Positions 1 to 64,000 of a stretch of 64,000 bases of DNA are shown here, one piece after another. A model generated the notes under the pieces. That model saw nothing but the letters and a program-made list of their open reading frames with translations, was not told the DNA's origin and searched no databases. The DNA is from an uncultured Acidobacteriota bacterium (GTDB taxonomy: Bacteria > Acidobacteriota > Vicinamibacteria > Fen-336), in assembly GCA_902826455.1 (NCBI GenBank), contig CADEEV010000001.1:424983-488982 (forward strand), in the 5' to 3' direction. The position numbers and the translations under genes are program-made. Position 1 is the stretch's first letter. Each line of letters begins with the position of its first letter.

Positions 1-123
1 GTACTCCGCGTGCATCTGGTCGACCGACACGAACAGGACCAGGCGCGGACGTTCGCGGGGCGCCTCGGAGGCGAGGACGTTGCCGGCTAGAGCGAGCACG
101 GCTGCAGCGCTGCGGAGACGCAT
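1..123 (-). CDS. Alkaline phosphatase family protein, N-terminal fragment
   Basis: Only the first 41 codons lie in the window; the gene runs off the left edge. The peptide starts with a short basic, hydrophobic signal sequence (MRLRSAAAVLALAGNVLA) followed by RPRLVLFVSVDQM. That strand with its aspartate is typical of the metal-binding start of alkaline phosphatase / type I phosphodiesterase superfamily exoenzymes. An AGGAGG Shine-Dalgarno lies 10 nt before the ATG (134-139). A possible -10 box TAGTAT (166-171) sits just past the uvrA stop on the same strand, so it may have its own promoter. Family assignment rests on this short stretch and is therefore tentative; export from the cytoplasm is likely. 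Confidence 0.6.
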   Translation of the reverse strand, partial: MRLRSAAAVLALAGNVLASEAPRERPRLVLFVSVDQMHAEY

Positions 124-173
124 GAACAGGCTTCCTCCTGATCCGGCGTACCCCGGAACGTCGCGATACTAGC

Positions 174-3020
<2,847 letters not shown>

Positions 3021-3031
3021 CGGAACCGTCC

Positions 3032-3037
3032 ATGTTA
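3032..3037 (-). promoter_or_regulatory. -10 box of uvrA (TAACAT)
   Basis: TAACAT on the minus strand ends 11 nt before the uvrA ATG. A start site about 7 nt after it would leave a leader of roughly 4 nt. Inferred from position and hexamer only. Confidence 0.45.
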
Positions 3038-3065
3038 GCCGCGATGCGCCGCCGGGTCGAGCGCC

Positions 3066-4385
3066 TTAGAGGAGCGCCGACTGGTGGGAGATCCAGCCGG
3101 CGGACCACAGCCCGAGCAGGAGCCAGTTCCAGGCGATCGCGACGAGCGAGGCCACGGTCGCCAGGGAGGACCAGCGGGCTCCACGAAGGCGTGCCTCCTG
3201 GTACGCGAAGGCGAGGCCCATGACGAAGAGCGGGCCCAGCTCCAGGAAGGCCCGGGCGCCGAACGCCTCGCCGAACCACCAGGCGTACCAGGAGCTGTTC
3301 GCGTACCAGAGGACGAGGAAGGACAGCAGCCAGCCGGTCAGGAACGGGTCGGCGCCGCGCTCCGCGCGCACGCGCCGGGCGATGCCCCAGGCGGACAGCA
3401 ACAGCAGGGGCGACCACCAGAACAGGCCGTGGCGCGACGAGAACAGGGTCTGCACCAGGCACGGGTTCGCCCAGCGCGTGAAGCCCTCGTACTTGTAGGG
3501 GTCCACGAGGCTGTGGCCGGTGAGGGCGCGCCACGTGAGGACCTGGAGCCCGATCGGGAACAGGGCCGGGAGCGCGAGGGGCAGCGCGCGGGCGAGCGGG
3601 CCGAGGCGCCGGCGGCGCGCGCACTCGAGCAGCAGCCAGGCCACGAGCGGGGCGACGAACAGGTTCGAGGGCCGGCACGTGACCGCCATCGCGAGCGTGA
3701 ACGCCAGCGCCGGAAGCCGGCGGCCCGGCCAACCGGGCACGTCGAGTCGCTCGTGCAGACCGCGCACGAGATCGGCGCTCGCGGCGACCCAGAAGGCCGA
3801 CACGAGGTGGCACATGAACGCGTTGTAGAAGGAATAGAAGGAGTAGCCCGTGCCGATCCAGAACGCGGCCGAGGCCAGCGCCACGGCGGGGCCCTCCACG
3901 CGAAAGCGCTCCGTCAGCCAGCGATCCACGATCGCGAGGGTCGCGACCGCGTAGCCGAGGATCGCCGCGAAACAGAGGCACTGGTACAGGAGGGAATACC
4001 CGTGGGGCGCCACGAACGGGCTGCCCGCGACCGCGAACGCCGCCAGCGACGCGGCGTGAGCGAGGAGAAACGCCGGCAGCAAGGACAACGCGACGCCGAT
4101 CGGGAACTTGTTCCAGACGAGACCGGTCTCCTCGTCCTTCGAGAACAGCGGCCGGAACCCGGTCTGATAGTGCTCCCGGACCTGGTTCGAGAAATCGAGG
4201 TCGCCGTCGACGACGACGGAAGGGAGGTAGACGTAGTAGCCGCGGCCGTCGCTGTGGACGAGGTTGAGCTCGCTCCCGTGGCGGGCCGCCCCGGCGAGGC
4301 CCAGGACGAAGAACCCCGCGGCCACCGCGACGTAGAAGCGCAGCCGATGCGCGCGCTCGTGGAACGCCGCGATCAGGCCGTGCAC
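3066..4385 (-). CDS. Polytopic membrane protein, glycosyltransferase-like
   Basis: A 439-residue protein with about ten hydrophobic segments and no recognisable soluble domain. The first loop after TM1 carries SDGRGYYVYLPS, and WNKFPIG and YSFYSFYNAFMCH follow. This layout (first loop with acidic residue, many helices) recalls GT-C type membrane glycosyltransferases or YfhO/DUF2029-like proteins. I cannot assign a substrate. The GTG start at 4383-4385 is chosen because TM1 begins soon after, and a TACAAT box lies only 5 nt upstream, so the mRNA is probably leaderless. It is divergent from rlmN, with the two -10 boxes just 9 bp apart. Coding upstream of this point in the same frame is antisense to rlmN and not real. 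Confidence 0.7.
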   Translation of the reverse strand: MHGLIAAFHERAHRLRFYVAVAAGFFVLGLAGAARHGSELNLVHSDGRGYYVYLPSVVVDGDLDFSNQVREHYQTGFRPLFSKDEETGLVWNKFPIGVALSLLPAFLLAHAASLAAFAVAGSPFVAPHGYSLLYQCLCFAAILGYAVATLAIVDRWLTERFRVEGPAVALASAAFWIGTGYSFYSFYNAFMCHLVSAFWVAASADLVRGLHERLDVPGWPGRRLPALAFTLAMAVTCRPSNLFVAPLVAWLLLECARRRRLGPLARALPLALPALFPIGLQVLTWRALTGHSLVDPYKYEGFTRWANPCLVQTLFSSRHGLFWWSPLLLLSAWGIARRVRAERGADPFLTGWLLSFLVLWYANSSWYAWWFGEAFGARAFLELGPLFVMGLAFAYQEARLRGARWSSLATVASLVAIAWNWLLLGLWSAGWISHQSALL

Positions 4386-4390
4386 GCGGA

Positions 4391-4411
4391 ATTGTAGCCC
4401 CCTGCTATCAT
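4391..4411. promoter_or_regulatory. Back-to-back -10 boxes (membrane protein / rlmN)
   Basis: TACAAT on the minus strand (4391-4396) lies 5 nt from the GTG at 4385. TGC-TATCAT on the plus strand (hexamer 4406-4411) lies 10 nt from the TTG at 4422. The hexamers are separated by 9 bp, so each polymerase footprint would cover the other gene's start. Both predict leaderless or near-leaderless transcripts. Confidence 0.5.
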
Positions 4412-4421
4412 CGCTGCCGCC

Positions 4422-5498
4422 TTGTCGACAAACCTGTTCGGACTCGAACTGGACGCACTCACGGCCCATTTCAAGGCCCTCGGGGAGCCTCCCTACCGCG
4501 CGCGCCAGATCTACGCGTGGCTCTACGCGAAGCGCGCTCGCCGCTTCGACGCCATGGCGAACGTGCCCAAGGCGCTGCGGGCACGGCTCGCGGAGACGGG
4601 CGAGGTGCGCTGGCCGGAGGTCGCCGATCGCCAGCATTCCACCGACGGCACCGTGAAATACCTGTTCCGTCTCGACGACGGCGCCTCGATCGAGAGCGTC
4701 TACATCCCCGAGGCCCGGCGCCGCACGATCTGCATCTCGACCCAGGCCGGCTGCCCGTTGAAGTGCGCCTTCTGCCTCACGGGCATCGCCGGCTACAAGC
4801 GCAACCTCAAGACCTGGGAGATCCTCGGACAGGTGGCGACCGTCATGACCGAGGCTGCCGAGATCGACCCCGACGGCAGCCCCGAGCGCGCCTGGAACGT
4901 GGTCGTGATGGGCATGGGCGAGCCGCTGCTCAACTACGACGCGACCGTCTCGGCGCTGCGCGTGCTCATGGACCCCGAAGCGTTCGCGATCACGCCGAAG
5001 CGTCTGACCCTGTCGACCGTGGGCATCCTGCCCGCCCTCGAGAAGCTGATGCTGGAGCCGGTCCGGCCGAACCTCGCGATCAGCCTGCACGCGCCGAACC
5101 CGGCGCTGCGCCGCGAGCTCATGCCCATCGAGGAGAAGTACCGCCTCGAGGACGTGATCGCCGCCGCCCAGCGCTACCCGATCCCGAGGGGCGGCCGCGT
5201 GACCTACGAGTACGTGCTGCTGCGCGACACGAACGACCGCCCCCAGCACGCGCGGGAGCTGGTGCGGCTATTGCGCGGCACCCACTCGAAGGTGAACCTC
5301 ATCCCCCTGAATCCCGCCGCGGAGATCCCCTTCGGGGCTCCGTCCAGGGCCGCGGTCGAGGCGTTCACCGGAATCCTGTCGGACGCCGACGTCGCCGTCT
5401 CCGTGCGGCGCCCCCGCGGCCAGGACATCCTCGCCGCCTGCGGCCAGCTCCACCTGAAGAAGGCATCGGCGGAACGCGCGCCGGTCGCGGCGCGCTGA
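4422..5498 (+). CDS. rlmN: 23S rRNA A2503 / tRNA A37 C2-methyltransferase RlmN
   Basis: Radical-SAM enzyme that makes 2-methyladenosine in 23S rRNA and some tRNAs. The 358-residue protein has the radical-SAM cluster CxxxCxxC at Cys111, Cys115 and Cys118, the family motif GMGEPLLNYD, and a C-terminal VRRPRGQDILAACGQL segment containing the catalytic cysteine typical of RlmN. The start is TTG, placing STNLFGLELDAL at the N-terminus as expected. An extended -10 (TGC-TATCAT) ends 10 nt before it and no Shine-Dalgarno is visible. Its stop TGA overlaps the probable start of the next membrane gene, so the two are likely cotranscribed. Confidence 0.97.
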   Translation: MSTNLFGLELDALTAHFKALGEPPYRARQIYAWLYAKRARRFDAMANVPKALRARLAETGEVRWPEVADRQHSTDGTVKYLFRLDDGASIESVYIPEARRRTICISTQAGCPLKCAFCLTGIAGYKRNLKTWEILGQVATVMTEAAEIDPDGSPERAWNVVVMGMGEPLLNYDATVSALRVLMDPEAFAITPKRLTLSTVGILPALEKLMLEPVRPNLAISLHAPNPALRRELMPIEEKYRLEDVIAAAQRYPIPRGGRVTYEYVLLRDTNDRPQHARELVRLLRGTHSKVNLIPLNPAAEIPFGAPSRAAVEAFTGILSDADVAVSVRRPRGQDILAACGQLHLKKASAERAPVAAR

Positions 5499-7219
5499 GC
5501 CTCCCGTCGCGCACCGCGGCGCCCCTCGCCCTGCTCCTCGCGGGGACGGCCGTGGTGCTGTTCGCGGCTCTCGGCCAGGGCTCCCTCGAGCGGGCCGAGA
5601 TCTACTTCCTCGACGGCGCGCGCGCGATGGTCGAGCGCAGCGACTGGCTCGTGCCCTACTACCAGGGACGGCCGTTCTTCGACAAGCCGCCCCTCACCTA
5701 CTGGCTGATCGCCGTGGCCTTCGAGCTGTTCGGCGTGAGCCCCGGCAGCGCGCGGCTGGTGCCGGCCTTCGCCGGTCTCGCGCTCCTGCTCGCGACCTTC
5801 GCCCTCGGCACGCGTCTCTTCGACCGGCGCTCCGCGCTCCGGGGCGCCGTCGTGCTGGCGACGTCGGTCGGCTTCATGAGCTTCGGACGCGTGGCCATGT
5901 CCGACATGCTGCTGGCGCTGCTCACGACCGTCGCCGTGTGGCTCGGCGTGCAGGTGCGCGGCGAGGCGGCGCGCTGGGCCCTTCCGGCGCTCGGCGCCGC
6001 GCTCGGCCTCGGGTTCCTCACGAAGGGCCCGATTGCGGTGTTGCTGCCGGGCCTTGGGCTGGCGCTCCTCGCCTGGGAGCGGCGACGCGAGCTGACCCGG
6101 ATCCCCGTCGCGGCCGTCGCCCAGGCGGCGCTGCTCTTCGCCGCCCTGGGCCTCGGCTGGTTCTTCGCCGTCTACCTGCGGCTCGGCCTGCAACCGCTGA
6201 TCCACTTCTTCATCCAGGAGAACCTCGAGCGGTTCGCCGCGGAGACGTACGACTCGCGCCAGTCGGCGCTCTTCTACGGCCCGGCCTACATGACGGTGGG
6301 CGCCCCGTGGTCGCTGCTGTCGCTCCTGGCCGTGGCCCCGCTGCTGCGGCGGCGCGACGCCGCGGAGCCGGGCCTCGCGAACGCCCGCTTCCTGTTGTCC
6401 TGGATCGCCCTGATGCTCGTGCCCCTCAGCCTGTCCCGCGGCAAGATCGACTACTACCTGCTGCCGCTGCTGCCGGCCGTGTCCCTGCTGATCGGCCGCC
6501 ACATGTCCCGTTCGGACTGGGGCCGCCTCGACCGGCGCTGGGCCGCCGGCGCCTTGTGCTTCCTCGCGTTGGCGCTCGCCCTCGCGCCGGTCGGCCTCGG
6601 CTTCCTGCCCGAGGGCTGGGTATCCCCGCAGAGGCGGGTCGGCTTCGTGGCGGTCGCCGCCCTGGGTGCGCTGGCCCTGCTGGCCGCGGCGCGGCGTCTC
6701 ACGCCCGACCGCGTGCTCGTGACGCTCGCCCTCGTCTCGGCCACGGTGTCCCTGGCCGTCGTGACGCTGCTCGTGCCGGGCTTCCTCGCGGCGCAGCCCA
6801 CCGCCGCCGTGATGCGCAGCGTGCGCGCCGAGCTGCAGCGGCGGCCCACGGCCTCGGTCGTCTCGTGCCGTGACGCCGCCCGCGTCCAACGCGACCTGTT
6901 GTTCCAGGAGCGCACCGTCGTCGAAGAGCGCTGCGATCTCTGGAGCGTCGCCGACGACCGCGCGCCGGTCGTGCTCCTCCTGCGCGAGGGCGAGTTCGAG
7001 TCGCTGCGGCGGATCCCCGCCCTGCGCCTCGCGTCCGTCCACGAGTATCTGCCCGCGTCGTCCCTGGCCCTCGACAACCTGACGTCGGTCGCGCCCGAGC
7101 GCCTGTTCGTCGCGGCCAACTTCCCCGGGCCGAAGCTCAAGCTCCGGCTCAGCGAGGCCGAGCGCGAGGCGCTCAAGAAGAAGCTGCGGCGCGCGCGCCG
7201 GCAGCGCGCCCGGCGCTAG
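5495..7219 (+). CDS. ArnT-like membrane glycosyltransferase (GT39/GT83 type)
   Basis: Polytopic protein of about 574 residues resembling ArnT/PMT-family transferases that use polyprenyl-linked sugars. Visible signs are TM1 followed by the loop motif LERAEIYFLDGARAM (the usual acidic active-site loop), DKPPLTYWLIAVAFELFG, and FLTKGPIAVLLPGL, all hallmarks of this group. A basic tail (KKKLRRARRQRARR) is cytoplasmic. No ATG, GTG or TTG occurs in frame from well inside rlmN until 5552, which is already in the middle of TM1. The CTG at 5495, overlapping the rlmN stop as CTGA, is therefore the most plausible start, but it is not certain. It converges with hemL with zero intergenic bases. Confidence 0.8.
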   Translation: MSLPSRTAAPLALLLAGTAVVLFAALGQGSLERAEIYFLDGARAMVERSDWLVPYYQGRPFFDKPPLTYWLIAVAFELFGVSPGSARLVPAFAGLALLLATFALGTRLFDRRSALRGAVVLATSVGFMSFGRVAMSDMLLALLTTVAVWLGVQVRGEAARWALPALGAALGLGFLTKGPIAVLLPGLGLALLAWERRRELTRIPVAAVAQAALLFAALGLGWFFAVYLRLGLQPLIHFFIQENLERFAAETYDSRQSALFYGPAYMTVGAPWSLLSLLAVAPLLRRRDAAEPGLANARFLLSWIALMLVPLSLSRGKIDYYLLPLLPAVSLLIGRHMSRSDWGRLDRRWAAGALCFLALALALAPVGLGFLPEGWVSPQRRVGFVAVAALGALALLAAARRLTPDRVLVTLALVSATVSLAVVTLLVPGFLAAQPTAAVMRSVRAELQRRPTASVVSCRDAARVQRDLLFQERTVVEERCDLWSVADDRAPVVLLLREGEFESLRRIPALRLASVHEYLPASSLALDNLTSVAPERLFVAANFPGPKLKLRLSEAEREALKKKLRRARRQRARR

Positions 7220-8496
<1,277 letters not shown>

Positions 8497-8500
<4 letters not shown>

Positions 8501-9468
8501 GCGGTCCAGCGGGCGAAGTCCTTGGCGTGGTACGTGAGGATCACGTCGGCTCCGGCGCGGCGGATCGAGGTGAGGGTCTCGATCACGATGCGCTTCTCGT
8601 CGACCCAGCCCTTCGCCGCGGCGGCCTTGATCATCGCGTACTCGCCCGAGACGTTGTACGCCGCGACCGGCAGGTCGACGCTCTCGCGCACGGCGCGGAT
8701 GACGTCGAGATAGGCGAGTGCGGGCTTCACCATCACCATGTCGGCGCCCTCGGCGACGTCGATGCGCACTTCCTTCAGGGCCTCGCGGACGTTGGCCGGG
8801 TCCATCTGGTGGCTGCGGCGGTCGCCGAACTGCGGGGTCGAATCGGCCGCCTCGCGGAACGGGCCGTAGTAGGCGGACGCGTACTTGGCCGCGTACGACA
8901 GGATCGCCACGTCCTGGAAGCCGGCGCCGTCCAACGCGGCCCGGATCGCACCCACGCGGCCGTCCATCATGTCCGACGGCGCCACCACCTGGGCGCCGGC
9001 GCGGGCGTGGGAGAGCGCCATCCTCGCGAGCAGGTCGAGGGTGGGGTCGTTGAGGATCTCCTCGCCGTCGACGACGCCGCAGTGGCCGTGGGAGGTGTAC
9101 TCGCACAGGCAGACGTCGGTCATCACGAGCAGGTCGGGCGTCGCGGCGCGGATCGCCCGGGTCGCCTCCTGGACGACGCCGTTCTCGGCGTAGCCTTCGC
9201 TTCCGACCGGGTCCTTGCCCTTCGGCAGGCCGAAGAGGATGACCCCGCCGATGCCCAGGGCGGCGACCTCGGCGGCCTCGCGCGCGGCCTCGTCGGCCGA
9301 GAGGTGGAAGCAGCCCGCGAGGGAGGGGATCTCGCGCCGATAGCCCGTGCCCGGGGCTATGAAAAGGGGATAGACGAGCTGTTCGGGGACGAGGCGCGTC
9401 TCCCGGACGAGGGAGCGCATCCGCTCGCCGCGCCGCAGGCGTCGCGGCCGCTCAGCAGGAAACGGCAT
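8497..9468 (-). CDS. hemB: Delta-aminolevulinic acid dehydratase (porphobilinogen synthase)
   Basis: Condenses two 5-aminolevulinate molecules to porphobilinogen, the step after HemL in tetrapyrrole synthesis. The 323-residue protein carries the Zn-type metal site (Cys120, Cys122, Cys130 in [13 protein letters not shown]), so it is a zinc enzyme rather than the Mg/Asp type. The two Schiff-base lysines are Lys195 ([14 protein letters not shown]) and Lys248 ([12 protein letters not shown]). It starts 6 nt after the upstream zinc-ribbon gene and overlaps hemL by 4 nt. That arrangement puts consecutive haem steps under one promoter. Confidence 0.98.
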
Positions 9469-9474
9469 GGGGGC

Positions 9475-9639
9475 TCACTCGTCGTCGTCGCCGAAGAAGA
9501 ACTGGTGGGAGCAGCGCTTGCTGCAGAACATCCGGCCGAAGTCGCGGACCGCGCAGTTGTCGCAGGTCAATTTGAAGCAGATCGGGCATTTGTTGAAGCG
9601 AGCGTCTTCCTCGGCGGTCTTGCAATTCACGCATTCCAT
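9475..9639 (-). CDS. Small zinc-ribbon protein heading the haem operon
   Basis: A 54-residue protein with four cysteine pairs: MECVNC, CPIC, CDNC and CSKRC, followed by an acidic tail FFFGDDDE. It probably binds one or two zinc ions. I do not recognise a named family; it resembles treble-clef/zinc-ribbon stubs. An in-frame ATG exists 13 codons upstream (9678) but lies inside the extended -10 (ATGC-TATACT), so the ATG at 9639 is preferred, giving a leader of about 23 nt with a weak GGAA element. It is 6 nt upstream of hemB and must be cotranscribed with it. HemB is itself a zinc enzyme, which invites but does not prove a metal-related role. Confidence 0.75.
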   Translation of the reverse strand: MECVNCKTAEEDARFNKCPICFKLTCDNCAVRDFGRMFCSKRCSHQFFFGDDDE

Positions 9640-9668
9640 GGAAGTTCCAGTGTCCTTCGGCTTTCCGG

Positions 9669-9677
9669 AGTATAGCA
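9669..9677 (-). promoter_or_regulatory. Extended -10 of the zinc-ribbon/hemB/hemL operon
   Basis: TGC-TATACT on the minus strand (hexamer 9669-9674). A start about 7 nt downstream gives a leader of roughly 23 nt. No convincing -35 is needed for an extended -10. Confidence 0.55.
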
Positions 9678-9735
9678 TCCGTAGTAGACTCGTCCCGTTC
9701 CGTAGTCCCCGCGAGGGGGCCGTGCTGTCGGTCGT

Positions 9736-9812
9736 GGCGGTGTAGCTCAGCTGGTTAGAGCACGCGGCTCATATCCGCGGAGTCCGGGGTTCAAGTCCCT
9801 GCACCGCCACCA
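9736..9812 (+). tRNA. tRNA with CAU anticodon (elongator Met, or Ile2)
   Basis: A 77-nt cloverleaf with encoded CCA. The acceptor stem is GGCGGTG/CACCGCC with discriminator A. The D arm is GCTC...GAGC. The anticodon stem is CGCGG/CCGCG around loop CTCATAT, and the T arm has TTCAAGT. The 1-72 pair is G-C and the anticodon stem lacks the three consecutive G-C pairs of initiators, so it is not initiator tRNA. CAU then means elongator Met or the lysidine-modified Ile2. The overall sequence looks more like elongator Met, but it lies 34 nt before tilS, the gene for the enzyme that modifies Ile2. Confidence 0.93.
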
Positions 9813-9846
9813 ATTTCCCCTCGGCGGCCCGGGAAGGCGTTCGCAG

Positions 9847-10878
9847 ATGAGGATGACGTCGCTCCAGGCCGCCGTCCGACGGTCCTTGCGGGAGTTCGGT
9901 GTGCCCGGGCCCGGAGAGACGGTGGTCGTGGCCCTGTCGGGCGGGCCCGACTCGGTCGCCCTGCTCGACGCGTTGAACTCCGCTGCTCCCCGCATGGCCT
10001 TCCACGTCGTCGCCGCCCATCTCGACCATGCCCTCCGTCCCACGTCGCCGGCCGACGCGGCCTTTTGCCGGAACCTGTGCGAGCGCCTCGGCGTCTCAGT
10101 TCACATGGGCACCGCCGACGTGCGCGGACGTGCGCGTCGCGAGCGGGCCGGCCTCGAGGACGCCGCCCGGGCGGAGCGCTACTCGTTCCTGAGGAAGGTG
10201 GCCTGGCAGACGGGCGCCACCGCTATCGCCCTGGGCCACACACGGGACGACCAGGCCGAGACGCTCCTGCTCCGGCTGCTGCGCGGCGCGGGCAGCGCGG
10301 GGCTCGCGGCCATGCGGCCCAGCCGCGGCGACCTGATCCGCCCGCTACTGTCCGTGTCCCGCGCCGAGGTCCTGGGCCATCTCGCCGCCCGCGGCCTCGA
10401 GTGGCGCGACGACGCCTCCAACGCCGACCTCTCGATCCTGCGCAATCGCGTGCGTCACGAGCTGGTCCCGTATCTCGAGGCCCGCGTCAACCCGGCGGCC
10501 CGCCGCACCCTGGCGCGCGCGGCCTCGCTCCTGGCCGACGAGGCGGACTACTTCGCCCGGGAGGCCCGGCGCCTGTTGCCGACCGTGAGCCGTCCGGTGG
10601 CCGCAGGCCTCGTCCTCGACCGCGGGGCCCTGGGCGCCCTGGCTCCCGTCCTGGCCCGCCACGTGCTGCGTGGCGCCCTGCGCGAGGCCGGGGGTCTTGA
10701 GGGCGTCTCGTCGCTCCACGTGGAGCGCCTGCGGCAACTCGCGGCCCGGCCGGACGCGGCCGAGCGCCGCCTGCCGCTGCCGGGGGGCCGCGAGGCCGTG
10801 AGCCGCGCGGGCCAGCTCACGATCGTCGCGCGGGGGGGCGAGGCCGGGGCCCGGTTCCCGGCCCGGGAAATGCGGTAA
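9847..10878 (+). CDS. tilS: tRNA(Ile)-lysidine synthetase
   Basis: ATP-dependent enzyme that converts C34 of CAU-anticodon tRNA-Ile2 to lysidine, giving AUA decoding. The N-terminal PP-loop is SGGPDS at residues 31-36 (VVVALSGGPDSVALLDAL), followed by AAHLDHALRP and GHTRDDQAETLLLRLLRGAG, all standard TilS motifs. At 343 residues it has the catalytic domain plus a shortened C-terminal region. The ATG lies 34 nt after the tRNA, so it may share that transcript. The stop overlaps the hpt start by one base (TAATG), indicating tight coupling, as in the common tilS-hpt-ftsH string. Confidence 0.95.
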   Translation: MRMTSLQAAVRRSLREFGVPGPGETVVVALSGGPDSVALLDALNSAAPRMAFHVVAAHLDHALRPTSPADAAFCRNLCERLGVSVHMGTADVRGRARRERAGLEDAARAERYSFLRKVAWQTGATAIALGHTRDDQAETLLLRLLRGAGSAGLAAMRPSRGDLIRPLLSVSRAEVLGHLAARGLEWRDDASNADLSILRNRVRHELVPYLEARVNPAARRTLARAASLLADEADYFAREARRLLPTVSRPVAAGLVLDRGALGALAPVLARHVLRGALREAGGLEGVSSLHVERLRQLAARPDAAERRLPLPGGREAVSRAGQLTIVARGGEAGARFPAREMR

Positions 10879-11456
10879 TGCCCCTACCGAGGCCCGAGGT
10901 CCTTTATAGTGAAGAGCAGATCCGGCGGCGGATCGCGGAGATCGCGGGCGAGGTGACCCAGCAGTTCCAGGGTCAGGATCTCTGCGTCGTCGCCTTGATG
11001 AAGAGCTGCATGGTGTTCATGGCCGACCTCATCCGCGCCGTTCCCCTCGACGCGACCTGCCACTTCCTGCGGGTCACGTCGCTGCGCGACGAGGGCGCCG
11101 TCCGGACCGACATCGTGTATTCGACCGAGATCCCCTACGAGGGCCGCAACATCCTGCTGCTCGACGACATCGTGGACACCGGCATCACCTTGAGCTTCCT
11201 CGCGGACCACATCCGGGAGCGCAAGCCCCGCAGCCTCAAGGTCGCGGTTCTCATCGACAAGCCCGGTGAGCGTAAGATCGACGTGCACCCCGATTGGGCG
11301 GCGTTCACGGCCACGGGGCCGAACGAGCGCTTCATCGTGGGCTACGGTCTCGACCATGCCGAGGGTTATCGAGGCCTGCCCTATCTCGGCACCATTCCCC
11401 GTCCGACACCCGCGGACGAGGGAGCGGCTCACAGGACCTCTCCCGGGAGCGAGTAG
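10878..11456 (+). CDS. hpt: Hypoxanthine phosphoribosyltransferase
   Basis: Purine salvage enzyme joining hypoxanthine or guanine to PRPP. The 192-residue protein has the PRPP-binding signature LLLDDIVDTGITL (residues 94-106), the flexible-loop motif SLRDEGAVRTDIVYSTE, and the C-terminal base-binding region DWAAFT..FIVGYGLDHAEGYRGLPYLG. It starts at an ATG that shares one base with the tilS stop and ends 3 nt before the ftsH start, the classical tilS-hpt-ftsH order. Confidence 0.97.
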   Translation: MPLPRPEVLYSEEQIRRRIAEIAGEVTQQFQGQDLCVVALMKSCMVFMADLIRAVPLDATCHFLRVTSLRDEGAVRTDIVYSTEIPYEGRNILLLDDIVDTGITLSFLADHIRERKPRSLKVAVLIDKPGERKIDVHPDWAAFTATGPNERFIVGYGLDHAEGYRGLPYLGTIPRPTPADEGAAHRTSPGSE

Positions 11457-11459
11457 AAA

Positions 11460-13367
<1,908 letters not shown>

Positions 13368-13433
13368 GGAATCGCCGCTCTCCCGGGTCTTCGTTGTCGG
13401 CGGACGCGCCGCATCGGGGATACTTGGGGGGAA

Positions 13434-14309
13434 ATGACGACCGACGCCTTCACGACGACCCGCCCGCGCCGCGCCTTCACGGTGCGCGGCGAGCGTCGCG
13501 TCCTGGGGGAGCGGACGTGGGTGATGGGCGTGCTCAACGCCACGCCCGATTCCTTCTCCGACGGCGGCCTCTTCGCGTCCGTGGAGAGCGCTCTCGCCCA
13601 GGGCCTGGCGTTGTTCGACGCCGGCGCCGACATCGTGGACGTGGGCGGCGAATCGACGCGGCCGGGCGCTGCGCCCACGGCCGCCAACGAGGAGATCCGC
13701 CGCGTGGCTCCCGTGATCGCGGCGTTGCGTGCCCGCGCCGACGGCCTGATCTCCATCGACACGACGAAGGCGGAGGTGGCCCGGGCGGCCCTCGACGCCG
13801 GCGCCGACATCGTGAACGACGTCTCCGGCTTCCGCTTCGATCCCGGGCTCGCCCGGGTCGTGGCGGACTCCGGCGCGCCCGTCGTGCTGATGCACGTGCG
13901 GGGCGCCTTCGACACGATGCACCGCGAGCCCCGCTATCGCGACGTGATGGGCGAGGTGCTCGCGGAGCTGCGGACCTCCCTCGCCTCGGCCCAGGCCGCG
14001 GGCATCGCGGCCGACCGCATCCTTCTCGACCCGGGCGTCGGTTTCGCCAAGGACGCGTCCCACAGCCTCGAGGTGCTACGGCGCCTCCCAGAGCTCCACG
14101 CCCTGGGCCAGGCGCTGCTCGTGGGACCGTCGCGGAAGAGCTTCATCGGCAAGGTCCTCGACGCTCCGGCGGGCGAGCGGATGTTCGGCACGGCCGCCGC
14201 CGTGGCCGCGTGCGTGTTCGCCGGCGCCCACGTGGTGCGCGTCCACGACGTCAAGGAGATGACGCAGGTGACGCGGGTCTGCGACGCGATCCTCGGGGAA
14301 GCCGCGTGA
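13434..14309 (+). CDS. folP: Dihydropteroate synthase
   Basis: Folate enzyme joining p-aminobenzoate to hydroxymethyl-dihydropterin diphosphate. The 291-residue TIM barrel shows both DHPS signatures, MGVLNATPDSFSDGG and DVGGESTRPGA, plus NDVSGF, DPGVGFAKD and GPSRKSFIG. A GATACT hexamer (13419-13424) lies 9 nt before the ATG, so the gene may have its own promoter in the 66-bp gap after ftsH. Its stop overlaps the cdaA start as GTGA, so folP and cdaA are translationally coupled, an arrangement also seen in other diderm lineages. Confidence 0.97.
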   Translation: MTTDAFTTTRPRRAFTVRGERRVLGERTWVMGVLNATPDSFSDGGLFASVESALAQGLALFDAGADIVDVGGESTRPGAAPTAANEEIRRVAPVIAALRARADGLISIDTTKAEVARAALDAGADIVNDVSGFRFDPGLARVVADSGAPVVLMHVRGAFDTMHREPRYRDVMGEVLAELRTSLASAQAAGIAADRILLDPGVGFAKDASHSLEVLRRLPELHALGQALLVGPSRKSFIGKVLDAPAGERMFGTAAAVAACVFAGAHVVRVHDVKEMTQVTRVCDAILGEAA

Positions 14310-15148
14310 TCTCCCGGCTCTCCGCGTTCCTCATCGCCACCGACTTCACCTGGTGGGACGTCCTCGACATCCTGATCGTCGCCTTCGTCATCTACGAGCT
14401 GCTGCAGTTCATCCGCGGCACCCACGCCGTGCAGATGGCCCTGGGCGGCCTCGTCCTGGTGATCCTCTACTGGACCTCGCGCTGGGCCGACCTCGAGACC
14501 CTCAACTGGCTCTTGCGCACCTTCATGCCCTACGTCGTGTTCGGCATCATCGTGGTGTTCCAGTCGGAGATACGAAAGGTCCTGGCCCACCTCGGGAAGA
14601 AGCTGCCTTGGGCGTTCTCTCCCGAGAAGAAGGAAGAGACGATCGACGAGGTGGCACTGGCCGCCACCACCCTCGCCTCCCAGAAGACCGGCGCCCTCAT
14701 CGTGATCGAGCGCGAGATGGGTATGCGCAGCTTCATCGAGACCGGCATCAGCCTCGACGCCGTCCTCACCTACGACCTGCTCATCAGCATCTTCAACCCC
14801 GGCACGCCGCTCCACGACGGGGCGGTCGTGATCCAGGGCGACCGCGTGGCGGCCGCGGCGTGCTTCCTGCCGCTCACCGTGAACCCCGAGCTGTCGCGGA
14901 CCCTCGGCAGCCGCCATCGCGCGGCGATCGGCGTCACCGAGGACACCGACGCGCTCGCGGTCGTCGTCTCGGAGGAGACGGGCCAGATCTCCCTCGTGGC
15001 CGGCGGGCGGATCCGCCGGGCCCTGGACGGCGCCGCCTTGAAGGAGGCGCTGCTCGAGGCCCTCGACGTGGAGCCCGACAAGGACAAGGCCCGCGGCGTG
15101 ACCGAGCCCGTCGCGGCCACGAAGCCCTCCGCCGTGCGGGAGCCCTGA
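14306..15148 (+). CDS. cdaA: Diadenylate cyclase CdaA
   Basis: Membrane cyclase that makes the second messenger c-di-AMP from two ATP. Three N-terminal hydrophobic segments (to about residue 85) are followed by the DAC domain, with the catalytic DGA at 171-173 (GTPLHDGAVVIQ) and RHR at 203-205 (GSRHRAAIG). At 280 residues it matches CdaA/DacA. The GTG overlaps the folP stop by 4 nt. The ybbR gene begins 1 nt after its stop and glmM follows, reproducing the cdaA-cdaR-glmM operon in which CdaR and GlmM bind and tune CdaA in Firmicutes. Confidence 0.96.
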   Translation: MISRLSAFLIATDFTWWDVLDILIVAFVIYELLQFIRGTHAVQMALGGLVLVILYWTSRWADLETLNWLLRTFMPYVVFGIIVVFQSEIRKVLAHLGKKLPWAFSPEKKEETIDEVALAATTLASQKTGALIVIEREMGMRSFIETGISLDAVLTYDLLISIFNPGTPLHDGAVVIQGDRVAAAACFLPLTVNPELSRTLGSRHRAAIGVTEDTDALAVVVSEETGQISLVAGGRIRRALDGAALKEALLEALDVEPDKDKARGVTEPVAATKPSAVREP

Positions 15149-15149
15149 G

Positions 15150-15799
15150 GTGCGGTATCTCCTCGAGAACATGACCCTGAAGCTCCTGAGCCTCGGCCTC
15201 GCCGTCGGCCTGTGGTTCGTCATCGCCGGCGAGACGACCTCGGAGATGGGCCTGCAGGTGGCCCTCGAGCTGCAGAACTTCCCCCGCGACATGGAGCTCA
15301 CGGGAGACGCCGTGAACCAGGTCGAGGTGCGGCTGCGGGCCTCGCCCGGCATCCTGCACGGCCTGAACCCCGGCGACGTCTCGGCCCGCATCGACCTGCG
15401 GGGCGCCCACGAAGGCGAGCGCATCGTGCATCTCACAGCCGAGGCGATCCGTGTGCCCTTCGGGGTGAAGGTCGTGAAGATCAGCCCGGCCATCCTGACG
15501 CTGAACCTGGAGCCGACCCTGCAGAAGACCGTGCCGATCCGCCCGCGTCTCCTGGGGCGACCCGCCAAGGGCTACGAGGTGGGGGAGATCACGAGCGAGC
15601 CGGCCGAGGTCCGCATCTCGGGGCCCCGCAGCCGCGTGGCCGAGATCGAGAGCGCCTTCACCGAGCCGATCTCGCTCGACGGCGCCCGCGGCCCCGTCAC
15701 GGACCTCGTGAGCGTCGGCCTCGAGGACCCGCTGCTGCGGCTGCAGGGCAACCCGCGCGTGCGCGTCACCGCCGCGGTCAAGGAGAGCGCAGGCAACCG

Positions 15800-15803
<4 letters not shown>
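15150..15803 (+). CDS. ybbR: YbbR-domain protein (CdaR-like)
   Basis: A 217-residue protein with one N-terminal membrane anchor (LKLLSLGLAVGLWFVIAG) and an extracytoplasmic part of two or more YbbR-type repeats, for example ELQNFPRDMELTGDAVNQVEVRLRASP and VKISPAILTLNLEPT. In Firmicutes the orthologue CdaR regulates CdaA. The GTG start lies 1 nt after cdaA, and its stop overlaps the glmM ATG (ATGA). Context makes the CdaA-partner role very likely here, though it is inferred. Confidence 0.93.
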
Positions 15804-17161
<1,358 letters not shown>

Positions 17162-17172
17162 AAGCGCTGCGG

Positions 17173-17178
17173 TAGAAT
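17173..17178 (+). promoter_or_regulatory. -10 box before the CPA2 antiporter (TAGAAT)
   Basis: TAGAAT in the 26-bp gap after glmM, 9 nt before the ATG. It predicts a transcript starting 1-3 nt before the start codon. Confidence 0.45.
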
Positions 17179-17187
17179 CCCGGCCTC

Positions 17188-18930
17188 ATGCCGGAGCATC
17201 CCGACCTTCTCGCCCTCATCGGCGTCGCGATCATCGCGGCCACGGTCTTCGCGCTCCTCGCGCGGACCCTGCGCCAGCCCCTGATCCTCGCCTACCTCCT
17301 GGCCGGCGTCGCGATCGGCCCCCAGATGGGGCTCGGCCTGATCCACGACCAGGAGACGATCGGCCTCATCTCGGAGATCGGCCTGATCCTGCTGCTGTTC
17401 ATCATCGGCCTCGAGATGGACCTGCAGAAGCTCATGGGGGCGGGCCGCTCCCTCGTCACCTCGGGCCTCGGCCAGTTTCCGATCTGCGTCGCCCTGGGCC
17501 TCGGCTTCGCGCTGCTGCTCGGCTTCCCGCTCGGCGGCGGGCGCTTCGACGCGCTCTACCTCGCCGTCGCCATGGGCCTCTCGAGCACGATGATCGTGGT
17601 CAAGCTGCTCTACGACAAGTACGAGCTCATGACCCTGCCGGGCCGCATCACCCTCGGCATCCTCGTCTTCCAGGACGTGTGGGCGATCGTCGTGCTCGCG
17701 GTCCAGCCGACGCTCATGAACCCGTCGGCCACGACCCTGCTCGCGTCCTTCGCGAAGGGCGGTGCCCTCGTGGTCGCGAGCCTCCTGCTCAGCCGCTACC
17801 TGCTGCCCCACGTGTTCCGCTTCATCGCGAAGCTGCCGGAGCTGATGCTGGTCGCGGCGCTGGCCTGGTGCTTCCTGGTGGCGGGCGCCGCGAGCCACCT
17901 GTCGCTCTCGCGCGAGATGGGCGCCCTGATCGCCGGCGTCGCGATGTCGACCTTCCCCTACAACCTCGACGTGATCGCGAAGGTCACGAACATCCGCGAC
18001 TTCTTCGTGACGCTGTTCTTCGTGGCCCTCGGCATGCAGATCCCGGTTCCGACGGCCAGCATCCTCGGGCTCGCCGCGGCCTGCTCCGCGTTCCTCGTGC
18101 TGACGCGTTTCCTGTCGGTTTTCCCGATCCTCTACTTCCTGAAGCAGGGCACGCGCACGAGCCTCTTGCCCTCGATCAACACGTCGCAGATGAGCGAGTT
18201 CTCCCTCGTCATCGTCGCGATCGGGGCCGCCCTCGGCCACGTCCAGCCGAACACGGTGGGAGTGCTCACGTTCGTCTTCGCGATCACCTCGGTCGCCTCG
18301 ACGTACATGATCACGTACAGCCACGACCTGCAGGCGGCCATGGGCCGCGGCCTCCGGAGCCTCGGCCTGGGAGAGCCCGAGGGCCTCAAGGTCGAGGACG
18401 CGCCGACCCACGCCGGCTCCGGAATCGTGCTGGCGGGCTTCTTCCGCGACGCGAGTGCCATCCTCCACCAGTTCGAGATGGAGTCGACGGGAACCTCGCC
18501 CCACCTGATCCTGAAGGAGATGCTGGTGATCGACTTCAACCCGGCCGTGCTGGCCGAGCTGAAGCGCCGCCACATCGCCTGCCTCTACGGCGACATCGCG
18601 AGCATGGAGACCCTCCACCACGCGTCGATCCACTCGGCCCGCGTCTTCATCTCGACGATCACCGACGATGTCTTGAAGGGCACCACGAACGAGCGGCTGC
18701 TGCAGCAGGGCCGCAAGCTGTGTCCCGAGGCTCGCGTCATCGTCGCCTCGGACACGATCCCGGGAGCCCTCGAGCTCTACGAGAAGGGCGCCGACTTCGT
18801 GTTCGTGCCGCGCATCCACTCCGACCACTTCATGGCCGAGGTCATCGAGAGCGCCTTCGAGGACGACCTGCGCCACCTGCAGGTCCGCGAGATCGAGCGG
18901 CTGAAGAGCCGGAAGGAAGTCCTCGCGTAG
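17188..18930 (+). CDS. CPA2-family cation:proton antiporter (KefB/RosB-like)
   Basis: A 580-residue membrane antiporter with about twelve TM helices forming a Na_H_Exchanger domain (residues 1 to about 390), followed by a cytoplasmic TrkA-N-like nucleotide-binding domain. Characteristic stretches are PLILAYLLAGVAIGPQMGLG, ISEIGLILLLFIIGLEMD, MGLSSTMIVVKLLYDK and NTSQMSEFSLVIVAIG. The C-terminal domain has VIDFNPAVLAELKRRHIACLYGDIAS but its opening glycine-rich turn is weak. Likely moves K+ or Na+ against protons; the ion cannot be told from sequence. A TAGAAT box lies 9 nt before the ATG and no Shine-Dalgarno is visible. Confidence 0.9.
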   Translation: MPEHPDLLALIGVAIIAATVFALLARTLRQPLILAYLLAGVAIGPQMGLGLIHDQETIGLISEIGLILLLFIIGLEMDLQKLMGAGRSLVTSGLGQFPICVALGLGFALLLGFPLGGGRFDALYLAVAMGLSSTMIVVKLLYDKYELMTLPGRITLGILVFQDVWAIVVLAVQPTLMNPSATTLLASFAKGGALVVASLLLSRYLLPHVFRFIAKLPELMLVAALAWCFLVAGAASHLSLSREMGALIAGVAMSTFPYNLDVIAKVTNIRDFFVTLFFVALGMQIPVPTASILGLAAACSAFLVLTRFLSVFPILYFLKQGTRTSLLPSINTSQMSEFSLVIVAIGAALGHVQPNTVGVLTFVFAITSVASTYMITYSHDLQAAMGRGLRSLGLGEPEGLKVEDAPTHAGSGIVLAGFFRDASAILHQFEMESTGTSPHLILKEMLVIDFNPAVLAELKRRHIACLYGDIASMETLHHASIHSARVFISTITDDVLKGTTNERLLQQGRKLCPEARVIVASDTIPGALELYEKGADFVFVPRIHSDHFMAEVIESAFEDDLRHLQVREIERLKSRKEVLA

Positions 18931-19234
18931 CGAGGTTCTTCCAGGCCACCGTGAGCGCGACGCGAACGCTCTTCACCTTCGCCGTCCGGAGCCGCACGTT
19001 CGTCGCGCCGCCCTTGCCCCAGCCGCCCTTCACCGGGGCGAACACCGCGGGCTCGGCGCTCACGAAGGCCTCCTGCTGCTCGGGGGTGAGCTTGACCATC
19101 GCCCAGCCGGCGTCGGGATAGCCGAGCGTCGCGAAGACCTTCCCGCCCACCCGGAAGTCGGGATGGCCCATGTGGCCCACCTCGAGCGCCCCGGGCAGGG
19201 CGAGGGCCAGGCGCCGGAAGGCGTCGATCGTCAC
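18842..19234 (-). CDS. MmcQ/YjbR-family protein
   Basis: A 130-residue protein. The first 100 or so residues match the YjbR fold: FRRLALALPGALEVGHMGHPDFRVGGKVFATL, then PEQQEAFVSAEPAVFAPVKGGWGKGGATNVRL. The family is cytoplasmic with a cyclic-AMP-receptor-like DNA-binding fold but no firm function. The last 30 residues (basic, Ser/Gly-rich) are encoded across the end of the convergent antiporter gene, an 89-bp antisense overlap. The GTG start overlaps the CPBP stop (GTGA), so it is the second gene of a two-gene minus-strand unit. Confidence 0.8.
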   Translation of the reverse strand: MTIDAFRRLALALPGALEVGHMGHPDFRVGGKVFATLGYPDAGWAMVKLTPEQQEAFVSAEPAVFAPVKGGWGKGGATNVRLRTAKVKSVRVALTVAWKNLATRGLPSGSSAARSRGPAGGAGRPRRRSR

Positions 19235-19884
19235 TCGAGACCCGCGGGCACGTGGAGGTTGAGCAGCACCGGCACCGCGAGCCCCAGCAGGTTGGCGCAC
19301 GTGTGCCCGACGATCGTGAAGCGCAGGCTGCCGGTGCGGGCGTAGGCGAGCGACCAGACGATCCCGACGAGGGCGAGTCCGACGAGGGCCGCGGGCTTCG
19401 CGAGAGCGGCGCTGTGGACGCCCCAGATCCAGGGATGGCTGACGGCGAACGCCACGCTCGAGTAGACGATGCCGAGACCGAACGGCCAGCCCTGTGTCGC
19501 CTCGACCAGCAGGCCGCGCCAGTAGCCTTCCTCGAACCAGGGATTCACGAGGCCGAAGACGAGCCAGCTCGCGAGCACGAGCGGCGACTCGAGCGTGCGC
19601 CAGGCCACGAGGATCTCGCGGAGCGAGAAGAGGCCCATGGCCACGGCGAGAACGGACCAGAACCACGACCCCGACGGCCGCGCGAGCCAGCGCCGCCACG
19701 GGGCCTCGCCGCCGCCCCAGGCGATGAAGCCCGCGATCGCTCCCCAGAACACGAGCATCGTCGGCGCCCACGCCCACACGCCCAGGAAGCGGCCCGCGAC
19801 GCGCTCGACGACGTGGCCGAGCGCGATCAGGACCACCGGCGAGGCCGCCACGAGCCAGCGGCGCGCGATGCGCAGGCGGAGCAT
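19231..19884 (-). CDS. CPBP-family intramembrane protease
   Basis: A 217-residue polytopic protein with the three CPBP (Abi/Rce1-like) active-site motifs in order: EEGYWRG (EExxxR, about residue 117), FAVSHPW (FxxxH) and HTCANLLG (HxxxN). These residues form the glutamate-type catalytic site within the membrane. The substrate is unknown. The ATG lies exactly 7 nt after a TATAGT -10 box, so the mRNA is predicted to be leaderless. The box overlaps the -10 of divergent pdxJ. YjbR follows with a 4-nt overlap. Confidence 0.9.
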
Positions 19885-19891
19885 GGGCAGG

Positions 19892-19899
19892 ACTATACT
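19892..19899. promoter_or_regulatory. Bidirectional promoter with overlapping -10 boxes
   Basis: ACTATACT reads TATACT on the plus strand (19894-19899) and TATAGT on the minus strand (19892-19897). Exactly 7 nt separate each box from its ATG (pdxJ at 19907, CPBP gene at 19884). One symmetric sequence thus appears to start two leaderless transcripts. Confidence 0.65.
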
Positions 19900-19906
19900 C
19901 CCCGCA

Positions 19907-20626
19907 ATGGCTCAACTCGGCGTGAACATCGACCACGTGGCGACGGTGCGCCAGGCACGGCGCGTCGCCGAGCCCGACCCGGTCCACGCGGCGGTCCTCG
20001 CGGAGCTGGGCGGCGCCCACGGCATCACGGTGCACCTGCGCGGCGACCGCCGCCACATCCAGGACCGCGACGTCGAGATCCTGCGGGCCACGGTCAAGAC
20101 GCGCCTCAACCTGGAGATGGCCGCGACCCAGGAGATGGTCCGCATCGCCCTCACCATCAAGCCCGACCAGGTGACGCTCGTGCCCGAGCGGCGCGAGGAG
20201 CTCACGACCGAAGGTGGCCTCGACGTCGTGCTCAACAGCGTGCAGTTGAAGCCGGTGGTGAAGACGCTCCACGACGGCGGCATCCGCGTCAGCATGTTCG
20301 TCGACCCCGACCTCGAGCAGGTGAAGGAATCGCACCGCATCGACGCCCAGGCCGTGGAGATCAACACGGCGGCCTACGCCGACGCCCGCGACGACAAGAG
20401 CCGCGAGGCCGCCCTGCGCAAGACGGTGGACGCCGCCCGGCTCGCGAAGCGCCTCGGGCTGCAGGTCCATGCCGGCCACGGCCTGACCTACCGCAACGTC
20501 GGTCCGCTGGCCGCCGTCTCGGAGTTCTCGGAGCTCAACATCGGCCACAGCATCGTGGCCCGCGCGGTGCTCGTGGGCATGGAGCGCGCGGTCCGCGAGA
20601 TGTTGGACGCCATGGGGGCGCGGTAG
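19907..20626 (+). CDS. pdxJ: Pyridoxine 5'-phosphate synthase
   Basis: Last ring-closing step of the DXP-dependent vitamin B6 pathway, using 1-deoxyxylulose-5-phosphate and 3-amino-2-oxopropyl phosphate. The 239-residue TIM barrel begins [15 protein letters not shown] and shows [46 protein letters not shown] and the C-terminal [11 protein letters not shown] and [13 protein letters not shown]. The ATG is 7 nt after a TATACT box, so leaderless. PdxJ often sits near ybbR/glmM in related bacteria; here a few genes intervene. Supplies PLP needed by HemL. Confidence 0.98.
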
Positions 20627-20659
20627 TACCATGCCTCACCGACTCCGGGAGAAGCACAG

Positions 20660-21421
20660 ATGATCGAGGCCTTCGGCCAGACCGACGTGGGCCGCCGTCG
20701 CAAGTTGAACGAGGACAACTTCCTCGTCGACAACGAATCCGGGCTCTACGCCGTGTGCGACGGCATGGGCGGCCACAACGCCGGCGAAGTGGCCTCCAAG
20801 ATGGCGATCGAGACGCTCGGTGCCTTCATCCGCAAGAGTCACAAGGAGAAGGAGATCACCTGGCCGTACGGCCTGGACGTGAACCTCTCCTACGACGGCA
20901 ACCGGATCAAGACCGCCCTGAAGCTCGCGAACAAGAAGGTCTACAAGGCCGCCGACAACCGCGAGGACTACACGGGCATGGGCACGACCGCGGTCGGCGC
21001 GGTGATCAGCGAGAACCTCATGACCGTCGGGTCGGCCGGCGACAGCCGCTGCTACAGCTTTCTCGACGGGAAGCTGACCCAGCTCACGCGCGACGACTCC
21101 TGGGTCTCGGCCGCGTGGGCCGAGGGCATCCTCACCTCCGACGAGATAGAGCGCCATCCGCTGCGCAACGTGATCACGAAGGCGGTCGGCGCCAAGGAAG
21201 ACATCGAGATCAACGTCGTCGAGCACAAGCTGACGCCCGGCGAGGTGGTGCTCGTCTGCTCCGACGGCCTGCACTCGATGATCAACGACGAGGCGATCCT
21301 GGCCGCGGTGACGCCCTTCCCCCAGAGCCTCGAGGAGGCCGCGGGCAAGCTGATCGCCGCCGCCAACGAGGCCGGCGGCAAGGACAACGTGTCGGTCGTA
21401 CTGATGCGCTACACCGCCTAG
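20660..21421 (+). CDS. PP2C-family protein serine/threonine phosphatase
   Basis: A 253-residue metal-dependent phosphatase with the PP2C motifs RRRKLNEDNFLV (motif 1), YAVCDGMGGHNAGEVAS (metal aspartate in motif 2), GMGTTAVGA, VGSAGDSRCYSF, LVCSDGL and GKDNVSVVLM. It probably reverses phosphorylation by the kinase encoded 29 bp downstream, the usual Stp/Stk pairing. A GGGAGA Shine-Dalgarno precedes the ATG, and TACCAT (20630-20635) could be a -10 box giving a leader of about 18 nt. Confidence 0.96.
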   Translation: MIEAFGQTDVGRRRKLNEDNFLVDNESGLYAVCDGMGGHNAGEVASKMAIETLGAFIRKSHKEKEITWPYGLDVNLSYDGNRIKTALKLANKKVYKAADNREDYTGMGTTAVGAVISENLMTVGSAGDSRCYSFLDGKLTQLTRDDSWVSAAWAEGILTSDEIERHPLRNVITKAVGAKEDIEINVVEHKLTPGEVVLVCSDGLHSMINDEAILAAVTPFPQSLEEAAGKLIAAANEAGGKDNVSVVLMRYTA

Positions 21422-21450
21422 GGCGTCTTCCGGGAAGGACCACGTCCCCG

Positions 21451-22644
21451 ATGGCCTCGTTCGGCCGCTACGACGTCCTCGACAAGCTGGGCGAAGGCGC
21501 CATGGGCGTCGTCTGGCGCGCCCGCGACAGGAACCTGAGCCGCGTCGTCGCCCTCAAGATGCTCTCGACCGAGCTGGGCGACGAGGACGAGCTGCACCAG
21601 CGCTTCCACCGCGAGGCCGAGGCGATCGGCCGCCTCAGCCACCCGAACATCGTCTCGGTCTACGACCTGGGCGAGTCCGAGGGCCGCGTCTACATGGCGA
21701 TGGAGCTGCTCGAGGGCGAGGACCTGCGCTCGCTCATCGAGACCCAGGCGAACGTCGCCCTGGCCGAGCGCGTCCGCATCCTGCTCGACATCTGCGCGGG
21801 CGTCGGCTACGCCCATTCCCGGGGCGTGATCCACCGGGACATCAAGCCCGCGAACATCATGGTCACGGCCGAGGGGCGCGTGAAGCTCCTCGACTTCGGG
21901 CTGGCTCGCGTCGCCACCCGCGAGACGATCACGCGCCGCGGCGTGATCCTCGGCACGCCGGACTACATGTCGCCCGAGCAGGCGATGGGCAAGCCCGTCG
22001 ATCACCGCACCGACGTGTTCTCCTCGGGAGCCGTCTTCTACGAGTTCCTGACCCAGCAGAAGCCGTTCAAGGGCAAGACCCTGCACTCGGTGCTGTACCA
22101 GATCATCTCGGAGCCGCCCGACGCCCTCCTCACCTTGAACCCCGAGGTTCCCGCGCGCCTCGCGCTGATCGTCCACCGCATGCTCCAGAAGAGTGCCGAC
22201 AAGCGCTATCAGTCCATGGACGACGTGGCCCGGGACCTGCGGCTGCTGCTGCCCACGCTGAGGCGCCGTGGCGCCGCTGCCGCCACCGGCTCGCCCGACG
22301 AGGTCCGCGCCCGGGTCCGCGAGGCTCTCACCCGGGGACGCGTTCACCTGGAGGCGTCCCGCTTCGGCCAGGCCCGGGCCGAGATCCGCGAGGCGCTCGT
22401 CCTCGAGCCCGACAACGAGGAGGCGGCCGAGATGCTGTGGCGCGCCGACCGTGCGCTGCGGCCGAAGGCGCCCGAGCGCCTGCGCGACGCGGAAAGCCTG
22501 GCCCGGGTCGACAACCTGCTGGGGAAGGCGGCCATGGGCAAGCCCGACGAGGAGGCGCGGCGCGCCATCGCCGCGCTCGCCCTGATCGCTCCCGACGACC
22601 CCCGCCTCACGGACCTGCTCCGCGAACGAGCCGGGCGCGGCTGA
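21451..22644 (+). CDS. Hanks-type serine/threonine protein kinase, soluble
   Basis: A 397-residue kinase. The glycine-rich loop is GEGAMG (14-19), the ATP lysine Lys36 (VALKML), the catalytic loop HRDIKPAN (Asp130) and DFG at 148-150, followed by GTPDYMSPEQ. After the kinase domain (ends about residue 275) comes a helical segment, AREALTRGRVHLEASRFGQARAEIREALVLEPDNEEA, that looks like TPR-type repeats. No transmembrane segment or PASTA domain is present, so it is probably cytoplasmic and senses through protein partners. It sits directly after the PP2C gene; GGGAAGGA upstream serves as Shine-Dalgarno. Confidence 0.96.
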   Translation: MASFGRYDVLDKLGEGAMGVVWRARDRNLSRVVALKMLSTELGDEDELHQRFHREAEAIGRLSHPNIVSVYDLGESEGRVYMAMELLEGEDLRSLIETQANVALAERVRILLDICAGVGYAHSRGVIHRDIKPANIMVTAEGRVKLLDFGLARVATRETITRRGVILGTPDYMSPEQAMGKPVDHRTDVFSSGAVFYEFLTQQKPFKGKTLHSVLYQIISEPPDALLTLNPEVPARLALIVHRMLQKSADKRYQSMDDVARDLRLLLPTLRRRGAAAATGSPDEVRARVREALTRGRVHLEASRFGQARAEIREALVLEPDNEEAAEMLWRADRALRPKAPERLRDAESLARVDNLLGKAAMGKPDEEARRAIAALALIAPDDPRLTDLLRERAGRG

Positions 22645-22647
22645 AGC

Positions 22648-22656
22648 TGCTATAAT
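22648..22656 (+). promoter_or_regulatory. Perfect extended -10 (TGC-TATAAT)
   Basis: The consensus extended -10 TGC-TATAAT begins immediately after the kinase stop. The hexamer (22651-22656) ends 9 nt before the SDR start TTG at 22666, predicting an essentially leaderless transcript. Confidence 0.65.
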
Positions 22657-22665
22657 CCGCGGGTT

Positions 22666-23412
22666 TTGACGTTGCCAGCCCGTTCCAACGACCCGAGGCT
22701 CCGCGGCAGGATCGCGGTGGTCACGGGTGGCGGGAGCGGCCTGGGACGGGCCCTCGTCGAGTCGTTCGCCGCCGAGGGCGCGGACGTCGCCTTCAGCTTC
22801 AGGGAGAGCCGCAACGGCGCCGAAGACGCCGCCCGGGCCGCACAGGCCGCGGGGCTCCGGGTCTTCACGCGCCGCGCCGACGCCCGGGTTCCCGGGCAGA
22901 TGGCGGCCTTCGTGAGCGAGGCGGGGGACGTGCTGGGCGGCATCGACGTGCTCGTCAACAACGTCGGGATCTTTCGCAAGGCGCCGCTCGAAACGCTCAC
23001 CGAAGAGGCCCTGGACGAGGCCTTCGACGTCAACGTGAAGGCGGCGATCATGGCCTCGCAGGCCGCGCTGCCACACCTCAAGAAGCGCGGCGGCGGGGCG
23101 ATCGTGAACGTGGCGAGCCTGGGCGGGCGGCGGCCGTGGCGCTCCTACCTTCCCTACTGCGCCAGCAAGGCGGCATTGATCATGGCGACGAGATGTCTGG
23201 CGCTCGCGCTGGCTCCCACGATCCGGGTGAACGCCGTCGCTCCGGGGATCCTCGATCCTCCGGGGGCGCCGGGTTCGGTCCGCGACAGGGTGCCCGCCGG
23301 CCGCTTCGGCACTCACGCCGAGGCCGTCGAGGCCGTGATGTTCCTGGCCTGCGGCGGCACGTACACGACAGGCGCCGTCCTACCCGTGGACGGCGGACGA
23401 GAGCTGAGTTAG
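22666..23412 (+). CDS. SDR-family oxidoreductase
   Basis: A 248-residue classical short-chain dehydrogenase. The cofactor motif is TGGGSGLG near the N-terminus (VVTGGGSGLGRALVESF), followed by VLVNNVGIFRKAPLE (NNxG), IVNVASLGG with the catalytic serine region, and the YCASKAA catalytic Tyr/Lys. NAVAPGILDPP and PVDGG at the end are also typical of FabG-like members. The substrate is unknown; FabG-like ketoreductase is one option. The start is TTG (22666, or TTG 22672), just after a perfect extended -10. It is transcribed separately from the kinase. Confidence 0.9.
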   Translation: MTLPARSNDPRLRGRIAVVTGGGSGLGRALVESFAAEGADVAFSFRESRNGAEDAARAAQAAGLRVFTRRADARVPGQMAAFVSEAGDVLGGIDVLVNNVGIFRKAPLETLTEEALDEAFDVNVKAAIMASQAALPHLKKRGGGAIVNVASLGGRRPWRSYLPYCASKAALIMATRCLALALAPTIRVNAVAPGILDPPGAPGSVRDRVPAGRFGTHAEAVEAVMFLACGGTYTTGAVLPVDGGRELS

Positions 23413-23443
23413 CACGATCGGGATCTGGAAGGAGACAGTCGAG

Positions 23444-23965
23444 GTGAGCATGGCCGTGGTTCAAGACGAAGACAAGCCCTGGAAGACGGATCTCGCGCGC
23501 AAGTCCAAGGAGCGCCGCGAGAACGTCGTCCACGACATCGAAGAGCTGATCAAGAAGGCGCCGTCCTTCGAGGAAGCGCTCCGCATCGCCGTGGAAACCC
23601 TCAAGAAGAAGTTCGCCCGCTATTCCGCCGTGACGGCCTACGTGGCCGACGGCGAGGAGCTCGCGGTCCACATGGCTCTCGAGCGCCCCCAGGGCCCCGA
23701 GCGCGTGGGCGCCACGGGCGGTCCCCTGGCCGACGCCGCTCACGCCCACGCTCCGACCCTCGTGTCGGATCTCGTGGCGAGCCCGGCATGGGCCGCGGTC
23801 GGTCTCACGACCGGCAGCGCTCTCGTGGCGCCGGTGCGCACCGAGGCCGGCCTCTGGGCGATCCTCGAGATCTGGAGCGACTTCCGCGACGCCTTCACGC
23901 CCCAGGACGTGAAGCTGGCCGAGCGCCTGACGTCGGCCCTCGCCAAGAAGACGCCGCAGGCGTAG
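23444..23965 (+). CDS. GAF-domain protein
   Basis: A 173-residue cytoplasmic protein. An N-terminal charged helix (DLARKSKERRENVVHDIEELIKKA) leads into a single GAF-like domain: EALRIAVETLKKKFARYSAVTAYVADGEELAVHMALERP, then GSALVAPVRTEAGLWAILEIWSDFRDAFTPQDVKLAERLTSALA. No output domain is present, so it is a stand-alone sensor or binding module, possibly fRMsr-like but without the expected cysteines. The GTG start has an AAGGAG Shine-Dalgarno at 9-nt spacing; an ATG two codons later is an alternative. The aldolase gene follows after 17 nt. Confidence 0.85.
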   Translation: MSMAVVQDEDKPWKTDLARKSKERRENVVHDIEELIKKAPSFEEALRIAVETLKKKFARYSAVTAYVADGEELAVHMALERPQGPERVGATGGPLADAAHAHAPTLVSDLVASPAWAAVGLTTGSALVAPVRTEAGLWAILEIWSDFRDAFTPQDVKLAERLTSALAKKTPQA

Positions 23966-23982
23966 GTCCGCGAGGCGGCCCG

Positions 23983-24867
23983 TTGGCGCTTCGCGGCGTT
24001 TTCCCCCCACTCGTCACGCCGTTCCGCGAGGACGGCGCCGTCGATCTCGTCGCATTCGAGCGGAACCTCGAGGTCTACCAGCAGGCAGACCTCGAGGGCT
24101 GTCTCGTCCTCGGCTCGAACGGCGAGGCGGGCAGCCTCGAGCGCGACGAGAAGCTCTCGCTGATCCGGGCCGCCCGCAAGGGCACGCCCGGACGCACCCT
24201 CCTGGCCGGCACGGGCCAGGAGTCGACCCGCGCGACGATCGAGCTCACGCGCGCGGCGGCCGACCTCGGCGCCGACGCGGCGCTCGTGCTCACGCCGTCG
24301 TACTACAAGCCGCAGATGACCGTCGAGGCGCTGCGCCGCCACTACGAGGCCGTGGCCGACGCCTCGCCGATCCCGATCCTGCTCTACTCCGTCCCCGCCT
24401 TCACGGCCCTGCCGTTCCCGTTGCCCCTCGCCGCCGCCGTCGGCGCGCACCCGCGCATCGTGGGGATGAAGGAGTCGAGCGGCGACATGCAGCTGCTCGG
24501 CCGCATCGTGACCTCGGTGCCGGCGTCGTACCGGGTGCTGTGCGGGTCGGCCCCGGTCCTCTACCCGGCGCTGTGCCTCGGCGCCGCCGGGGGCGTCGTG
24601 GCCCTCGCCTGCTGCGCGCCGAAGGTGGCTGCGGCGCTCTATCACGCGTACCAGGCCGGGGACCACGCCCGCGCGCGCCGGATCCAGGCGGCGGTGACGC
24701 CGCTGGCCCTGGCCGTCACCTCCGTTCACGGCGTCGCCGGCCTCAAGCTGGCGATGAACCTCGCGGGTCTCGAGGGCGGCTTCACCCGAGCGCCGCTGCT
24801 CGGCGCGCCGCCGGAGCTCGCGGCGCAACTCGAGCCTCTTCTCGCCCAGGCGAACGCCGTCCTCTAG
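23983..24867 (+). CDS. DapA-family aldolase, possibly 4-hydroxy-2-oxoglutarate aldolase-like
   Basis: A 294-residue TIM-barrel class I aldolase of the DapA/NAL family. The Schiff-base lysine is in IVGMKESSGD and the family tyrosine in LLYSVPAF. The pyruvate-binding loop reads GSNGEAGSL where DapA normally has GTTGE; GSNGE is typical of HOGA1-type 4-hydroxy-2-oxoglutarate aldolases. Lysine biosynthesis is therefore less likely than an aldol cleavage of a 2-oxo acid. The TTG start lies 17 nt after the GAF gene. Its stop TAG shares the palindrome CTAG with the convergent membrane gene. Confidence 0.85.
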   Translation: MALRGVFPPLVTPFREDGAVDLVAFERNLEVYQQADLEGCLVLGSNGEAGSLERDEKLSLIRAARKGTPGRTLLAGTGQESTRATIELTRAAADLGADAALVLTPSYYKPQMTVEALRRHYEAVADASPIPILLYSVPAFTALPFPLPLAAAVGAHPRIVGMKESSGDMQLLGRIVTSVPASYRVLCGSAPVLYPALCLGAAGGVVALACCAPKVAAALYHAYQAGDHARARRIQAAVTPLALAVTSVHGVAGLKLAMNLAGLEGGFTRAPLLGAPPELAAQLEPLLAQANAVL

Positions 24868-26120
24868 AACGAGAACGGAAACGGGTAGCGCTCCGAAGGG
24901 ATGATGACCGCGATCGGCTGAAAGCCGCCGGTCAGCGCGGCGTAGGCGATCAGCAGCTGCACGGCGGTCGGCACCGCCAGCCAGAGCCAGCGCAGGCGCG
25001 AGCCGCCGTCCGTGGACCACCGCGCGATGGCCAGCCCTGCCGCGAGGGCCAGGGCGGGCGCCGCGAAGTACTCGAAGCGCAGCGCGAAGGGCGTGACGAC
25101 GGCGACGAGCCCGTAGCCCGCCGCGACGGCCAGCCAGCAGGGCAGCAGGTCGGAGCCGGCACGCGCCTCTCGCCGCCGCAACGCGACGAGCGCGAGGACG
25201 ACGGGCACGAGCCCGAACTTCAGCAGCAGGTTGCTGCCGACCTTCCACAGGTGGACCCAGCGCACGCTCCAGAACGAGGCGTCCTGGGCCGGTAGCTGGG
25301 AGACCGTGCCGAGGCTCGAGACGACGAACGTGACCACGGGCTGATAGAAGGCGAGCCAGGCGAGGACGGCTCCGGCGACGAGCGGAAGACGGGCGTAGCG
25401 CAGCGCGACGCCTCCGTGGACCCGGGCGTCGACCAGGGCCCAAGCGAAGAGCAGCGTCGCAGTCGCGAGGGCGTTGCCGGGGTGGCTGCCGAGGGCGGCG
25501 GCCGTGGCGAGCACGACGACCGGCCACGGCTTGCGCCACGCGAGCGCCGCCAGCAGTCCGAGGGTCAGCGTGTTGCCCAGGGCGTTCGTCGCGATGCCCT
25601 TCACGAGGACCAGGGTTCCCTCCGGCATGGAGGCCAGCACGGCGGCAGCCCAGGCCGCGGCGCTCCGCGACGCCGGCCAGAGCCCGAGGCCGATGACGAA
25701 GACGAGCACCGGCGCCATGGCCTCGAGCAGAAGCGTCGCGCGGCGCAGGGCGATGCGGGGCGGTGAGGCGCCCCGCAGGCCGCGCGGCACGGCGTCGGGC
25801 ACGAACGGCGCCAGCACCGTGTACAGGAGCGCGGAGTACGGAATGCGGACGAGCGCGCGGTCGGCGCCGCTGCCCGCCGCGTACGTCCCATGGGTCACGG
25901 TGCCGGTGGCCTGGAACGCCATCAGGTTGTGGGCGTGGTAGAGCAGGTCGATCGGCCTGTTGAACGGGCTCAACGCGACGATGCCGCGCAGCAGGGTCGC
26001 CGCGACGAGGAGCGCGGCGGCGCCGCGCGGCATGCGCATCCGCCACGCAAGGACGGCCATCGCGGCGGCGAGCGCGAGACAGAGCGGCCAGTCGCCGCGG
26101 CCCAGCAGGTTGGGGTTCAC
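24864..26120 (-). CDS. Polytopic membrane protein of unknown function
   Basis: A 418-residue protein with about ten hydrophobic helices, for example LLVAATLLRGIVAL, VLVFVIGLGLWPA and LPLVAGAVLAWLAFY. An early luminal-type stretch, SPFNRPIDLLYHAHNLMAFQATGTV, recalls GT-C glycosyltransferases but I see no diagnostic motif. It is the last gene of a four-gene minus-strand operon (GT2, GT4, DAG-kinase-like, this), each overlapping the next by 4 nt, so a role in envelope glycolipid synthesis is the natural inference. The GTG start overlaps the preceding stop; its own stop overlaps that of the aldolase gene. Confidence 0.7.
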   Translation of the reverse strand: MNPNLLGRGDWPLCLALAAAMAVLAWRMRMPRGAAALLVAATLLRGIVALSPFNRPIDLLYHAHNLMAFQATGTVTHGTYAAGSGADRALVRIPYSALLYTVLAPFVPDAVPRGLRGASPPRIALRRATLLLEAMAPVLVFVIGLGLWPASRSAAAWAAAVLASMPEGTLVLVKGIATNALGNTLTLGLLAALAWRKPWPVVVLATAAALGSHPGNALATATLLFAWALVDARVHGGVALRYARLPLVAGAVLAWLAFYQPVVTFVVSSLGTVSQLPAQDASFWSVRWVHLWKVGSNLLLKFGLVPVVLALVALRRREARAGSDLLPCWLAVAAGYGLVAVVTPFALRFEYFAAPALALAAGLAIARWSTDGGSRLRWLWLAVPTAVQLLIAYAALTGGFQPIAVIIPSERYPFPFSF

Positions 26121-27040
26121 CGGCCAGCGGCGGTGTCGAAGGGCCCGTCGGGGTCCTCCGCGACCGCGCGCGCCACGAGCACGCGCAGCGCCCGCGCTTC
26201 GAGGCGCACGTCGGCGCGGGCCGCGGCCGGCTCGGGCTCGCCGTCACGGTGATGGATGAACGGCGCGCCGCTCGCGAGGGACGCCGCGGCGGCGGCGAAA
26301 TGGCGGTAGTAGCGGAAGCGGTCCACGGTCCCCAGGAACAGGCGCGGGGCGGCCGCGAGCACCGCCGCTCGCGGCGCATCCTCGAACACCACGACGTCGA
26401 GCCGCCCGTCGTCGAGGCGGGCGCGGGGCGCCACGATCGCGCCGCCTCCGTACTGCCGTCCGTTCGCGAAGGCCACGATCAGCGCGGCCCCGTCGAAGCG
26501 CTCCCCGTCGCCCGTCTCGAGGCTCCAGCGCTGCGCGCGATAGCCCAGCGCCCGCGCGAGGCTCAGCCGGACGTAGGTGAGCACGCCGCGCCGGCCGCCG
26601 CCCTTGCCGTGGGCGTGGAAGTCGTGGCCCACGACGGCGTCGAGGCCGGCGCCGGCGACGTTCAGGAACGGGCGGTCGTTGCAGAACCCCACGTCCATGC
26701 GTCGCGTCGCGCCGGCATGCAGGACCGCCATGGCCGCACGGGGCCGGAGCGGGATGCCGAGGGTCCGCGCGAGGCCGTTGCCGGAGCCGACCGGAACGAG
26801 CCCGAGGGCCGTCTCCGAGCCCAGCAGCCCCCAGGCCACCTCGTTCGCCGTTCCGTCGCCGCCCGCGGCCAGCACGACGTCGCAGCCGGCGCGCACGGCC
26901 TCCGCCGCGAGCTCCCGCGCGTGACCGGCGGCGCGGGTCTCGATCAGGTCCACGTCGGGCCAGGGTCCGTCGAGGATCGCCCGGCGCGCCCGCTCGGCGG
27001 CGACGCCGGCCCGCGGGTTCAGGATCGCGCGGACCTTCAA
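26117..27040 (-). CDS. Diacylglycerol kinase-family lipid kinase
   Basis: A 307-residue YegS/DgkB-like kinase that phosphorylates lipid hydroxyls, such as diacylglycerol or a related lipid. Motifs are the N-terminal ILNPRAG, nucleotide-binding AAGGDGTANEVAWGLLG, and VPVGSGNGLARTLGIPL, followed by the beta-rich C-terminal domain containing FLNVAGAGLDAVVG and VFEDAPRAAVL. The TTG start overlaps the upstream GT4 stop as TTGA. It lies within a glycosyltransferase operon, suggesting glycolipid or lipid-carrier work rather than bulk phospholipid recycling; that is inference. Confidence 0.9.
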   Translation of the reverse strand: MKVRAILNPRAGVAAERARRAILDGPWPDVDLIETRAAGHARELAAEAVRAGCDVVLAAGGDGTANEVAWGLLGSETALGLVPVGSGNGLARTLGIPLRPRAAMAVLHAGATRRMDVGFCNDRPFLNVAGAGLDAVVGHDFHAHGKGGGRRGVLTYVRLSLARALGYRAQRWSLETGDGERFDGAALIVAFANGRQYGGGAIVAPRARLDDGRLDVVVFEDAPRAAVLAAAPRLFLGTVDRFRYYRHFAAAAASLASGAPFIHHRDGEPEPAAARADVRLEARALRVLVARAVAEDPDGPFDTAAGR

Positions 27041-28089
27041 CGCACGGTCTCGAGCACCGCCAGCGTCGCGTCGACCATGCGGCTCGCCGAGAAGCGTTCC
27101 TCGAAGCGCCGGCGGCCCGCATCGCCCCAGGCGCGGGCCCGGGCCTGGTCGAGCAACGCCTCGGCGAGCGCCTCGGCCAGCAAGGCCGGAGAGCGTGCCG
27201 GCACGACGCGTCCCGTGACGCGATCGTCGACGGCTTCCGGGATGCCGCCGGCGTTCGTGGCCACGATCGGCAGGCCGAAGTTCATCGCGTCGAGCAGGCT
27301 CGTGCCCAGCCCCTCGTGGTGGGACGACAGGCAGAACACCGAGAACGCCGGCATCAATCGGTCGAGATCGGTACGGAAGCCGGCGAAGACCACGCGCCCG
27401 GCGAGACCCAGCTCGAGCACGCGCGCTTCGAGGGCCGCGCGGAGCTCGCCCTCGCCCAGGATCACGAGGCGCGCCTCGGGCGCCCGAGGCCGCAGCAGGG
27501 CCATGGCCTCGAGCAGCGTCGCGTGATCCTTGTGGTCGGTGAGGGCGGCCACGTTCCCGACCACCGGAGCCCCGGCGGGAATCCCCAGGGATCGGAGCAC
27601 GCCGTCGCCTCCCGGAGCCGCGGCACGATCGGGAACGCCCTCGTAGACCACGTCGATCCGCTCTTCGGGCACGCCGCTCTCCAGGAGGACCGCGGCGATC
27701 GCGCGGCTCACGGCGATCACGCGGTCCGCTCTCCGATACTTGCCGCTGCGCACGGCGAAGTCGACGCGACGCGTCGCGACGCGGCGCGCGCGACCGCCCG
27801 CGAAGAGGCCGGCCGAGAGCGCATGGGGATCGTGGAGCTGCATCACGTCGGGCCGGAACGCGCTCACGACGCCCCGGAGCGCCAGGATCGCCGGCGGCCA
27901 GAGATCGCCCCGGAACGGCAGCTCGCGGGTCGCGAGGCCGGCCCCGCCGGCCCGGCGCGCGAGCTCCCCGCCCCGGCGGCAGGCGAGGAGCACGTCGTGG
28001 CCGCGCTCGGCCATGCCCCGGGCGGTCAGCCACACCTGGTTCTGACCCCCGCGCCAGCCGAGGGCCGAGTCCACGTGGAGCACCTTCAT
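27037..28089 (-). CDS. Glycosyltransferase family 4 (GT-B fold)
   Basis: A 350-residue GT4-type transferase. The N-terminal domain starts MKVLHVDSALGWRGGQNQV, a glycine-rich acceptor-side loop, and contains RPDVMQLHDPHA. The C-terminal domain has VGNVAALTDHKDHATLLEAM, RLVILGEGELRAALE, and the nucleotide-sugar motif SSHHEGLGTSLLDAMNFGLPIVATNAGGIPE with the EX7E glutamates. A retaining sugar transfer to a lipid or LPS-core acceptor at the inner membrane is likely. The ATG overlaps the GT2 stop and its own stop overlaps the lipid kinase start. Confidence 0.93.
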   Translation of the reverse strand: MKVLHVDSALGWRGGQNQVWLTARGMAERGHDVLLACRRGGELARRAGGAGLATRELPFRGDLWPPAILALRGVVSAFRPDVMQLHDPHALSAGLFAGGRARRVATRRVDFAVRSGKYRRADRVIAVSRAIAAVLLESGVPEERIDVVYEGVPDRAAAPGGDGVLRSLGIPAGAPVVGNVAALTDHKDHATLLEAMALLRPRAPEARLVILGEGELRAALEARVLELGLAGRVVFAGFRTDLDRLMPAFSVFCLSSHHEGLGTSLLDAMNFGLPIVATNAGGIPEAVDDRVTGRVVPARSPALLAEALAEALLDQARARAWGDAGRRRFEERFSASRMVDATLAVLETVR

Positions 28090-28853
28090 CGCGGGCGGGA
28101 GTCCCTCTCGGCCAGCTCCGCCAGCTTCGCGAGCTTCACGAACGTGTAGTACGCGTTCAAGGTCGAGATCGTGAGGCCCGCTCCGCCCAGGCCCAGGCCG
28201 CCGCGGATCACGTAGTTGCGGAAGAACGCCCAGAGCGGGGCGCCGGTCATGTCGACGAGGCCCGTCCGCCGGCCCGCGTCGTGCGCCTGGCGCGCCCACA
28301 ACGTCGTGTAGCTGTCGATCTTGCGCAGGTGCGCCGACACGTCGTCGTAGGGGAGATGGGTCATCTCTCCGCGCAGCCGGCCGAGGCTGCCCTCGACCCG
28401 CACCGACTCGTGGACGAGCGCGCCGTGCCAGCGCCCGCGCCGCCGGTCGAACAGGCGCGTCTGGGGATCGGGATACCAGTCCGTGGCCCGGATCCAGCGC
28501 CCCATGTAGAACGCCACGCGCGGGATGCGGTAACCCGCGTGCTCGAAGCCGCGCGCGCGCAGGGCTTCGATCTCGGCACGGAGCTCGGGCGTCGCGCGCT
28601 CGTCGGCGTCGATCGCCAGGATGTAGTCGTGGCGCGCGGCCTCGACGGCGAAGTTGCGCTGGGCCACGAAGCCCGGCCACGGCGCGTTCAGGATCACCCG
28701 CGCGCCGGCCCGGGCGGCGACGTCGCGCGTGGCGTCGGAGGAGCCCGAGTCCACGACCAGCACCTCGTCGCAGAACGCGACGCTCTCGAGGGCCGCCTGG
28801 AGCTTGGCCTCTTCGTTCTGCGCGATGATCACGGCCGAGATCGGCGTCACCAC
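28086..28853 (-). CDS. Glycosyltransferase family 2 (WaaE/KdtX-like)
   Basis: A 255-residue GT-A transferase: ISAVIIAQNEEAKLQAALESVAFCDEVLVVDSGSSDAT at the N-terminus, then DYILAIDADERATPEL with the metal-binding DxD-type motif, and RWHGALVHESV. The layout resembles the WaaE/KdtX LPS-core transferases. There are two in-frame GTG candidates, 28851-28853 and 28848-28850. The TATACT -10 lies 7 nt from the second, which fits a leaderless mRNA. First gene of the GT2-GT4-lipid kinase-membrane protein operon, divergent from pyrE. Confidence 0.9.
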   Translation of the reverse strand: MVTPISAVIIAQNEEAKLQAALESVAFCDEVLVVDSGSSDATRDVAARAGARVILNAPWPGFVAQRNFAVEAARHDYILAIDADERATPELRAEIEALRARGFEHAGYRIPRVAFYMGRWIRATDWYPDPQTRLFDRRRGRWHGALVHESVRVEGSLGRLRGEMTHLPYDDVSAHLRKIDSYTTLWARQAHDAGRRTGLVDMTGAPLWAFFRNYVIRGGLGLGGAGLTISTLNAYYTFVKLAKLAELAERDSRPR

Positions 28854-28857
28854 GCGC

Positions 28858-28902
28858 AGTATAGCGGGGCACTTGCCCGCCGCCCGCGCGCGCGACTAGA
28901 GT
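28858..28902. promoter_or_regulatory. Divergent -10 boxes of the GT2 operon and pyrE
   Basis: TATACT on the minus strand (28858-28863) is 4 or 7 nt from the two candidate GTG starts of the GT2 gene. TAGAGT on the plus strand (28897-28902) is 8 nt from the pyrE ATG. Both transcripts should be leaderless or nearly so; the -35 regions would overlap in the 33 bp between. Confidence 0.5.
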
Positions 28903-28910
28903 CTCGGGCC

Positions 28911-29492
28911 ATGAGCGACGACCTGCTGCGGATCTTCAAGGAGCGCCGGGCCCTCCTCGAGGGTCACTTCCTCCTGACCTCGGGGCTGCACTCCCCGCGC
29001 TACCTGCAGTGCGCGCGCGTCCTGATGGATCCCGCGCTCGCGACCCGGCTCGGGGCCGAGCTGGCCGAGGCCTTGCGGCCGGTGCTGCCCGCACCCCCGG
29101 CCGTCGTGGTGGCGCCGGCCCTGGGCGGGGTGCTGGTGGCCCACGAGGTGGCGCGCGCGTTCGGCGTCGCCGGGCTCTTCACCGAGCGCCAGGACGGCGG
29201 CATGGTGCTGCGCCGCGGCTTCGTCCTCGAGACCGGCCAGCCTGTCGTCGTGGTCGAGGACGTGATCACCACGGGCGGCTCCACCCGCGAGGTGATGGAG
29301 GCCGTGACGCGCGCCGGCGCCACGGTCGTGGGCGTGGGGAGCCTCGTGGACCGCAGCGGGGGAGCCGTCGACCTGGGCGTGCCGCGCCGCTCGCTCCTGA
29401 CCCTGGAGGTGCCGACCTACGAGGCCGCGGCGTGCCCCCTGTGCGCCGGCGGCAGCAAGCCCGAGAAGCCCGGCTCGCGCGCGGCGCGCTGA
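28911..29492 (+). CDS. pyrE: Orotate phosphoribosyltransferase
   Basis: Pyrimidine biosynthesis enzyme forming orotidine monophosphate from orotate and PRPP. The 193-residue protein shows GHFLLTSGLHSPRYLQ, the flexible loop ERQDGGMVLRRGFVL, and the PRPP motif VVVVEDVITTGGST. A C-terminal extension has CPLCAGGSKPEKPGSR, a CxxC pair seen in the thermophile-type short PyrE subgroup. The ATG is 8 nt after TAGAGT. TruA follows 8 nt after the stop, so pyrE heads pyrE-truA-uppS-cdsA. Confidence 0.96.
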   Translation: MSDDLLRIFKERRALLEGHFLLTSGLHSPRYLQCARVLMDPALATRLGAELAEALRPVLPAPPAVVVAPALGGVLVAHEVARAFGVAGLFTERQDGGMVLRRGFVLETGQPVVVVEDVITTGGSTREVMEAVTRAGATVVGVGSLVDRSGGAVDLGVPRRSLLTLEVPTYEAAACPLCAGGSKPEKPGSRAAR

Positions 29493-29500
29493 TCGCGAAG

Positions 29501-30262
29501 GTGCACTACCGCGTCGTCCTGGCCTACGACGGCACCGATTTCGAGGGCTGGCAGAGCCAATCGAGGGCGACGGCGGCGCGCACGATCCAGGGCGTCGTCG
29601 AGGCCGCGCTCGTGAAGCTGTCGGGCGGTCCCCGCGTCGTGGTGGCGGCGGCGGGCCGCACGGATGCGGGCGTCCACGCCCTCGGGCAGGTCGCCTGTTT
29701 CCGACTGGAGCGCGACCTGTCGCCCGCGGATCTGGTGCGTGCGCTCAACGGGATCCTGCCCTTCGACGTGCGGGTGCTCTCGGCCGACGAGGCGCCCGGG
29801 GACTTCCATGCGCGGCGCAGCGCCGTCTCCAAGCTGTACCGCTACGTCCTCGACACGGGTCCGGTGCAGCTCCCCACCCGCCGGCGCTTCGCGGGGCACC
29901 TGCCGACGAGCCTCGACCGGGGCGCCGTCCGCGAGGTCGCGGGCCTCTTCCTGGGCCGCCACGATTTCGCCTCGCTGCAGTCGGCCGGAAGCTCGGTGAC
30001 GACGACCGAGCGCACGGTCACGCGCTCGGACGCCGCGTGGCACGACGAGACCCTGGTGTACGAGGTCGAGGCCGACGGCTTCCTGCGCAAGATGGTGCGC
30101 AGCCTCGTCGGCGGCCTGATCGCGGCCGGGCGGGGCGTCACGACGCCCGCAGCCCTGCGCACGGCGCTCGCAGCGCGCGATCGCCGGCTCTGGCCGGCGC
30201 CCGCCGAGGCGCGCGGCCTCACCCTGGTGCGCGTGGACTATCCGGACCCGGTGTTAACATAG
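29501..30262 (+). CDS. truA: tRNA pseudouridine(38-40) synthase
   Basis: Isomerises uridines 38-40 in tRNA anticodon arms. The 253-residue protein begins YRVVLAYDGTDFEGWQSQ and contains the catalytic aspartate in AAGRTDAGVHALGQV, plus LPFDVRVLSADEAPGDFHARRSAVSKLYRY and DGFLRKMVRSLVGGLI, all standard TruA signatures. The GTG start lies 8 nt after pyrE, with GAAG immediately before it. Cotranscription with pyrE and uppS is likely. Confidence 0.97.
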   Translation: MHYRVVLAYDGTDFEGWQSQSRATAARTIQGVVEAALVKLSGGPRVVVAAAGRTDAGVHALGQVACFRLERDLSPADLVRALNGILPFDVRVLSADEAPGDFHARRSAVSKLYRYVLDTGPVQLPTRRRFAGHLPTSLDRGAVREVAGLFLGRHDFASLQSAGSSVTTTERTVTRSDAAWHDETLVYEVEADGFLRKMVRSLVGGLIAAGRGVTTPAALRTALAARDRRLWPAPAEARGLTLVRVDYPDPVLT

Positions 30263-30285
30263 CGCCTCCAATCCGAGCCCTTCCG

Positions 30286-31062
30286 ATGTCCCTTCAGGAC
30301 CTCCTCGAAGTCGTCCCGTCCGGTTCCGACGAGCTCCCGCTCGTCCGGTCGATCGACTTCGAACGCCTGCCGCGCCACGTGGCGATCATCATGGACGGCA
30401 ACGGCCGCTGGGCGAAGCTGCGCCACAAGCGCCGCGTGGAGGGCCACCGCGCCGGCATCGCGTCGGTGCGCGACGTCGTCGAGACCTCGGCCCGCCTGGG
30501 ACTCAAGGTGCTCACGCTCTACGCGTTCTCCGTCGAGAACTGGAAGCGGCCCAAGACAGAGGTCTCGACGCTCATGGGGCTGCTCAAGCACTACCTCCGG
30601 ATGGAGCTCAACACGCTCCTGAAGAACAACATCCGCTTCCGCGTCATCGGCCGGCCCGGGCTGCCGAGCGACGTCGCGGACGAGCTCGAGCGCGGCGCCG
30701 AGCGCACGGCGGGCTGCACCGGCCTGATCTTCAACATCGCGCTCAACTACAGCGGCCGCGCGGAGATCACGGACGCCGTGCGGCGCCTGGTCGAGGACGT
30801 GAGCGCGGGCCGCCGCAGCGGACCCGTCGACGAGGACGCGATCGGTTCGTACCTGTACACGGCCGGCCAGCCGGACCCGGACCTGCTGATCCGCACCAGC
30901 GGCGAGATGCGCATCTCCAACTTCCTGCTCTGGCAGATCGCCTATTCGGAGATCTGGGTCACCGACGTGCTGTGGCCCGACTTCCGGCGGCGTCATCTGC
31001 TGCAGGCCATCGCGGACTACCAGAAGCGCGAGCGCCGCTACGGCGGGATCACGCCCGTTTGA
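30286..31062 (+). CDS. uppS: Isoprenyl (undecaprenyl) diphosphate synthase
   Basis: cis-prenyltransferase making the lipid carrier for peptidoglycan and O-antigen. The 258-residue protein has the catalytic motif HVAIIMDGNGRWAKLR with the essential aspartate, GHRAGIASVRDVVETSARLGLKVLTLYAFSVENWKRP, and the C-terminal DLLIRTSGEMRISNFLLWQIAYSE. A 23-bp gap follows truA and contains TAACAT (30255-30260), a possible internal -10. The stop overlaps the cdsA start (TTGA). First of the uppS-cdsA-dxr-rseP group. Confidence 0.98.
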   Translation: MSLQDLLEVVPSGSDELPLVRSIDFERLPRHVAIIMDGNGRWAKLRHKRRVEGHRAGIASVRDVVETSARLGLKVLTLYAFSVENWKRPKTEVSTLMGLLKHYLRMELNTLLKNNIRFRVIGRPGLPSDVADELERGAERTAGCTGLIFNIALNYSGRAEITDAVRRLVEDVSAGRRSGPVDEDAIGSYLYTAGQPDPDLLIRTSGEMRISNFLLWQIAYSEIWVTDVLWPDFRRRHLLQAIADYQKRERRYGGITPV

Positions 31063-31892
31063 ACGGCCTCCCGCCCGGCTTTCGCGCGAACGTCGTGCGG
31101 CGCAGCGCGACCGCGTTCCTGACCCTGCCGGCCCTCGTGGCGGCGCTGTTCTACGGTCCCCGGAGCCTCGGCATCGGGATCGTGGTGGTGGCGCTGCTCC
31201 TGGGCCTCCACGAGTTCTTCGCGCTGCTCGCGGCGCGCCAGCTCCGCCCCATGCGCCGCACGGGCTACGTGCTCGCCGCCTCGATGTTCCTCGAGCTCGT
31301 CTATCCCGGGCTCTGCCCGACGCCCTTGTGGCCGCTCGCCGCGCTGCTGCTGCTCGCCTTGACCTTGCAGCCCGGGCGCTCGCTGGACGACACGGTGCCG
31401 GCCGCCGCAGGCACGCTGCTCGGGGCCGTCTACATGGGCGGTCTCGGCGGGACGATCGCGGCGCTGCTCGTGGTCGCGCCCCAGGAGAAGGGCGTCTTCC
31501 GCGTGCTGCTCCTGCTCGCGATCATCATGGCCTCCGACACCGCCGCGTTCTTCGTCGGCCACGCCGTGGGCCGCCACCGCCTCGCGCCCGCCCTCTCGCC
31601 CGGCAAGACGATAGAGGGAGCGATCGGCGGCGTGTGCGGCGGCGTCCTCGGGGCCCTCGCGCTGCGCGCCTGGGGCCTGCAGGAGCTGCCCATCGGCGAC
31701 ACGGTCGGGCTGGGGGTCCTCGTCTCCCTGATGGGCATCATGGGAGACCTCGACGAGAGCCTGCTGAAGCGCTGGGCGGGCGTGAAGGACTCCGGCACGC
31801 TGTTCCCGGGTCACGGCGGAATGCTCGACCGTCTCGACAGCCTGCTCTTCGGCGCGCCGGTCCTCTACTACTACTTCACGTATCTGTCCTAG
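31059..31892 (+). CDS. cdsA: Phosphatidate cytidylyltransferase
   Basis: Inner-membrane enzyme making CDP-diacylglycerol for all phospholipids. The 277-residue protein has about eight TM segments and the CDS signature near the C-terminus: LLKRWAGVKDSGTLFPGHGGMLDRLDSLLF, preceded by SDTAAFFVGHAVGRHRLAPALSPGKTIEG. The TTG start overlaps the uppS stop by 4 nt. Its 3' end overlaps the convergent sensor gene by 17 bp. The conserved next gene dxr is displaced 2.6 kb downstream by that inverted gene. Confidence 0.96.
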   Translation: MNGLPPGFRANVVRRSATAFLTLPALVAALFYGPRSLGIGIVVVALLLGLHEFFALLAARQLRPMRRTGYVLAASMFLELVYPGLCPTPLWPLAALLLLALTLQPGRSLDDTVPAAAGTLLGAVYMGGLGGTIAALLVVAPQEKGVFRVLLLLAIIMASDTAAFFVGHAVGRHRLAPALSPGKTIEGAIGGVCGGVLGALALRAWGLQELPIGDTVGLGVLVSLMGIMGDLDESLLKRWAGVKDSGTLFPGHGGMLDRLDSLLFGAPVLYYYFTYLS

Positions 31893-34422
31893 CGCGCGTC
31901 CCGCGCCCCGGGTAGAGGCGCACCATGCAGTCCGGGCAGATGCCGTGGGTGAACTCCGCCTCGGAGTGGTCGCGGATGTAGGCCTCGAGGGAGTTCCAGG
32001 CGCCCTTGTCGTCGCGGATCTTCTTGCACGACGCGCAGATGGGGAGCAGGCCCTGGAGCACCTTGAGCCGCGCCACGGCCTCCTCGACGCGGCTCTCGAG
32101 CTCCCGCTCGCGCGCCACGAGCGCGCGCACCCGCCACTGCGAGACGAGGCCGACGGCGACCAGCAGGACCCCGAGCATCGACGCGTAGAAGGGGCGCGTG
32201 CGCCACCAGTAGGCGTCGACGTGGACCGGGATCGACGCCTCGGACGCGGTGGAGGCGCCCGCGGTGCTCGCGCGGACGCGGAACACGTGGTCGCCCGCGG
32301 GCAGGCGCGTGTACTCGGCCCGGCGCTTGCTGCCGGCCTCGTTCCAGTCCGAGTCGAAGCCGTCCATCTTGAAGGAGTAGTGGATGCGCTCGGGGGCGCT
32401 GAAGCTCAGCGTGGCGTAGTCGAGCTCGACGCGCTGGACCGACGGGCCGATCTCGAGGCGCGCTCCCGCGAAGGGCCTGCCGTCGAGCAGGATCGCCTCG
32501 ATGCGCGGGGCCGGCAGGGTGCGGGTGACGCTGGCCTCGATCGGGTCGATCGCGGCGACGCCCCGGGCCGTGGGGAACCACAGCTTCCCGTCGGTGGCCT
32601 TCCAGACGGCGGGGCTGCCGCCGCTGCCCTCGACCGACGCCATGCCGTCGCTGCGCCCGTAGTGGGACGACGAGATCGACCGGAGCCGGCCCTCGGCGAA
32701 CGCCTCGAGATCGGCGCGCTTCACCGAGAACAGGCCCTTGTTGCAGCTCATCCAGAGCGACCCGCGGCCGTCCTCCGCGATCGCGTAGACGACGTCGTTG
32801 TACAGCCCGTCCCGGCTCGTGAACGACGTGAGCTTGCCGCCCTTCAGGCGGTTCAGGCCGCCTCCGTAGGTCCCGATCCACAGCGTGCCGTCGGCGTCCT
32901 CGTAGAGGCAGCGCACGAGGTCGTGGGAGAGGCCCTCCTTCGTGGTGTAGGTCACGGCCACCTTGCCGTCCCGAAGCCCGGCGAGGCCGGCGTACGTCGC
33001 GACCCACAGGGTGCCGTCGCGGGCCTCGAGCAGCGCGCGCAGCTGGTTGCTCGGCAGGCCCTCGGCCTGGGTGACGCGGGTGACCGAGTCGCCCTTCACG
33101 ACCGCGAGCCCGGCGCCGTCGGTGCTGATCCAGAAGCTGCCGTCGCGGGCCTCGAGCACGGAGCGGATCGCTTCGCGCGGGATCCCCGCCGGCGTCGTCA
33201 CCGCGGCCCAGGCGCCGCGCTCGAACCGGCTCAAGCCCAGGTCCGTGCCGGCCCACAAGCGGCCCCGTGAGTCGTCGAGCAGGGCCAGGACCCGCGAGCC
33301 GTTGAGCGCAGTGCTGGGCAACGGCGTCACCCGGCCGTCGCCGATCCGGTCCACGCGGCCGTTGCCGCTCCCGATCCACACGCCGCCGGCGCGGGCCGCG
33401 GCGACCGTCAGGATCTCGTCGGCGGAGAGACCCTGCAGGCGGCCATAGGTGACGACGGCCCCGTCCTTGATCTGAGAGAGGCCCGCGTTGGTGCCGATCC
33501 ACAGGCTGCCCTCGCGGTCCTCGAGCACCGCGGTGACCGACGCGCGGGGCAGGCCCTGGTGCTCGTCGAGGGTCTCCAGCACCTCGTTGCGCAGTCGGGC
33601 CAGCCGGGTCTGGGTTCCCACCCAGAGCGCGCCCGAGGCGTCGGTGCGCAGCACGGTGACGCCGTCGCGCGCGAGCTCCGCGAGCAGCGGGTCGGCCACG
33701 AGCTTCGTGCCGTCCCAACGCAGCACGCCGCGATCGGTGCCGACCCAGAGCCGGCCGTTCCCGTCCTCCGCCAGCGCTCGCATCGCCCCGTGGGAGGCGC
33801 CGTCGGCGACGGGCACGTGGACGAACCGGTCGCCTTCGAGCCGGTCGAGGCCGGTGGAGGTACCGATCCACAGGTGTCCCGAGCGGTCGCGGTAGAGCCG
33901 ATGGACGAAGTCGTGGGCGAGGCCCTCGCGAGTCGTGTACGCGGACACCTGGGCGCCGCGCACGTGGTACAGCCCGGCGGTGGTGCCGACCCAGAGGCTG
34001 CCGTCGGGGTCTTCGGCCATGTCGACGACCGTCGAGGCCTCCAGGCCGGCGGCCGCGAGGCGCTCGAAGCCCTGGCCGCTCCGGCGGATCAGCCCGCCGC
34101 CGAACGCGCCGATCCACAGCGTGCCGTCCCGCGCCACGTGGAGGATCTGGATGTCGTTGCGCGGGATGGCCGGCGTGTTCGAGCGGTCGTAACGCGCGAA
34201 CCCGACACCGTCGAAGCGCCCGAGGCCCTCGAGGGTCGCGATCCAGAGATAGCCGTCGGGGGTCTGGGCCAGGCTCTGGACGGTGTTGTTGGGCAGCCCG
34301 GCCGCCTGGTCCCAGGAGGTCACGCTGTAGAGCCGGAGCGGCTTCCGGGCATCCAGGGCGTGAGCGGCGAGGGTCACGGCCAGGAGCCCCAGCGCGACCA
34401 CGATTCTGTGCCGCCAATGCAC
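31876..34422 (-). CDS. Periplasmic propeller sensor (Reg_prop/Y_Y_Y) with CASCKKIRDDKG tail, no kinase
   Basis: An 848-residue membrane protein with a signal peptide (to about residue 22), a long run of two-component-regulator propeller repeats (motifs such as DGYLWIATLEGLGRFDG, GTLWIGTYGGGLNRLKGG) making two seven-bladed propellers, and a Y_Y_Y domain (YSFKMDGFDSDWNEAGSKRRAEY). One TM helix (about 745-765) and a coiled coil follow. It then ends in a roughly 50-residue cysteine-bearing module: LLPICASCKKIRDDKG...HGICPDC. No HisKA, HATPase, GGDEF or HTH is present. The module is common at the ends of signalling proteins and may bind metal, but its function is unknown to me. The GTG start has GAGGGG as Shine-Dalgarno; transcribed divergently from dxr. 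Confidence 0.85.
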   Translation of the reverse strand: MHWRHRIVVALGLLAVTLAAHALDARKPLRLYSVTSWDQAAGLPNNTVQSLAQTPDGYLWIATLEGLGRFDGVGFARYDRSNTPAIPRNDIQILHVARDGTLWIGAFGGGLIRRSGQGFERLAAAGLEASTVVDMAEDPDGSLWVGTTAGLYHVRGAQVSAYTTREGLAHDFVHRLYRDRSGHLWIGTSTGLDRLEGDRFVHVPVADGASHGAMRALAEDGNGRLWVGTDRGVLRWDGTKLVADPLLAELARDGVTVLRTDASGALWVGTQTRLARLRNEVLETLDEHQGLPRASVTAVLEDREGSLWIGTNAGLSQIKDGAVVTYGRLQGLSADEILTVAAARAGGVWIGSGNGRVDRIGDGRVTPLPSTALNGSRVLALLDDSRGRLWAGTDLGLSRFERGAWAAVTTPAGIPREAIRSVLEARDGSFWISTDGAGLAVVKGDSVTRVTQAEGLPSNQLRALLEARDGTLWVATYAGLAGLRDGKVAVTYTTKEGLSHDLVRCLYEDADGTLWIGTYGGGLNRLKGGKLTSFTSRDGLYNDVVYAIAEDGRGSLWMSCNKGLFSVKRADLEAFAEGRLRSISSSHYGRSDGMASVEGSGGSPAVWKATDGKLWFPTARGVAAIDPIEASVTRTLPAPRIEAILLDGRPFAGARLEIGPSVQRVELDYATLSFSAPERIHYSFKMDGFDSDWNEAGSKRRAEYTRLPAGDHVFRVRASTAGASTASEASIPVHVDAYWWRTRPFYASMLGVLLVAVGLVSQWRVRALVARERELESRVEEAVARLKVLQGLLPICASCKKIRDDKGAWNSLEAYIRDHSEAEFTHGICPDCMVRLYPGRGTRARTDT

Positions 34423-34450
34423 CTTGTTTGCCCCTCGGGACGCCGGCCTG

Positions 34451-34457
34451 TACGATA
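34451..34457. promoter_or_regulatory. Overlapping divergent -10 boxes (sensor gene / dxr)
   Basis: TACGATA reads TACGAT on plus (34451-34456) and TATCGT on minus (34452-34457). Plus-strand transcripts would start near 34463 and run into the hairpin before dxr; minus-strand transcripts would have a leader of about 23 nt. Confidence 0.4.
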
Positions 34458-34471
34458 CCAGAGTCCTGTTC

Positions 34472-34496
34472 GGCCCCGAGTTTCCGGGGCCTTTTT
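34472..34496 (+). terminator. Rho-independent terminator in the dxr leader
   Basis: A 7-bp stem GGCCCCG/CGGGGCC with loop AGTTTC, followed immediately by TTTTT on the plus strand; the minus strand lacks a T-tract. It ends 12 nt before the dxr ATG. It can only act on transcripts entering dxr, either read-through from cdsA or from a promoter near 34451, so it looks like an attenuator or a barrier. Confidence 0.75.
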
Positions 34497-34508
34497 GGCT
34501 TAAGGGGA

Positions 34509-35690
34509 ATGAAGGGTCTCTCCATTCTCGGCTCCACCGGCTCCGTGGGCTCGAACGTCCTGCGCATCGTGGACGCGTTCCCCGGGCGCTTCCGCGTCGT
34601 CGGCCTCGCCGCGGGCGAGAACGTCGAGCGGCTGGCGGAGCAGGTCGCCCGCTACGAGCCCCGCGTCGTGTCCGTGGCGAGCCCGGCCGCCCGCGAGACC
34701 CTGGCCCGCCTCGTGGACCTCTCGGGCATGCGCGTCGACGTCGGACGCCAGGGCATGGTCGACGTGGCGACGCATCCCGAGGCGGAGATCGTCGTGGCTT
34801 CGGCCGTCGGGGCCGTCGGCCTCGTCCCGACCTACCGGGCCCTCGAGGCCGGCAAGGACGTGGCCCTCGCCAACAAGGAGACCCTCGTGATGGCGGGGGA
34901 GCTGATGGTCGCTCGCGCCCGGCAGACCGGCGCGCGGCTCCTGCCCATCGACAGCGAGCACTGCGCGCTCCACCAGTGCCTCGACGGCCGCCGTCCCGAA
35001 GAGGTGCGCCGCCTGGTGCTGACCGCGTCGGGCGGGCCGTTCCGCTCCCGCGCTCGCGACTCCTTCGCGAGCATCACGCCCGAGGAGGCCCTCAACCATC
35101 CCACCTGGTCGATGGGCCGCAAGATCACGATCGACTCCGCGACGCTCATGAACAAGGGCCTCGAGGTGATCGAGGCGCGCTGGCTGTTCGGGATCCCGGC
35201 CGAGCGCGTCGAGATCCTCGTCCACCCCCAGTCGGTGATCCACTCCATGGTGGAGTTCGTCGACGGCACGGTGCTCGCCCAGCTGGGCGTCACGGACATG
35301 CGTCTGCCGATCCAGTACGCGCTCTCGTACCCCGAGCGCTGGGAGGCGGCGATCCCCGGCCTCGACTTTACGCGCGGCCTGCGCCTCGACTTCGACCAGC
35401 CCGACCACGAGCGCTTCCCGTGTCCCGGCCTCGCCTACAAGGCGCTCGCCGCGGGCGGAACGCTTCCGGCCGTGCTGAACGCCGCGAACGAGGAGGCCGT
35501 GGCCGCCTTCCTGGCCGGGGCGATCCCGTTCCCGGCCATCGCCGATCTCGTCGCCCGGACGATGGACGAGCATCGCCCGGTCGACCTCGCTTCCCTCGAC
35601 ACGGTGCTCGAGGCCGACGCGTGGGCCCGCGAGGCCTGCCGCGCGGCGCTCGGCCGGCACGCCGTGGCTCGAGCCGTGTCCTCGTCCTAA
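34509..35690 (+). CDS. dxr: 1-deoxy-D-xylulose 5-phosphate reductoisomerase
   Basis: Committed step of the MEP isoprenoid pathway, NADPH-dependent conversion of DXP to MEP. The 393-residue protein begins MKGLSILGSTGSVGSN (NADPH site) and contains ALANKETLVMAGELM, LPIDSEHCALHQCL (metal-binding Asp/Glu), LTASGGPFR, NHPTWSMGRKITIDSATLMNKGLE and HPQSVIHSMVEF. The ATG at 34509 is chosen because the conserved N-terminus begins there; starts further up would translate the terminator hairpin. A GGGG run sits very close to the ATG. RseP follows after 16 nt. Confidence 0.97.
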   Translation: MKGLSILGSTGSVGSNVLRIVDAFPGRFRVVGLAAGENVERLAEQVARYEPRVVSVASPAARETLARLVDLSGMRVDVGRQGMVDVATHPEAEIVVASAVGAVGLVPTYRALEAGKDVALANKETLVMAGELMVARARQTGARLLPIDSEHCALHQCLDGRRPEEVRRLVLTASGGPFRSRARDSFASITPEEALNHPTWSMGRKITIDSATLMNKGLEVIEARWLFGIPAERVEILVHPQSVIHSMVEFVDGTVLAQLGVTDMRLPIQYALSYPERWEAAIPGLDFTRGLRLDFDQPDHERFPCPGLAYKALAAGGTLPAVLNAANEEAVAAFLAGAIPFPAIADLVARTMDEHRPVDLASLDTVLEADAWAREACRAALGRHAVARAVSSS

Positions 35691-35706
35691 AGACCCTGGA
35701 GAGCCG

Positions 35707-37020
35707 ATGGATTTCATGACGAATACCGGGTCCCTCATCCTCGTGCTGGGTGTGGTGATCTTCGTCCACGAGTTCGGGCACTTCATCACCGCCAAGATGT
35801 TCGGGATGCGGGTGTTCGTGTTCTCCTTCGGATTCGGCAAGCGCCTGCTGGGCTTCAAGTGGGGCGACACCGACTGCCGGCTCTCGCTGATCCCCCTCGG
35901 CGGCTACGTGAAGCTCGAGGGCGAGGCGGACGACAAGCTCAGCGAGCACGTGAGCGCCGCCGGCGACGATCGCGACTTCACGGCCCGGCCGCGCTGGCAG
36001 CGCATCGTCGTGTACGTCGCCGGCCCCGTGATGAACGTGGTGCTGACGGTCTCGGCCTTCACGCTCCTCTATTCCCTGGGCTGGGGCGTCGACGCGACGC
36101 TCTACGAGCCGCCCGTGATCGGCGTCGTGGAGCCCGGCTCGGCCGCCGACAAGGCGGGCCTCAAGCCCGGCGACCAGATCGCGACGATCGACGGCAAGCC
36201 GCAGGCGAACTGGGAAGGCGCGCTCATGACCATCCTCCTGAAGCCGAACCAGGAGCTGGCCGTGGGGGTGAAGCGCGGCAGCGAGACGATCGCGGCCCGC
36301 GTGACCTCGGGCGCCACGGAGCAGAAGCAGGGCGAGATCGGCGTGACGCCCCTCGTCCGCATCGGCCCGCTCGTCGAGGGCGGCGCCGCCCTCGCGGCCG
36401 GGCTCAAGCCCGACGACGGCATCGTGTCCGTGGCCCACCAGCCGGTGCGCAGCTTCATCGACATCCCGAAGATCCTCTCGACCGCCCCCGCGGGCGCCAT
36501 TGCGATCGACATCTTCCGCGACGGTGCCGTGATGCCGTTCGAGGTGACGCCGATCGCCGGCAAGATCGGCATCCAGAACAAGACCGCGCTGCGTCAGCTC
36601 TCACTGGTCCCGGCCTTCCGCGAAGCGCTCCGGGAGACCTGGCGCTTCACGTTCCAGACCCTCGACCTGCTGCGCCGCATCGTGACCGCCGAGGCCTCGC
36701 CCAAGGCGGCACTCTCGGGGCCGATCGGCATCGCCCAGGAGTCCGGCCGCGCCGCCCGCAGCGAGGCGCCGTTCCGCGCACTCGTCTTCGTGGTGGCGAT
36801 CATCAGCGTGAGCGTCGGGATCCTGAACCTGTTCCCGCTGCCGCCGCTCGACGGCGGGCACCTCGCGATCCTGGTGGGCGAGGGGATCCTGCGCCGCGAC
36901 TTCAGCCTCGAGGTCAAGACCTGGATCATGAACGCCGGGGCCATGGCGCTGTTCCTGCTGATCGGCCTGGTGCTCTACTCCGACCTCACGAAGATCAACT
37001 GGAGCCGGATCCTGCCTTAG
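35707..37020 (+). CDS. rseP: Site-2 protease RseP
   Basis: Intramembrane zinc metalloprotease that cuts anti-sigma factors and signal-peptide remnants. The 437-residue protein has the HExxH motif HEFGH (21-25) in TM1, two tandem PDZ domains (for example PVIGVVEPGSAADKAGLKPGDQIATIDGK and GLKPDDGIVSVAHQPV), and the distal LDGGH metal-ligand motif in NLFPLPPLDGGH. The ATG has a GGAG Shine-Dalgarno, 16 nt after dxr. The tail gene of the conserved uppS-cdsA-dxr-rseP order. Convergent with the next gene, 13 bp apart. Confidence 0.97.
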   Translation: MDFMTNTGSLILVLGVVIFVHEFGHFITAKMFGMRVFVFSFGFGKRLLGFKWGDTDCRLSLIPLGGYVKLEGEADDKLSEHVSAAGDDRDFTARPRWQRIVVYVAGPVMNVVLTVSAFTLLYSLGWGVDATLYEPPVIGVVEPGSAADKAGLKPGDQIATIDGKPQANWEGALMTILLKPNQELAVGVKRGSETIAARVTSGATEQKQGEIGVTPLVRIGPLVEGGAALAAGLKPDDGIVSVAHQPVRSFIDIPKILSTAPAGAIAIDIFRDGAVMPFEVTPIAGKIGIQNKTALRQLSLVPAFREALRETWRFTFQTLDLLRRIVTAEASPKAALSGPIGIAQESGRAARSEAPFRALVFVVAIISVSVGILNLFPLPPLDGGHLAILVGEGILRRDFSLEVKTWIMNAGAMALFLLIGLVLYSDLTKINWSRILP

Positions 37021-37033
37021 TTCCTTCGCCCGG

Positions 37034-38641
37034 TCACTTCAGGCGGAAGTTCACCGTGACCGTCATCATCACGGGCACGGGCTTGCCGTCGAGCAGCGTC
37101 GGCGTGTAGACCCAACCCGTGACGGCCTGCAGGGCCGGAACGAGCAGCTCGGTGGGCCCGCTGACGGCGCGCACGGAGCTCATGCAGCCCGCGGGGCTGA
37201 TCACGCTCTCGAGCACCACGCGGCCCTGGATGCCGTTGACCTTCGCCGTGTTCGGATAGTACGGCGCAACGTTCCTCACCTTGCGCGGCTCCTGGAGGCC
37301 GGTCACGACCGGCCTGACCGCCGGCGCCGTCCCGTGGGCGGCGGAAGGCACATACACGGGAGCGCACGCGATCCAGTCGGGATCCATGACGAGGAAGACG
37401 GCCTGTTCGAACGGGACGTTCGTGCTGGCGGCCGGCGCGAGCCCGAGAATGATCGCGGCGCGTCCGGCCTCGAGGCAGGCCCCCGTGAGGTCGGAGGCCC
37501 CGAAGCGCATTTTCCCAGGCCGGCCAGCGAGATCGTAGACGACCTGCGCCGCCAGCATCCTGCGCCCGGCGGGAGGCGTGCAGGACGCTGCCCGCACGAG
37601 ATCGGTCAACAGGCCCGACGGGAGAGGATCGGTCGTACGCACACCCGTCTCCGGAGCGCTCGACGCGCGTGATTGATGCTTGTCCTTGTCGTCGGCGAAG
37701 CGGCGGGCCAGGCCGTCGGGGGAGCCCGTCAGCCGGGTACTGATCGCCGCGGCCTCGGTGGTCGAGAAATACCGGTACAGTTCCTCGCGCCCGAGCACGT
37801 CGCCCGAGAGCAGGTCCGGCCGGGCCTCCAGCCAACCCAGGGATGCCGTCGACTCGGTCCGTGGCGCGCCGCCCACCCTGCCGAGCAGCTCGAGGGCGAA
37901 CGCGAGCTCGGGGCCGGCGTCGGCGCGCGTGGCCAGAGCAGCGAGGGCGCTCGCCAGCGGCTCGGCCACGGCCGACCTGCGATCGCTCAAGCGCAGGTCG
38001 AGAGCATGCCAGGCCGTCGCGGTGCGCACCTCGGCGGAGGCGTGTCCGAGGGCCGACGCGATCAAGCCCCGGTCGAGCGCGAGGCCGCGCTCGCGGGCCA
38101 GGCCGAGGATCGCCTGCCAGGCCTCGTGGTCGCCGACGCGGAGCGCCAGGATCGCGGCCCGGTTGAGCGGCGCCGGCTCTCCTCGGGTCACGAGCGCGAT
38201 CGCCGAGCTGCGCGTCCACAGGCCCGTGGGCAGGGTGGCGAACTGCTCGACGAGGGCCACGCCGCGCGTTCGGCAGAGCAGCTCGACGTAGCGCGCGGCC
38301 GCGCGATCGCCGAGCCTGCGGGCCGCGGCATCGAGGAGCTCGTCCGTGCTCGGATCGGCGAGCGCGGCGATGGCGAGGATCTCCTCGGCTCCCGCCTCCG
38401 GATCGGCCTCGCTCTCGAGAGCCCTGGTGAGTGCCGACAACAGGTCGCGTGTCCCGCTCACGTTGGCGGCGCGCGCCGCTGCGGCACGGACCGACGGGCT
38501 CGGGTCCGCCAGCGCCGACCGCCACACCGCCACGACCTCGGGCCTCTCCGCCTTCAGCACGAGAAGCCCGACATCCCCGGGCGTCATGGACCCGGGCGCC
38601 GCGACCAACGCCGTCAACGCGAGACCGAGAGGCAGGAGCAT
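37034..38641 (-). CDS. HEAT-repeat protein with C-terminal TonB domain
   Basis: A 535-residue exported protein. An N-terminal signal segment (LLPLGLALTALVAAPGS) precedes alpha-helical HEAT-like repeats (for example DPSPSVRAAAARAANVSG, LGHASAEVRTATAWHALDL). A middle region carries four cysteines, and a C-terminal TonB_C domain follows: VRNVAPYYPNTAKVNGIQGRVVLESVISPAG, ending in VTVNFRLK. TonB_C domains normally contact outer-membrane receptors, but there is no membrane anchor or Pro-rich spacer, so it is not a classical TonB. The ATG is exactly 7 nt after TAGAAT, predicting a leaderless mRNA. Confidence 0.75.
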   Translation of the reverse strand: MLLPLGLALTALVAAPGSMTPGDVGLLVLKAERPEVVAVWRSALADPSPSVRAAAARAANVSGTRDLLSALTRALESEADPEAGAEEILAIAALADPSTDELLDAAARRLGDRAAARYVELLCRTRGVALVEQFATLPTGLWTRSSAIALVTRGEPAPLNRAAILALRVGDHEAWQAILGLARERGLALDRGLIASALGHASAEVRTATAWHALDLRLSDRRSAVAEPLASALAALATRADAGPELAFALELLGRVGGAPRTESTASLGWLEARPDLLSGDVLGREELYRYFSTTEAAAISTRLTGSPDGLARRFADDKDKHQSRASSAPETGVRTTDPLPSGLLTDLVRAASCTPPAGRRMLAAQVVYDLAGRPGKMRFGASDLTGACLEAGRAAIILGLAPAASTNVPFEQAVFLVMDPDWIACAPVYVPSAAHGTAPAVRPVVTGLQEPRKVRNVAPYYPNTAKVNGIQGRVVLESVISPAGCMSSVRAVSGPTELLVPALQAVTGWVYTPTLLDGKPVPVMMTVTVNFRLK

Positions 38642-38648
38642 GGCGTGA

Positions 38649-38654
38649 ATTCTA
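38649..38654 (-). promoter_or_regulatory. -10 box of the HEAT/TonB-C gene (TAGAAT)
   Basis: TAGAAT on the minus strand, 7 nt before the ATG at 38641, in the 36-bp gap after the XdhC-family gene. Predicts a leaderless transcript. Confidence 0.5.
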
Positions 38655-38677
38655 ACGGTACGAAATGCGAATCGGCG

Positions 38678-39703
38678 TCAGGCGCGCGCGTTGCGCACGG
38701 CCACGATCTGCGCCATCACGGCGAGGGCGATCTCCTCGGGGGATCGGCCGCCGAGATCGAGGCCGATCGGCGCGTGGAGCCGGCCGATCTGCTCCTCGGT
38801 GAGCCCGGCCTCGGCCAGGCGCGCCCGCCGCTTCTCCTGCGTGCGCTTGCTGCCCAGGGCGCCCACGTAGAACGCCGGGCTCGCGAGGGCCACCCGCAAG
38901 GCCGGATCGTCGAGCTTCGGGTCGTGGGTCAACGTCGCGACGGCCGTCCCGCTCGTGAGTCCGAGCTGCACGAGAGCATCGTCGGGCCACTCGGAGACGA
39001 TGCGGTCCGCCTCGGGGAAGCGCTCCGCGGTTCCGAACGCCGGCCGCGGGTCGACGATCACGACCCGATAGCCGAGACGCTTCGCGAGTGGGCACAGGGC
39101 GACCGCGATGTGCACGCCGCCCACGATCACCAGGCTCGGCGCGGGCGCCGTGACCTCGAGGAACAGCTCCGACGCCGGCAGCGGCTGGCGTCGCGTGCGG
39201 CCCGAGGCGAGGGCCGCCGCCAGCGCCTCGCGCGTGAGGACGCCGAGCGCGTCGGAGAAGCCGCCGGCGCTCGCGCCGTCGGCGTCGAGGAACAGCTGAC
39301 GGCCGAACGGCTCCTCGGGCCCCGAGATCATGGTGGCGACCGCGAAGGCGCGGTCGGCGCGCACGGCGGCGCGCTGCGCGTCGTAGAGCGCGCGGTCGAG
39401 GGGCGCCACGAAGACGTCGATCGAGCCGCCGCACGCCAGGCCCACCGCCCACGCGCTCTCGTCGGCGACCCCGAAATGGAGCAGCTGCGGGGTCCGGGTG
39501 GCGAGGACCTTGCCGGCCGCCTCGATCACGGCGGCCTCGACGCAGCCGCCGCTCACCGAGCCCGCGACCTGGCCGTCAGCCGTGATCGCCATCTTGGCGC
39601 CGGCGACGCGCGGGGCCGAGCCCCAGGTCTCGACGACCGTCGCGAGCGCGACGCTCTCGCCGGCCGTGAGCCAGGCGTCGATGGCGTCGACCACGTCGCG
39701 CAT
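38678..39703 (-). CDS. XdhC/CoxI-family protein
   Basis: A 341-residue protein with both XdhC parts. The N-terminal CoxI domain is SVALATVVETWGSAPRVAGAKMAITADGQVAGSVSGGCVE. The C-terminal Rossmann domain is LVIVGGVHIAVALCPLAKRLGYRVVIVDPRPAF, then THDPKLDDPALRVAL and FYVGALGSKRTQEKRRARL. Family members insert or sulfurate the molybdenum cofactor of xanthine dehydrogenase-like enzymes. No molybdenum hydroxylase gene is in the window, so its client is elsewhere. The ATG shares one base with the M1 peptidase stop, indicating coupling. Confidence 0.92.
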   Translation of the reverse strand: MRDVVDAIDAWLTAGESVALATVVETWGSAPRVAGAKMAITADGQVAGSVSGGCVEAAVIEAAGKVLATRTPQLLHFGVADESAWAVGLACGGSIDVFVAPLDRALYDAQRAAVRADRAFAVATMISGPEEPFGRQLFLDADGASAGGFSDALGVLTREALAAALASGRTRRQPLPASELFLEVTAPAPSLVIVGGVHIAVALCPLAKRLGYRVVIVDPRPAFGTAERFPEADRIVSEWPDDALVQLGLTSGTAVATLTHDPKLDDPALRVALASPAFYVGALGSKRTQEKRRARLAEAGLTEEQIGRLHAPIGLDLGGRSPEEIALAVMAQIVAVRNARA

Positions 39704-42087
39704 CAGCGCGCGACCCCCATCCCCGCGAGCACCTTCGCGATCTCGCGGCGCACCGCCGGCACGTCGTCCGTCGCCTGGGCGGCCTGCAGCGCGGCGCGCG
39801 CCGTGCCGAGCACGCCGAGCGCGGTCGCCGCGGCCTTGCGCACGGGCGGCTGAGGGTCCCCGAGAAGGCGCTCGAGGCGGCCCACCACGACGCCCTGGCC
39901 GCGGCCCAGCACGCCCAGGCTCTTGATCGCCGCGGTGCGCGTGCCCGGCGCGCGGCCGGAGCCCGTCATCTCGATCAGCACCGGCAGCGCTCGCGTGTCG
40001 CCGAGATGGCCGAGACCCTCGAGGGCGGCGATGCGCACCTTGTCGGCGTGGGACTCGCGCTGGAGGCCCTGCTGCAACGCCTCCCAGGCGCCCTCGCCGC
40101 GCAGCGCGCCGAGGGACTCGAGGGCCGCGGCCTGCGCGAGCTCGCTCGCGTCGCTCGAGAGCACGGCGCGCAGCAGCGGCGCGACCTCGTTCGCGGGGGC
40201 CGTGGCCATGGCCTTGAAGACAGCCTCGCGGACGCGGGGATCGGCGTCGGCGGCCCCGGCGCGCAGGCCCGCGACCACGGGCGCGCCGCCGCGCCGGCCC
40301 AGGGCGCTGGCCGCCTCGGCGCGCACGGCCCAGAACGGGTCGGACGTGAGGGCCGTCGCGAGTCCTCGGAGCACCTCGTCGCCGGGAACCGGCGCGAGAT
40401 CGCGTGCGGCCCGGATCCGCGCCACGACGCTCGGCCCCGAGCCTAAGTCGAACAACCGCTCGGCCGTGGGTTTGTCGTCGCCGAGCAGCAGCAGGTGCAC
40501 GCCCTGGGGATCGACGATCACGCTGCGCGGTGCGGCCGCGGCCGGCAGCGAGAACTCCTGCTCGCTGCGCTCCAGGAAGACGCGCTCGGTGCGCCAGCCG
40601 TCGCGGGAGTCGACCGCCACGTCGAGGGCGAGCTGGTACGGCACGCCGGCCCCCTGCGAGAGGCGCAGCACGACGCCGGAACCGCCCGCGTCGAAGCTCC
40701 AGTGCGCCCGCAGCTCGGGCGTGCGCGGCCGCGCCACCCACTGCTCGAAGAACCAGCCCAGCGAGCGGCCCGCGGCCTGCTCCATGGCCGCCTGGAAGTC
40801 GGCGGTGGTCGCGCTGCGGAACGCGAAGCGGCCCAGGTAGGACCGGATGCCCGCGCGGAACGCCTCGTCGCCGATGGTGTGGCGCAAGGCGCCGAGCACG
40901 AGGGCGCCGCGGTCGTAGGTGCGGGCGTCGAGCAGCTCGTTGGGATCGTCGGTGGCGCCGAAGACCATCGGCCGCGCCCGCTCGTCGTCGTCGAGCTTGA
41001 AGTACTTGTCGGAGTGCTTGAGCCGCTCGCAGGCCCCCTCGTCGGCTCCGAGGTTCTTCTCGCGCCACAGCGTCGAGTAGTAGGTCGCGAAGCTCTCCGA
41101 GAGCCAGACGTCGGCCCACGTCGCCTGGGTCACCGTGTCGCCCCACCACTGGTGCGCGATCTCGTGGGCGATCGTGCCGGTGTTCGGGTCGTCGAGGCGG
41201 GCGCGGGGGCTGCGCAGGTAGTGGTCGCCGTAGGTGATCGAGGTGGCGTTTTCCATGCCCCCGAACAGGAAGTCGGCGACGACCGCCTGTCCCAGCCGCG
41301 GGAACGGGTAGGCAAGGCCCGTCTCGTCGGCCATCATCGCGAGGATGCCGGGCGTCGTCGCGAAGAGCTGGCGCGCGTCTTCCGCACGGCCGCGGTACAC
41401 GAGGTAGTCGAGGGCCGGCCCGCCGGGCGTCGCCGGTCCGCGCACCGCCTCGTACTCGCCCGCAACGAACGAAAGGAGATACGGCGAGATCTCCTGGTCG
41501 AGCCGCCAGTGCCACGTCTTGAGCGGCCCGTCGCCGCGAGTCTCGAGCAGCGCGCCGGTGCCGGTCGCTTCCCAGGCCTTCGGCACGGACAGCACGAGCT
41601 CGAAGGTGGCCTTGTCGGCGAGGTCGTCGTGGCAGGGGAACCAGTAGCGCGCGTCCTCGGGCCAGCTGTTCGACCAGACCTGCCGCGGCAGCTTCGGCCG
41701 CTCGCGGCTCGGCGCGCCGGCGTACACGCCGCGCCCCGGAACGCCGTTGTACTCGATCGCGACCGTCAGCTCCCGGCCGGCGGGCTGGGGCGGGTCGAGG
41801 GTGACGCGCAGGGTCCGCGGCGACTTCTCGAAGCGCAGCGCCCGGCCGTCGTCGCTGGTCACGCGGGTCACGTCGAAGCCCACGGCGTCGAGCTCGAAGG
41901 CGTCGGCGGCCTTCCGCAGGCGCAGGCGCTCGACGGCGCGACCCGAGTAGCGCGACGTGTCGGCAAAGCGCAGCTCGAGCCGGACGTGCTGCGTGTCGAC
42001 GACGCCGGTCTCGGCCGCGGCCGGAAGGGCCAGCAGCGCGACCAGGCAAGGCCCGAGCCCCCGTACCATGAAGGCCGATCCTGACAT
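39703..42087 (-). CDS. M1-family zinc aminopeptidase with C-terminal HEAT repeats
   Basis: A 794-residue secreted or periplasmic metallopeptidase with an N-terminal signal (FMVRGLGPCLVALLALPAAAE). The M1 site is HEIAHQWWGD (308-312) with the downstream glutamate Glu331 (WLSESFATYY). The exopeptidase motif is GGMEN (276-280), a variant of GAMEN. The last 250 residues are HEAT repeats (SALGRRGGAPVVAGLRAG, KSLGVLGRGQG). The start may be the ATG at 42087 or the ATG at 42069, which has AGGA at 9-nt spacing. Likely degrades peptides in the envelope. Overlaps the XdhC gene by one base. Confidence 0.93.
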   Translation of the reverse strand: MSGSAFMVRGLGPCLVALLALPAAAETGVVDTQHVRLELRFADTSRYSGRAVERLRLRKAADAFELDAVGFDVTRVTSDDGRALRFEKSPRTLRVTLDPPQPAGRELTVAIEYNGVPGRGVYAGAPSRERPKLPRQVWSNSWPEDARYWFPCHDDLADKATFELVLSVPKAWEATGTGALLETRGDGPLKTWHWRLDQEISPYLLSFVAGEYEAVRGPATPGGPALDYLVYRGRAEDARQLFATTPGILAMMADETGLAYPFPRLGQAVVADFLFGGMENATSITYGDHYLRSPRARLDDPNTGTIAHEIAHQWWGDTVTQATWADVWLSESFATYYSTLWREKNLGADEGACERLKHSDKYFKLDDDERARPMVFGATDDPNELLDARTYDRGALVLGALRHTIGDEAFRAGIRSYLGRFAFRSATTADFQAAMEQAAGRSLGWFFEQWVARPRTPELRAHWSFDAGGSGVVLRLSQGAGVPYQLALDVAVDSRDGWRTERVFLERSEQEFSLPAAAAPRSVIVDPQGVHLLLLGDDKPTAERLFDLGSGPSVVARIRAARDLAPVPGDEVLRGLATALTSDPFWAVRAEAASALGRRGGAPVVAGLRAGAADADPRVREAVFKAMATAPANEVAPLLRAVLSSDASELAQAAALESLGALRGEGAWEALQQGLQRESHADKVRIAALEGLGHLGDTRALPVLIEMTGSGRAPGTRTAAIKSLGVLGRGQGVVVGRLERLLGDPQPPVRKAAATALGVLGTARAALQAAQATDDVPAVRREIAKVLAGMGVAR

Positions 42088-42092
42088 AGAGT
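42087..42092 (+). promoter_or_regulatory. -10 box of the NTF2-like gene (TAGAGT)
   Basis: TAGAGT on plus gives a start near 42099 and a leader of about 19 nt, which contains a GAAAGGA Shine-Dalgarno 6 nt before the ATG. Confidence 0.4.
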
Positions 42093-42117
42093 CGGGCCCG
42101 GGGCGAAAGGACTATCC

Positions 42118-42561
42118 ATGCTTCTGCACGCAGGCGTTGCTCTCTCGGCTCTTCTCGTCGCCGCCGTCGCGGCAGCCACGAACCCTGGCGACGCCGAGGC
42201 CGTCAAGGCCGCGGTCCAGTCGGCCTACGTCGAGGGCGTCCACGCCCATCCCGACTCGGCCGCCATGCGCCGCGGCTTCCATCCCGACTTCCGCATGCTG
42301 GTCCTGAAGGACGGCACGCTCTCCGCCGTGACGCTCGAGGAATGGATCGCGCGCATGGAGAAGAGCCGCGCCGCGAATCCCGGCGCGCCGCTCCCGAAGA
42401 TCGAAGCGACCTTCACGAACGTCGACGTCACCGGCAACGCCGCCACCGTGCGGCTCGAGCTCAAGCGCGACGGCAAGCACGTGTTCACGGACTACCTGTC
42501 CCTCTACCGGTTCGCGGACGGCTGGAAGATCGTGAGCAAGACGTTCCAGGCCCACGGCTGA
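42118..42561 (+). CDS. Exported NTF2-like protein (putative lumazine-binding type)
   Basis: A 147-residue protein with a signal peptide (LLHAGVALSALLVAAVAAAT) and a single NTF2/SnoaL-like alpha-beta barrel: AVKAAVQSAYVEGVHAHPDSAAMRRGFHPDFRMLVLKDG, then ATFTNVDVTGNAATVRLELKRDGKHVFTDYLSLYRFADGWKIVSKTF. The pattern fits the putative lumazine-binding family, whose members are mostly of unknown function. It has a clear Shine-Dalgarno (GAAAGGA). The mtnB gene begins 18 bp downstream with its own -10 box. Confidence 0.8.
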   Translation: MLLHAGVALSALLVAAVAAATNPGDAEAVKAAVQSAYVEGVHAHPDSAAMRRGFHPDFRMLVLKDGTLSAVTLEEWIARMEKSRAANPGAPLPKIEATFTNVDVTGNAATVRLELKRDGKHVFTDYLSLYRFADGWKIVSKTFQAHG

Positions 42562-42567
42562 GGCCGG

Positions 42568-42573
42568 TACAAT
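42568..42573 (+). promoter_or_regulatory. -10 box of mtnB-mtnD-mtnC (TACAAT)
   Basis: TACAAT lies 6 nt before the mtnB GTG at 42580 in the 18-bp gap after the NTF2-like gene. The predicted start site coincides with the start codon, so the operon mRNA should be leaderless. Confidence 0.55.
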
Positions 42574-42579
42574 CAGCAG

Positions 42580-43185
42580 GTGCCGTCCTTCGAGGAGATC
42601 GCGACCGGCGTCTGCCAGCTCGCCCGCGGCTGCCATAGCCACGGCTGGGTGCCGGCCACGAGCGGCAACTTCAGCGCCGTCGTGTCCCGCGAGCCTCGGC
42701 GGCTCGCGATCACGCCCAGCGGCGCCGACAAGGGCGCCCTCGAGCCGAAGCAGATCCTCGAGATCGACGGCGACGGGCGCGTGGTGCGGGGCACGGACCG
42801 GCCGTCGGCCGAGACCGCGATCCACCTCGCGATCGTCCGGGCACGGGCGGCCGGAGCCGTGGCCCACACGCACTCGTTGAACGCCGTGCTGCTCTCGGAC
42901 GCCTTCGCGGCCGAGGGCGCCGTGACGCTCGAAGGCTTCGAGATGCTGAAGGCGCTCGACGGCGTCACGAGCCACGAGCACACGGAGCGCGTGCCGATCC
43001 TCGAGAACACCCAGGACTGGGAGAAGGCCGCGCCCGACGTGGAGAGGATGCTGCGGGCGAACCCGAAGGCCCACGCGTTCTTGATCCGCGGCCACGGGAT
43101 GTACACGTGGGGGCGCGACGCGCGCGAGGCGTTGCGGCACGTCGAGGCCCTCGAATACCTGCTGGAAGCGGTGGGGAGGTCGTAA
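42580..43185 (+). CDS. mtnB: Methylthioribulose-1-phosphate dehydratase
   Basis: Zinc-dependent class II aldolase-fold enzyme dehydrating 5-methylthioribulose-1-phosphate in methionine salvage. The 201-residue protein has the substrate loop ATSGNFSAVV, the zinc histidines in AVAHTHSLNAVLLSD and LIRGHGMYTWG, and the family stretch ERVPILENTQDWEKAAPDV that separates MtnB from fuculose aldolases. The GTG start coincides with the predicted transcription start. Its stop shares a base with the mtnD ATG (TAATG). Confidence 0.95.
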   Translation: MPSFEEIATGVCQLARGCHSHGWVPATSGNFSAVVSREPRRLAITPSGADKGALEPKQILEIDGDGRVVRGTDRPSAETAIHLAIVRARAAGAVAHTHSLNAVLLSDAFAAEGAVTLEGFEMLKALDGVTSHEHTERVPILENTQDWEKAAPDVERMLRANPKAHAFLIRGHGMYTWGRDAREALRHVEALEYLLEAVGRS

Positions 43186-43748
43186 TGGCGGTGGTGAGGA
43201 TTCCCGAGACGGGCGAGGTGTTCCGCGGCGAGGCCGCCGTGCGCGGCGCCCTCGCCGCCATCGACATCGAGTACGAGCGCTGGGAGGCGTCGCGCCCCGT
43301 GGCCGACGGCGCGCCCCCGGCCGAGATCCTCGAGGCCTACTCCGAAGAGATCGACAAGCTCAAGAAGCGCGGCGGGTACGTGACGGCCGACGTCATCGAC
43401 GTCACGAAGGCGACGCCCAACCTCGACGTGATGCTCGCGAAGTTCTCGCGCGAGCACTGGCACGACGAGGACGAGGTGCGCTTCATCGTGAAGGGCCGCG
43501 GGATCTTCCACATCCATCCCCGGGGCGGCACGGTCCACGCGATCGAGGTGGAGGCCGGCGACCTGATCCGCGTGCCGCGCGGGACGTGGCACTGGTTCGA
43601 CCTGTGCGAGAGCCGCGAGATCCGCGCGATCCGGCTGTTCCAGGACGTCGCGGGCTGGACGCCGAACTACACGGACAGCGCCGTCGACAAGGGCTTCCAG
43701 CCCGTGTGCCTCGGGCCCACGCAGATCCCGGGCCGGGCGGCGTCCTGA
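43185..43748 (+). CDS. mtnD: Acireductone dioxygenase
   Basis: Metal-dependent cupin that cleaves acireductone to the methionine precursor KMTB (Fe form) or to off-pathway products (Ni form). The 187-residue protein has the ligands in EHWHDEDEVRFIVKG (His, His, Glu) and the fourth histidine in VPRGTWHWFDL, with IDIEYERWEAS near the N-terminus typical of the family. It overlaps mtnB by one base, and its stop overlaps the probable mtnC start. Confidence 0.96.
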   Translation: MAVVRIPETGEVFRGEAAVRGALAAIDIEYERWEASRPVADGAPPAEILEAYSEEIDKLKKRGGYVTADVIDVTKATPNLDVMLAKFSREHWHDEDEVRFIVKGRGIFHIHPRGGTVHAIEVEAGDLIRVPRGTWHWFDLCESREIRAIRLFQDVAGWTPNYTDSAVDKGFQPVCLGPTQIPGRAAS

Positions 43749-44437
43749 CGGCTTCCCCGAAGGTCGTGCTCCTCGACATCGAGGGCACGACTACCCCGAT
43801 CGACTTCGTCACCCAGGTGCTGTTCCCGTTCGCCCGCGCGCGCATGGCCGCGTTCCTCTCGGCGCAGTGGGACGACCGCGGCGTTCGCGAGGACGTGGCG
43901 CAGATCCGGGCTGAGTCCGGCGGCGTGCCCGACGCGCCGGGAAGTGTCGCGCGCCACGCGCTGGCCCTCATGGACGAGGATCGCAAGTCGACGGGCCTCA
44001 AGGCGCTCCAGGGTCGGATCTGGGCGGACGGCTATCGCGATGGAAAGCTTCAGGGTGTGGTCTACGACGACGTCCCTCGGGCGTTCGTGCGCTGGAGGAC
44101 GAGCGGCGTCCGGATCGCGATCTTCTCCTCCGGCAGCGTCCTCGCCCAGAGGCTCATCTTCGGCCACTCCACGGCGGGAGACCTCGGCCGCGACATCGAC
44201 GGCTACTTCGACACGACGACCGGCCCCAAGCGCGAGGCCGGGAGCTACCGGAGCATCGCGGCGGCGCTGAACGTGGCGCCCGCCGACGTGCTCTTCTACT
44301 CCGACGTCGTGGCCGAGCTCGACGCGGCGCGAGCCGCGGGAATGCAGACCGCCCTCAGCGTGCGCGACGGGAAGGCGCCGAGCGGCACCGGCGGCCATCG
44401 CGTGATCCACGACTTCGACGGAGAATGCGCCGCGTGA
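43745..44437 (+). CDS. mtnC: Enolase-phosphatase E1
   Basis: HAD-superfamily bifunctional enzyme turning 2,3-diketo-5-methylthiopentyl-1-phosphate into acireductone, the step between MtnB and MtnD. The nucleophile motif is VVLLDIEGTTTPIDFV, followed by IFSSGSVLAQRLIFGHS and FYSDVVAELDAARAAG. The 230-residue length matches if translation begins at CTG 43745, which overlaps the mtnD stop as CTGA. The nearest conventional alternative is GTG 43706, 13 codons upstream inside mtnD. Start therefore uncertain; identity is not. Confidence 0.93.
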   Translation: MTASPKVVLLDIEGTTTPIDFVTQVLFPFARARMAAFLSAQWDDRGVREDVAQIRAESGGVPDAPGSVARHALALMDEDRKSTGLKALQGRIWADGYRDGKLQGVVYDDVPRAFVRWRTSGVRIAIFSSGSVLAQRLIFGHSTAGDLGRDIDGYFDTTTGPKREAGSYRSIAAALNVAPADVLFYSDVVAELDAARAAGMQTALSVRDGKAPSGTGGHRVIHDFDGECAA

Positions 44438-45732
44438 TGCGGCGGCTCGCACTCCTCGTGGCCGTCCTCTCCGTCGCGGCCTGCGCGAGGCCCGCGCGGA
44501 TCGACCGCGTGATCCTGCTCGGCTTCGACGGCGCGGCGCCCAACCTGATCGAGCCCCTCGTGGCCGAGGGCAAGCTGCCGGCCCTGCGCCGGGTCATGCA
44601 GACCGGCGCCTACGGCCGGCTGGGCTCCTTCGAGCCCAACAAGAGCGGCATCCTGTGGACGTCCATCGGCACCGGCAAGTCGATGTTGAAGCACGGCATC
44701 GTCGACTGGACCTACGTGAACCAGCAGGGCCTCACGGTTCCGTACGAAGACCGCGGCCGGCGCGTGAAGACGTACTGGGAGATCCTCTCGGAGCGGGCCA
44801 TCACGACGGGCACCATCAACTGGTGGGTGTCCTATCCGCCCGTGCCGTTGCCGAACGGCTTCATCGTGAGCAACGCGTTCAAGCGCTCCCGGCCCGACTC
44901 GGTCCACCCGGCGTCGATCTACCCGGCGATCGACGCGCTGCGCATCGCGCCGTCGGCCTTCGACGAGGAGCGGCGGCGCCAGGGCTTCCCGGTGTGGCGC
45001 GAGGAGGACGCGACCGTGCCGCTCCACGGCGCGCGCCAGATCCTGAAGTCGTACCCGGTCTACTTCACCGACGACATGACCCTCGACCGCGTGAGCGACG
45101 CGCTGTACGCCTCGAACCCGGTCACGGTGTTCTCGACCTACTTCCGCCTGGTCGACGTCACGAGCCACTTCGCGACGCACTTCCTGGATCGCGGTCTCTA
45201 CGACGCGACGGTGGCGAAGGAACAGGCCGGAACCCTGGAGCCCGGGGACGTGACGGCGCTCGACCGCGACTTCGCACGCGTCACCGAGCCCGCCTACGCG
45301 TTCATGGACCGCACGATCGCGAAGTACCTCGACCGGCTCGACGGCCGGACCCTGCTCGTCATCTGCTCCGACCACGGCTTCCAGTACTTCGGCGGCCGCT
45401 ACAACCACGCGAACCCCGAGATGCCGCCGCCCGACGGCGTCGTGCTGCTCGCGGGCCCGGGGATCCGGGCCGGGGCGCGGATCGAGGGGGCGACGCTCTA
45501 CGACATCGCGCCCACGATCCTCGACGCCATGGGCCTGGCGGTGGCGGAGGACATGGACGGGCGGCCGCTACGCGCGGCGTTCGACGCGCGCTACCTCGAG
45601 CGGCATCCCCTGAAGCGGATCGCGACCTACGAAGGCACGGCTCGCGCCACGTCCGGCGCGGCGCCGAGCCACCCCGAGGTCGACGAGAAGGTGCTCGAGG
45701 ATCTGAAGACCCTCGGCTACATCGGGAACTAG
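44437..45732 (+). CDS. Alkaline phosphatase-superfamily lipoprotein (phosphodiesterase-like)
   Basis: A 431-residue lipoprotein with a signal peptide ending in a lipobox (LVAVLSVAAC). The mature enzyme has the alkaline phosphatase superfamily layout: VILLGFDGAAPNLIEPL with a metal aspartate, NKSGILWTSIGTGKS with the Ser/Thr nucleophile region, and VICSDHGFQYFGG with the DH metal ligands. It belongs to the type I phosphodiesterase/nucleotide pyrophosphatase group; the substrate is unknown. The ATG at 44437 shares a base with the mtnC stop (TGATG); an ATG four codons earlier is possible. Its stop overlaps the convergent TPR gene as CTAG. Confidence 0.85.
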   Translation: MRRLALLVAVLSVAACARPARIDRVILLGFDGAAPNLIEPLVAEGKLPALRRVMQTGAYGRLGSFEPNKSGILWTSIGTGKSMLKHGIVDWTYVNQQGLTVPYEDRGRRVKTYWEILSERAITTGTINWWVSYPPVPLPNGFIVSNAFKRSRPDSVHPASIYPAIDALRIAPSAFDEERRRQGFPVWREEDATVPLHGARQILKSYPVYFTDDMTLDRVSDALYASNPVTVFSTYFRLVDVTSHFATHFLDRGLYDATVAKEQAGTLEPGDVTALDRDFARVTEPAYAFMDRTIAKYLDRLDGRTLLVICSDHGFQYFGGRYNHANPEMPPPDGVVLLAGPGIRAGARIEGATLYDIAPTILDAMGLAVAEDMDGRPLRAAFDARYLERHPLKRIATYEGTARATSGAAPSHPEVDEKVLEDLKTLGYIGN

Positions 45733-46082
45733 CTGGTCCGGCGGCCCCAGGCCGGCTGGAACGTCGGGTCCAGCGAGTAGGCCTTCGCGAACTCCTCCGC
45801 GGCGCGCTGCTTGTCGGGCGTGAGGCGCTTCGTGGGCTCGGCGATCTTGTAGAGCGTGTAGCCCAGGTAGAAGTGGGCCGCGGCGCTCTGCGGATCCGCG
45901 TCGACGGCCTTCTGGAACTCGGCCTCGGCCTGGCGGAAGCGCCGCTTGCGGAAGAGCTCGAGGCCCGTCGCGATCGACGGGGTGGCCGGGATGGGCGCCG
46001 AGGTGACGGCCGGCTCGGGCTGGGCGGGAACGTCCTGGACGGGTGCGGCGAGGAGCGTGAGAAGAAGCAGCGGGAGGGTCAT
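45729..46082 (-). CDS. Small exported TPR-repeat protein
   Basis: A 117-residue protein with a signal peptide (LPLLLLTLLAAPVQDV), a Pro/Ala-rich linker, and about two TPR motifs: ATGLELFRKRRFRQAEAEFQKAVDADPQSAAAHFYLGYTLYKI and DKQRAAEEFAKAYSLDPTFQPAW. Probably a periplasmic protein-interaction module; the partner is unknown. AGGAGG sits 5 nt before the ATG, and a strong 8-bp hairpin lies just upstream in the leader. The stop forms a shared CTAG with the convergent phosphoesterase gene. Confidence 0.8.
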   Translation of the reverse strand: MTLPLLLLTLLAAPVQDVPAQPEPAVTSAPIPATPSIATGLELFRKRRFRQAEAEFQKAVDADPQSAAAHFYLGYTLYKIAEPTKRLTPDKQRAAEEFAKAYSLDPTFQPAWGRRTS

Positions 46083-46095
46083 GTGTGCCTCCTAG

Positions 46096-46117
46096 GGCGT
46101 CGGTTCAGTCCGACGCC
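46096..46117 (-). promoter_or_regulatory. 5'-leader hairpin of the TPR gene
   Basis: A perfect 8-bp stem GGCGTCGG/CCGACGCC with a 6-nt loop. It lies only a few nucleotides from the predicted transcript start (TAGACT box at 46127-46132) and 2 bp upstream of the AGGAGG. It could stabilise the mRNA 5' end or gate the ribosome site; no ligand-type structure is visible. Confidence 0.5.
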
Positions 46118-46126
46118 GAGGTTGAG

Positions 46127-46132
46127 AGTCTA
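46127..46132 (-). promoter_or_regulatory. -10 box of the TPR gene (TAGACT)
   Basis: TAGACT on the minus strand; a start near 46120 would put the hairpin at the very 5' end of the transcript. Confidence 0.4.
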
Positions 46133-46155
46133 GCGCAGGCCCCGTGTGCGGCGGA

Positions 46156-48078
46156 TCACCGATCGCCGGCCGGGGTCGATCCGGAGGGACCGGCTTCGAA
46201 CACATGCAAGCCGCCTGCCGCGGCTCCCGCCAGCAGGCGTCCGGAGCTCCGGGGATCCACCGCGATCGCGAAGACGCGGTCGGACACGAGGCCGGTCGTG
46301 GTGAAGCGCGTCCAGTTGTCGCCGGCGTCGGCGCTCGTGAACACGCCGCCGTTCGTGAAGTCCGTGGCGTAGAGCGTGCGGCCGTCGGGAGCGAAGGCCA
46401 GCCCCGCGATGTCCGACAACGGCAGCCCCGAGCCGCGACGCTCCCAGGTGCGGCCCTGGTCGGCCGAGCGCAGCAGGCCGGTCTTGGTGGCGGCGAACAG
46501 GATGCGGTCGTCGGACGGCAGGAACGTCAGGCTGTGGATCGTGCCGGCCTCGAGCCCCTGGGAGACCTGCTGCCAGGACGCGCCAGAGTCGCGGCTCTTG
46601 AAGAAGCCCAGCGACGTGGCGGCGACGGCGAGCCCGGGGGTGCGCGGCGAGGCGGCCACCGCCAGCACCGAGCTCGCGAGCCCCAGGCTCTGGCGCCGCC
46701 AGGTTTCGCCCGCGTCCGCTGAGCGCAGCAGGCCCTGGTCGGTCGCGGCCAGGAACACGCTCTCGGAGACCGCGGCGACGTCGGCGGCACGCGGGTGCAC
46801 GTCGCCGCCGCCCACCACGGTCGGAAGGCGGCGCCACAGGCCGCAGTGCGACTGCGAGAGGAACACGCCGTCGTCGGTGCCCGCGAGGGTCTCGGAGCCG
46901 GCCAGGGTCAAGGCCAGGACCTCGCGGCCCTCCAGTCCCTCCCCGAGCTTGGTCCACGGACCGCCCGTGACGGGCGCCGTGAGCACGCCACTGTGGAAGC
47001 GGTCCCCCGAGACGCCCACCACGAGCCGCGCGGTGCCCGGCTGGAACAGCACCCGCGACACCAGGTGCTCCGAAAAGCCGGCGTTCGCGGACGTGAAGGT
47101 GCGGCCGCCGTCGACGCTGCGCAGGACGCCCGCGCCGTCCGTGCCGATCAGCAGCACGTCGGGCAGCGCCGCGATCGCGTTCACGACCATGTCCTTCGCG
47201 GTCGCGAGGCGCCAGGTGGCCGTGGCGTCCTCGCTCACGAAGAGGCCCTCGGTGGTTCCCGCGTAGATCCTGTCGGCCACGCTCGCGTCCTGGGCGAGGG
47301 CGCGGGTGCGGCGGCTGCTGCCGGGGATGCCGCGCACCTTGGCCCAGCGCGCCGCGGCGTCGGCCGAGCGGTAGATGCCCGAGCAGGCGGTCGCGTAGAC
47401 GATGCTCGGGGAGCGGCGGTCGAGGGTGATCGTGAAGACGTCGGAGTCGTCGATCATCCCCGTGTGGATGAGCTTCCAGGTCTTCCCGCCGTCCAGGGTC
47501 TTCCATGGCAGGTGCCACGTCCCGACGTAGGCGACCTGGGGATTCCTGGGGTCGATCGCCACGGACTCGACGTTGCGGAGCTCGGCGTGGCCGGGCGGCG
47601 AGATGCGCCGCCAGCTGTCGCCGCCGTCGTCGGAGCGGAAGACGCCCGAGATGGCCCCGACGACCAGGACGTCCGGGTTCGACGGGGCGATCGCGAGGGC
47701 CCGCACCGACTCGCCGGCGATGCCCTTCAGGAGCTCGAAGGTGCGGCCGCCGTCGACGCTGCGGGCGACGCCGCCGCCCGTGCCTTCGACCTCCCAGTAG
47801 CCGACGAGCAGGCGGCCCCGCGGGTCGACGCTGATGTTGTCGAGGCTCTGGCCGCGCTTCGGGAACCCGGGAAACGGCCGCTGCCACGACTGGCCGGTGT
47901 CGTCCGAGCGGTAGAGGAATCCGTCCGCGGTTCCGAGGAACAGCGTCCTCGCCTCGCGCGGGTCGGCGGCGAGAGCCCGGACGTCGCCGCCCGTGGGCCC
48001 GTCCGGCGTCCAGGTACCTGCGGCAACAGGGGCGGCGAGGCCGAGCGTCGTCAGCAGGGCAGCGGCGAGCTTGAGCAT
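46156..48078 (-). CDS. Exported BNR/Asp-box repeat beta-propeller protein
   Basis: A 640-residue exported protein: signal peptide (LKLAAALLTTLGLAAPVAAG) then many BNR/Asp-box repeats of the form SxDxGxxW, for example RSDDTGQSWQRP, RSVDGGRTFELL, RSDDGGDSWRRI, RSADAGETWRRQ and RSADQGRTWERR. Such repeats form sialidase- or sortilin-like propellers (WD40/YVTN/BNR-like, Ycf48 relatives). No catalytic residues of a glycosidase are apparent, so binding or scaffolding is more likely. TAGACT (48088-48093) lies 9 nt before the ATG, giving a very short leader. Confidence 0.85.
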   Translation of the reverse strand: MLKLAAALLTTLGLAAPVAAGTWTPDGPTGGDVRALAADPREARTLFLGTADGFLYRSDDTGQSWQRPFPGFPKRGQSLDNISVDPRGRLLVGYWEVEGTGGGVARSVDGGRTFELLKGIAGESVRALAIAPSNPDVLVVGAISGVFRSDDGGDSWRRISPPGHAELRNVESVAIDPRNPQVAYVGTWHLPWKTLDGGKTWKLIHTGMIDDSDVFTITLDRRSPSIVYATACSGIYRSADAAARWAKVRGIPGSSRRTRALAQDASVADRIYAGTTEGLFVSEDATATWRLATAKDMVVNAIAALPDVLLIGTDGAGVLRSVDGGRTFTSANAGFSEHLVSRVLFQPGTARLVVGVSGDRFHSGVLTAPVTGGPWTKLGEGLEGREVLALTLAGSETLAGTDDGVFLSQSHCGLWRRLPTVVGGGDVHPRAADVAAVSESVFLAATDQGLLRSADAGETWRRQSLGLASSVLAVAASPRTPGLAVAATSLGFFKSRDSGASWQQVSQGLEAGTIHSLTFLPSDDRILFAATKTGLLRSADQGRTWERRGSGLPLSDIAGLAFAPDGRTLYATDFTNGGVFTSADAGDNWTRFTTTGLVSDRVFAIAVDPRSSGRLLAGAAAGGLHVFEAGPSGSTPAGDR

Positions 48079-48087
48079 GCGGTGTCC

Positions 48088-48093
48088 AGTCTA
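48088..48093 (-). promoter_or_regulatory. -10 box of the BNR gene (TAGACT)
   Basis: TAGACT on minus, 9 nt before the ATG at 48078. Predicts a leader of 0-3 nt. The divergent FKBP gene has TATGCT at 48118-48123 on the plus strand. Confidence 0.45.
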
Positions 48094-48173
48094 ACTGAGC
48101 GATCCCGGGATCTGGAGTATGCTGTCGCGTTTTGGCCCGTGCCCCCGGCCGTGCCCCTCGCGAAAGGAAATCG

Positions 48174-48878
48174 ATGAAGAAGATCGTCGCCGCTCTCGTG
48201 TTGATGGGCGGCATCGCCCTGTCGGCGTGCCAGCCGGCCGCCGCTCCGACGCCGTCCCCGTCCCCGGCCGCCGCCCAGACCGAGGAAGAAAAGACGCTGT
48301 ACACCCTGGGCGTCGTCATGGCGCAGAACCTCAAGCCCTTCAACCTCACCGCGACCGAGGTCACGACCGTGGCCAAGGGTCTGGCGGACGGCGTGAGCGG
48401 CAAGGCTCCGGTGCCCGACATGCAGGTCTACGGCCCCAAGTTCAACGAGCTGGGCCGCGCCCGCGTCGCCGTCACCGCAGGCGTCGAGAAGCAGAAGGGG
48501 GACGCCTTCGCGGCCAGCGCGGCCGCCGAGGCGGGCGCCGAGAAGCTGCCCTCGGGCGTCGTGTTCCGCTCCCTGAGCCCGGGCAAGGGCAACTCTCCGG
48601 CTCCCACCGACACCGTGAAGGTGCACTACAAGGGAACCCTGATCGACGGCAAGGAGTTCGACAGCTCCTACTCGCATCAGCCGCCGGCTCCGGTCGAGTT
48701 CAAGCTCAACGGCGTCATCCCGTGCTGGACCGAAGGGGTTCAGAAGATGAAGGTCGGCGAGAAGGCCCGGCTCGTGTGCCCGTCGGCCGTCGCGTACGGC
48801 GACCAGGGCCGGCCGCCCCAGATTCCGGGCGGCGCGACCCTGGTCTTCGAAGTCGAGTTGTTGAGCTTCAAGAAGTAA
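48174..48878 (+). CDS. FKBP-type peptidyl-prolyl isomerase lipoprotein
   Basis: A 234-residue lipoprotein with signal peptide and lipobox (VLMGGIALSAC), a Pro-rich linker (APTPSPSPAAA), an FKBP_N dimerisation region (TLYTLGVVMAQNLKPFNLTATEVTTVAKGL) and the FKBP catalytic domain (TVKVHYKGTLIDGKEFDSSY, then ARLVCPSAVAYGDQG). FkpA/Mip-like periplasmic folding catalyst. The ATG with GAAAGGAAA as Shine-Dalgarno is chosen because the signal peptide starts there. A hairpin follows the stop. Confidence 0.95.
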   Translation: MKKIVAALVLMGGIALSACQPAAAPTPSPSPAAAQTEEEKTLYTLGVVMAQNLKPFNLTATEVTTVAKGLADGVSGKAPVPDMQVYGPKFNELGRARVAVTAGVEKQKGDAFAASAAAEAGAEKLPSGVVFRSLSPGKGNSPAPTDTVKVHYKGTLIDGKEFDSSYSHQPPAPVEFKLNGVIPCWTEGVQKMKVGEKARLVCPSAVAYGDQGRPPQIPGGATLVFEVELLSFKK

Positions 48879-48887
48879 GGATGAGAA

Positions 48888-48918
48888 CGAAGCCCGCCTC
48901 AGCGCGAGGCGGGCTTCG
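48888..48918. terminator. Perfect 13-bp hairpin between FKBP and YtxH genes
   Basis: CGAAGCCCGCCTC and its exact reverse complement flank a 5-nt loop. It lies 9 bp after the FKBP stop and covers the last codons of the convergent YtxH gene, whose stop codon falls at the stem-loop junction. The minus strand is followed by a loosely T-rich TTCTCATCCTT; the plus strand has no T-tract. It probably blocks transcription, or protects 3' ends, from both sides. Confidence 0.6.
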
Positions 48919-49168
48919 TGAACGGCTGGATGACGGCCTGTGCCGTCTCGGTGACGACGTCACGGAGGTCGCTCACCTTCTCGAGGGCCGCCTCGCCCCG
49001 GCGCGCCAGGCGCCGGCTCATGCGTTCACCCTCGGTCCGGGTCTTGCGCCAGCGACGTCCCAGGGTCTGACGCGTCCGGCGGCCTGACGCCGGAGCCAGC
49101 AGCAACGCCGCCGCCGCTCCCAGTGCCGCACCGACCACCATCCAACCCATGACGTTCCTGTTGTCCAT
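48899..49168 (-). CDS. YtxH-domain small membrane protein
   Basis: An 89-residue protein with one N-terminal TM helix of glycine/alanine type (MGWMVVGAALGAAAALLLAPASGRRTRQ), the hallmark of YtxH (general-stress, Gas vesicle G-like) proteins, followed by a basic amphipathic helix. An AGGAGG Shine-Dalgarno precedes the ATG. It lies 24 bp after the OmpA gene on the same strand and is probably the last gene of the lipoprotein-OmpA-YtxH operon. The 3' end forms one arm of a terminator-like hairpin. Confidence 0.85.
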   Translation of the reverse strand: MDNRNVMGWMVVGAALGAAAALLLAPASGRRTRQTLGRRWRKTRTEGERMSRRLARRGEAALEKVSDLRDVVTETAQAVIQPFTKPASR

Positions 49169-49192
49169 GACTCCCCTCCTGGTTGAGGACGA

Positions 49193-50875
49193 CTAGTCGT
49201 TCTCGGGAGCGACGGCGCCCTCGGGAACGAGCACCACCTCGACGCGGCGGTTCTTGGCGCGCGAGGCCGCCGACGTTCCGCTGTCGAGGGGCTTGCTCGC
49301 GGCCGCGCTCCGCACGCTGATGCGGGCATCCTCGATGCCGCGCTCCTTCACGAGGTAGGTCCGGATGGCTTCCGCACGGGTGCGGGCCGTGACTTCGGGG
49401 TAGCGCTCGCCGCTGTCGGCGTGGCCGATGACCACGACGCGGGCGCGCGGGTCGGACTTGAGCCGCGAGGCCACGTCGTCGAGGCACGCCTTGTCGACGT
49501 TGTTGAGGCGCGAGAGGTTGCGCGGGAAGCCCGAGGACGTGCAGAGCACGCTGGTCTCGACCTTCTTCTCGGGGCACACGACGCGGACCGTGTCGCGCGC
49601 CGAGGCCGAGCCGCTACGGCCGTCGGACACCGTCACGGTGACGATGATGTCGGTGCCGCAGGGGACGCCGGTCGTGTCGAGGGTCGTGTCGGCGCCGGAG
49701 CCGGTGAGACGCCCGGCCGAAGCGGTCCACGCGTAGGTGAGCGGGTCGCCGTCGGGGTCCGAGGCGGCCGCGTGGCACGGCGTCGTCTCGCCCTGCAGCA
49801 CGGAGTCCTTCGCGCAGTCGAGCGTCACCGTCGGCGGCCGGTTGGCCGGCGGCGGCGGGGGCGGCGGCGGCGGGGCCTCGACCTGGCAGCACGGCGTGCC
49901 GGGGTGATAGCCGATCTCGATCTGCTTGCCGGCCTTGCTGCCGAGGCCCGAGTCGAGGCCGCGGTCGTCGAAGTTGAGGTTGACCGAGACCGCCGGCCGA
50001 ACGAAGAAGCCGTGGCCCAGCCAGACGACGGGGCCGACGATGAAGTCGATGGGGTTGGTCTGGTCGAAGCCCGACTCGTTGTCCCCGTAGTTGCGGCCCG
50101 TGAGCTCGGCCTGCAGCGCGAACATGCGGCACGCCGGCAGGTTGAGGCCGACGCCCCAGCGGATCGCGTTGCTGAGGTCGATCTCGTCCGGATCCGAGTT
50201 GATCTCGTAGCCGATCGAAGCGTGGATGTCCGCCTTGCGGTTGATGTGCTTCGAGAGGATCAGGTCCGCGGCGCCCGAGAACTTGCCGGTGCCGAGCCCC
50301 TTGTCCTGGCTCGCCGTCCCGAACTTGGCGACGCCGCGGATCGCGAGGCCGACGCCGTCGCCGCGGTAGTCGTCGAGGATCCCGTACTTCAAGCCGACCT
50401 TCACGTCGCCGAAGCCGGTGACCCAGTGCTCCGTCTCGGAGCCCGTCGCCGCGAAGGGCAGGTCGTTCGCGAAGCCGGCCTGGGTGGGCGCGTCGGTGCG
50501 CAGGCGATTCTGCACGCCGACGTTGCCGAAGATCTGCAGGCGATCGGTGATGCCGTAGGAAAGATTGAACCCGTGGATCGACAGGTCGAGATCCTTGGGG
50601 TCGCGGTCGAAGTTGTCGCGGAACACGCCGAACGAGACCTTGCCCTTCTGGATCGTGTACGCGGAGGAAAGACGGAAGAGGCCGGTGTCGCCTTCGTACG
50701 TCGGCGTCGACGTGCGGACCGAATATTCCTTGCCGTCGATGGTGGTCGTCCAGGTCTTGACGTCCTCGGGCTTGATGGTGTCGTCTGCCGCAGCGGGCAG
50801 GACGACGGCCAGCAGGCCGCCAAGGACCAGCGCCGTCAAACGGCGCAACGTGTCGGGAACTGTCTGTGAATTCAT
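49193..50875 (-). CDS. OmpA-family outer-membrane protein with beta-barrel and PKD-like domain
   Basis: A 560-residue protein: signal peptide (LTALVLGGLLAVVLPAAADD), a roughly 300-residue beta-barrel-like region with alternating aromatic strands (VGLKYGILDDYRGDGVGLAIRG, FIVGPVVWLGHGFFVRPAVSVNLNF), a nine-proline linker, an Ig/PKD-like domain (NRPPTVTLDCAKDSVLQGETTPCHAAASDPDGDPLTYAWTAS), and a C-terminal OmpA domain (ARVVVIGHADSGERYPEVTARTRAEAIRTYL...RVEVVLV) that binds peptidoglycan. GGAGGG precedes the ATG; the gene starts 3 nt after the upstream lipoprotein stop. Confidence 0.92.
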   Translation of the reverse strand: MNSQTVPDTLRRLTALVLGGLLAVVLPAAADDTIKPEDVKTWTTTIDGKEYSVRTSTPTYEGDTGLFRLSSAYTIQKGKVSFGVFRDNFDRDPKDLDLSIHGFNLSYGITDRLQIFGNVGVQNRLRTDAPTQAGFANDLPFAATGSETEHWVTGFGDVKVGLKYGILDDYRGDGVGLAIRGVAKFGTASQDKGLGTGKFSGAADLILSKHINRKADIHASIGYEINSDPDEIDLSNAIRWGVGLNLPACRMFALQAELTGRNYGDNESGFDQTNPIDFIVGPVVWLGHGFFVRPAVSVNLNFDDRGLDSGLGSKAGKQIEIGYHPGTPCCQVEAPPPPPPPPPANRPPTVTLDCAKDSVLQGETTPCHAAASDPDGDPLTYAWTASAGRLTGSGADTTLDTTGVPCGTDIIVTVTVSDGRSGSASARDTVRVVCPEKKVETSVLCTSSGFPRNLSRLNNVDKACLDDVASRLKSDPRARVVVIGHADSGERYPEVTARTRAEAIRTYLVKERGIEDARISVRSAAASKPLDSGTSAASRAKNRRVEVVLVPEGAVAPEND

Positions 50876-50878
50876 GGC

Positions 50879-51523
50879 CTACCCTCCGATGATCCGCGTC
50901 GCCTGCGTCAACTCGACCGAGATGGTCGCGCCTGCCGGGACGAGCACTTCCTTGCCGGTGTTCGTGAGCACGACGCCGGTTCCGGCCCCCGCGCCGAGGA
51001 GCGCGCCGATGCCCGCGCCCTTCTTGCCGTCCACGAGGGCGCCGATGATCGCGCCAGCCCCCGCTCCTCCGCCGATCAGCGCGCCGTCGCGCTTGTGGCT
51101 GTTCTTCGCCGTGATGTCGACGGCCCTCGCCTCGATGGGCTGCTCCTTGCCGCCGACCGTGAGCGTGTCGAAGTCGAAGGCGAGCCGTGCTCGGCCCTTC
51201 ACCTTGCCCGAGGGGACCGCGGCAGTGACGTGACCGCGGACGACGCTGCCCGCGGGAGCCACGACGCGGTCGCCGACCCGGAGATCGTCCGACAGGCGCG
51301 CGTCGACCCGATCGCCCGACTGACTGGTCTTCGAGGAGACCGTGGTCTCGAGCACGAGACCGAGGCTGGTGCCGGCGGGCACGTAGAACGCCGGCTTCGG
51401 CCGGCTCGCGATCGTGGCCGCCGTGCTCGCGGGCGTGCTCGCGTCGACGGCCCCATCGTTCCCGCAGCCGACGCTCGCGAGCGCGACTGCCAGTGCGCTG
51501 ATGATGAATGACGCAGACTTCAT
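50879..51523 (-). CDS. Glycine-zipper lipoprotein
   Basis: A 214-residue lipoprotein. The signal peptide ends in the lipobox ALASVGC. A beta-rich domain follows (PAGTSLGLVLETTVSSKTSQSGDRVDARLSDDLRVGDRVVAPAGSVVRG), then a long Gly/Ala zipper (ALIGGGAGAGAIIGALVDGKKGAGIGALLGAGAGTGVVL). This resembles the TrbI-like/glycine-zipper lipoproteins of Acidobacteria and Proteobacteria; its function is unknown. GGAGGAA is 4 nt before the ATG. It lies downstream of a sigma-54-type promoter (51557-51572), with which the leader length and Shine-Dalgarno position agree. First gene of the lipoprotein-OmpA-YtxH operon. Confidence 0.8.
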   Translation of the reverse strand: MKSASFIISALAVALASVGCGNDGAVDASTPASTAATIASRPKPAFYVPAGTSLGLVLETTVSSKTSQSGDRVDARLSDDLRVGDRVVAPAGSVVRGHVTAAVPSGKVKGRARLAFDFDTLTVGGKEQPIEARAVDITAKNSHKRDGALIGGGAGAGAIIGALVDGKKGAGIGALLGAGAGTGVVLTNTGKEVLVPAGATISVELTQATRIIGG

Positions 51524-51556
51524 GATTCCTCCACAGAACGGCCGAACACATCTCTT

Positions 51557-51572
51557 GGCAACTCTCGGGCCA
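51557..51572 (-). promoter_or_regulatory. Sigma-54 promoter candidate of the lipoprotein-OmpA-YtxH operon
   Basis: TGGCCC-GAGAG-TTGCC on the minus strand: the invariant GG and GC doublets and the 5-bp gap are correct, with two mismatches to TGGCAC-N5-TTGCW. The predicted start near 51546 leaves a 22-nt leader holding GGAGGAA. It overlaps a CTTGGC-N9-GCCAAG inverted repeat. A TTCTAGAA palindrome lies 95 bp upstream. Confidence 0.6.
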
Positions 51573-51602
51573 AGCCCGCTTCGACCGCCAAAACGCCTTG
51601 CA

Positions 51603-52670
51603 TCATCGATTTGGGGGCTTCGTCGTCGGCCTCGCGACGGGATCGGTCGCGGGCGGAGCGGTCGCTTTTCTAGAATCGTCCTCGGGCGACGCCGTGGCCG
51701 AAGGAGCGACGCTGATCGCCGCGCTCGACCAGAGCGTCGCGCCCTCGACGCGCAGGCTGCGGGCCTCGACCTTCAGCTCCACGACCCGGTCGTCGACCTT
51801 CACGGACTTCCGGATGCGGGCCGGGAGGCTCACCGTCCGAAACATGGAATCGGGAAGCTTCACGTTGATGCCACGGGCCGCCAGCTCCTTCAGCTTGCCG
51901 ATGCCGCGGGTCGGGTCCATCAGCATCCCGCACTTGCCGAAGGTGTCCTGGGTGCGCAGGGCCGCCTCGACGACCTGCCACGACTTCGGCGTGAGATCGA
52001 GCTTGAGCCGCACCTTGCGGTCGGGGAACACGGGGGCCGCCGTCAGCTCCTCGCCCGTGTTCGCGAGGCGCAGGGCCCCGACGAGGGAATGCTGCTGGGC
52101 CAGTACGCGGCCGCGGATCTCCCGGGTGATCTCGAAGTCCTTGCACACGACGTTCGCGAGGGCTGCCGAGTCCCAGGAGAAGTGGAGCGTCGCGTCGCCC
52201 TCCGTCTCCTGCACCTCGACGGGCATGTCCACGTCGATCAGGTCCGGGGCGCGCAGGCCCAGGCGCGGCGAGCCGGCCTGCAGGTTGCCGACCAGCTCCC
52301 CGACGTCGACGTTCACGTCCCACTCGCCGACCTTCACCCGGCCCAGGACGGTCTTGCGCTTCACCTCGCCGCTGCCGTGGGCCTCGACATCGGTCAGGTC
52401 CACCGTCACCTTGTCGAGATAGCGGCGCGCCACGCTGCCCGCGAGCTCCTCGATCAGGCCCGAGCGGATCGCGATCACGACCTGGCCCTTCTCGGCAAAC
52501 GCCGAATTGAGCAGCGGGTCCGTGGCCGAGGCCTTCTCCAGGCGCTCGTGGAGGTGCTCGTAGGTCTCCTGGAGCATCGCCAGGCGTTTCGGGTCCGGCT
52601 TCGTGACGCGCGGCGCGCAACCGAGCGCGGACAGGGCGAGGAACGCGAGGACCGGCACACGGCGCTTCAA
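51603..52670 (-). CDS. Lipoprotein of unknown function
   Basis: A 355-residue lipoprotein: signal peptide with lipobox ALSALGC, a helical stretch (KRLAMLQETYEHLHERLEKASATDP), then long beta-rich regions with alternating hydrophobics (KVTVDLTDVEAHGSGEVKRKTVLGRVKVGEWDVNVDVGELVGNL; KVRLKLDLTPKSWQVVEAAL). I do not recognise the family; the pattern recalls lipid-binding TULIP/DUF4403-like folds but that is a guess. The TTG start overlaps the upstream gene stop (TTGA). The 3' end contains the TTCTAGAA element as in-frame TCT-AGA codons, unusual in this GC-rich genome. Confidence 0.7.
   Translation of the reverse strand: MKRRVPVLAFLALSALGCAPRVTKPDPKRLAMLQETYEHLHERLEKASATDPLLNSAFAEKGQVVIAIRSGLIEELAGSVARRYLDKVTVDLTDVEAHGSGEVKRKTVLGRVKVGEWDVNVDVGELVGNLQAGSPRLGLRAPDLIDVDMPVEVQETEGDATLHFSWDSAALANVVCKDFEITREIRGRVLAQQHSLVGALRLANTGEELTAAPVFPDRKVRLKLDLTPKSWQVVEAALRTQDTFGKCGMLMDPTRGIGKLKELAARGINVKLPDSMFRTVSLPARIRKSVKVDDRVVELKVEARSLRVEGATLWSSAAISVAPSATASPEDDSRKATAPPATDPVARPTTKPPNR
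51668..51675. promoter_or_regulatory. TTCTAGAA palindrome, copy A (candidate activator site)
   Basis: TTCTAGAA inside the end of the 355-residue lipoprotein gene, 95 bp upstream of the sigma-54 promoter at 51557-51572 (centre about 125 bp from the predicted start). Same core as copies B and C. Confidence 0.5.
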
Positions 52671-53419
52671 CTCTTCGCCTCGGTCGCGACCGCGCGGGGC
52701 TTGAGGGCCGCGTCCACGAAGACCCAGAGCTTGCCGCCGAATACCTTCACCTTCTCGACGGAAACGCTCAGCGGCAGGTTCTCCGCCGCGATGTGGAGCC
52801 GCTTCGACTCCACCGCCGGGATCGAGAGCCGATCCTGGACGCTCACGGGGATCTCCAGAGAGCCGAGGAGCAGCGCGAGGCCTCCGTGGGTGAGGGCCTC
52901 CGTGAGTCGGGCCACCGCGTGGCGGCCGAGCGCTTCCGTGTCCTCGGCCTCGACGCCCAGGATGCTGACCGTGCACTGCAGGATGCCCGACTCGGGCTCG
53001 AGACCCACCACGTCGATCGCGCCGAAGACCGTCACGGGCGAGCCCACGGCCTTGCCGCCGACGCCCGCGGTCCCGTTCAACCGCACGAGGGCGACGCCGT
53101 CGCCGAAGGCCGCCTCCGCGGTGTCGATCTTCACGTGGAAGCCCTTGCCGACGTCGGCCTCGAGGGGCGTCGCCGCGCGCAGCACGTCCTGGATCAGCAT
53201 CTGGTCGACGACGACGAGGACCCCGTCGAAGTCGAGGAGCGTGCCGGCCTCGGCTTCGCCGGCGAGCTTGACGAGCTCGAGGTTCTGGCGCGTGATGAGC
53301 GCCTCCTGGGCCGACAGGACGGGCTTGGAGCCCGGGCGCATCAGGCGGAACTGGACGAAGGCCAGCACGACCAGAGCGATGCCGACGACGACTGCACCGA
53401 CGATACGAAGGATGCGCAT
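52667..53419 (-). CDS. Membrane-anchored protein of unknown function
   Basis: A 250-residue protein with one N-terminal TM anchor (ILRIVGAVVVGIALVVLAFVQF) and an otherwise soluble, probably periplasmic, beta-rich domain: LLDFDGVLVVVDQMLIQDVLRAATPLEADVGKGFHVKIDTAEAAFGDGVALVRLNG, ending VKVFGGKLWVFVDAALKPRAV. No family recognised; style resembles the partner lipoprotein downstream, with which it is coupled (TTGA overlap). The ATG lies almost at the predicted start of a sigma-54-type promoter, so translation would have essentially no leader. Confidence 0.7.
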   Translation of the reverse strand: MRILRIVGAVVVGIALVVLAFVQFRLMRPGSKPVLSAQEALITRQNLELVKLAGEAEAGTLLDFDGVLVVVDQMLIQDVLRAATPLEADVGKGFHVKIDTAEAAFGDGVALVRLNGTAGVGGKAVGSPVTVFGAIDVVGLEPESGILQCTVSILGVEAEDTEALGRHAVARLTEALTHGGLALLLGSLEIPVSVQDRLSIPAVESKRLHIAAENLPLSVSVEKVKVFGGKLWVFVDAALKPRAVATEAKS

Positions 53420-53431
53420 GGCGCGTGACGC

Positions 53432-53447
53432 TGCAACAAGCGCGCCA
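53432..53447 (-). promoter_or_regulatory. Sigma-54 promoter candidate between activator gene and envelope pair
   Basis: TGGCGC-GCTTG-TTGCA on the minus strand, one mismatch to TGGCAC-N5-TTGCW, in the 42-bp gap after the activator gene. The predicted start (about 53421) is 2 nt before the ATG. No TTCTAGAA is seen upstream, so activation would need another site or none exists. Confidence 0.5.
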
Positions 53448-53461
53448 CGCGCGGGCGAGAG

Positions 53462-54792
<1,331 letters not shown>

Positions 54793-54793
<1 letters not shown>

Positions 54794-56583
54794 CAAGAGC
54801 TCCGCAAGAGGATGGGAAGCACGACCTCGACCCGGGTGCCCTGGCCTTCGTGGCTCTCGGTCTCGATCGTGCCGCCGTGCAGTTCGACCAGGGTTCGGGC
54901 GACGTAGAGGCCGATGCCGCTGCCCGTTCCCTTGGTCGTGAAGTCGCGTTCGTAGATGCGGGCCAGGACGTCCTGGGGAATGCCGCGGCCCGTGTCCACG
55001 ACCCGGACCGTCACTCGGCTTGCCTCGACATTCATCTCCAGACTCAGCGTGCCGCCCTGGGGCATGGCCTCGAGGGCGTTCACCGAGATGTTCAGGAAGC
55101 TCTGCTTGAGCCGGTCCCGGTGGCCGACCATGAAGACCGCTTCTTCCGCCATCGCGGTCCGCAGTTCGACACCCTGCCGCCGCGCCTGGGGAGCAAGAAG
55201 CGTACCGAGCTCGGCCAGGGCCTCCCGCAGGTCGAACTTGGCGCGCTGGTCGGGGGAGGGCAGGGTCTGGGTGAGGGTCTCGGAGAGCGACCGGTTGAGG
55301 CGCTCGAGCTCGTCCCGCAGGACCACCACGTAGCGGTTCTGGTTCTCCTTGTCGGTCTCGCTCGCCTCGGCGCCGGTGAGGCTCTCGCGCAGGAGATCCA
55401 GGTGGATCATCATCGCGCTCAACGGGGCCCGCAGCTCGTGGGCCACCGTGCGATAGACGCGCGCCATGCCCTGCAGCTGGTTCGCGAGGCGGATGTCGGT
55501 CTCGAGGGAGTCGAGCACCTCGGGGTCGTTGAGCAGGACGAGGTACTCGTCGCAGTCGTCTCCGCCCAGCCGGTAGGGCTCGACGCGCAGCGACGCGCCG
55601 CCGGGCAGCCGCACGTCGTGGGACACCCCCGCGCCGGGCGAGCCGAGCCGCGAGAGGATCTCCTTGAAGGGCTCGTGGAGCTCGGCCCAGCGCGCCTTCA
55701 GCTCCGCGCTCGAGGTCACGCCGAACAGCTCGAGGGCCCGGGCGTTCGCGAAGTCGGGATCCTGGTTGCGCCTGAGCAGCAGCACGCCCATCTTGAAGGC
55801 GCGGGCCAGGGCGCTGAAGCTCTCCTCGAGCCGCGACGACTCGCGCCGGGCGTCGCTCAGGACCGCCTTCACGCGGCCCGCGGCCTTGATGGCGCGCGCG
55901 AACTCGTCCTCGCGCGCCGGCGTGAGCGCGGCGTCTCCCGGGGCCGCGATGGCGTGCTCCAGCGTGTCGGCGATGGCGGCCGCGCGCCGGGCGATCTGGT
56001 ACTGGAGCAGGCCGCCGAGCAGGACGACGCCCACGAGGCCCGCGAGGGCCGCCTCGAGCAGGCGGCGCCGCGCGCTCCCGAACAGGGACGCCACCTTCTC
56101 GTTGTGGAACTCCACCTCGATGTAGCCGAGCAGCGCGCCCTTGTCGGTCATCGGCACGTCCACGACGTAGTCCCCGCCGCTCAGGAAGCGCGCGTCCTCG
56201 GCGAGACGCGTCTGCGCCTTGTCGCTTCCCGCGAAGACCGCCGCGGGCCGCAGCAGCTGCTGGCCGACGGGCCGGCGGTCGCTCGCCACGACGATCCCGT
56301 CGGCGTCGACCACGCTGATCGACGCCGCGATCTCGGAGAGCAGCGAGAGGTCCTGCACGCGCTCGCGGAGCAGGGCGCGCGAGCGCTCGTCGGGCACCTG
56401 CAGCGCGCCGTAGGTGCGCTCGGAGAGCATCGCGGCGGTCTCGCGCGCGAGCAGGCCGGCCGTCTGGGCCGCGACCTCGTTCTCGAACGAGCGCAGCCAG
56501 CGGTTGATGCCGAGGGCGAAGGCTCCGAGGAGCAGGCAGTAGCCGAGGACCATCAACAGGATGTTCCGGACGCCCAGTCGCAT
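54793..56583 (-). CDS. Membrane sensor histidine kinase
   Basis: A 596-residue kinase: TM1 (residues 7-26), a periplasmic sensor domain (about 31-172, no motif I can name; Cache-like arrangement), TM2 (177-197), a HAMP-like linker, a PAS-like domain (about 255-355), HisKA with phospho-acceptor His382 (VAHELRAPLSAMMIHLDLL), and a HATPase_c domain with N box, DTGRGIPQD and GTGSGIGLYVARTLVELHGG. It is the partner of the NtrC-type regulator, coupled by a TGATG overlap. GGAG precedes the ATG. The TTCTAGAA copy B lies about 53 bp upstream of its start codon, so autoregulation is possible. Confidence 0.96.
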
Positions 56584-56635
56584 CTCTCCTGTTTCCCTCT
56601 CCTGGTCCGGGCGCGCGGCGAGACTCGTGAGCGGT

Positions 56636-56643
56636 TTCTAGAA
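56636..56643. promoter_or_regulatory. TTCTAGAA palindrome, copy B (candidate activator site)
   Basis: TTCTAGAA within the near-perfect dyad GCGG-T-TTCTAGAA-T-CCGC, in the divergent region between the kinase gene and the small-membrane-protein operon. It is 59 bp upstream of the sigma-54 promoter at 56703, the same spacing as copy C to its promoter. Confidence 0.6.
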
Positions 56644-56702
56644 TCCGCCCCGGCGCAGCCCTCTTCTCTCCGACCCTGCGCGCACTGTAGCGCGAATCCG
56701 TG

Positions 56703-56718
56703 CGGCACGGGGGTTGCA
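56703..56718 (+). promoter_or_regulatory. Sigma-54 promoter of the stress operon
   Basis: CGGCAC-GGGGG-TTGCA on the plus strand; only the first base departs from TGGCAC-N5-TTGCW. The predicted start is near 56729, giving a 57-nt leader with AGGAGG before the first ATG at 56786. Confidence 0.75.
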
Positions 56719-56785
56719 ACACGCTCGGGCGGCCGGAGTGGCATCGCATCCCGCGACGACGCTCCCAGGCCACGAGGAGGATGCC

Positions 56786-56935
56786 ATGCTTTGGACCATT
56801 TTCGTGATCCTGATGATCATGTGGCTGCTCGGGATGGTGAGCTCGTACACCTTCGGCGGGTTCATCCACCTGCTCCTGATCCTGGCCATCGCGGTCGTGC
56901 TCATCAACATCATCTCTGGCCGGCGCCCGGTCTAG
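56786..56935 (+). CDS. Small membrane protein, Lmo0937-like
   Basis: A 49-residue protein of two TM helices (WTIFVILMIMWLLGMVSSY and FIHLLLILAIAVVLINIIS) with a short basic tail, matching the Lmo0937/DUF5670 stress-associated small membrane proteins. AGGAGG is 5 nt before the ATG. In-frame starts further up would lie inside the sigma-54 promoter and are rejected. First gene of a six-gene plus-strand operon (small protein, CBS, ferritin-like, DksA/TraR, PLD-like, EEP). The cellular role of the family is unknown. Confidence 0.85.
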   Translation: MLWTIFVILMIMWLLGMVSSYTFGGFIHLLLILAIAVVLINIISGRRPV

Positions 56936-56959
56936 CGTCGATCGGGTGAGGAGGTAGCC

Positions 56960-57397
56960 ATGCAGGTCTTCGAAGCGATGACTCCCGACGTCGTGCGCGT
57001 CGCGCCCGACGTCACCCTCATGGAAGCGGCGCGCGCCATGAAGGACCTGGACATCGGCCCGTTGCCGGTATGCGAAGGGGAGCGGCTGCTCGGCATGGTG
57101 ACGGATCGGGACATCACCGTGCGGGCCACGGCCGAGGGTCGTGACCCGCGCGAGACGCCCGTGAGCGACATCATGACGATGGACGTCGTGTGCTGCCACG
57201 AGGCGGACGACATCCGCGCCGCCGCGAAGCTCATGCAGGACGCACAGCTGCGTCGCCTGCTCGTCGTGAACGACGACGGCAAGCTCGTCGGGATCGTCTC
57301 CCTGGGAGACCTGATCCTGCAGACGGGCGACGAGAAGCTGGCGGGCCGCACCCTGGAGAAGGTGTCGGAGCCCGCCGAGGGGGAGAGCGCATCATGA
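56960..57397 (+). CDS. CBS-domain pair protein
   Basis: A 145-residue cytoplasmic protein consisting of two CBS domains: MQVFEAMTPDVVRVAPDVTLMEAARAMKDLDIGPLPVCEGERLLGMVTDRDITVRATAEG and SDIMTMDVVCCHEADDIRAAAKLMQDAQLRRLLVVNDDGKLVGIVSLGDLIL. Stand-alone CBS pairs bind adenine nucleotides and are frequent in stress operons. GAGGAGG precedes the ATG. Its stop overlaps the ferritin-like gene start (ATGA). Confidence 0.95.
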   Translation: MQVFEAMTPDVVRVAPDVTLMEAARAMKDLDIGPLPVCEGERLLGMVTDRDITVRATAEGRDPRETPVSDIMTMDVVCCHEADDIRAAAKLMQDAQLRRLLVVNDDGKLVGIVSLGDLILQTGDEKLAGRTLEKVSEPAEGESAS

Positions 57398-57945
57398 GCG
57401 GCGACTTCGTCAGCGACGTGAAGGCGATCCGGCAGCGCGCCCGCAAGCACATCGAGCAGGGTGCCGTGACCGACGGCTACAAGGGCAACCTCGACGTCGT
57501 CCTCAAGCTGCTGAACGACGCTCTCGCCACCGAGATCGTGTGCGTGCTGCGCTACAAGCGCCACTACTACGTGGCGAAGGGCATCCACTCGAAGTCGGTG
57601 ACGGACGAGTTCCTCGAGCACGCGGGCGAGGAGCAGGAGCACGCCGACCAGATCGCCGCCCGCATCAACCAGCTCGGAGGCGAGCCGGACTTCAGCCCGG
57701 ACGGACTCACGAGCCGCAGCCACTCCGAGTACATCGAAGGCGAGAGCCTGCTCGACATGATCCGGGAAGACCTGGTCGCCGAACGCATCGCGATCGAGTC
57801 GTACACCGAGATGATCCACTACATCGGCGATTCGGACCCCACCACGCGCAAGATGCTCGAGGGCATCCTGGCGGTGGAGGAGGAGCACGCCGAGGACATG
57901 GCGACGCTCCTCGCGTCGCTCGACCCCAAGAAGAAGACGGCCTGA
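57394..57945 (+). CDS. Ferritin-like (bacterioferritin/Dps-type) protein
   Basis: A 183-residue four-helix-bundle protein with carboxylate/histidine pairs spaced as in ferritin-like diiron proteins: NDALATEIVCVLRYKRHYYVAKG, FLEHAGEEQEHADQIAARINQLGGEPDFSP, DLVAERIAIESYTEMIHYIG and ILAVEEEHAEDMATLLASL. The ExxH motifs EEQEH and EEEH form the expected metal site. Likely iron storage or peroxide detoxification, in the bacterioferritin-related group without visible haem ligand. Coupled to the CBS gene by 4-nt overlap. Confidence 0.92.
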   Translation: MSGDFVSDVKAIRQRARKHIEQGAVTDGYKGNLDVVLKLLNDALATEIVCVLRYKRHYYVAKGIHSKSVTDEFLEHAGEEQEHADQIAARINQLGGEPDFSPDGLTSRSHSEYIEGESLLDMIREDLVAERIAIESYTEMIHYIGDSDPTTRKMLEGILAVEEEHAEDMATLLASLDPKKKTA

Positions 57946-57960
57946 GGCAGGGAGAGACCC

Positions 57961-58365
57961 ATGCGTTACTACCCCAATCAGCGGAAGTCGCGGCACCAGG
58001 AGCACCAGGCGGCCGCTCTCGAGAGGCTGCTGGCGCGCCACGAGGCCGAGCTGTCCGAGCGCAAGCACCTGCTCCGCGACGACATCGTCCAGGAGCCGGG
58101 CGAGGGCCGCGACGCCGTCGAGTCGAGCGCCGACAACTTCGCGCGCGACGTGGGCGCCGCCCTGCTCGAGGCCACCTCGCGCACCGTGCAGGGCATCGAG
58201 GACGCGCTGCGACGGCTCAAGAACGGCGTCTACGGCACCTGCCAGGACTGCGGCGAGGCGATTCCGCCGCTGCGCCTGCAGGCGCTGCCCTTCGCGGAGC
58301 GTTGCCGCGACTGCCAGCAGCAGTACGATCCCGCGCCGCGCACCACGACCCCGCTCCTGGCGTGA
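57961..58365 (+). CDS. DksA/TraR-type C4 zinc-finger protein
   Basis: A 134-residue protein with an N-terminal helical hairpin (ALERLLARHEAELSERKHLL...IEDALRRLKNGVYGTC) and the C4 zinc finger Cys94, Cys97, Cys115 and Cys118 (CQDCGEAIPPLRLQALPFAERCRDC). DksA/TraR proteins act in the RNA polymerase secondary channel or, in shorter variants, have unknown roles; the coiled-coil tip DxxDxA of true DksA is not evident here. GGGAGAG precedes the ATG. Its presence in a sigma-54 operon suggests transcription-level stress control. Confidence 0.93.
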   Translation: MRYYPNQRKSRHQEHQAAALERLLARHEAELSERKHLLRDDIVQEPGEGRDAVESSADNFARDVGAALLEATSRTVQGIEDALRRLKNGVYGTCQDCGEAIPPLRLQALPFAERCRDCQQQYDPAPRTTTPLLA

Positions 58366-58401
58366 CGGGGGTGGGCCTCCCGTGAGAGGCTCACCAACAG
58401 A

Positions 58402-59682
58402 ATGGAACTGACCGCCTACGGCGTCGCGTCGACGATCGCGCTCGCGTTCTTCGCCCTGATGCTGTTCCTGGCCCTGTTCGAGCCGGGGCTCCCGTACCGC
58501 ATCGATGCGACCCCCGACGAGCCGCTCGGCAGCGAGAAGTTCCTGCGCCTGCTCGGCGGGCTCACGAACGGCGAAGTGCACCGGGACACCGCGATCGAGG
58601 TCCTCACGAACGGCGACGTCTACTTCGAGGCGGAGCTCGCGGCCATCGAGAAGGCCGTCCACAGCGTGAACCTCGAGGCCTACATCTTCCACGAGGGGCG
58701 CGTGACGAGCCGCTTCGTCGAGACACTGACGGGCCGCGCGCGGGACGGGGTCAAGGTGCGCCTGGTGCTCGACAGCGTCGGCAGCTTCTCGACCTCGGAC
58801 CGCTTCCTGGCGCCGCTGCGCGACGCCGGGGGCCAGGTCGCCTTCTACCATCCGATCCGCTGGCACACCCTGCCGCGGATCAACAACCGCACCCACCGGG
58901 AGCTCATCATCGTGGACGGCTGCGTGGGGTTCATCGGCGGCTCCGGCTTCGCGGACCAGTGGCGCTTCGGGCGCCGCGGCCACAAGCCGTGGCGCGACAC
59001 GATGTTCCGCGTGCAGGGTGAAGCCGTGCGCTCGCTGCAGGCCACCTTCGTCGAGAACTGGGTCGAGGCGTCGGGGGAGATCCTCACGGGCCACGGGTAC
59101 TTCCCGCCGTGCCTCCCGGGCGGCGGCGCCACGGCCTTCGTCGTGCCCAGCTCGCCCACCACGGGGCTCTCCACCCGGGCGCGCATGCTGTTCCAGACCC
59201 TGCTCGCGAGCGCCTGCAAGAGCATCACGATCGCGACGCCGTACTTCGTGCCCGACCACAGCGTCCGGCGCGAGATCGTGCGGGCGATCGTCGAGCGCGG
59301 CGTCGCCGTGCGCATCATGACGCCGGGGCGGCACTCCGACCAGCTGCTGACCCGGCGCTCGAGCCGGCGTCTCTACGGCGAGCTGCTCGAAGCCGGCGCC
59401 CGCATCTTCGAGTACCGGCCCGCGATGATGCACGCCAAGATCCTGGTCATCGACGAGCTCTGGAGCGTCGTGGGCTCGACCAACTTCGACAACCGCTCCT
59501 TCGGCCTGAACGACGAGGTGAACCTCGCCGTGCGAGACGCGTCGCTCGCGGGACGGCTCCTCGAGGATTTCGCCCGCGACATCGAGGCGAGCCGCGAGAT
59601 CTCGTTCCGGGAGTGGAAGGCGCGGCCACTGTTCGAGCGCGTCCACGAGTCCGTCGGCGGCATCCTCGAGAGGCAGCAGTAG
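58402..59682 (+). CDS. Phospholipase D-like / cardiolipin synthase-like protein
   Basis: A 426-residue protein with one N-terminal membrane anchor ([18 protein letters not shown]) and two PLDc repeats. The second HKD motif is intact (His344, Lys346, Asp351 in [10 protein letters not shown]). The first reads [10 protein letters not shown], so the lysine is replaced by Glu167. Both repeats are followed by GG/GSTN glycine/serine/asparagine signatures. A cardiolipin synthase-like phosphatidyl transfer is possible, but the altered first site makes the reaction uncertain. Its stop shares a base with the EEP gene start (TAGTG), a pairing also known for clsB-ybhP. Confidence 0.88.
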
Positions 59683-60428
59683 TGGCCCGCAAGCTCCGCG
59701 TCGTCACCTACAACACCCACAAGAGCCGGGGCATGGACGGGCGCATCCGTCCCGAGCGGATCGTGGAGGTGCTGCGGGAGGTGGAGGCCGACATCGTCGC
59801 GATGCAGGAGGTCCTGAGCATCGACGGCGCCGGCGCGCGCAAGCACCAGGCCCGCTACTTCGCCGACGAGCTCGGCATGCACATGCGGCTCGGCGAGACG
59901 CGCCGCCTGCGCGGCGGCGCCTACGGCAACGTCGTCCTCAGCCGCTTCCCGATGAGCGACGGCGAGAGCCACGACCTGAGCGTGACCTGGGGCCGCGAGG
60001 AGCGCGGCTGCCTGCGGGTCGACGTCGACCTGGGCGAGAAGGAGAAGCTCCACGTCTACAACGTCCACCTCGGCACCGGCTTCCGCGAGCGCCGCCACCA
60101 GGGGCCGAAGCTCGTGGAGCGGCTGCTGGCCGACCGGCCGAGCCTGCGGGGACCGCGCGTGCTGCTAGGGGACTTCAACGAGTGGACGGCCGGCCTGACT
60201 TCACGCCTGCTGGCGGCCCGCCTCAACAGCGTCGACATCCGGACGCACCTGCGACGGAAGAAGACCTACCCGGGCCTGCTCCCCGTGCTCCACCTCGACC
60301 ACATCTACTTCGACGACGCCCTGGAGCTCGAGCGTCTCAGCCTGCACCGCACGCGAAAGGCGCTCGTCGCTTCCGACCATCTGCCGCTCGTCGCCGACTT
60401 CCAGCTGACGCCGGCGACGAAGCGGTAG
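59682..60428 (+). CDS. Endonuclease/exonuclease/phosphatase (EEP)-family protein, YbhP-like
   Basis: A 248-residue EEP-fold metal hydrolase: [27 protein letters not shown] with the metal glutamate, [26 protein letters not shown] and [21 protein letters not shown] with the final Asp-His. It has no signal peptide. Located directly after the PLD-like gene, like YbhP after ClsB in enterobacteria, suggesting a joint role in phospholipid turnover. The GTG overlaps the upstream stop by one base. Last gene of the sigma-54 operon; the convergent porin-like gene ends 5 bp later. Confidence 0.93.
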
Positions 60429-60433
60429 GAGGG

Positions 60434-60979
60434 TCAGAACTTGAACGTCACGCCCGCCGTGCCGCGCCAGTAGTCGAGGCTGCCGAAGTCGACGTCGAAC
60501 TCGCCGTCGGGCTCGGGGTCGGTCAGGGTGCGGAAGTAGCGGATGTCGGCGCGGAACCCGATGGGGCCGTCGCCGACCAGGTAGAGGCCCCCGCCGACGT
60601 TGAAGCCGAAGTCCGAGCTGTCGACGTTGAAGAAGCCCGTGACGTCCTCGACGCGGGTCTTCATCAGGCCGACGCCGCCCGAGGCGTACAGCCGGGGATG
60701 CCCCGGCGTGATCAGCATGACGTTGCCCATGAGCGTCGTCACGTTGTTGTCGCCCAGCGGGGCCTCGTCGCCGAAGAAGTCCTTGGTGTAGCCGAAGTCC
60801 ACGGAGAAGCCGAAGGGGCCGCTACCGGCGAACGCCAGGTCCCCGCCGAACGTCAGCTTCGAGTCGTCCGTGTTGCCGCTGAAGGCGAGCCCGGCGAACG
60901 GCGTGAGGTAGGTCTCGGCACTGGCCGGCACCGCGAGGCCCAGGGCGAGCAACAGCGTCGGAAGCGCAATCTTCTTCAT
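60434..60979 (-). CDS. Porin-like small outer-membrane beta-barrel protein
   Basis: A 181-residue protein with signal peptide (KKIALPTLLLALGLAVPASA) and alternating amphipathic strands of an eight-stranded OmpW/OmpX-like barrel: YLTPFAGLAFSGN, LTFGGDLAFAGSGPFGFSVDFGYTKDFF, RLYASGGVGLMKTR, FGFNVGGGLYLVGDGPIGFRADIRYFRTL, ending WRGTAGVTFKF with the C-terminal Phe needed for BAM recognition. GGAGAAGA precedes the ATG, which overlaps the preceding 64-residue gene stop (ATGA). Third gene of a sigma-54-promoted minus operon. Confidence 0.88.
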   Translation of the reverse strand: MKKIALPTLLLALGLAVPASAETYLTPFAGLAFSGNTDDSKLTFGGDLAFAGSGPFGFSVDFGYTKDFFGDEAPLGDNNVTTLMGNVMLITPGHPRLYASGGVGLMKTRVEDVTGFFNVDSSDFGFNVGGGLYLVGDGPIGFRADIRYFRTLTDPEPDGEFDVDFGSLDYWRGTAGVTFKF

Positions 60980-61170
60980 TTCTTCTCCAGTGGCCGCCGT
61001 CCGAGAGGCAGCGTTTCTTGGGCATCGGTCGCGTCGTGGGACTCGGGAACCGGCTTGGCGTCGACCGTCGCGGCCGAGGCGCCTCCCTCGTCCGCGATCG
61101 ATGCGGCGCGATCGCGATCGAGCGGCGTCAAGCCTTCCGTCTTCGGGGGGTTCGCCGCGGGCGTCGTCAC
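60976..61170 (-). CDS. Small hydrophilic protein, 64 residues
   Basis: VTTPAANPPKTEGLTPLDR... to ...LGRRPLEKK: an acidic/Pro/Ala-rich, probably disordered peptide with no membrane segment. It is accepted as a gene because its GTG overlaps the stop of the upstream 51-residue gene (GTGA) and its stop overlaps the porin-like ATG (ATGA), the coupling used throughout this genome. No homologous family recognised. Its frame continues open upstream but that part is the shadow of the neighbouring gene. Confidence 0.55.
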   Translation of the reverse strand: MTTPAANPPKTEGLTPLDRDRAASIADEGGASAATVDAKPVPESHDATDAQETLPLGRRPLEKK

Positions 61171-61322
61171 GACTGGCCCTGCTGCGGAGGCGCCGCGTCG
61201 TGCTCGACGGCCAGCCGCCGCGTCTCCAGTGTGCGCTCGCGCGGGTTGTCGGCGAAGCGGGTCCGGCCTTCGACCACGAGCTCTTCGCCGTCCGGAAGCA
61301 TGCGCACGATCGTGCCTGTCAT
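61167..61322 (-). CDS. Small beta-rich protein, 51 residues
   Basis: MTGTIVRMLPDGEELVVEGRTRFADNPRERTLETRRLAVEHDAAPPQQGQS. The ATG has a strong GAGGAGGAG Shine-Dalgarno. It is the first gene after a perfect sigma-54 promoter (61370-61385; start near 61359, leader 37 nt). Sequence suggests a short basic/acidic protein without membrane segment; function unknown. It overlaps the next gene by 4 nt, and the three genes (51 aa, 64 aa, porin-like) form one operon. Confidence 0.7.
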   Translation of the reverse strand: MTGTIVRMLPDGEELVVEGRTRFADNPRERTLETRRLAVEHDAAPPQQGQS

Positions 61323-61369
61323 CGCTCCTCCTCGTGGAACCGTGACCCGAAGGCCCCGACCCCTGAGAT

Positions 61370-61385
61370 AGCAAGGCAGGTGCCA
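61370..61385 (-). promoter_or_regulatory. Perfect sigma-54 promoter
   Basis: TGGCAC-CTGCC-TTGCT on the minus strand matches TGGCAC-N5-TTGCW at every conserved position. It serves the 51 aa-64 aa-porin operon (leader 37 nt with strong Shine-Dalgarno). The TTCTAGAA copy C is exactly 59 bp upstream. Confidence 0.85.
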
Positions 61386-61444
61386 CGACCGATCGCTCGT
61401 TTCGCCCGGAATCGCAGGCTTTTCGGCTCGCGGCCCCGGTCGAT

Positions 61445-61452
61445 TTCTAGAA
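61445..61452. promoter_or_regulatory. TTCTAGAA palindrome, copy C (candidate activator site)
   Basis: TTCTAGAA in the divergent region between the minus porin operon and the plus 42-residue gene. It is 59 bp upstream of the perfect promoter on minus and 19 bp upstream of a weaker sigma-54 candidate on plus. Confidence 0.6.
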
Positions 61453-61471
61453 CCGGTCGGATGCCCCGAGG

Positions 61472-61487
61472 TGGCCTCGAACGTGCA
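61472..61487 (+). promoter_or_regulatory. Weak sigma-54 promoter candidate of the 42-residue gene
   Basis: TGGCCT-CGAAC-GTGCA keeps GG and GC at the right distance but has three mismatches. The predicted start (about 61498) would give a 19-nt leader with GAGAGG before the TTG. Confidence 0.35.
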
Positions 61488-61516
61488 ACAGGCCCGGCCA
61501 TTGAGAGAGGTGCACT

Positions 61517-61645
61517 TTGAGCAAGCTGCTGCGCGGAGCCGTCGCCGGATGGGGAGCCACCAAGCTGGGTGGCGGTTGCTTCACGACGATCCTGTTCTTC
61601 ATGCTGCTCTGGTGGGGCCTGGGGCACTTCCAGATCTTCCGCTAG
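61517..61645 (+). CDS. Small membrane protein, 42 residues
   Basis: Starts TTG at 61517: LSKLLRGAVAGWGATKLGG followed by a single TM helix (CFTTILFFMLLWWGLGHF) and QIFR. A GAGAGG Shine-Dalgarno lies 7-12 nt upstream. Such short one-helix proteins with a basic glycine-rich N-terminus recur in stress loci of diderms but have no known role. The 3' end overlaps the convergent YihY gene by 47 bp. Accepted on Shine-Dalgarno, membrane profile and position after a sigma-54-like element. Confidence 0.65.
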   Translation: MSKLLRGAVAGWGATKLGGGCFTTILFFMLLWWGLGHFQIFR

Positions 61646-62471
61646 CGCCGCGTCGCTGGCCGGACCAGGCCTGCGTGAGCTCCGCGCCCAGCAGGAAGAT
61701 CTGGGCCGCGTAGTAGACCCACACGACCAGGACCACGATCGAGCCGGCGGCCCCGTACACCGACGAGAACGAGCTGCGGCCCAGGTACAGGCCGATGAGC
61801 TGCCGGCCCAGGGCGAACAACAGGGACGTGAGCGCAGCTCCGGCCCAGACGTTCTTCCACGCGATCGGGCGGTCGGGCAGGAACTTGAACATCAGCGCGA
61901 ACAGCGCCGTCGTCATCGCGAAGGACGAGACGGAGCTCGCCACCCAGGCGAAAGCGTCGACGCGGGGCAGATAGCGGGCGAGCACCCCACCCGAGGCCGC
62001 GAGCACCGCGTTCGCCACGAGCGAGACGAGCAGCAGGAATCCCACGACGAGCACCATCGCGAACGACGCCGCGCGCTCGCGCAGGTAGCCGCGCACGCCT
62101 GAGGGCCGCTCGCTCTCGGGGACGTCCCAGACCACGTTCAAGGCGCCCTTCAGCTCGACGAACGCGCCGCTGGCCCCGAGGAACAGCGTGAGGACGGCGA
62201 GGGCCGTGGCGAGGACGCCGCTCTCGGTGCGCCGGCTGTGCTCGACCATGTCTTCGAGGGCCTGGGCGCCGCCTTGCCCGAGCAGGCCGCGCATCTCGGC
62301 GACGATGTGGCCCTGGGCCGCGTCCCGTCCGAAGACGAGCCCTGCCACGGCGATCGCGATGATCAGGAGCGGGGCGAGGGAGAAGAGCGCGTAGTAGGCG
62401 AGCGCCGCGCCGAGGCGCGGGGCGTTGTCACGGTTCCAGCCGGCCCAGGCCTCGGCCAGGAGAGCCCTCAA
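61599..62471 (-). CDS. YihY/virulence factor BrkB family membrane protein
   Basis: A 290-residue protein with six TM helices and the family signature ALAYYALFSLAPLLIIAIAVAGLVFG near the N-terminus, then GAFVELKGALNVVWDVPE, FKFLPDRPIAWKNVWAGAALTSLLFALGRQLIGLYLG and VYGAAGSIVVLVVWVYYAAQIFLLGAELTQAW. Once misnamed RNase BN; actual function is unknown, perhaps transport. The TTG start overlaps the upstream AI-2E gene stop (TTGA). The last residues overlap the convergent small-protein gene. Confidence 0.93.
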   Translation of the reverse strand: MRALLAEAWAGWNRDNAPRLGAALAYYALFSLAPLLIIAIAVAGLVFGRDAAQGHIVAEMRGLLGQGGAQALEDMVEHSRRTESGVLATALAVLTLFLGASGAFVELKGALNVVWDVPESERPSGVRGYLRERAASFAMVLVVGFLLLVSLVANAVLAASGGVLARYLPRVDAFAWVASSVSSFAMTTALFALMFKFLPDRPIAWKNVWAGAALTSLLFALGRQLIGLYLGRSSFSSVYGAAGSIVVLVVWVYYAAQIFLLGAELTQAWSGQRRGASGRSGSAPGPTRAA

Positions 62472-63553
62472 GCCGCGACGCTACGCGGCTCCCGCCGGCA
62501 CAGGCGCACCACGGCCAGGAAGAACGAGAGGATCAGCGGTCCGGCGACGAGGCCCACCGGGCCGAACGTCGCGATGCCGCCGATCAGGGCGAAGAAGATG
62601 AGGCCGCCGTGGATCTCCATCTGGCCCTTGAGCAGCCACGGCTTCACGAGGTTGTCGATGAAGCTCACGACGAGGATCGCCCACAGCGCCAGGGCGAGAG
62701 CGGCCTGGCTGTGCCCTGTCAGGAGCAGCACCCCCGCGGCCGCGAGCACGACGCTGGTCGCGCCGACCGCCGGGATGAAGGCCACCACGAAGGTGACGAG
62801 CGTGAAGAAGAGCGGGTGGGGGACTCCGGTCGCGACGTAGCCCAGCAGCGCCGCCAGGGACTGGGCGCCCGCCGTTCCCAGCGACGACAGGAGGACGGCG
62901 ACCGAGACGTTGCGGAAGTCCATCATGATGTCGAGGATCTGGCTCTCGGGCAGCGGCGCCACCGTCGCGATCCAGTGGACGAGCTTCTTTCCGTCGATCA
63001 GGAAGAAGAAGAACGCCACCAGCATGAGCGCCACCTTGATCACGACCGACGACGTCGCCACGATCGCGGCGGTCATCGCGCCCGCGGCCTTGCCGGCCTG
63101 GTTCTCGGCCATGTCCTGCACCTGCTCGCGGCCTCCCGGAAGCCGATCGATCGCGTCCTGGGCCCGGTACCGCACCGAGGGCGGCAGCTTCTCGAGCAGG
63201 GCCGGCACGCCGCCGCCTTCGCGGAAGGTGCGCTCGAGGGAGCTCATCCCCGTGAGCACCTCGCGGCCCACGGTGAGGGCCAGCCACAGCGTGGGGCCGG
63301 CCAGCAGCAAGGCGACTCCGAACGTCACGAGGCCCGACGCGACCATGGGCCGCCCCTTCAAGCGGGCGTTGAGGCGCTCGTAGGTCGGATACAGCGCCCC
63401 GGCCAGAACGGCCGCGAACAGAAGGGCGCTCGCGAACGGGTAGATGAGGCTCCCCAGGAGCACCATCCCCACAAGCGCGAGGCCCACCAGGATCGCCCGG
63501 CTCGCGGACGGGACCCGGATCGCCCGGACGCGCGGCGTCGCCGCGCTGCTCAA
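62468..63553 (-). CDS. AI-2E family transporter (PerM/TqsA type)
   Basis: A 361-residue polytopic protein with about eight TM helices. Family signs are SALLFAAVLAGALYPTYERLNARLKGR, VALMLVAFFFFLIDGKKLVHWIATVAPLPESQ and the C-terminal SFIDNLVKPWLLKGQMEIHGGLIFFALIGGIATFGPVGLVAGPLIL. Members export small molecules or act as Na+/H+ antiporters; substrate not predictable. TTG start overlaps the stop of the gene to the right (TTGA); it is coupled to YihY downstream. Confidence 0.93.
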   Translation of the reverse strand: MSSAATPRVRAIRVPSASRAILVGLALVGMVLLGSLIYPFASALLFAAVLAGALYPTYERLNARLKGRPMVASGLVTFGVALLLAGPTLWLALTVGREVLTGMSSLERTFREGGGVPALLEKLPPSVRYRAQDAIDRLPGGREQVQDMAENQAGKAAGAMTAAIVATSSVVIKVALMLVAFFFFLIDGKKLVHWIATVAPLPESQILDIMMDFRNVSVAVLLSSLGTAGAQSLAALLGYVATGVPHPLFFTLVTFVVAFIPAVGATSVVLAAAGVLLLTGHSQAALALALWAILVVSFIDNLVKPWLLKGQMEIHGGLIFFALIGGIATFGPVGLVAGPLILSFFLAVVRLCRREPRSVAA

Positions 63554-64000
63554 GGCTCGAGCTTGTCGGGCGCCGGCAGCGCCCAGCCATCCCAGTCCAT
63601 CGAGTTGAGCTTGCGCACGTCACGCACTTCTTCGGGCGTGAGGGACTTGCGGGCCACGTCCTCGGCGGCGGCCATCGACTTCTTGACGCCTTCGCCCGCG
63701 GTCACCATCTGGTTGAACAGGTCCCGGCAGAACCCGCTCGACAGGTCGGCCTTGACGGTCTGGTCCCAGAGCCCGAACCACTCGCGGGCGCCCGGAGGCG
63801 TCGAGATGGGTCGAACGTCGCACGAGGTCTGGAACGACGCCCAGACGCCGTCGATGCTCCGCGCCTGCTGGGAGATCGCCGCCACCTGGCTCGCGAAGCG
63901 ATCGCGCATCTCGACGTGGGCCGGATCCACGAGGCCCGCGCGCGGCGTCACGAGAGGGCTCGGAGACACGACCGGGACGGGGTTCGCGCCCACCTTGCTG
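63550..64000 (-). CDS. Hypothetical protein, C-terminal part (5' end outside window)
   Basis: The frame is open to the right edge. The visible 149 residues are hydrophilic and mostly helical (HVEMRDRFASQVAAISQQARSIDGVWASFQTSCDV, EWFGLWDQTVKADLSSGFCRDLFNQMVTAGEGVKKSMAAAEDVARKSLTPEEVRDVRKL). A GTG at 63993 could be a start, but a Pro/Val-rich stretch there reads more like a linker after a signal sequence or domain further right. No family recognised. Coupled to the AI-2E transporter gene by TTGA overlap. Confidence 0.55.
   Translation of the reverse strand, partial: SKVGANPVPVVSPSPLVTPRAGLVDPAHVEMRDRFASQVAAISQQARSIDGVWASFQTSCDVRPISTPPGAREWFGLWDQTVKADLSSGFCRDLFNQMVTAGEGVKKSMAAAEDVARKSLTPEEVRDVRKLNSMDWDGWALPAPDKLEP

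Follow-up and report, generated by a model that had tools for sequence, protein, structure and literature searches.

A 22-bp gap between pdxJ and a CPBP protease-like gene as a probable minimal bidirectional promoter for two leaderless mRNAs

In the window, the 64,000-nucleotide stretch of a 5.26-Mb, GC-rich Vicinamibacteria-type MAG that was analyzed, two divergent genes are separated by 22 bp. The plus-strand gene (19907‒20626) is pdxJ, which encodes pyridoxine 5'-phosphate synthase. Its product matches PF03740 (1.5e-99) and the NCBIfam model for pyridoxine 5'-phosphate synthase (8e-107), and the assignment is certain. The alignments with PdxJ homologues begin at residue 1 or 3, which makes the start codon sensible. 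The minus-strand gene (19231‒19884) encodes a CPBP intramembrane protease-like (CPBP/Rce1-like) protein, a sound assignment (PF02517, 1e-14). Among 193 genomes of the class, this protein has one homologue (genome G004, locus L138; 64% identical), which is located at a different genomic place. Since the N-termini of the two proteins are equally long up to a common RRW motif, the CPBP ATG at 19884 is supported. The GTG start of a YjbR-family gene (18842‒19234, minus strand) overlaps the CPBP stop codon (GTGA), and this gene is probably carried as the second gene of the minus-strand transcript. The yjbR gene and a plus-strand antiporter gene are convergent, and their 3' ends overlap by ~89 bp (18842‒18930). 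Downstream of pdxJ lies a gene for a Stp1/IreP-type PP2C phosphatase (20660‒21421, plus strand), which adjoins pdxJ in most of the family.

The intergenic region, GGGCAGGACTATACTCCCCGCA (19885‒19906), would serve on its two strands as the entire promoter region for the CPBP gene and pdxJ. Together with the start codons, positions 19882‒19909 read CAT GGGCAGG ACTATACT CCCCGCA ATG, where the A of the CPBP ATG on the minus strand is at 19884 and the pdxJ ATG starts at 19907. These 28 bp hold the putative promoter, both predicted start sites, and both start codons. The core is a symmetric ANTATANT element, here ACTATACT (19892‒19899, both strands), and contains both -10 boxes: TATACT of pdxJ on the plus strand (19894‒19899) and TATAGT of the CPBP gene on the minus strand (19892‒19897). 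The two boxes overlap by 4 bp (19894‒19897), and each is exactly 7 nt from its ATG. The letters, coordinates, overlap, spacing, and gap length given in the preliminary description were all found to be correct when the sequence was read again. The pdxJ box is the sole plus-strand TANNNT between 19586 and the ATG, and on the minus strand the CPBP box is likewise the sole TANNNT in the 322 bp upstream of its gene; the ~300 bp upstream of either gene contain no further TANNNT box. No sigma70 -35/-10 pair was detected by a promoter and terminator scan of the region, and both a -35 element and an extended -10 are absent on both sides of the gap. Neither gene is preceded by a usable Shine-Dalgarno sequence; on the CPBP side, the nearest purine-rich stretch, GGGGAG, has its end 14 nt upstream of the ATG, outside the usual Shine-Dalgarno spacing.

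We consider that the 22 bp form a minimal bidirectional promoter for a housekeeping (sigma70-type) sigma factor that yields two leaderless mRNAs, and we assign this sequence-based reading a probability of about 0.78. The single ANTATANT core would supply the overlapping -10 boxes on opposite strands and could be bound by a sigma70-type polymerase in either orientation. Rightward transcription would begin at the A of the pdxJ ATG or next to it and produce a leaderless pdxJ mRNA; leftward transcription would begin at the A of the CPBP ATG (19884) or next to it and produce a leaderless CPBP-yjbR mRNA. The canonical 7-bp rule predicts start sites 21 bp apart; should transcription begin exactly at the A of both ATGs, the distance would be 23 bp. 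From the positions and context of the boxes, these start sites and activity in both directions are probable, and both mRNAs are probably translated as leaderless mRNAs.

Since a TANNNT leaderless signature is found genome-wide, the 7-nt spacing between box and ATG is near the norm here. In the sampled portions of the genome (0.85, 1.64, and then 2.44 Mb), where genes were called by codon statistics, TANNNT occurs at a frequency of ~0.6 per kb per strand. At gene 5' ends, it peaks at a distance of 7 nt upstream of candidate ATGs (27 of 742, against a background of ~4), and no such peak was seen at internal ATGs. When the start calls were blind to the signal, TANNNT was located at 6‒9 nt in 87 of 422 divergent starts, while each of seven motifs built in the same way gave only 6‒19. 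A heuristic estimate of the leaderless share is 216 of 1406 called genes (~15%); in a survey of TANNNT leaderless genes, three Acidobacteria averaged 13.3% (Zheng et al. 2011, PMC3160421).

The symmetry itself has to be read with care, since a box that starts with TATA needs only one extra A to acquire its mirror, and the second box is not independent of the first; a mirror box is present at 12 of the 23 TATANT boxes of divergent starts. This low cost would suit a one-way leaderless promoter for pdxJ in which TATA symmetry creates the mirror box as a side effect and the CPBP gene is poorly expressed or transcribed from within pdxJ. The accessory nature of the CPBP gene, which occurs in only one other of the 193 class genomes, would suit it as well. 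We find such a one-way promoter unlikely: the only candidate minus-strand box in the 322 bp upstream of the CPBP gene has the standard leaderless spacing, and symmetric boxes lie between divergent genes more often than asymmetric ones do. ANTATANT occurs at 14 sites in 1.64 Mb and at 16 in 2.44 Mb, and 15 of these 16 are in divergent gaps (p ~1e-7 relative to the share of intergenic bases), whereas only 39 of 66 asymmetric TATANT boxes outside genes lie between divergent genes (Fisher p 0.008). In the independent set, ANTATANT occurs at only 2 sites, each of them between divergent genes. An overlapping antisense box accompanies 35 of 76 divergent leaderless starts compared with 22 of 90 co-directional ones (p 0.005). 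AT-rich palindromes of the same size but of other kinds are rare. The symmetric box is cheap to gain, yet it occurs at places where it would be of use.

The two remaining alternatives give the intergenic box a lesser role. pdxJ could be transcribed mainly by read-through from glmM or the antiporter gene, as it would have been in the ancestral operon, antisense to yjbR and the CPBP gene, with the box being of minor importance. The position of glmM directly upstream of pdxJ in relatives is in line with this reading, as is the scan, which found no terminator-like site from the antiporter gene to pdxJ. We nevertheless regard it as very unlikely, since ~1 kb of opposing genes intervenes and pdxJ lacks a Shine-Dalgarno sequence but has a -10 box at the leaderless spacing. 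It is extremely improbable that the box is an AT-rich chance occurrence with no promoter function. The short motif and the absence of -35 elements would fit this reading, but TANNNT is rare at the frequency given above, and all 14 of 14 ANTATANT sites fall outside the called genes, although these cover ~93% of the sample. The bidirectional promoter of two leaderless genes, as proposed in the preliminary description, is well supported by its context, namely the leaderless signature, the symmetric boxes in divergent gaps, the relatives with the same layout, and the lack of any other -10 box.

In contrast, the description of the arrangement as extreme was overstated, given about 12 comparable compact double-box pairs in 1.64 Mb and same-box 7/7 pairs across the class. 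With signal-aware starts, 12 compact divergent pairs with gaps of 18‒26 bp have boxes on both strands in 1.64 Mb, a count that depends on the choice of starts, since these start calls reward -10 boxes; with blind start calls, boxes are present on both sides in only 3 of 8 pairs with 15‒30 bp gaps. Six of the 12 pairs have a common TA in ANNNTANNNT, and three, including pdxJ/CPBP, have ANTATANT. Other compact divergent pairs with a common -10 core are located in the same genome, for example, at C5:60844‒60868, C3:226134‒226159, and C5:4283‒4307, and these other pairs are mostly of the ANNNTANNNT form, with the central TA alone in common. The pdxJ/CPBP arrangement is real, was correctly read, and is probably functional, but within this genome it is of an ordinary kind.

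The same layout recurs in relatives. In the 193 class genomes, CAT-N7-ANTATANT-N7-ATG has 12 matches compared with 2 for the reversed control, and substantial reading frames are present on both sides in 10 of the 12. The matches are unrelated gene pairs, such as glycogen-synthase-like/ATP-grasp-like, argininosuccinate-lyase-like/penicillin-acylase-like, and tyrS/metallophosphoesterase (named by inspection of the translations). At locus L184 (1501‒1528, genome G030), a perfect palindrome, CATGGGAGGGATTATAATCCCTCCCATG, lies between the glycogen-synthase-like and ATP-grasp-like genes, each 7 nt from the box. Two of the pairs were each found in two species, where 21 of the 22 intergenic bases are identical; the flanking coding DNA (300 bp) is 80‒87% identical in one pair and 68‒71% identical in the other, tyrS/metallophosphoesterase. 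In family f16 (loci L224‒L253), 28 of 30 tyrS genes have TANNNT 4‒11 nt from the start, and in 13 of the 30 a divergent metallophosphoesterase gene starts 21‒27 bp away, with a box on both strands in 11 of these 13. The 28 tyrS genes are leaderless-like, and many f16 tyrS loci contain a strongly conserved TATAGT-A-GCGGC stretch. Together, these findings suggest that selection acts on this type of promoter as a class, not on the pdxJ/CPBP promoter in particular. Two further searches carry little or no weight: when the class genomes were searched with the ANNNTANNNT core at 7/7, the result was noisy, with a high control as well, and was dropped as evidence, and the phylum-wide search included AT-rich genomes, in which chance matches are common.

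On balance, we favor the view that double-leaderless bidirectional promoters, with one symmetric -10 core and start codons ~21‒26 bp apart, constitute a recurrent, selectively maintained class of divergent gene pairs among the Vicinamibacteria and further GC-rich bacteria with many leaderless genes, of which pdxJ/CPBP would be a recently formed example. Such a class of shared-box pairs is a more interesting outcome than the single locus.

The gene order in the family suggests how this example may have formed. In most family genomes, glmM lies directly upstream of pdxJ and the PP2C gene downstream, while in genus g10 pdxJ is divergent from the PP2C gene instead. Since the antiporter, yjbR, and CPBP genes are located between glmM and pdxJ in the window alone among the family genomes compared, the divergent arrangement is lineage-specific within this set. 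The CPBP-pdxJ pair is absent from all family genomes compared, and no family orthologue of the locus with the exact CAT-N7-ANTATANT-N7-ATG layout was found. The antiporter/yjbR/CPBP block (17188‒19884) looks like a lineage-specific insertion. Insertion of this gene block is probably the origin of the divergent arrangement: the block would have split pdxJ from an ancestral glmM-pdxJ operon, and pdxJ, cut off from the operon, would have needed a promoter of its own, resulting in the present arrangement. Such loci suggest how a displaced gene gains a promoter at small sequence cost.

The preliminary description also considered that two polymerases cannot occupy the gap at once and that the two genes would be expressed in competition. 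Steric exclusion of two polymerases at bidirectional promoters has been stated by the Warman/Grainger group (PMC10268837, PMC12825309). However, since the basal activity of five tested E. coli bidirectional promoters was too low for competition (PMC12825309), we advance mutual exclusion or competition at the 22-bp gap only as a hypothesis. Since leaders and -35 elements are absent and a separate operator would have no room between the genes, such loci could provide clean natural tests of polymerase competition.

Divergent starts of bacterial bidirectional promoters are 7‒25 bp apart, and distances of 18, 10, and 23 bp are common (PMC10268837, PMC12825309). As in the symmetric -10 bidirectional promoters of these studies, the -10 boxes of pdxJ and the CPBP gene overlap on opposite strands, and the predicted distance of 21‒23 bp falls within the published range, close to the 23-bp class. 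In the commonest published geometry, 18 bp, positions -7 and -11 coincide, whereas here -7 lies 3 bp from the opposite -11; the 18-bp geometry is preferred but not obligatory, and other spacings are within the published definition (PMC10268837, PMC12825309). A further difference is that both mRNAs are predicted to be leaderless here. In this respect, the locus resembles the TANNNT leaderless genes (PMC3160421) and the Deinococcus genes with a -10 motif adjoining the ORF (PMC12340547): the box lies directly before the start codon, and neither a Shine-Dalgarno sequence nor a -35 element is present. Unlike those genes, two predicted leaderless genes share one box, and a term search of the two papers found no mention of divergent leaderless pairs. 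The nearest individual cases differ in several features. In Bradyrhizobium csoR-cueA, the -10 elements partly overlap and csoR is leaderless by RACE mapping, but cueA has a 42-nt leader and -35 elements are present (PMC5057107); the CsoR operator covers the boxes there, whereas no operator was recognized at pdxJ/CPBP. In M. tuberculosis lysG-lysE, the promoters overlap and lysE has a separate leaderless start (PMC5648196). In the open-access literature, to which our search was limited, we found no publication on a divergent pair with both genes leaderless. The pdxJ/CPBP locus is probably a very compact, though not unique, case of the known bacterial bidirectional promoters. In near-minimal form, it would unite two documented phenomena: the symmetric -10 bidirectional promoter and the TANNNT leaderless mRNA.
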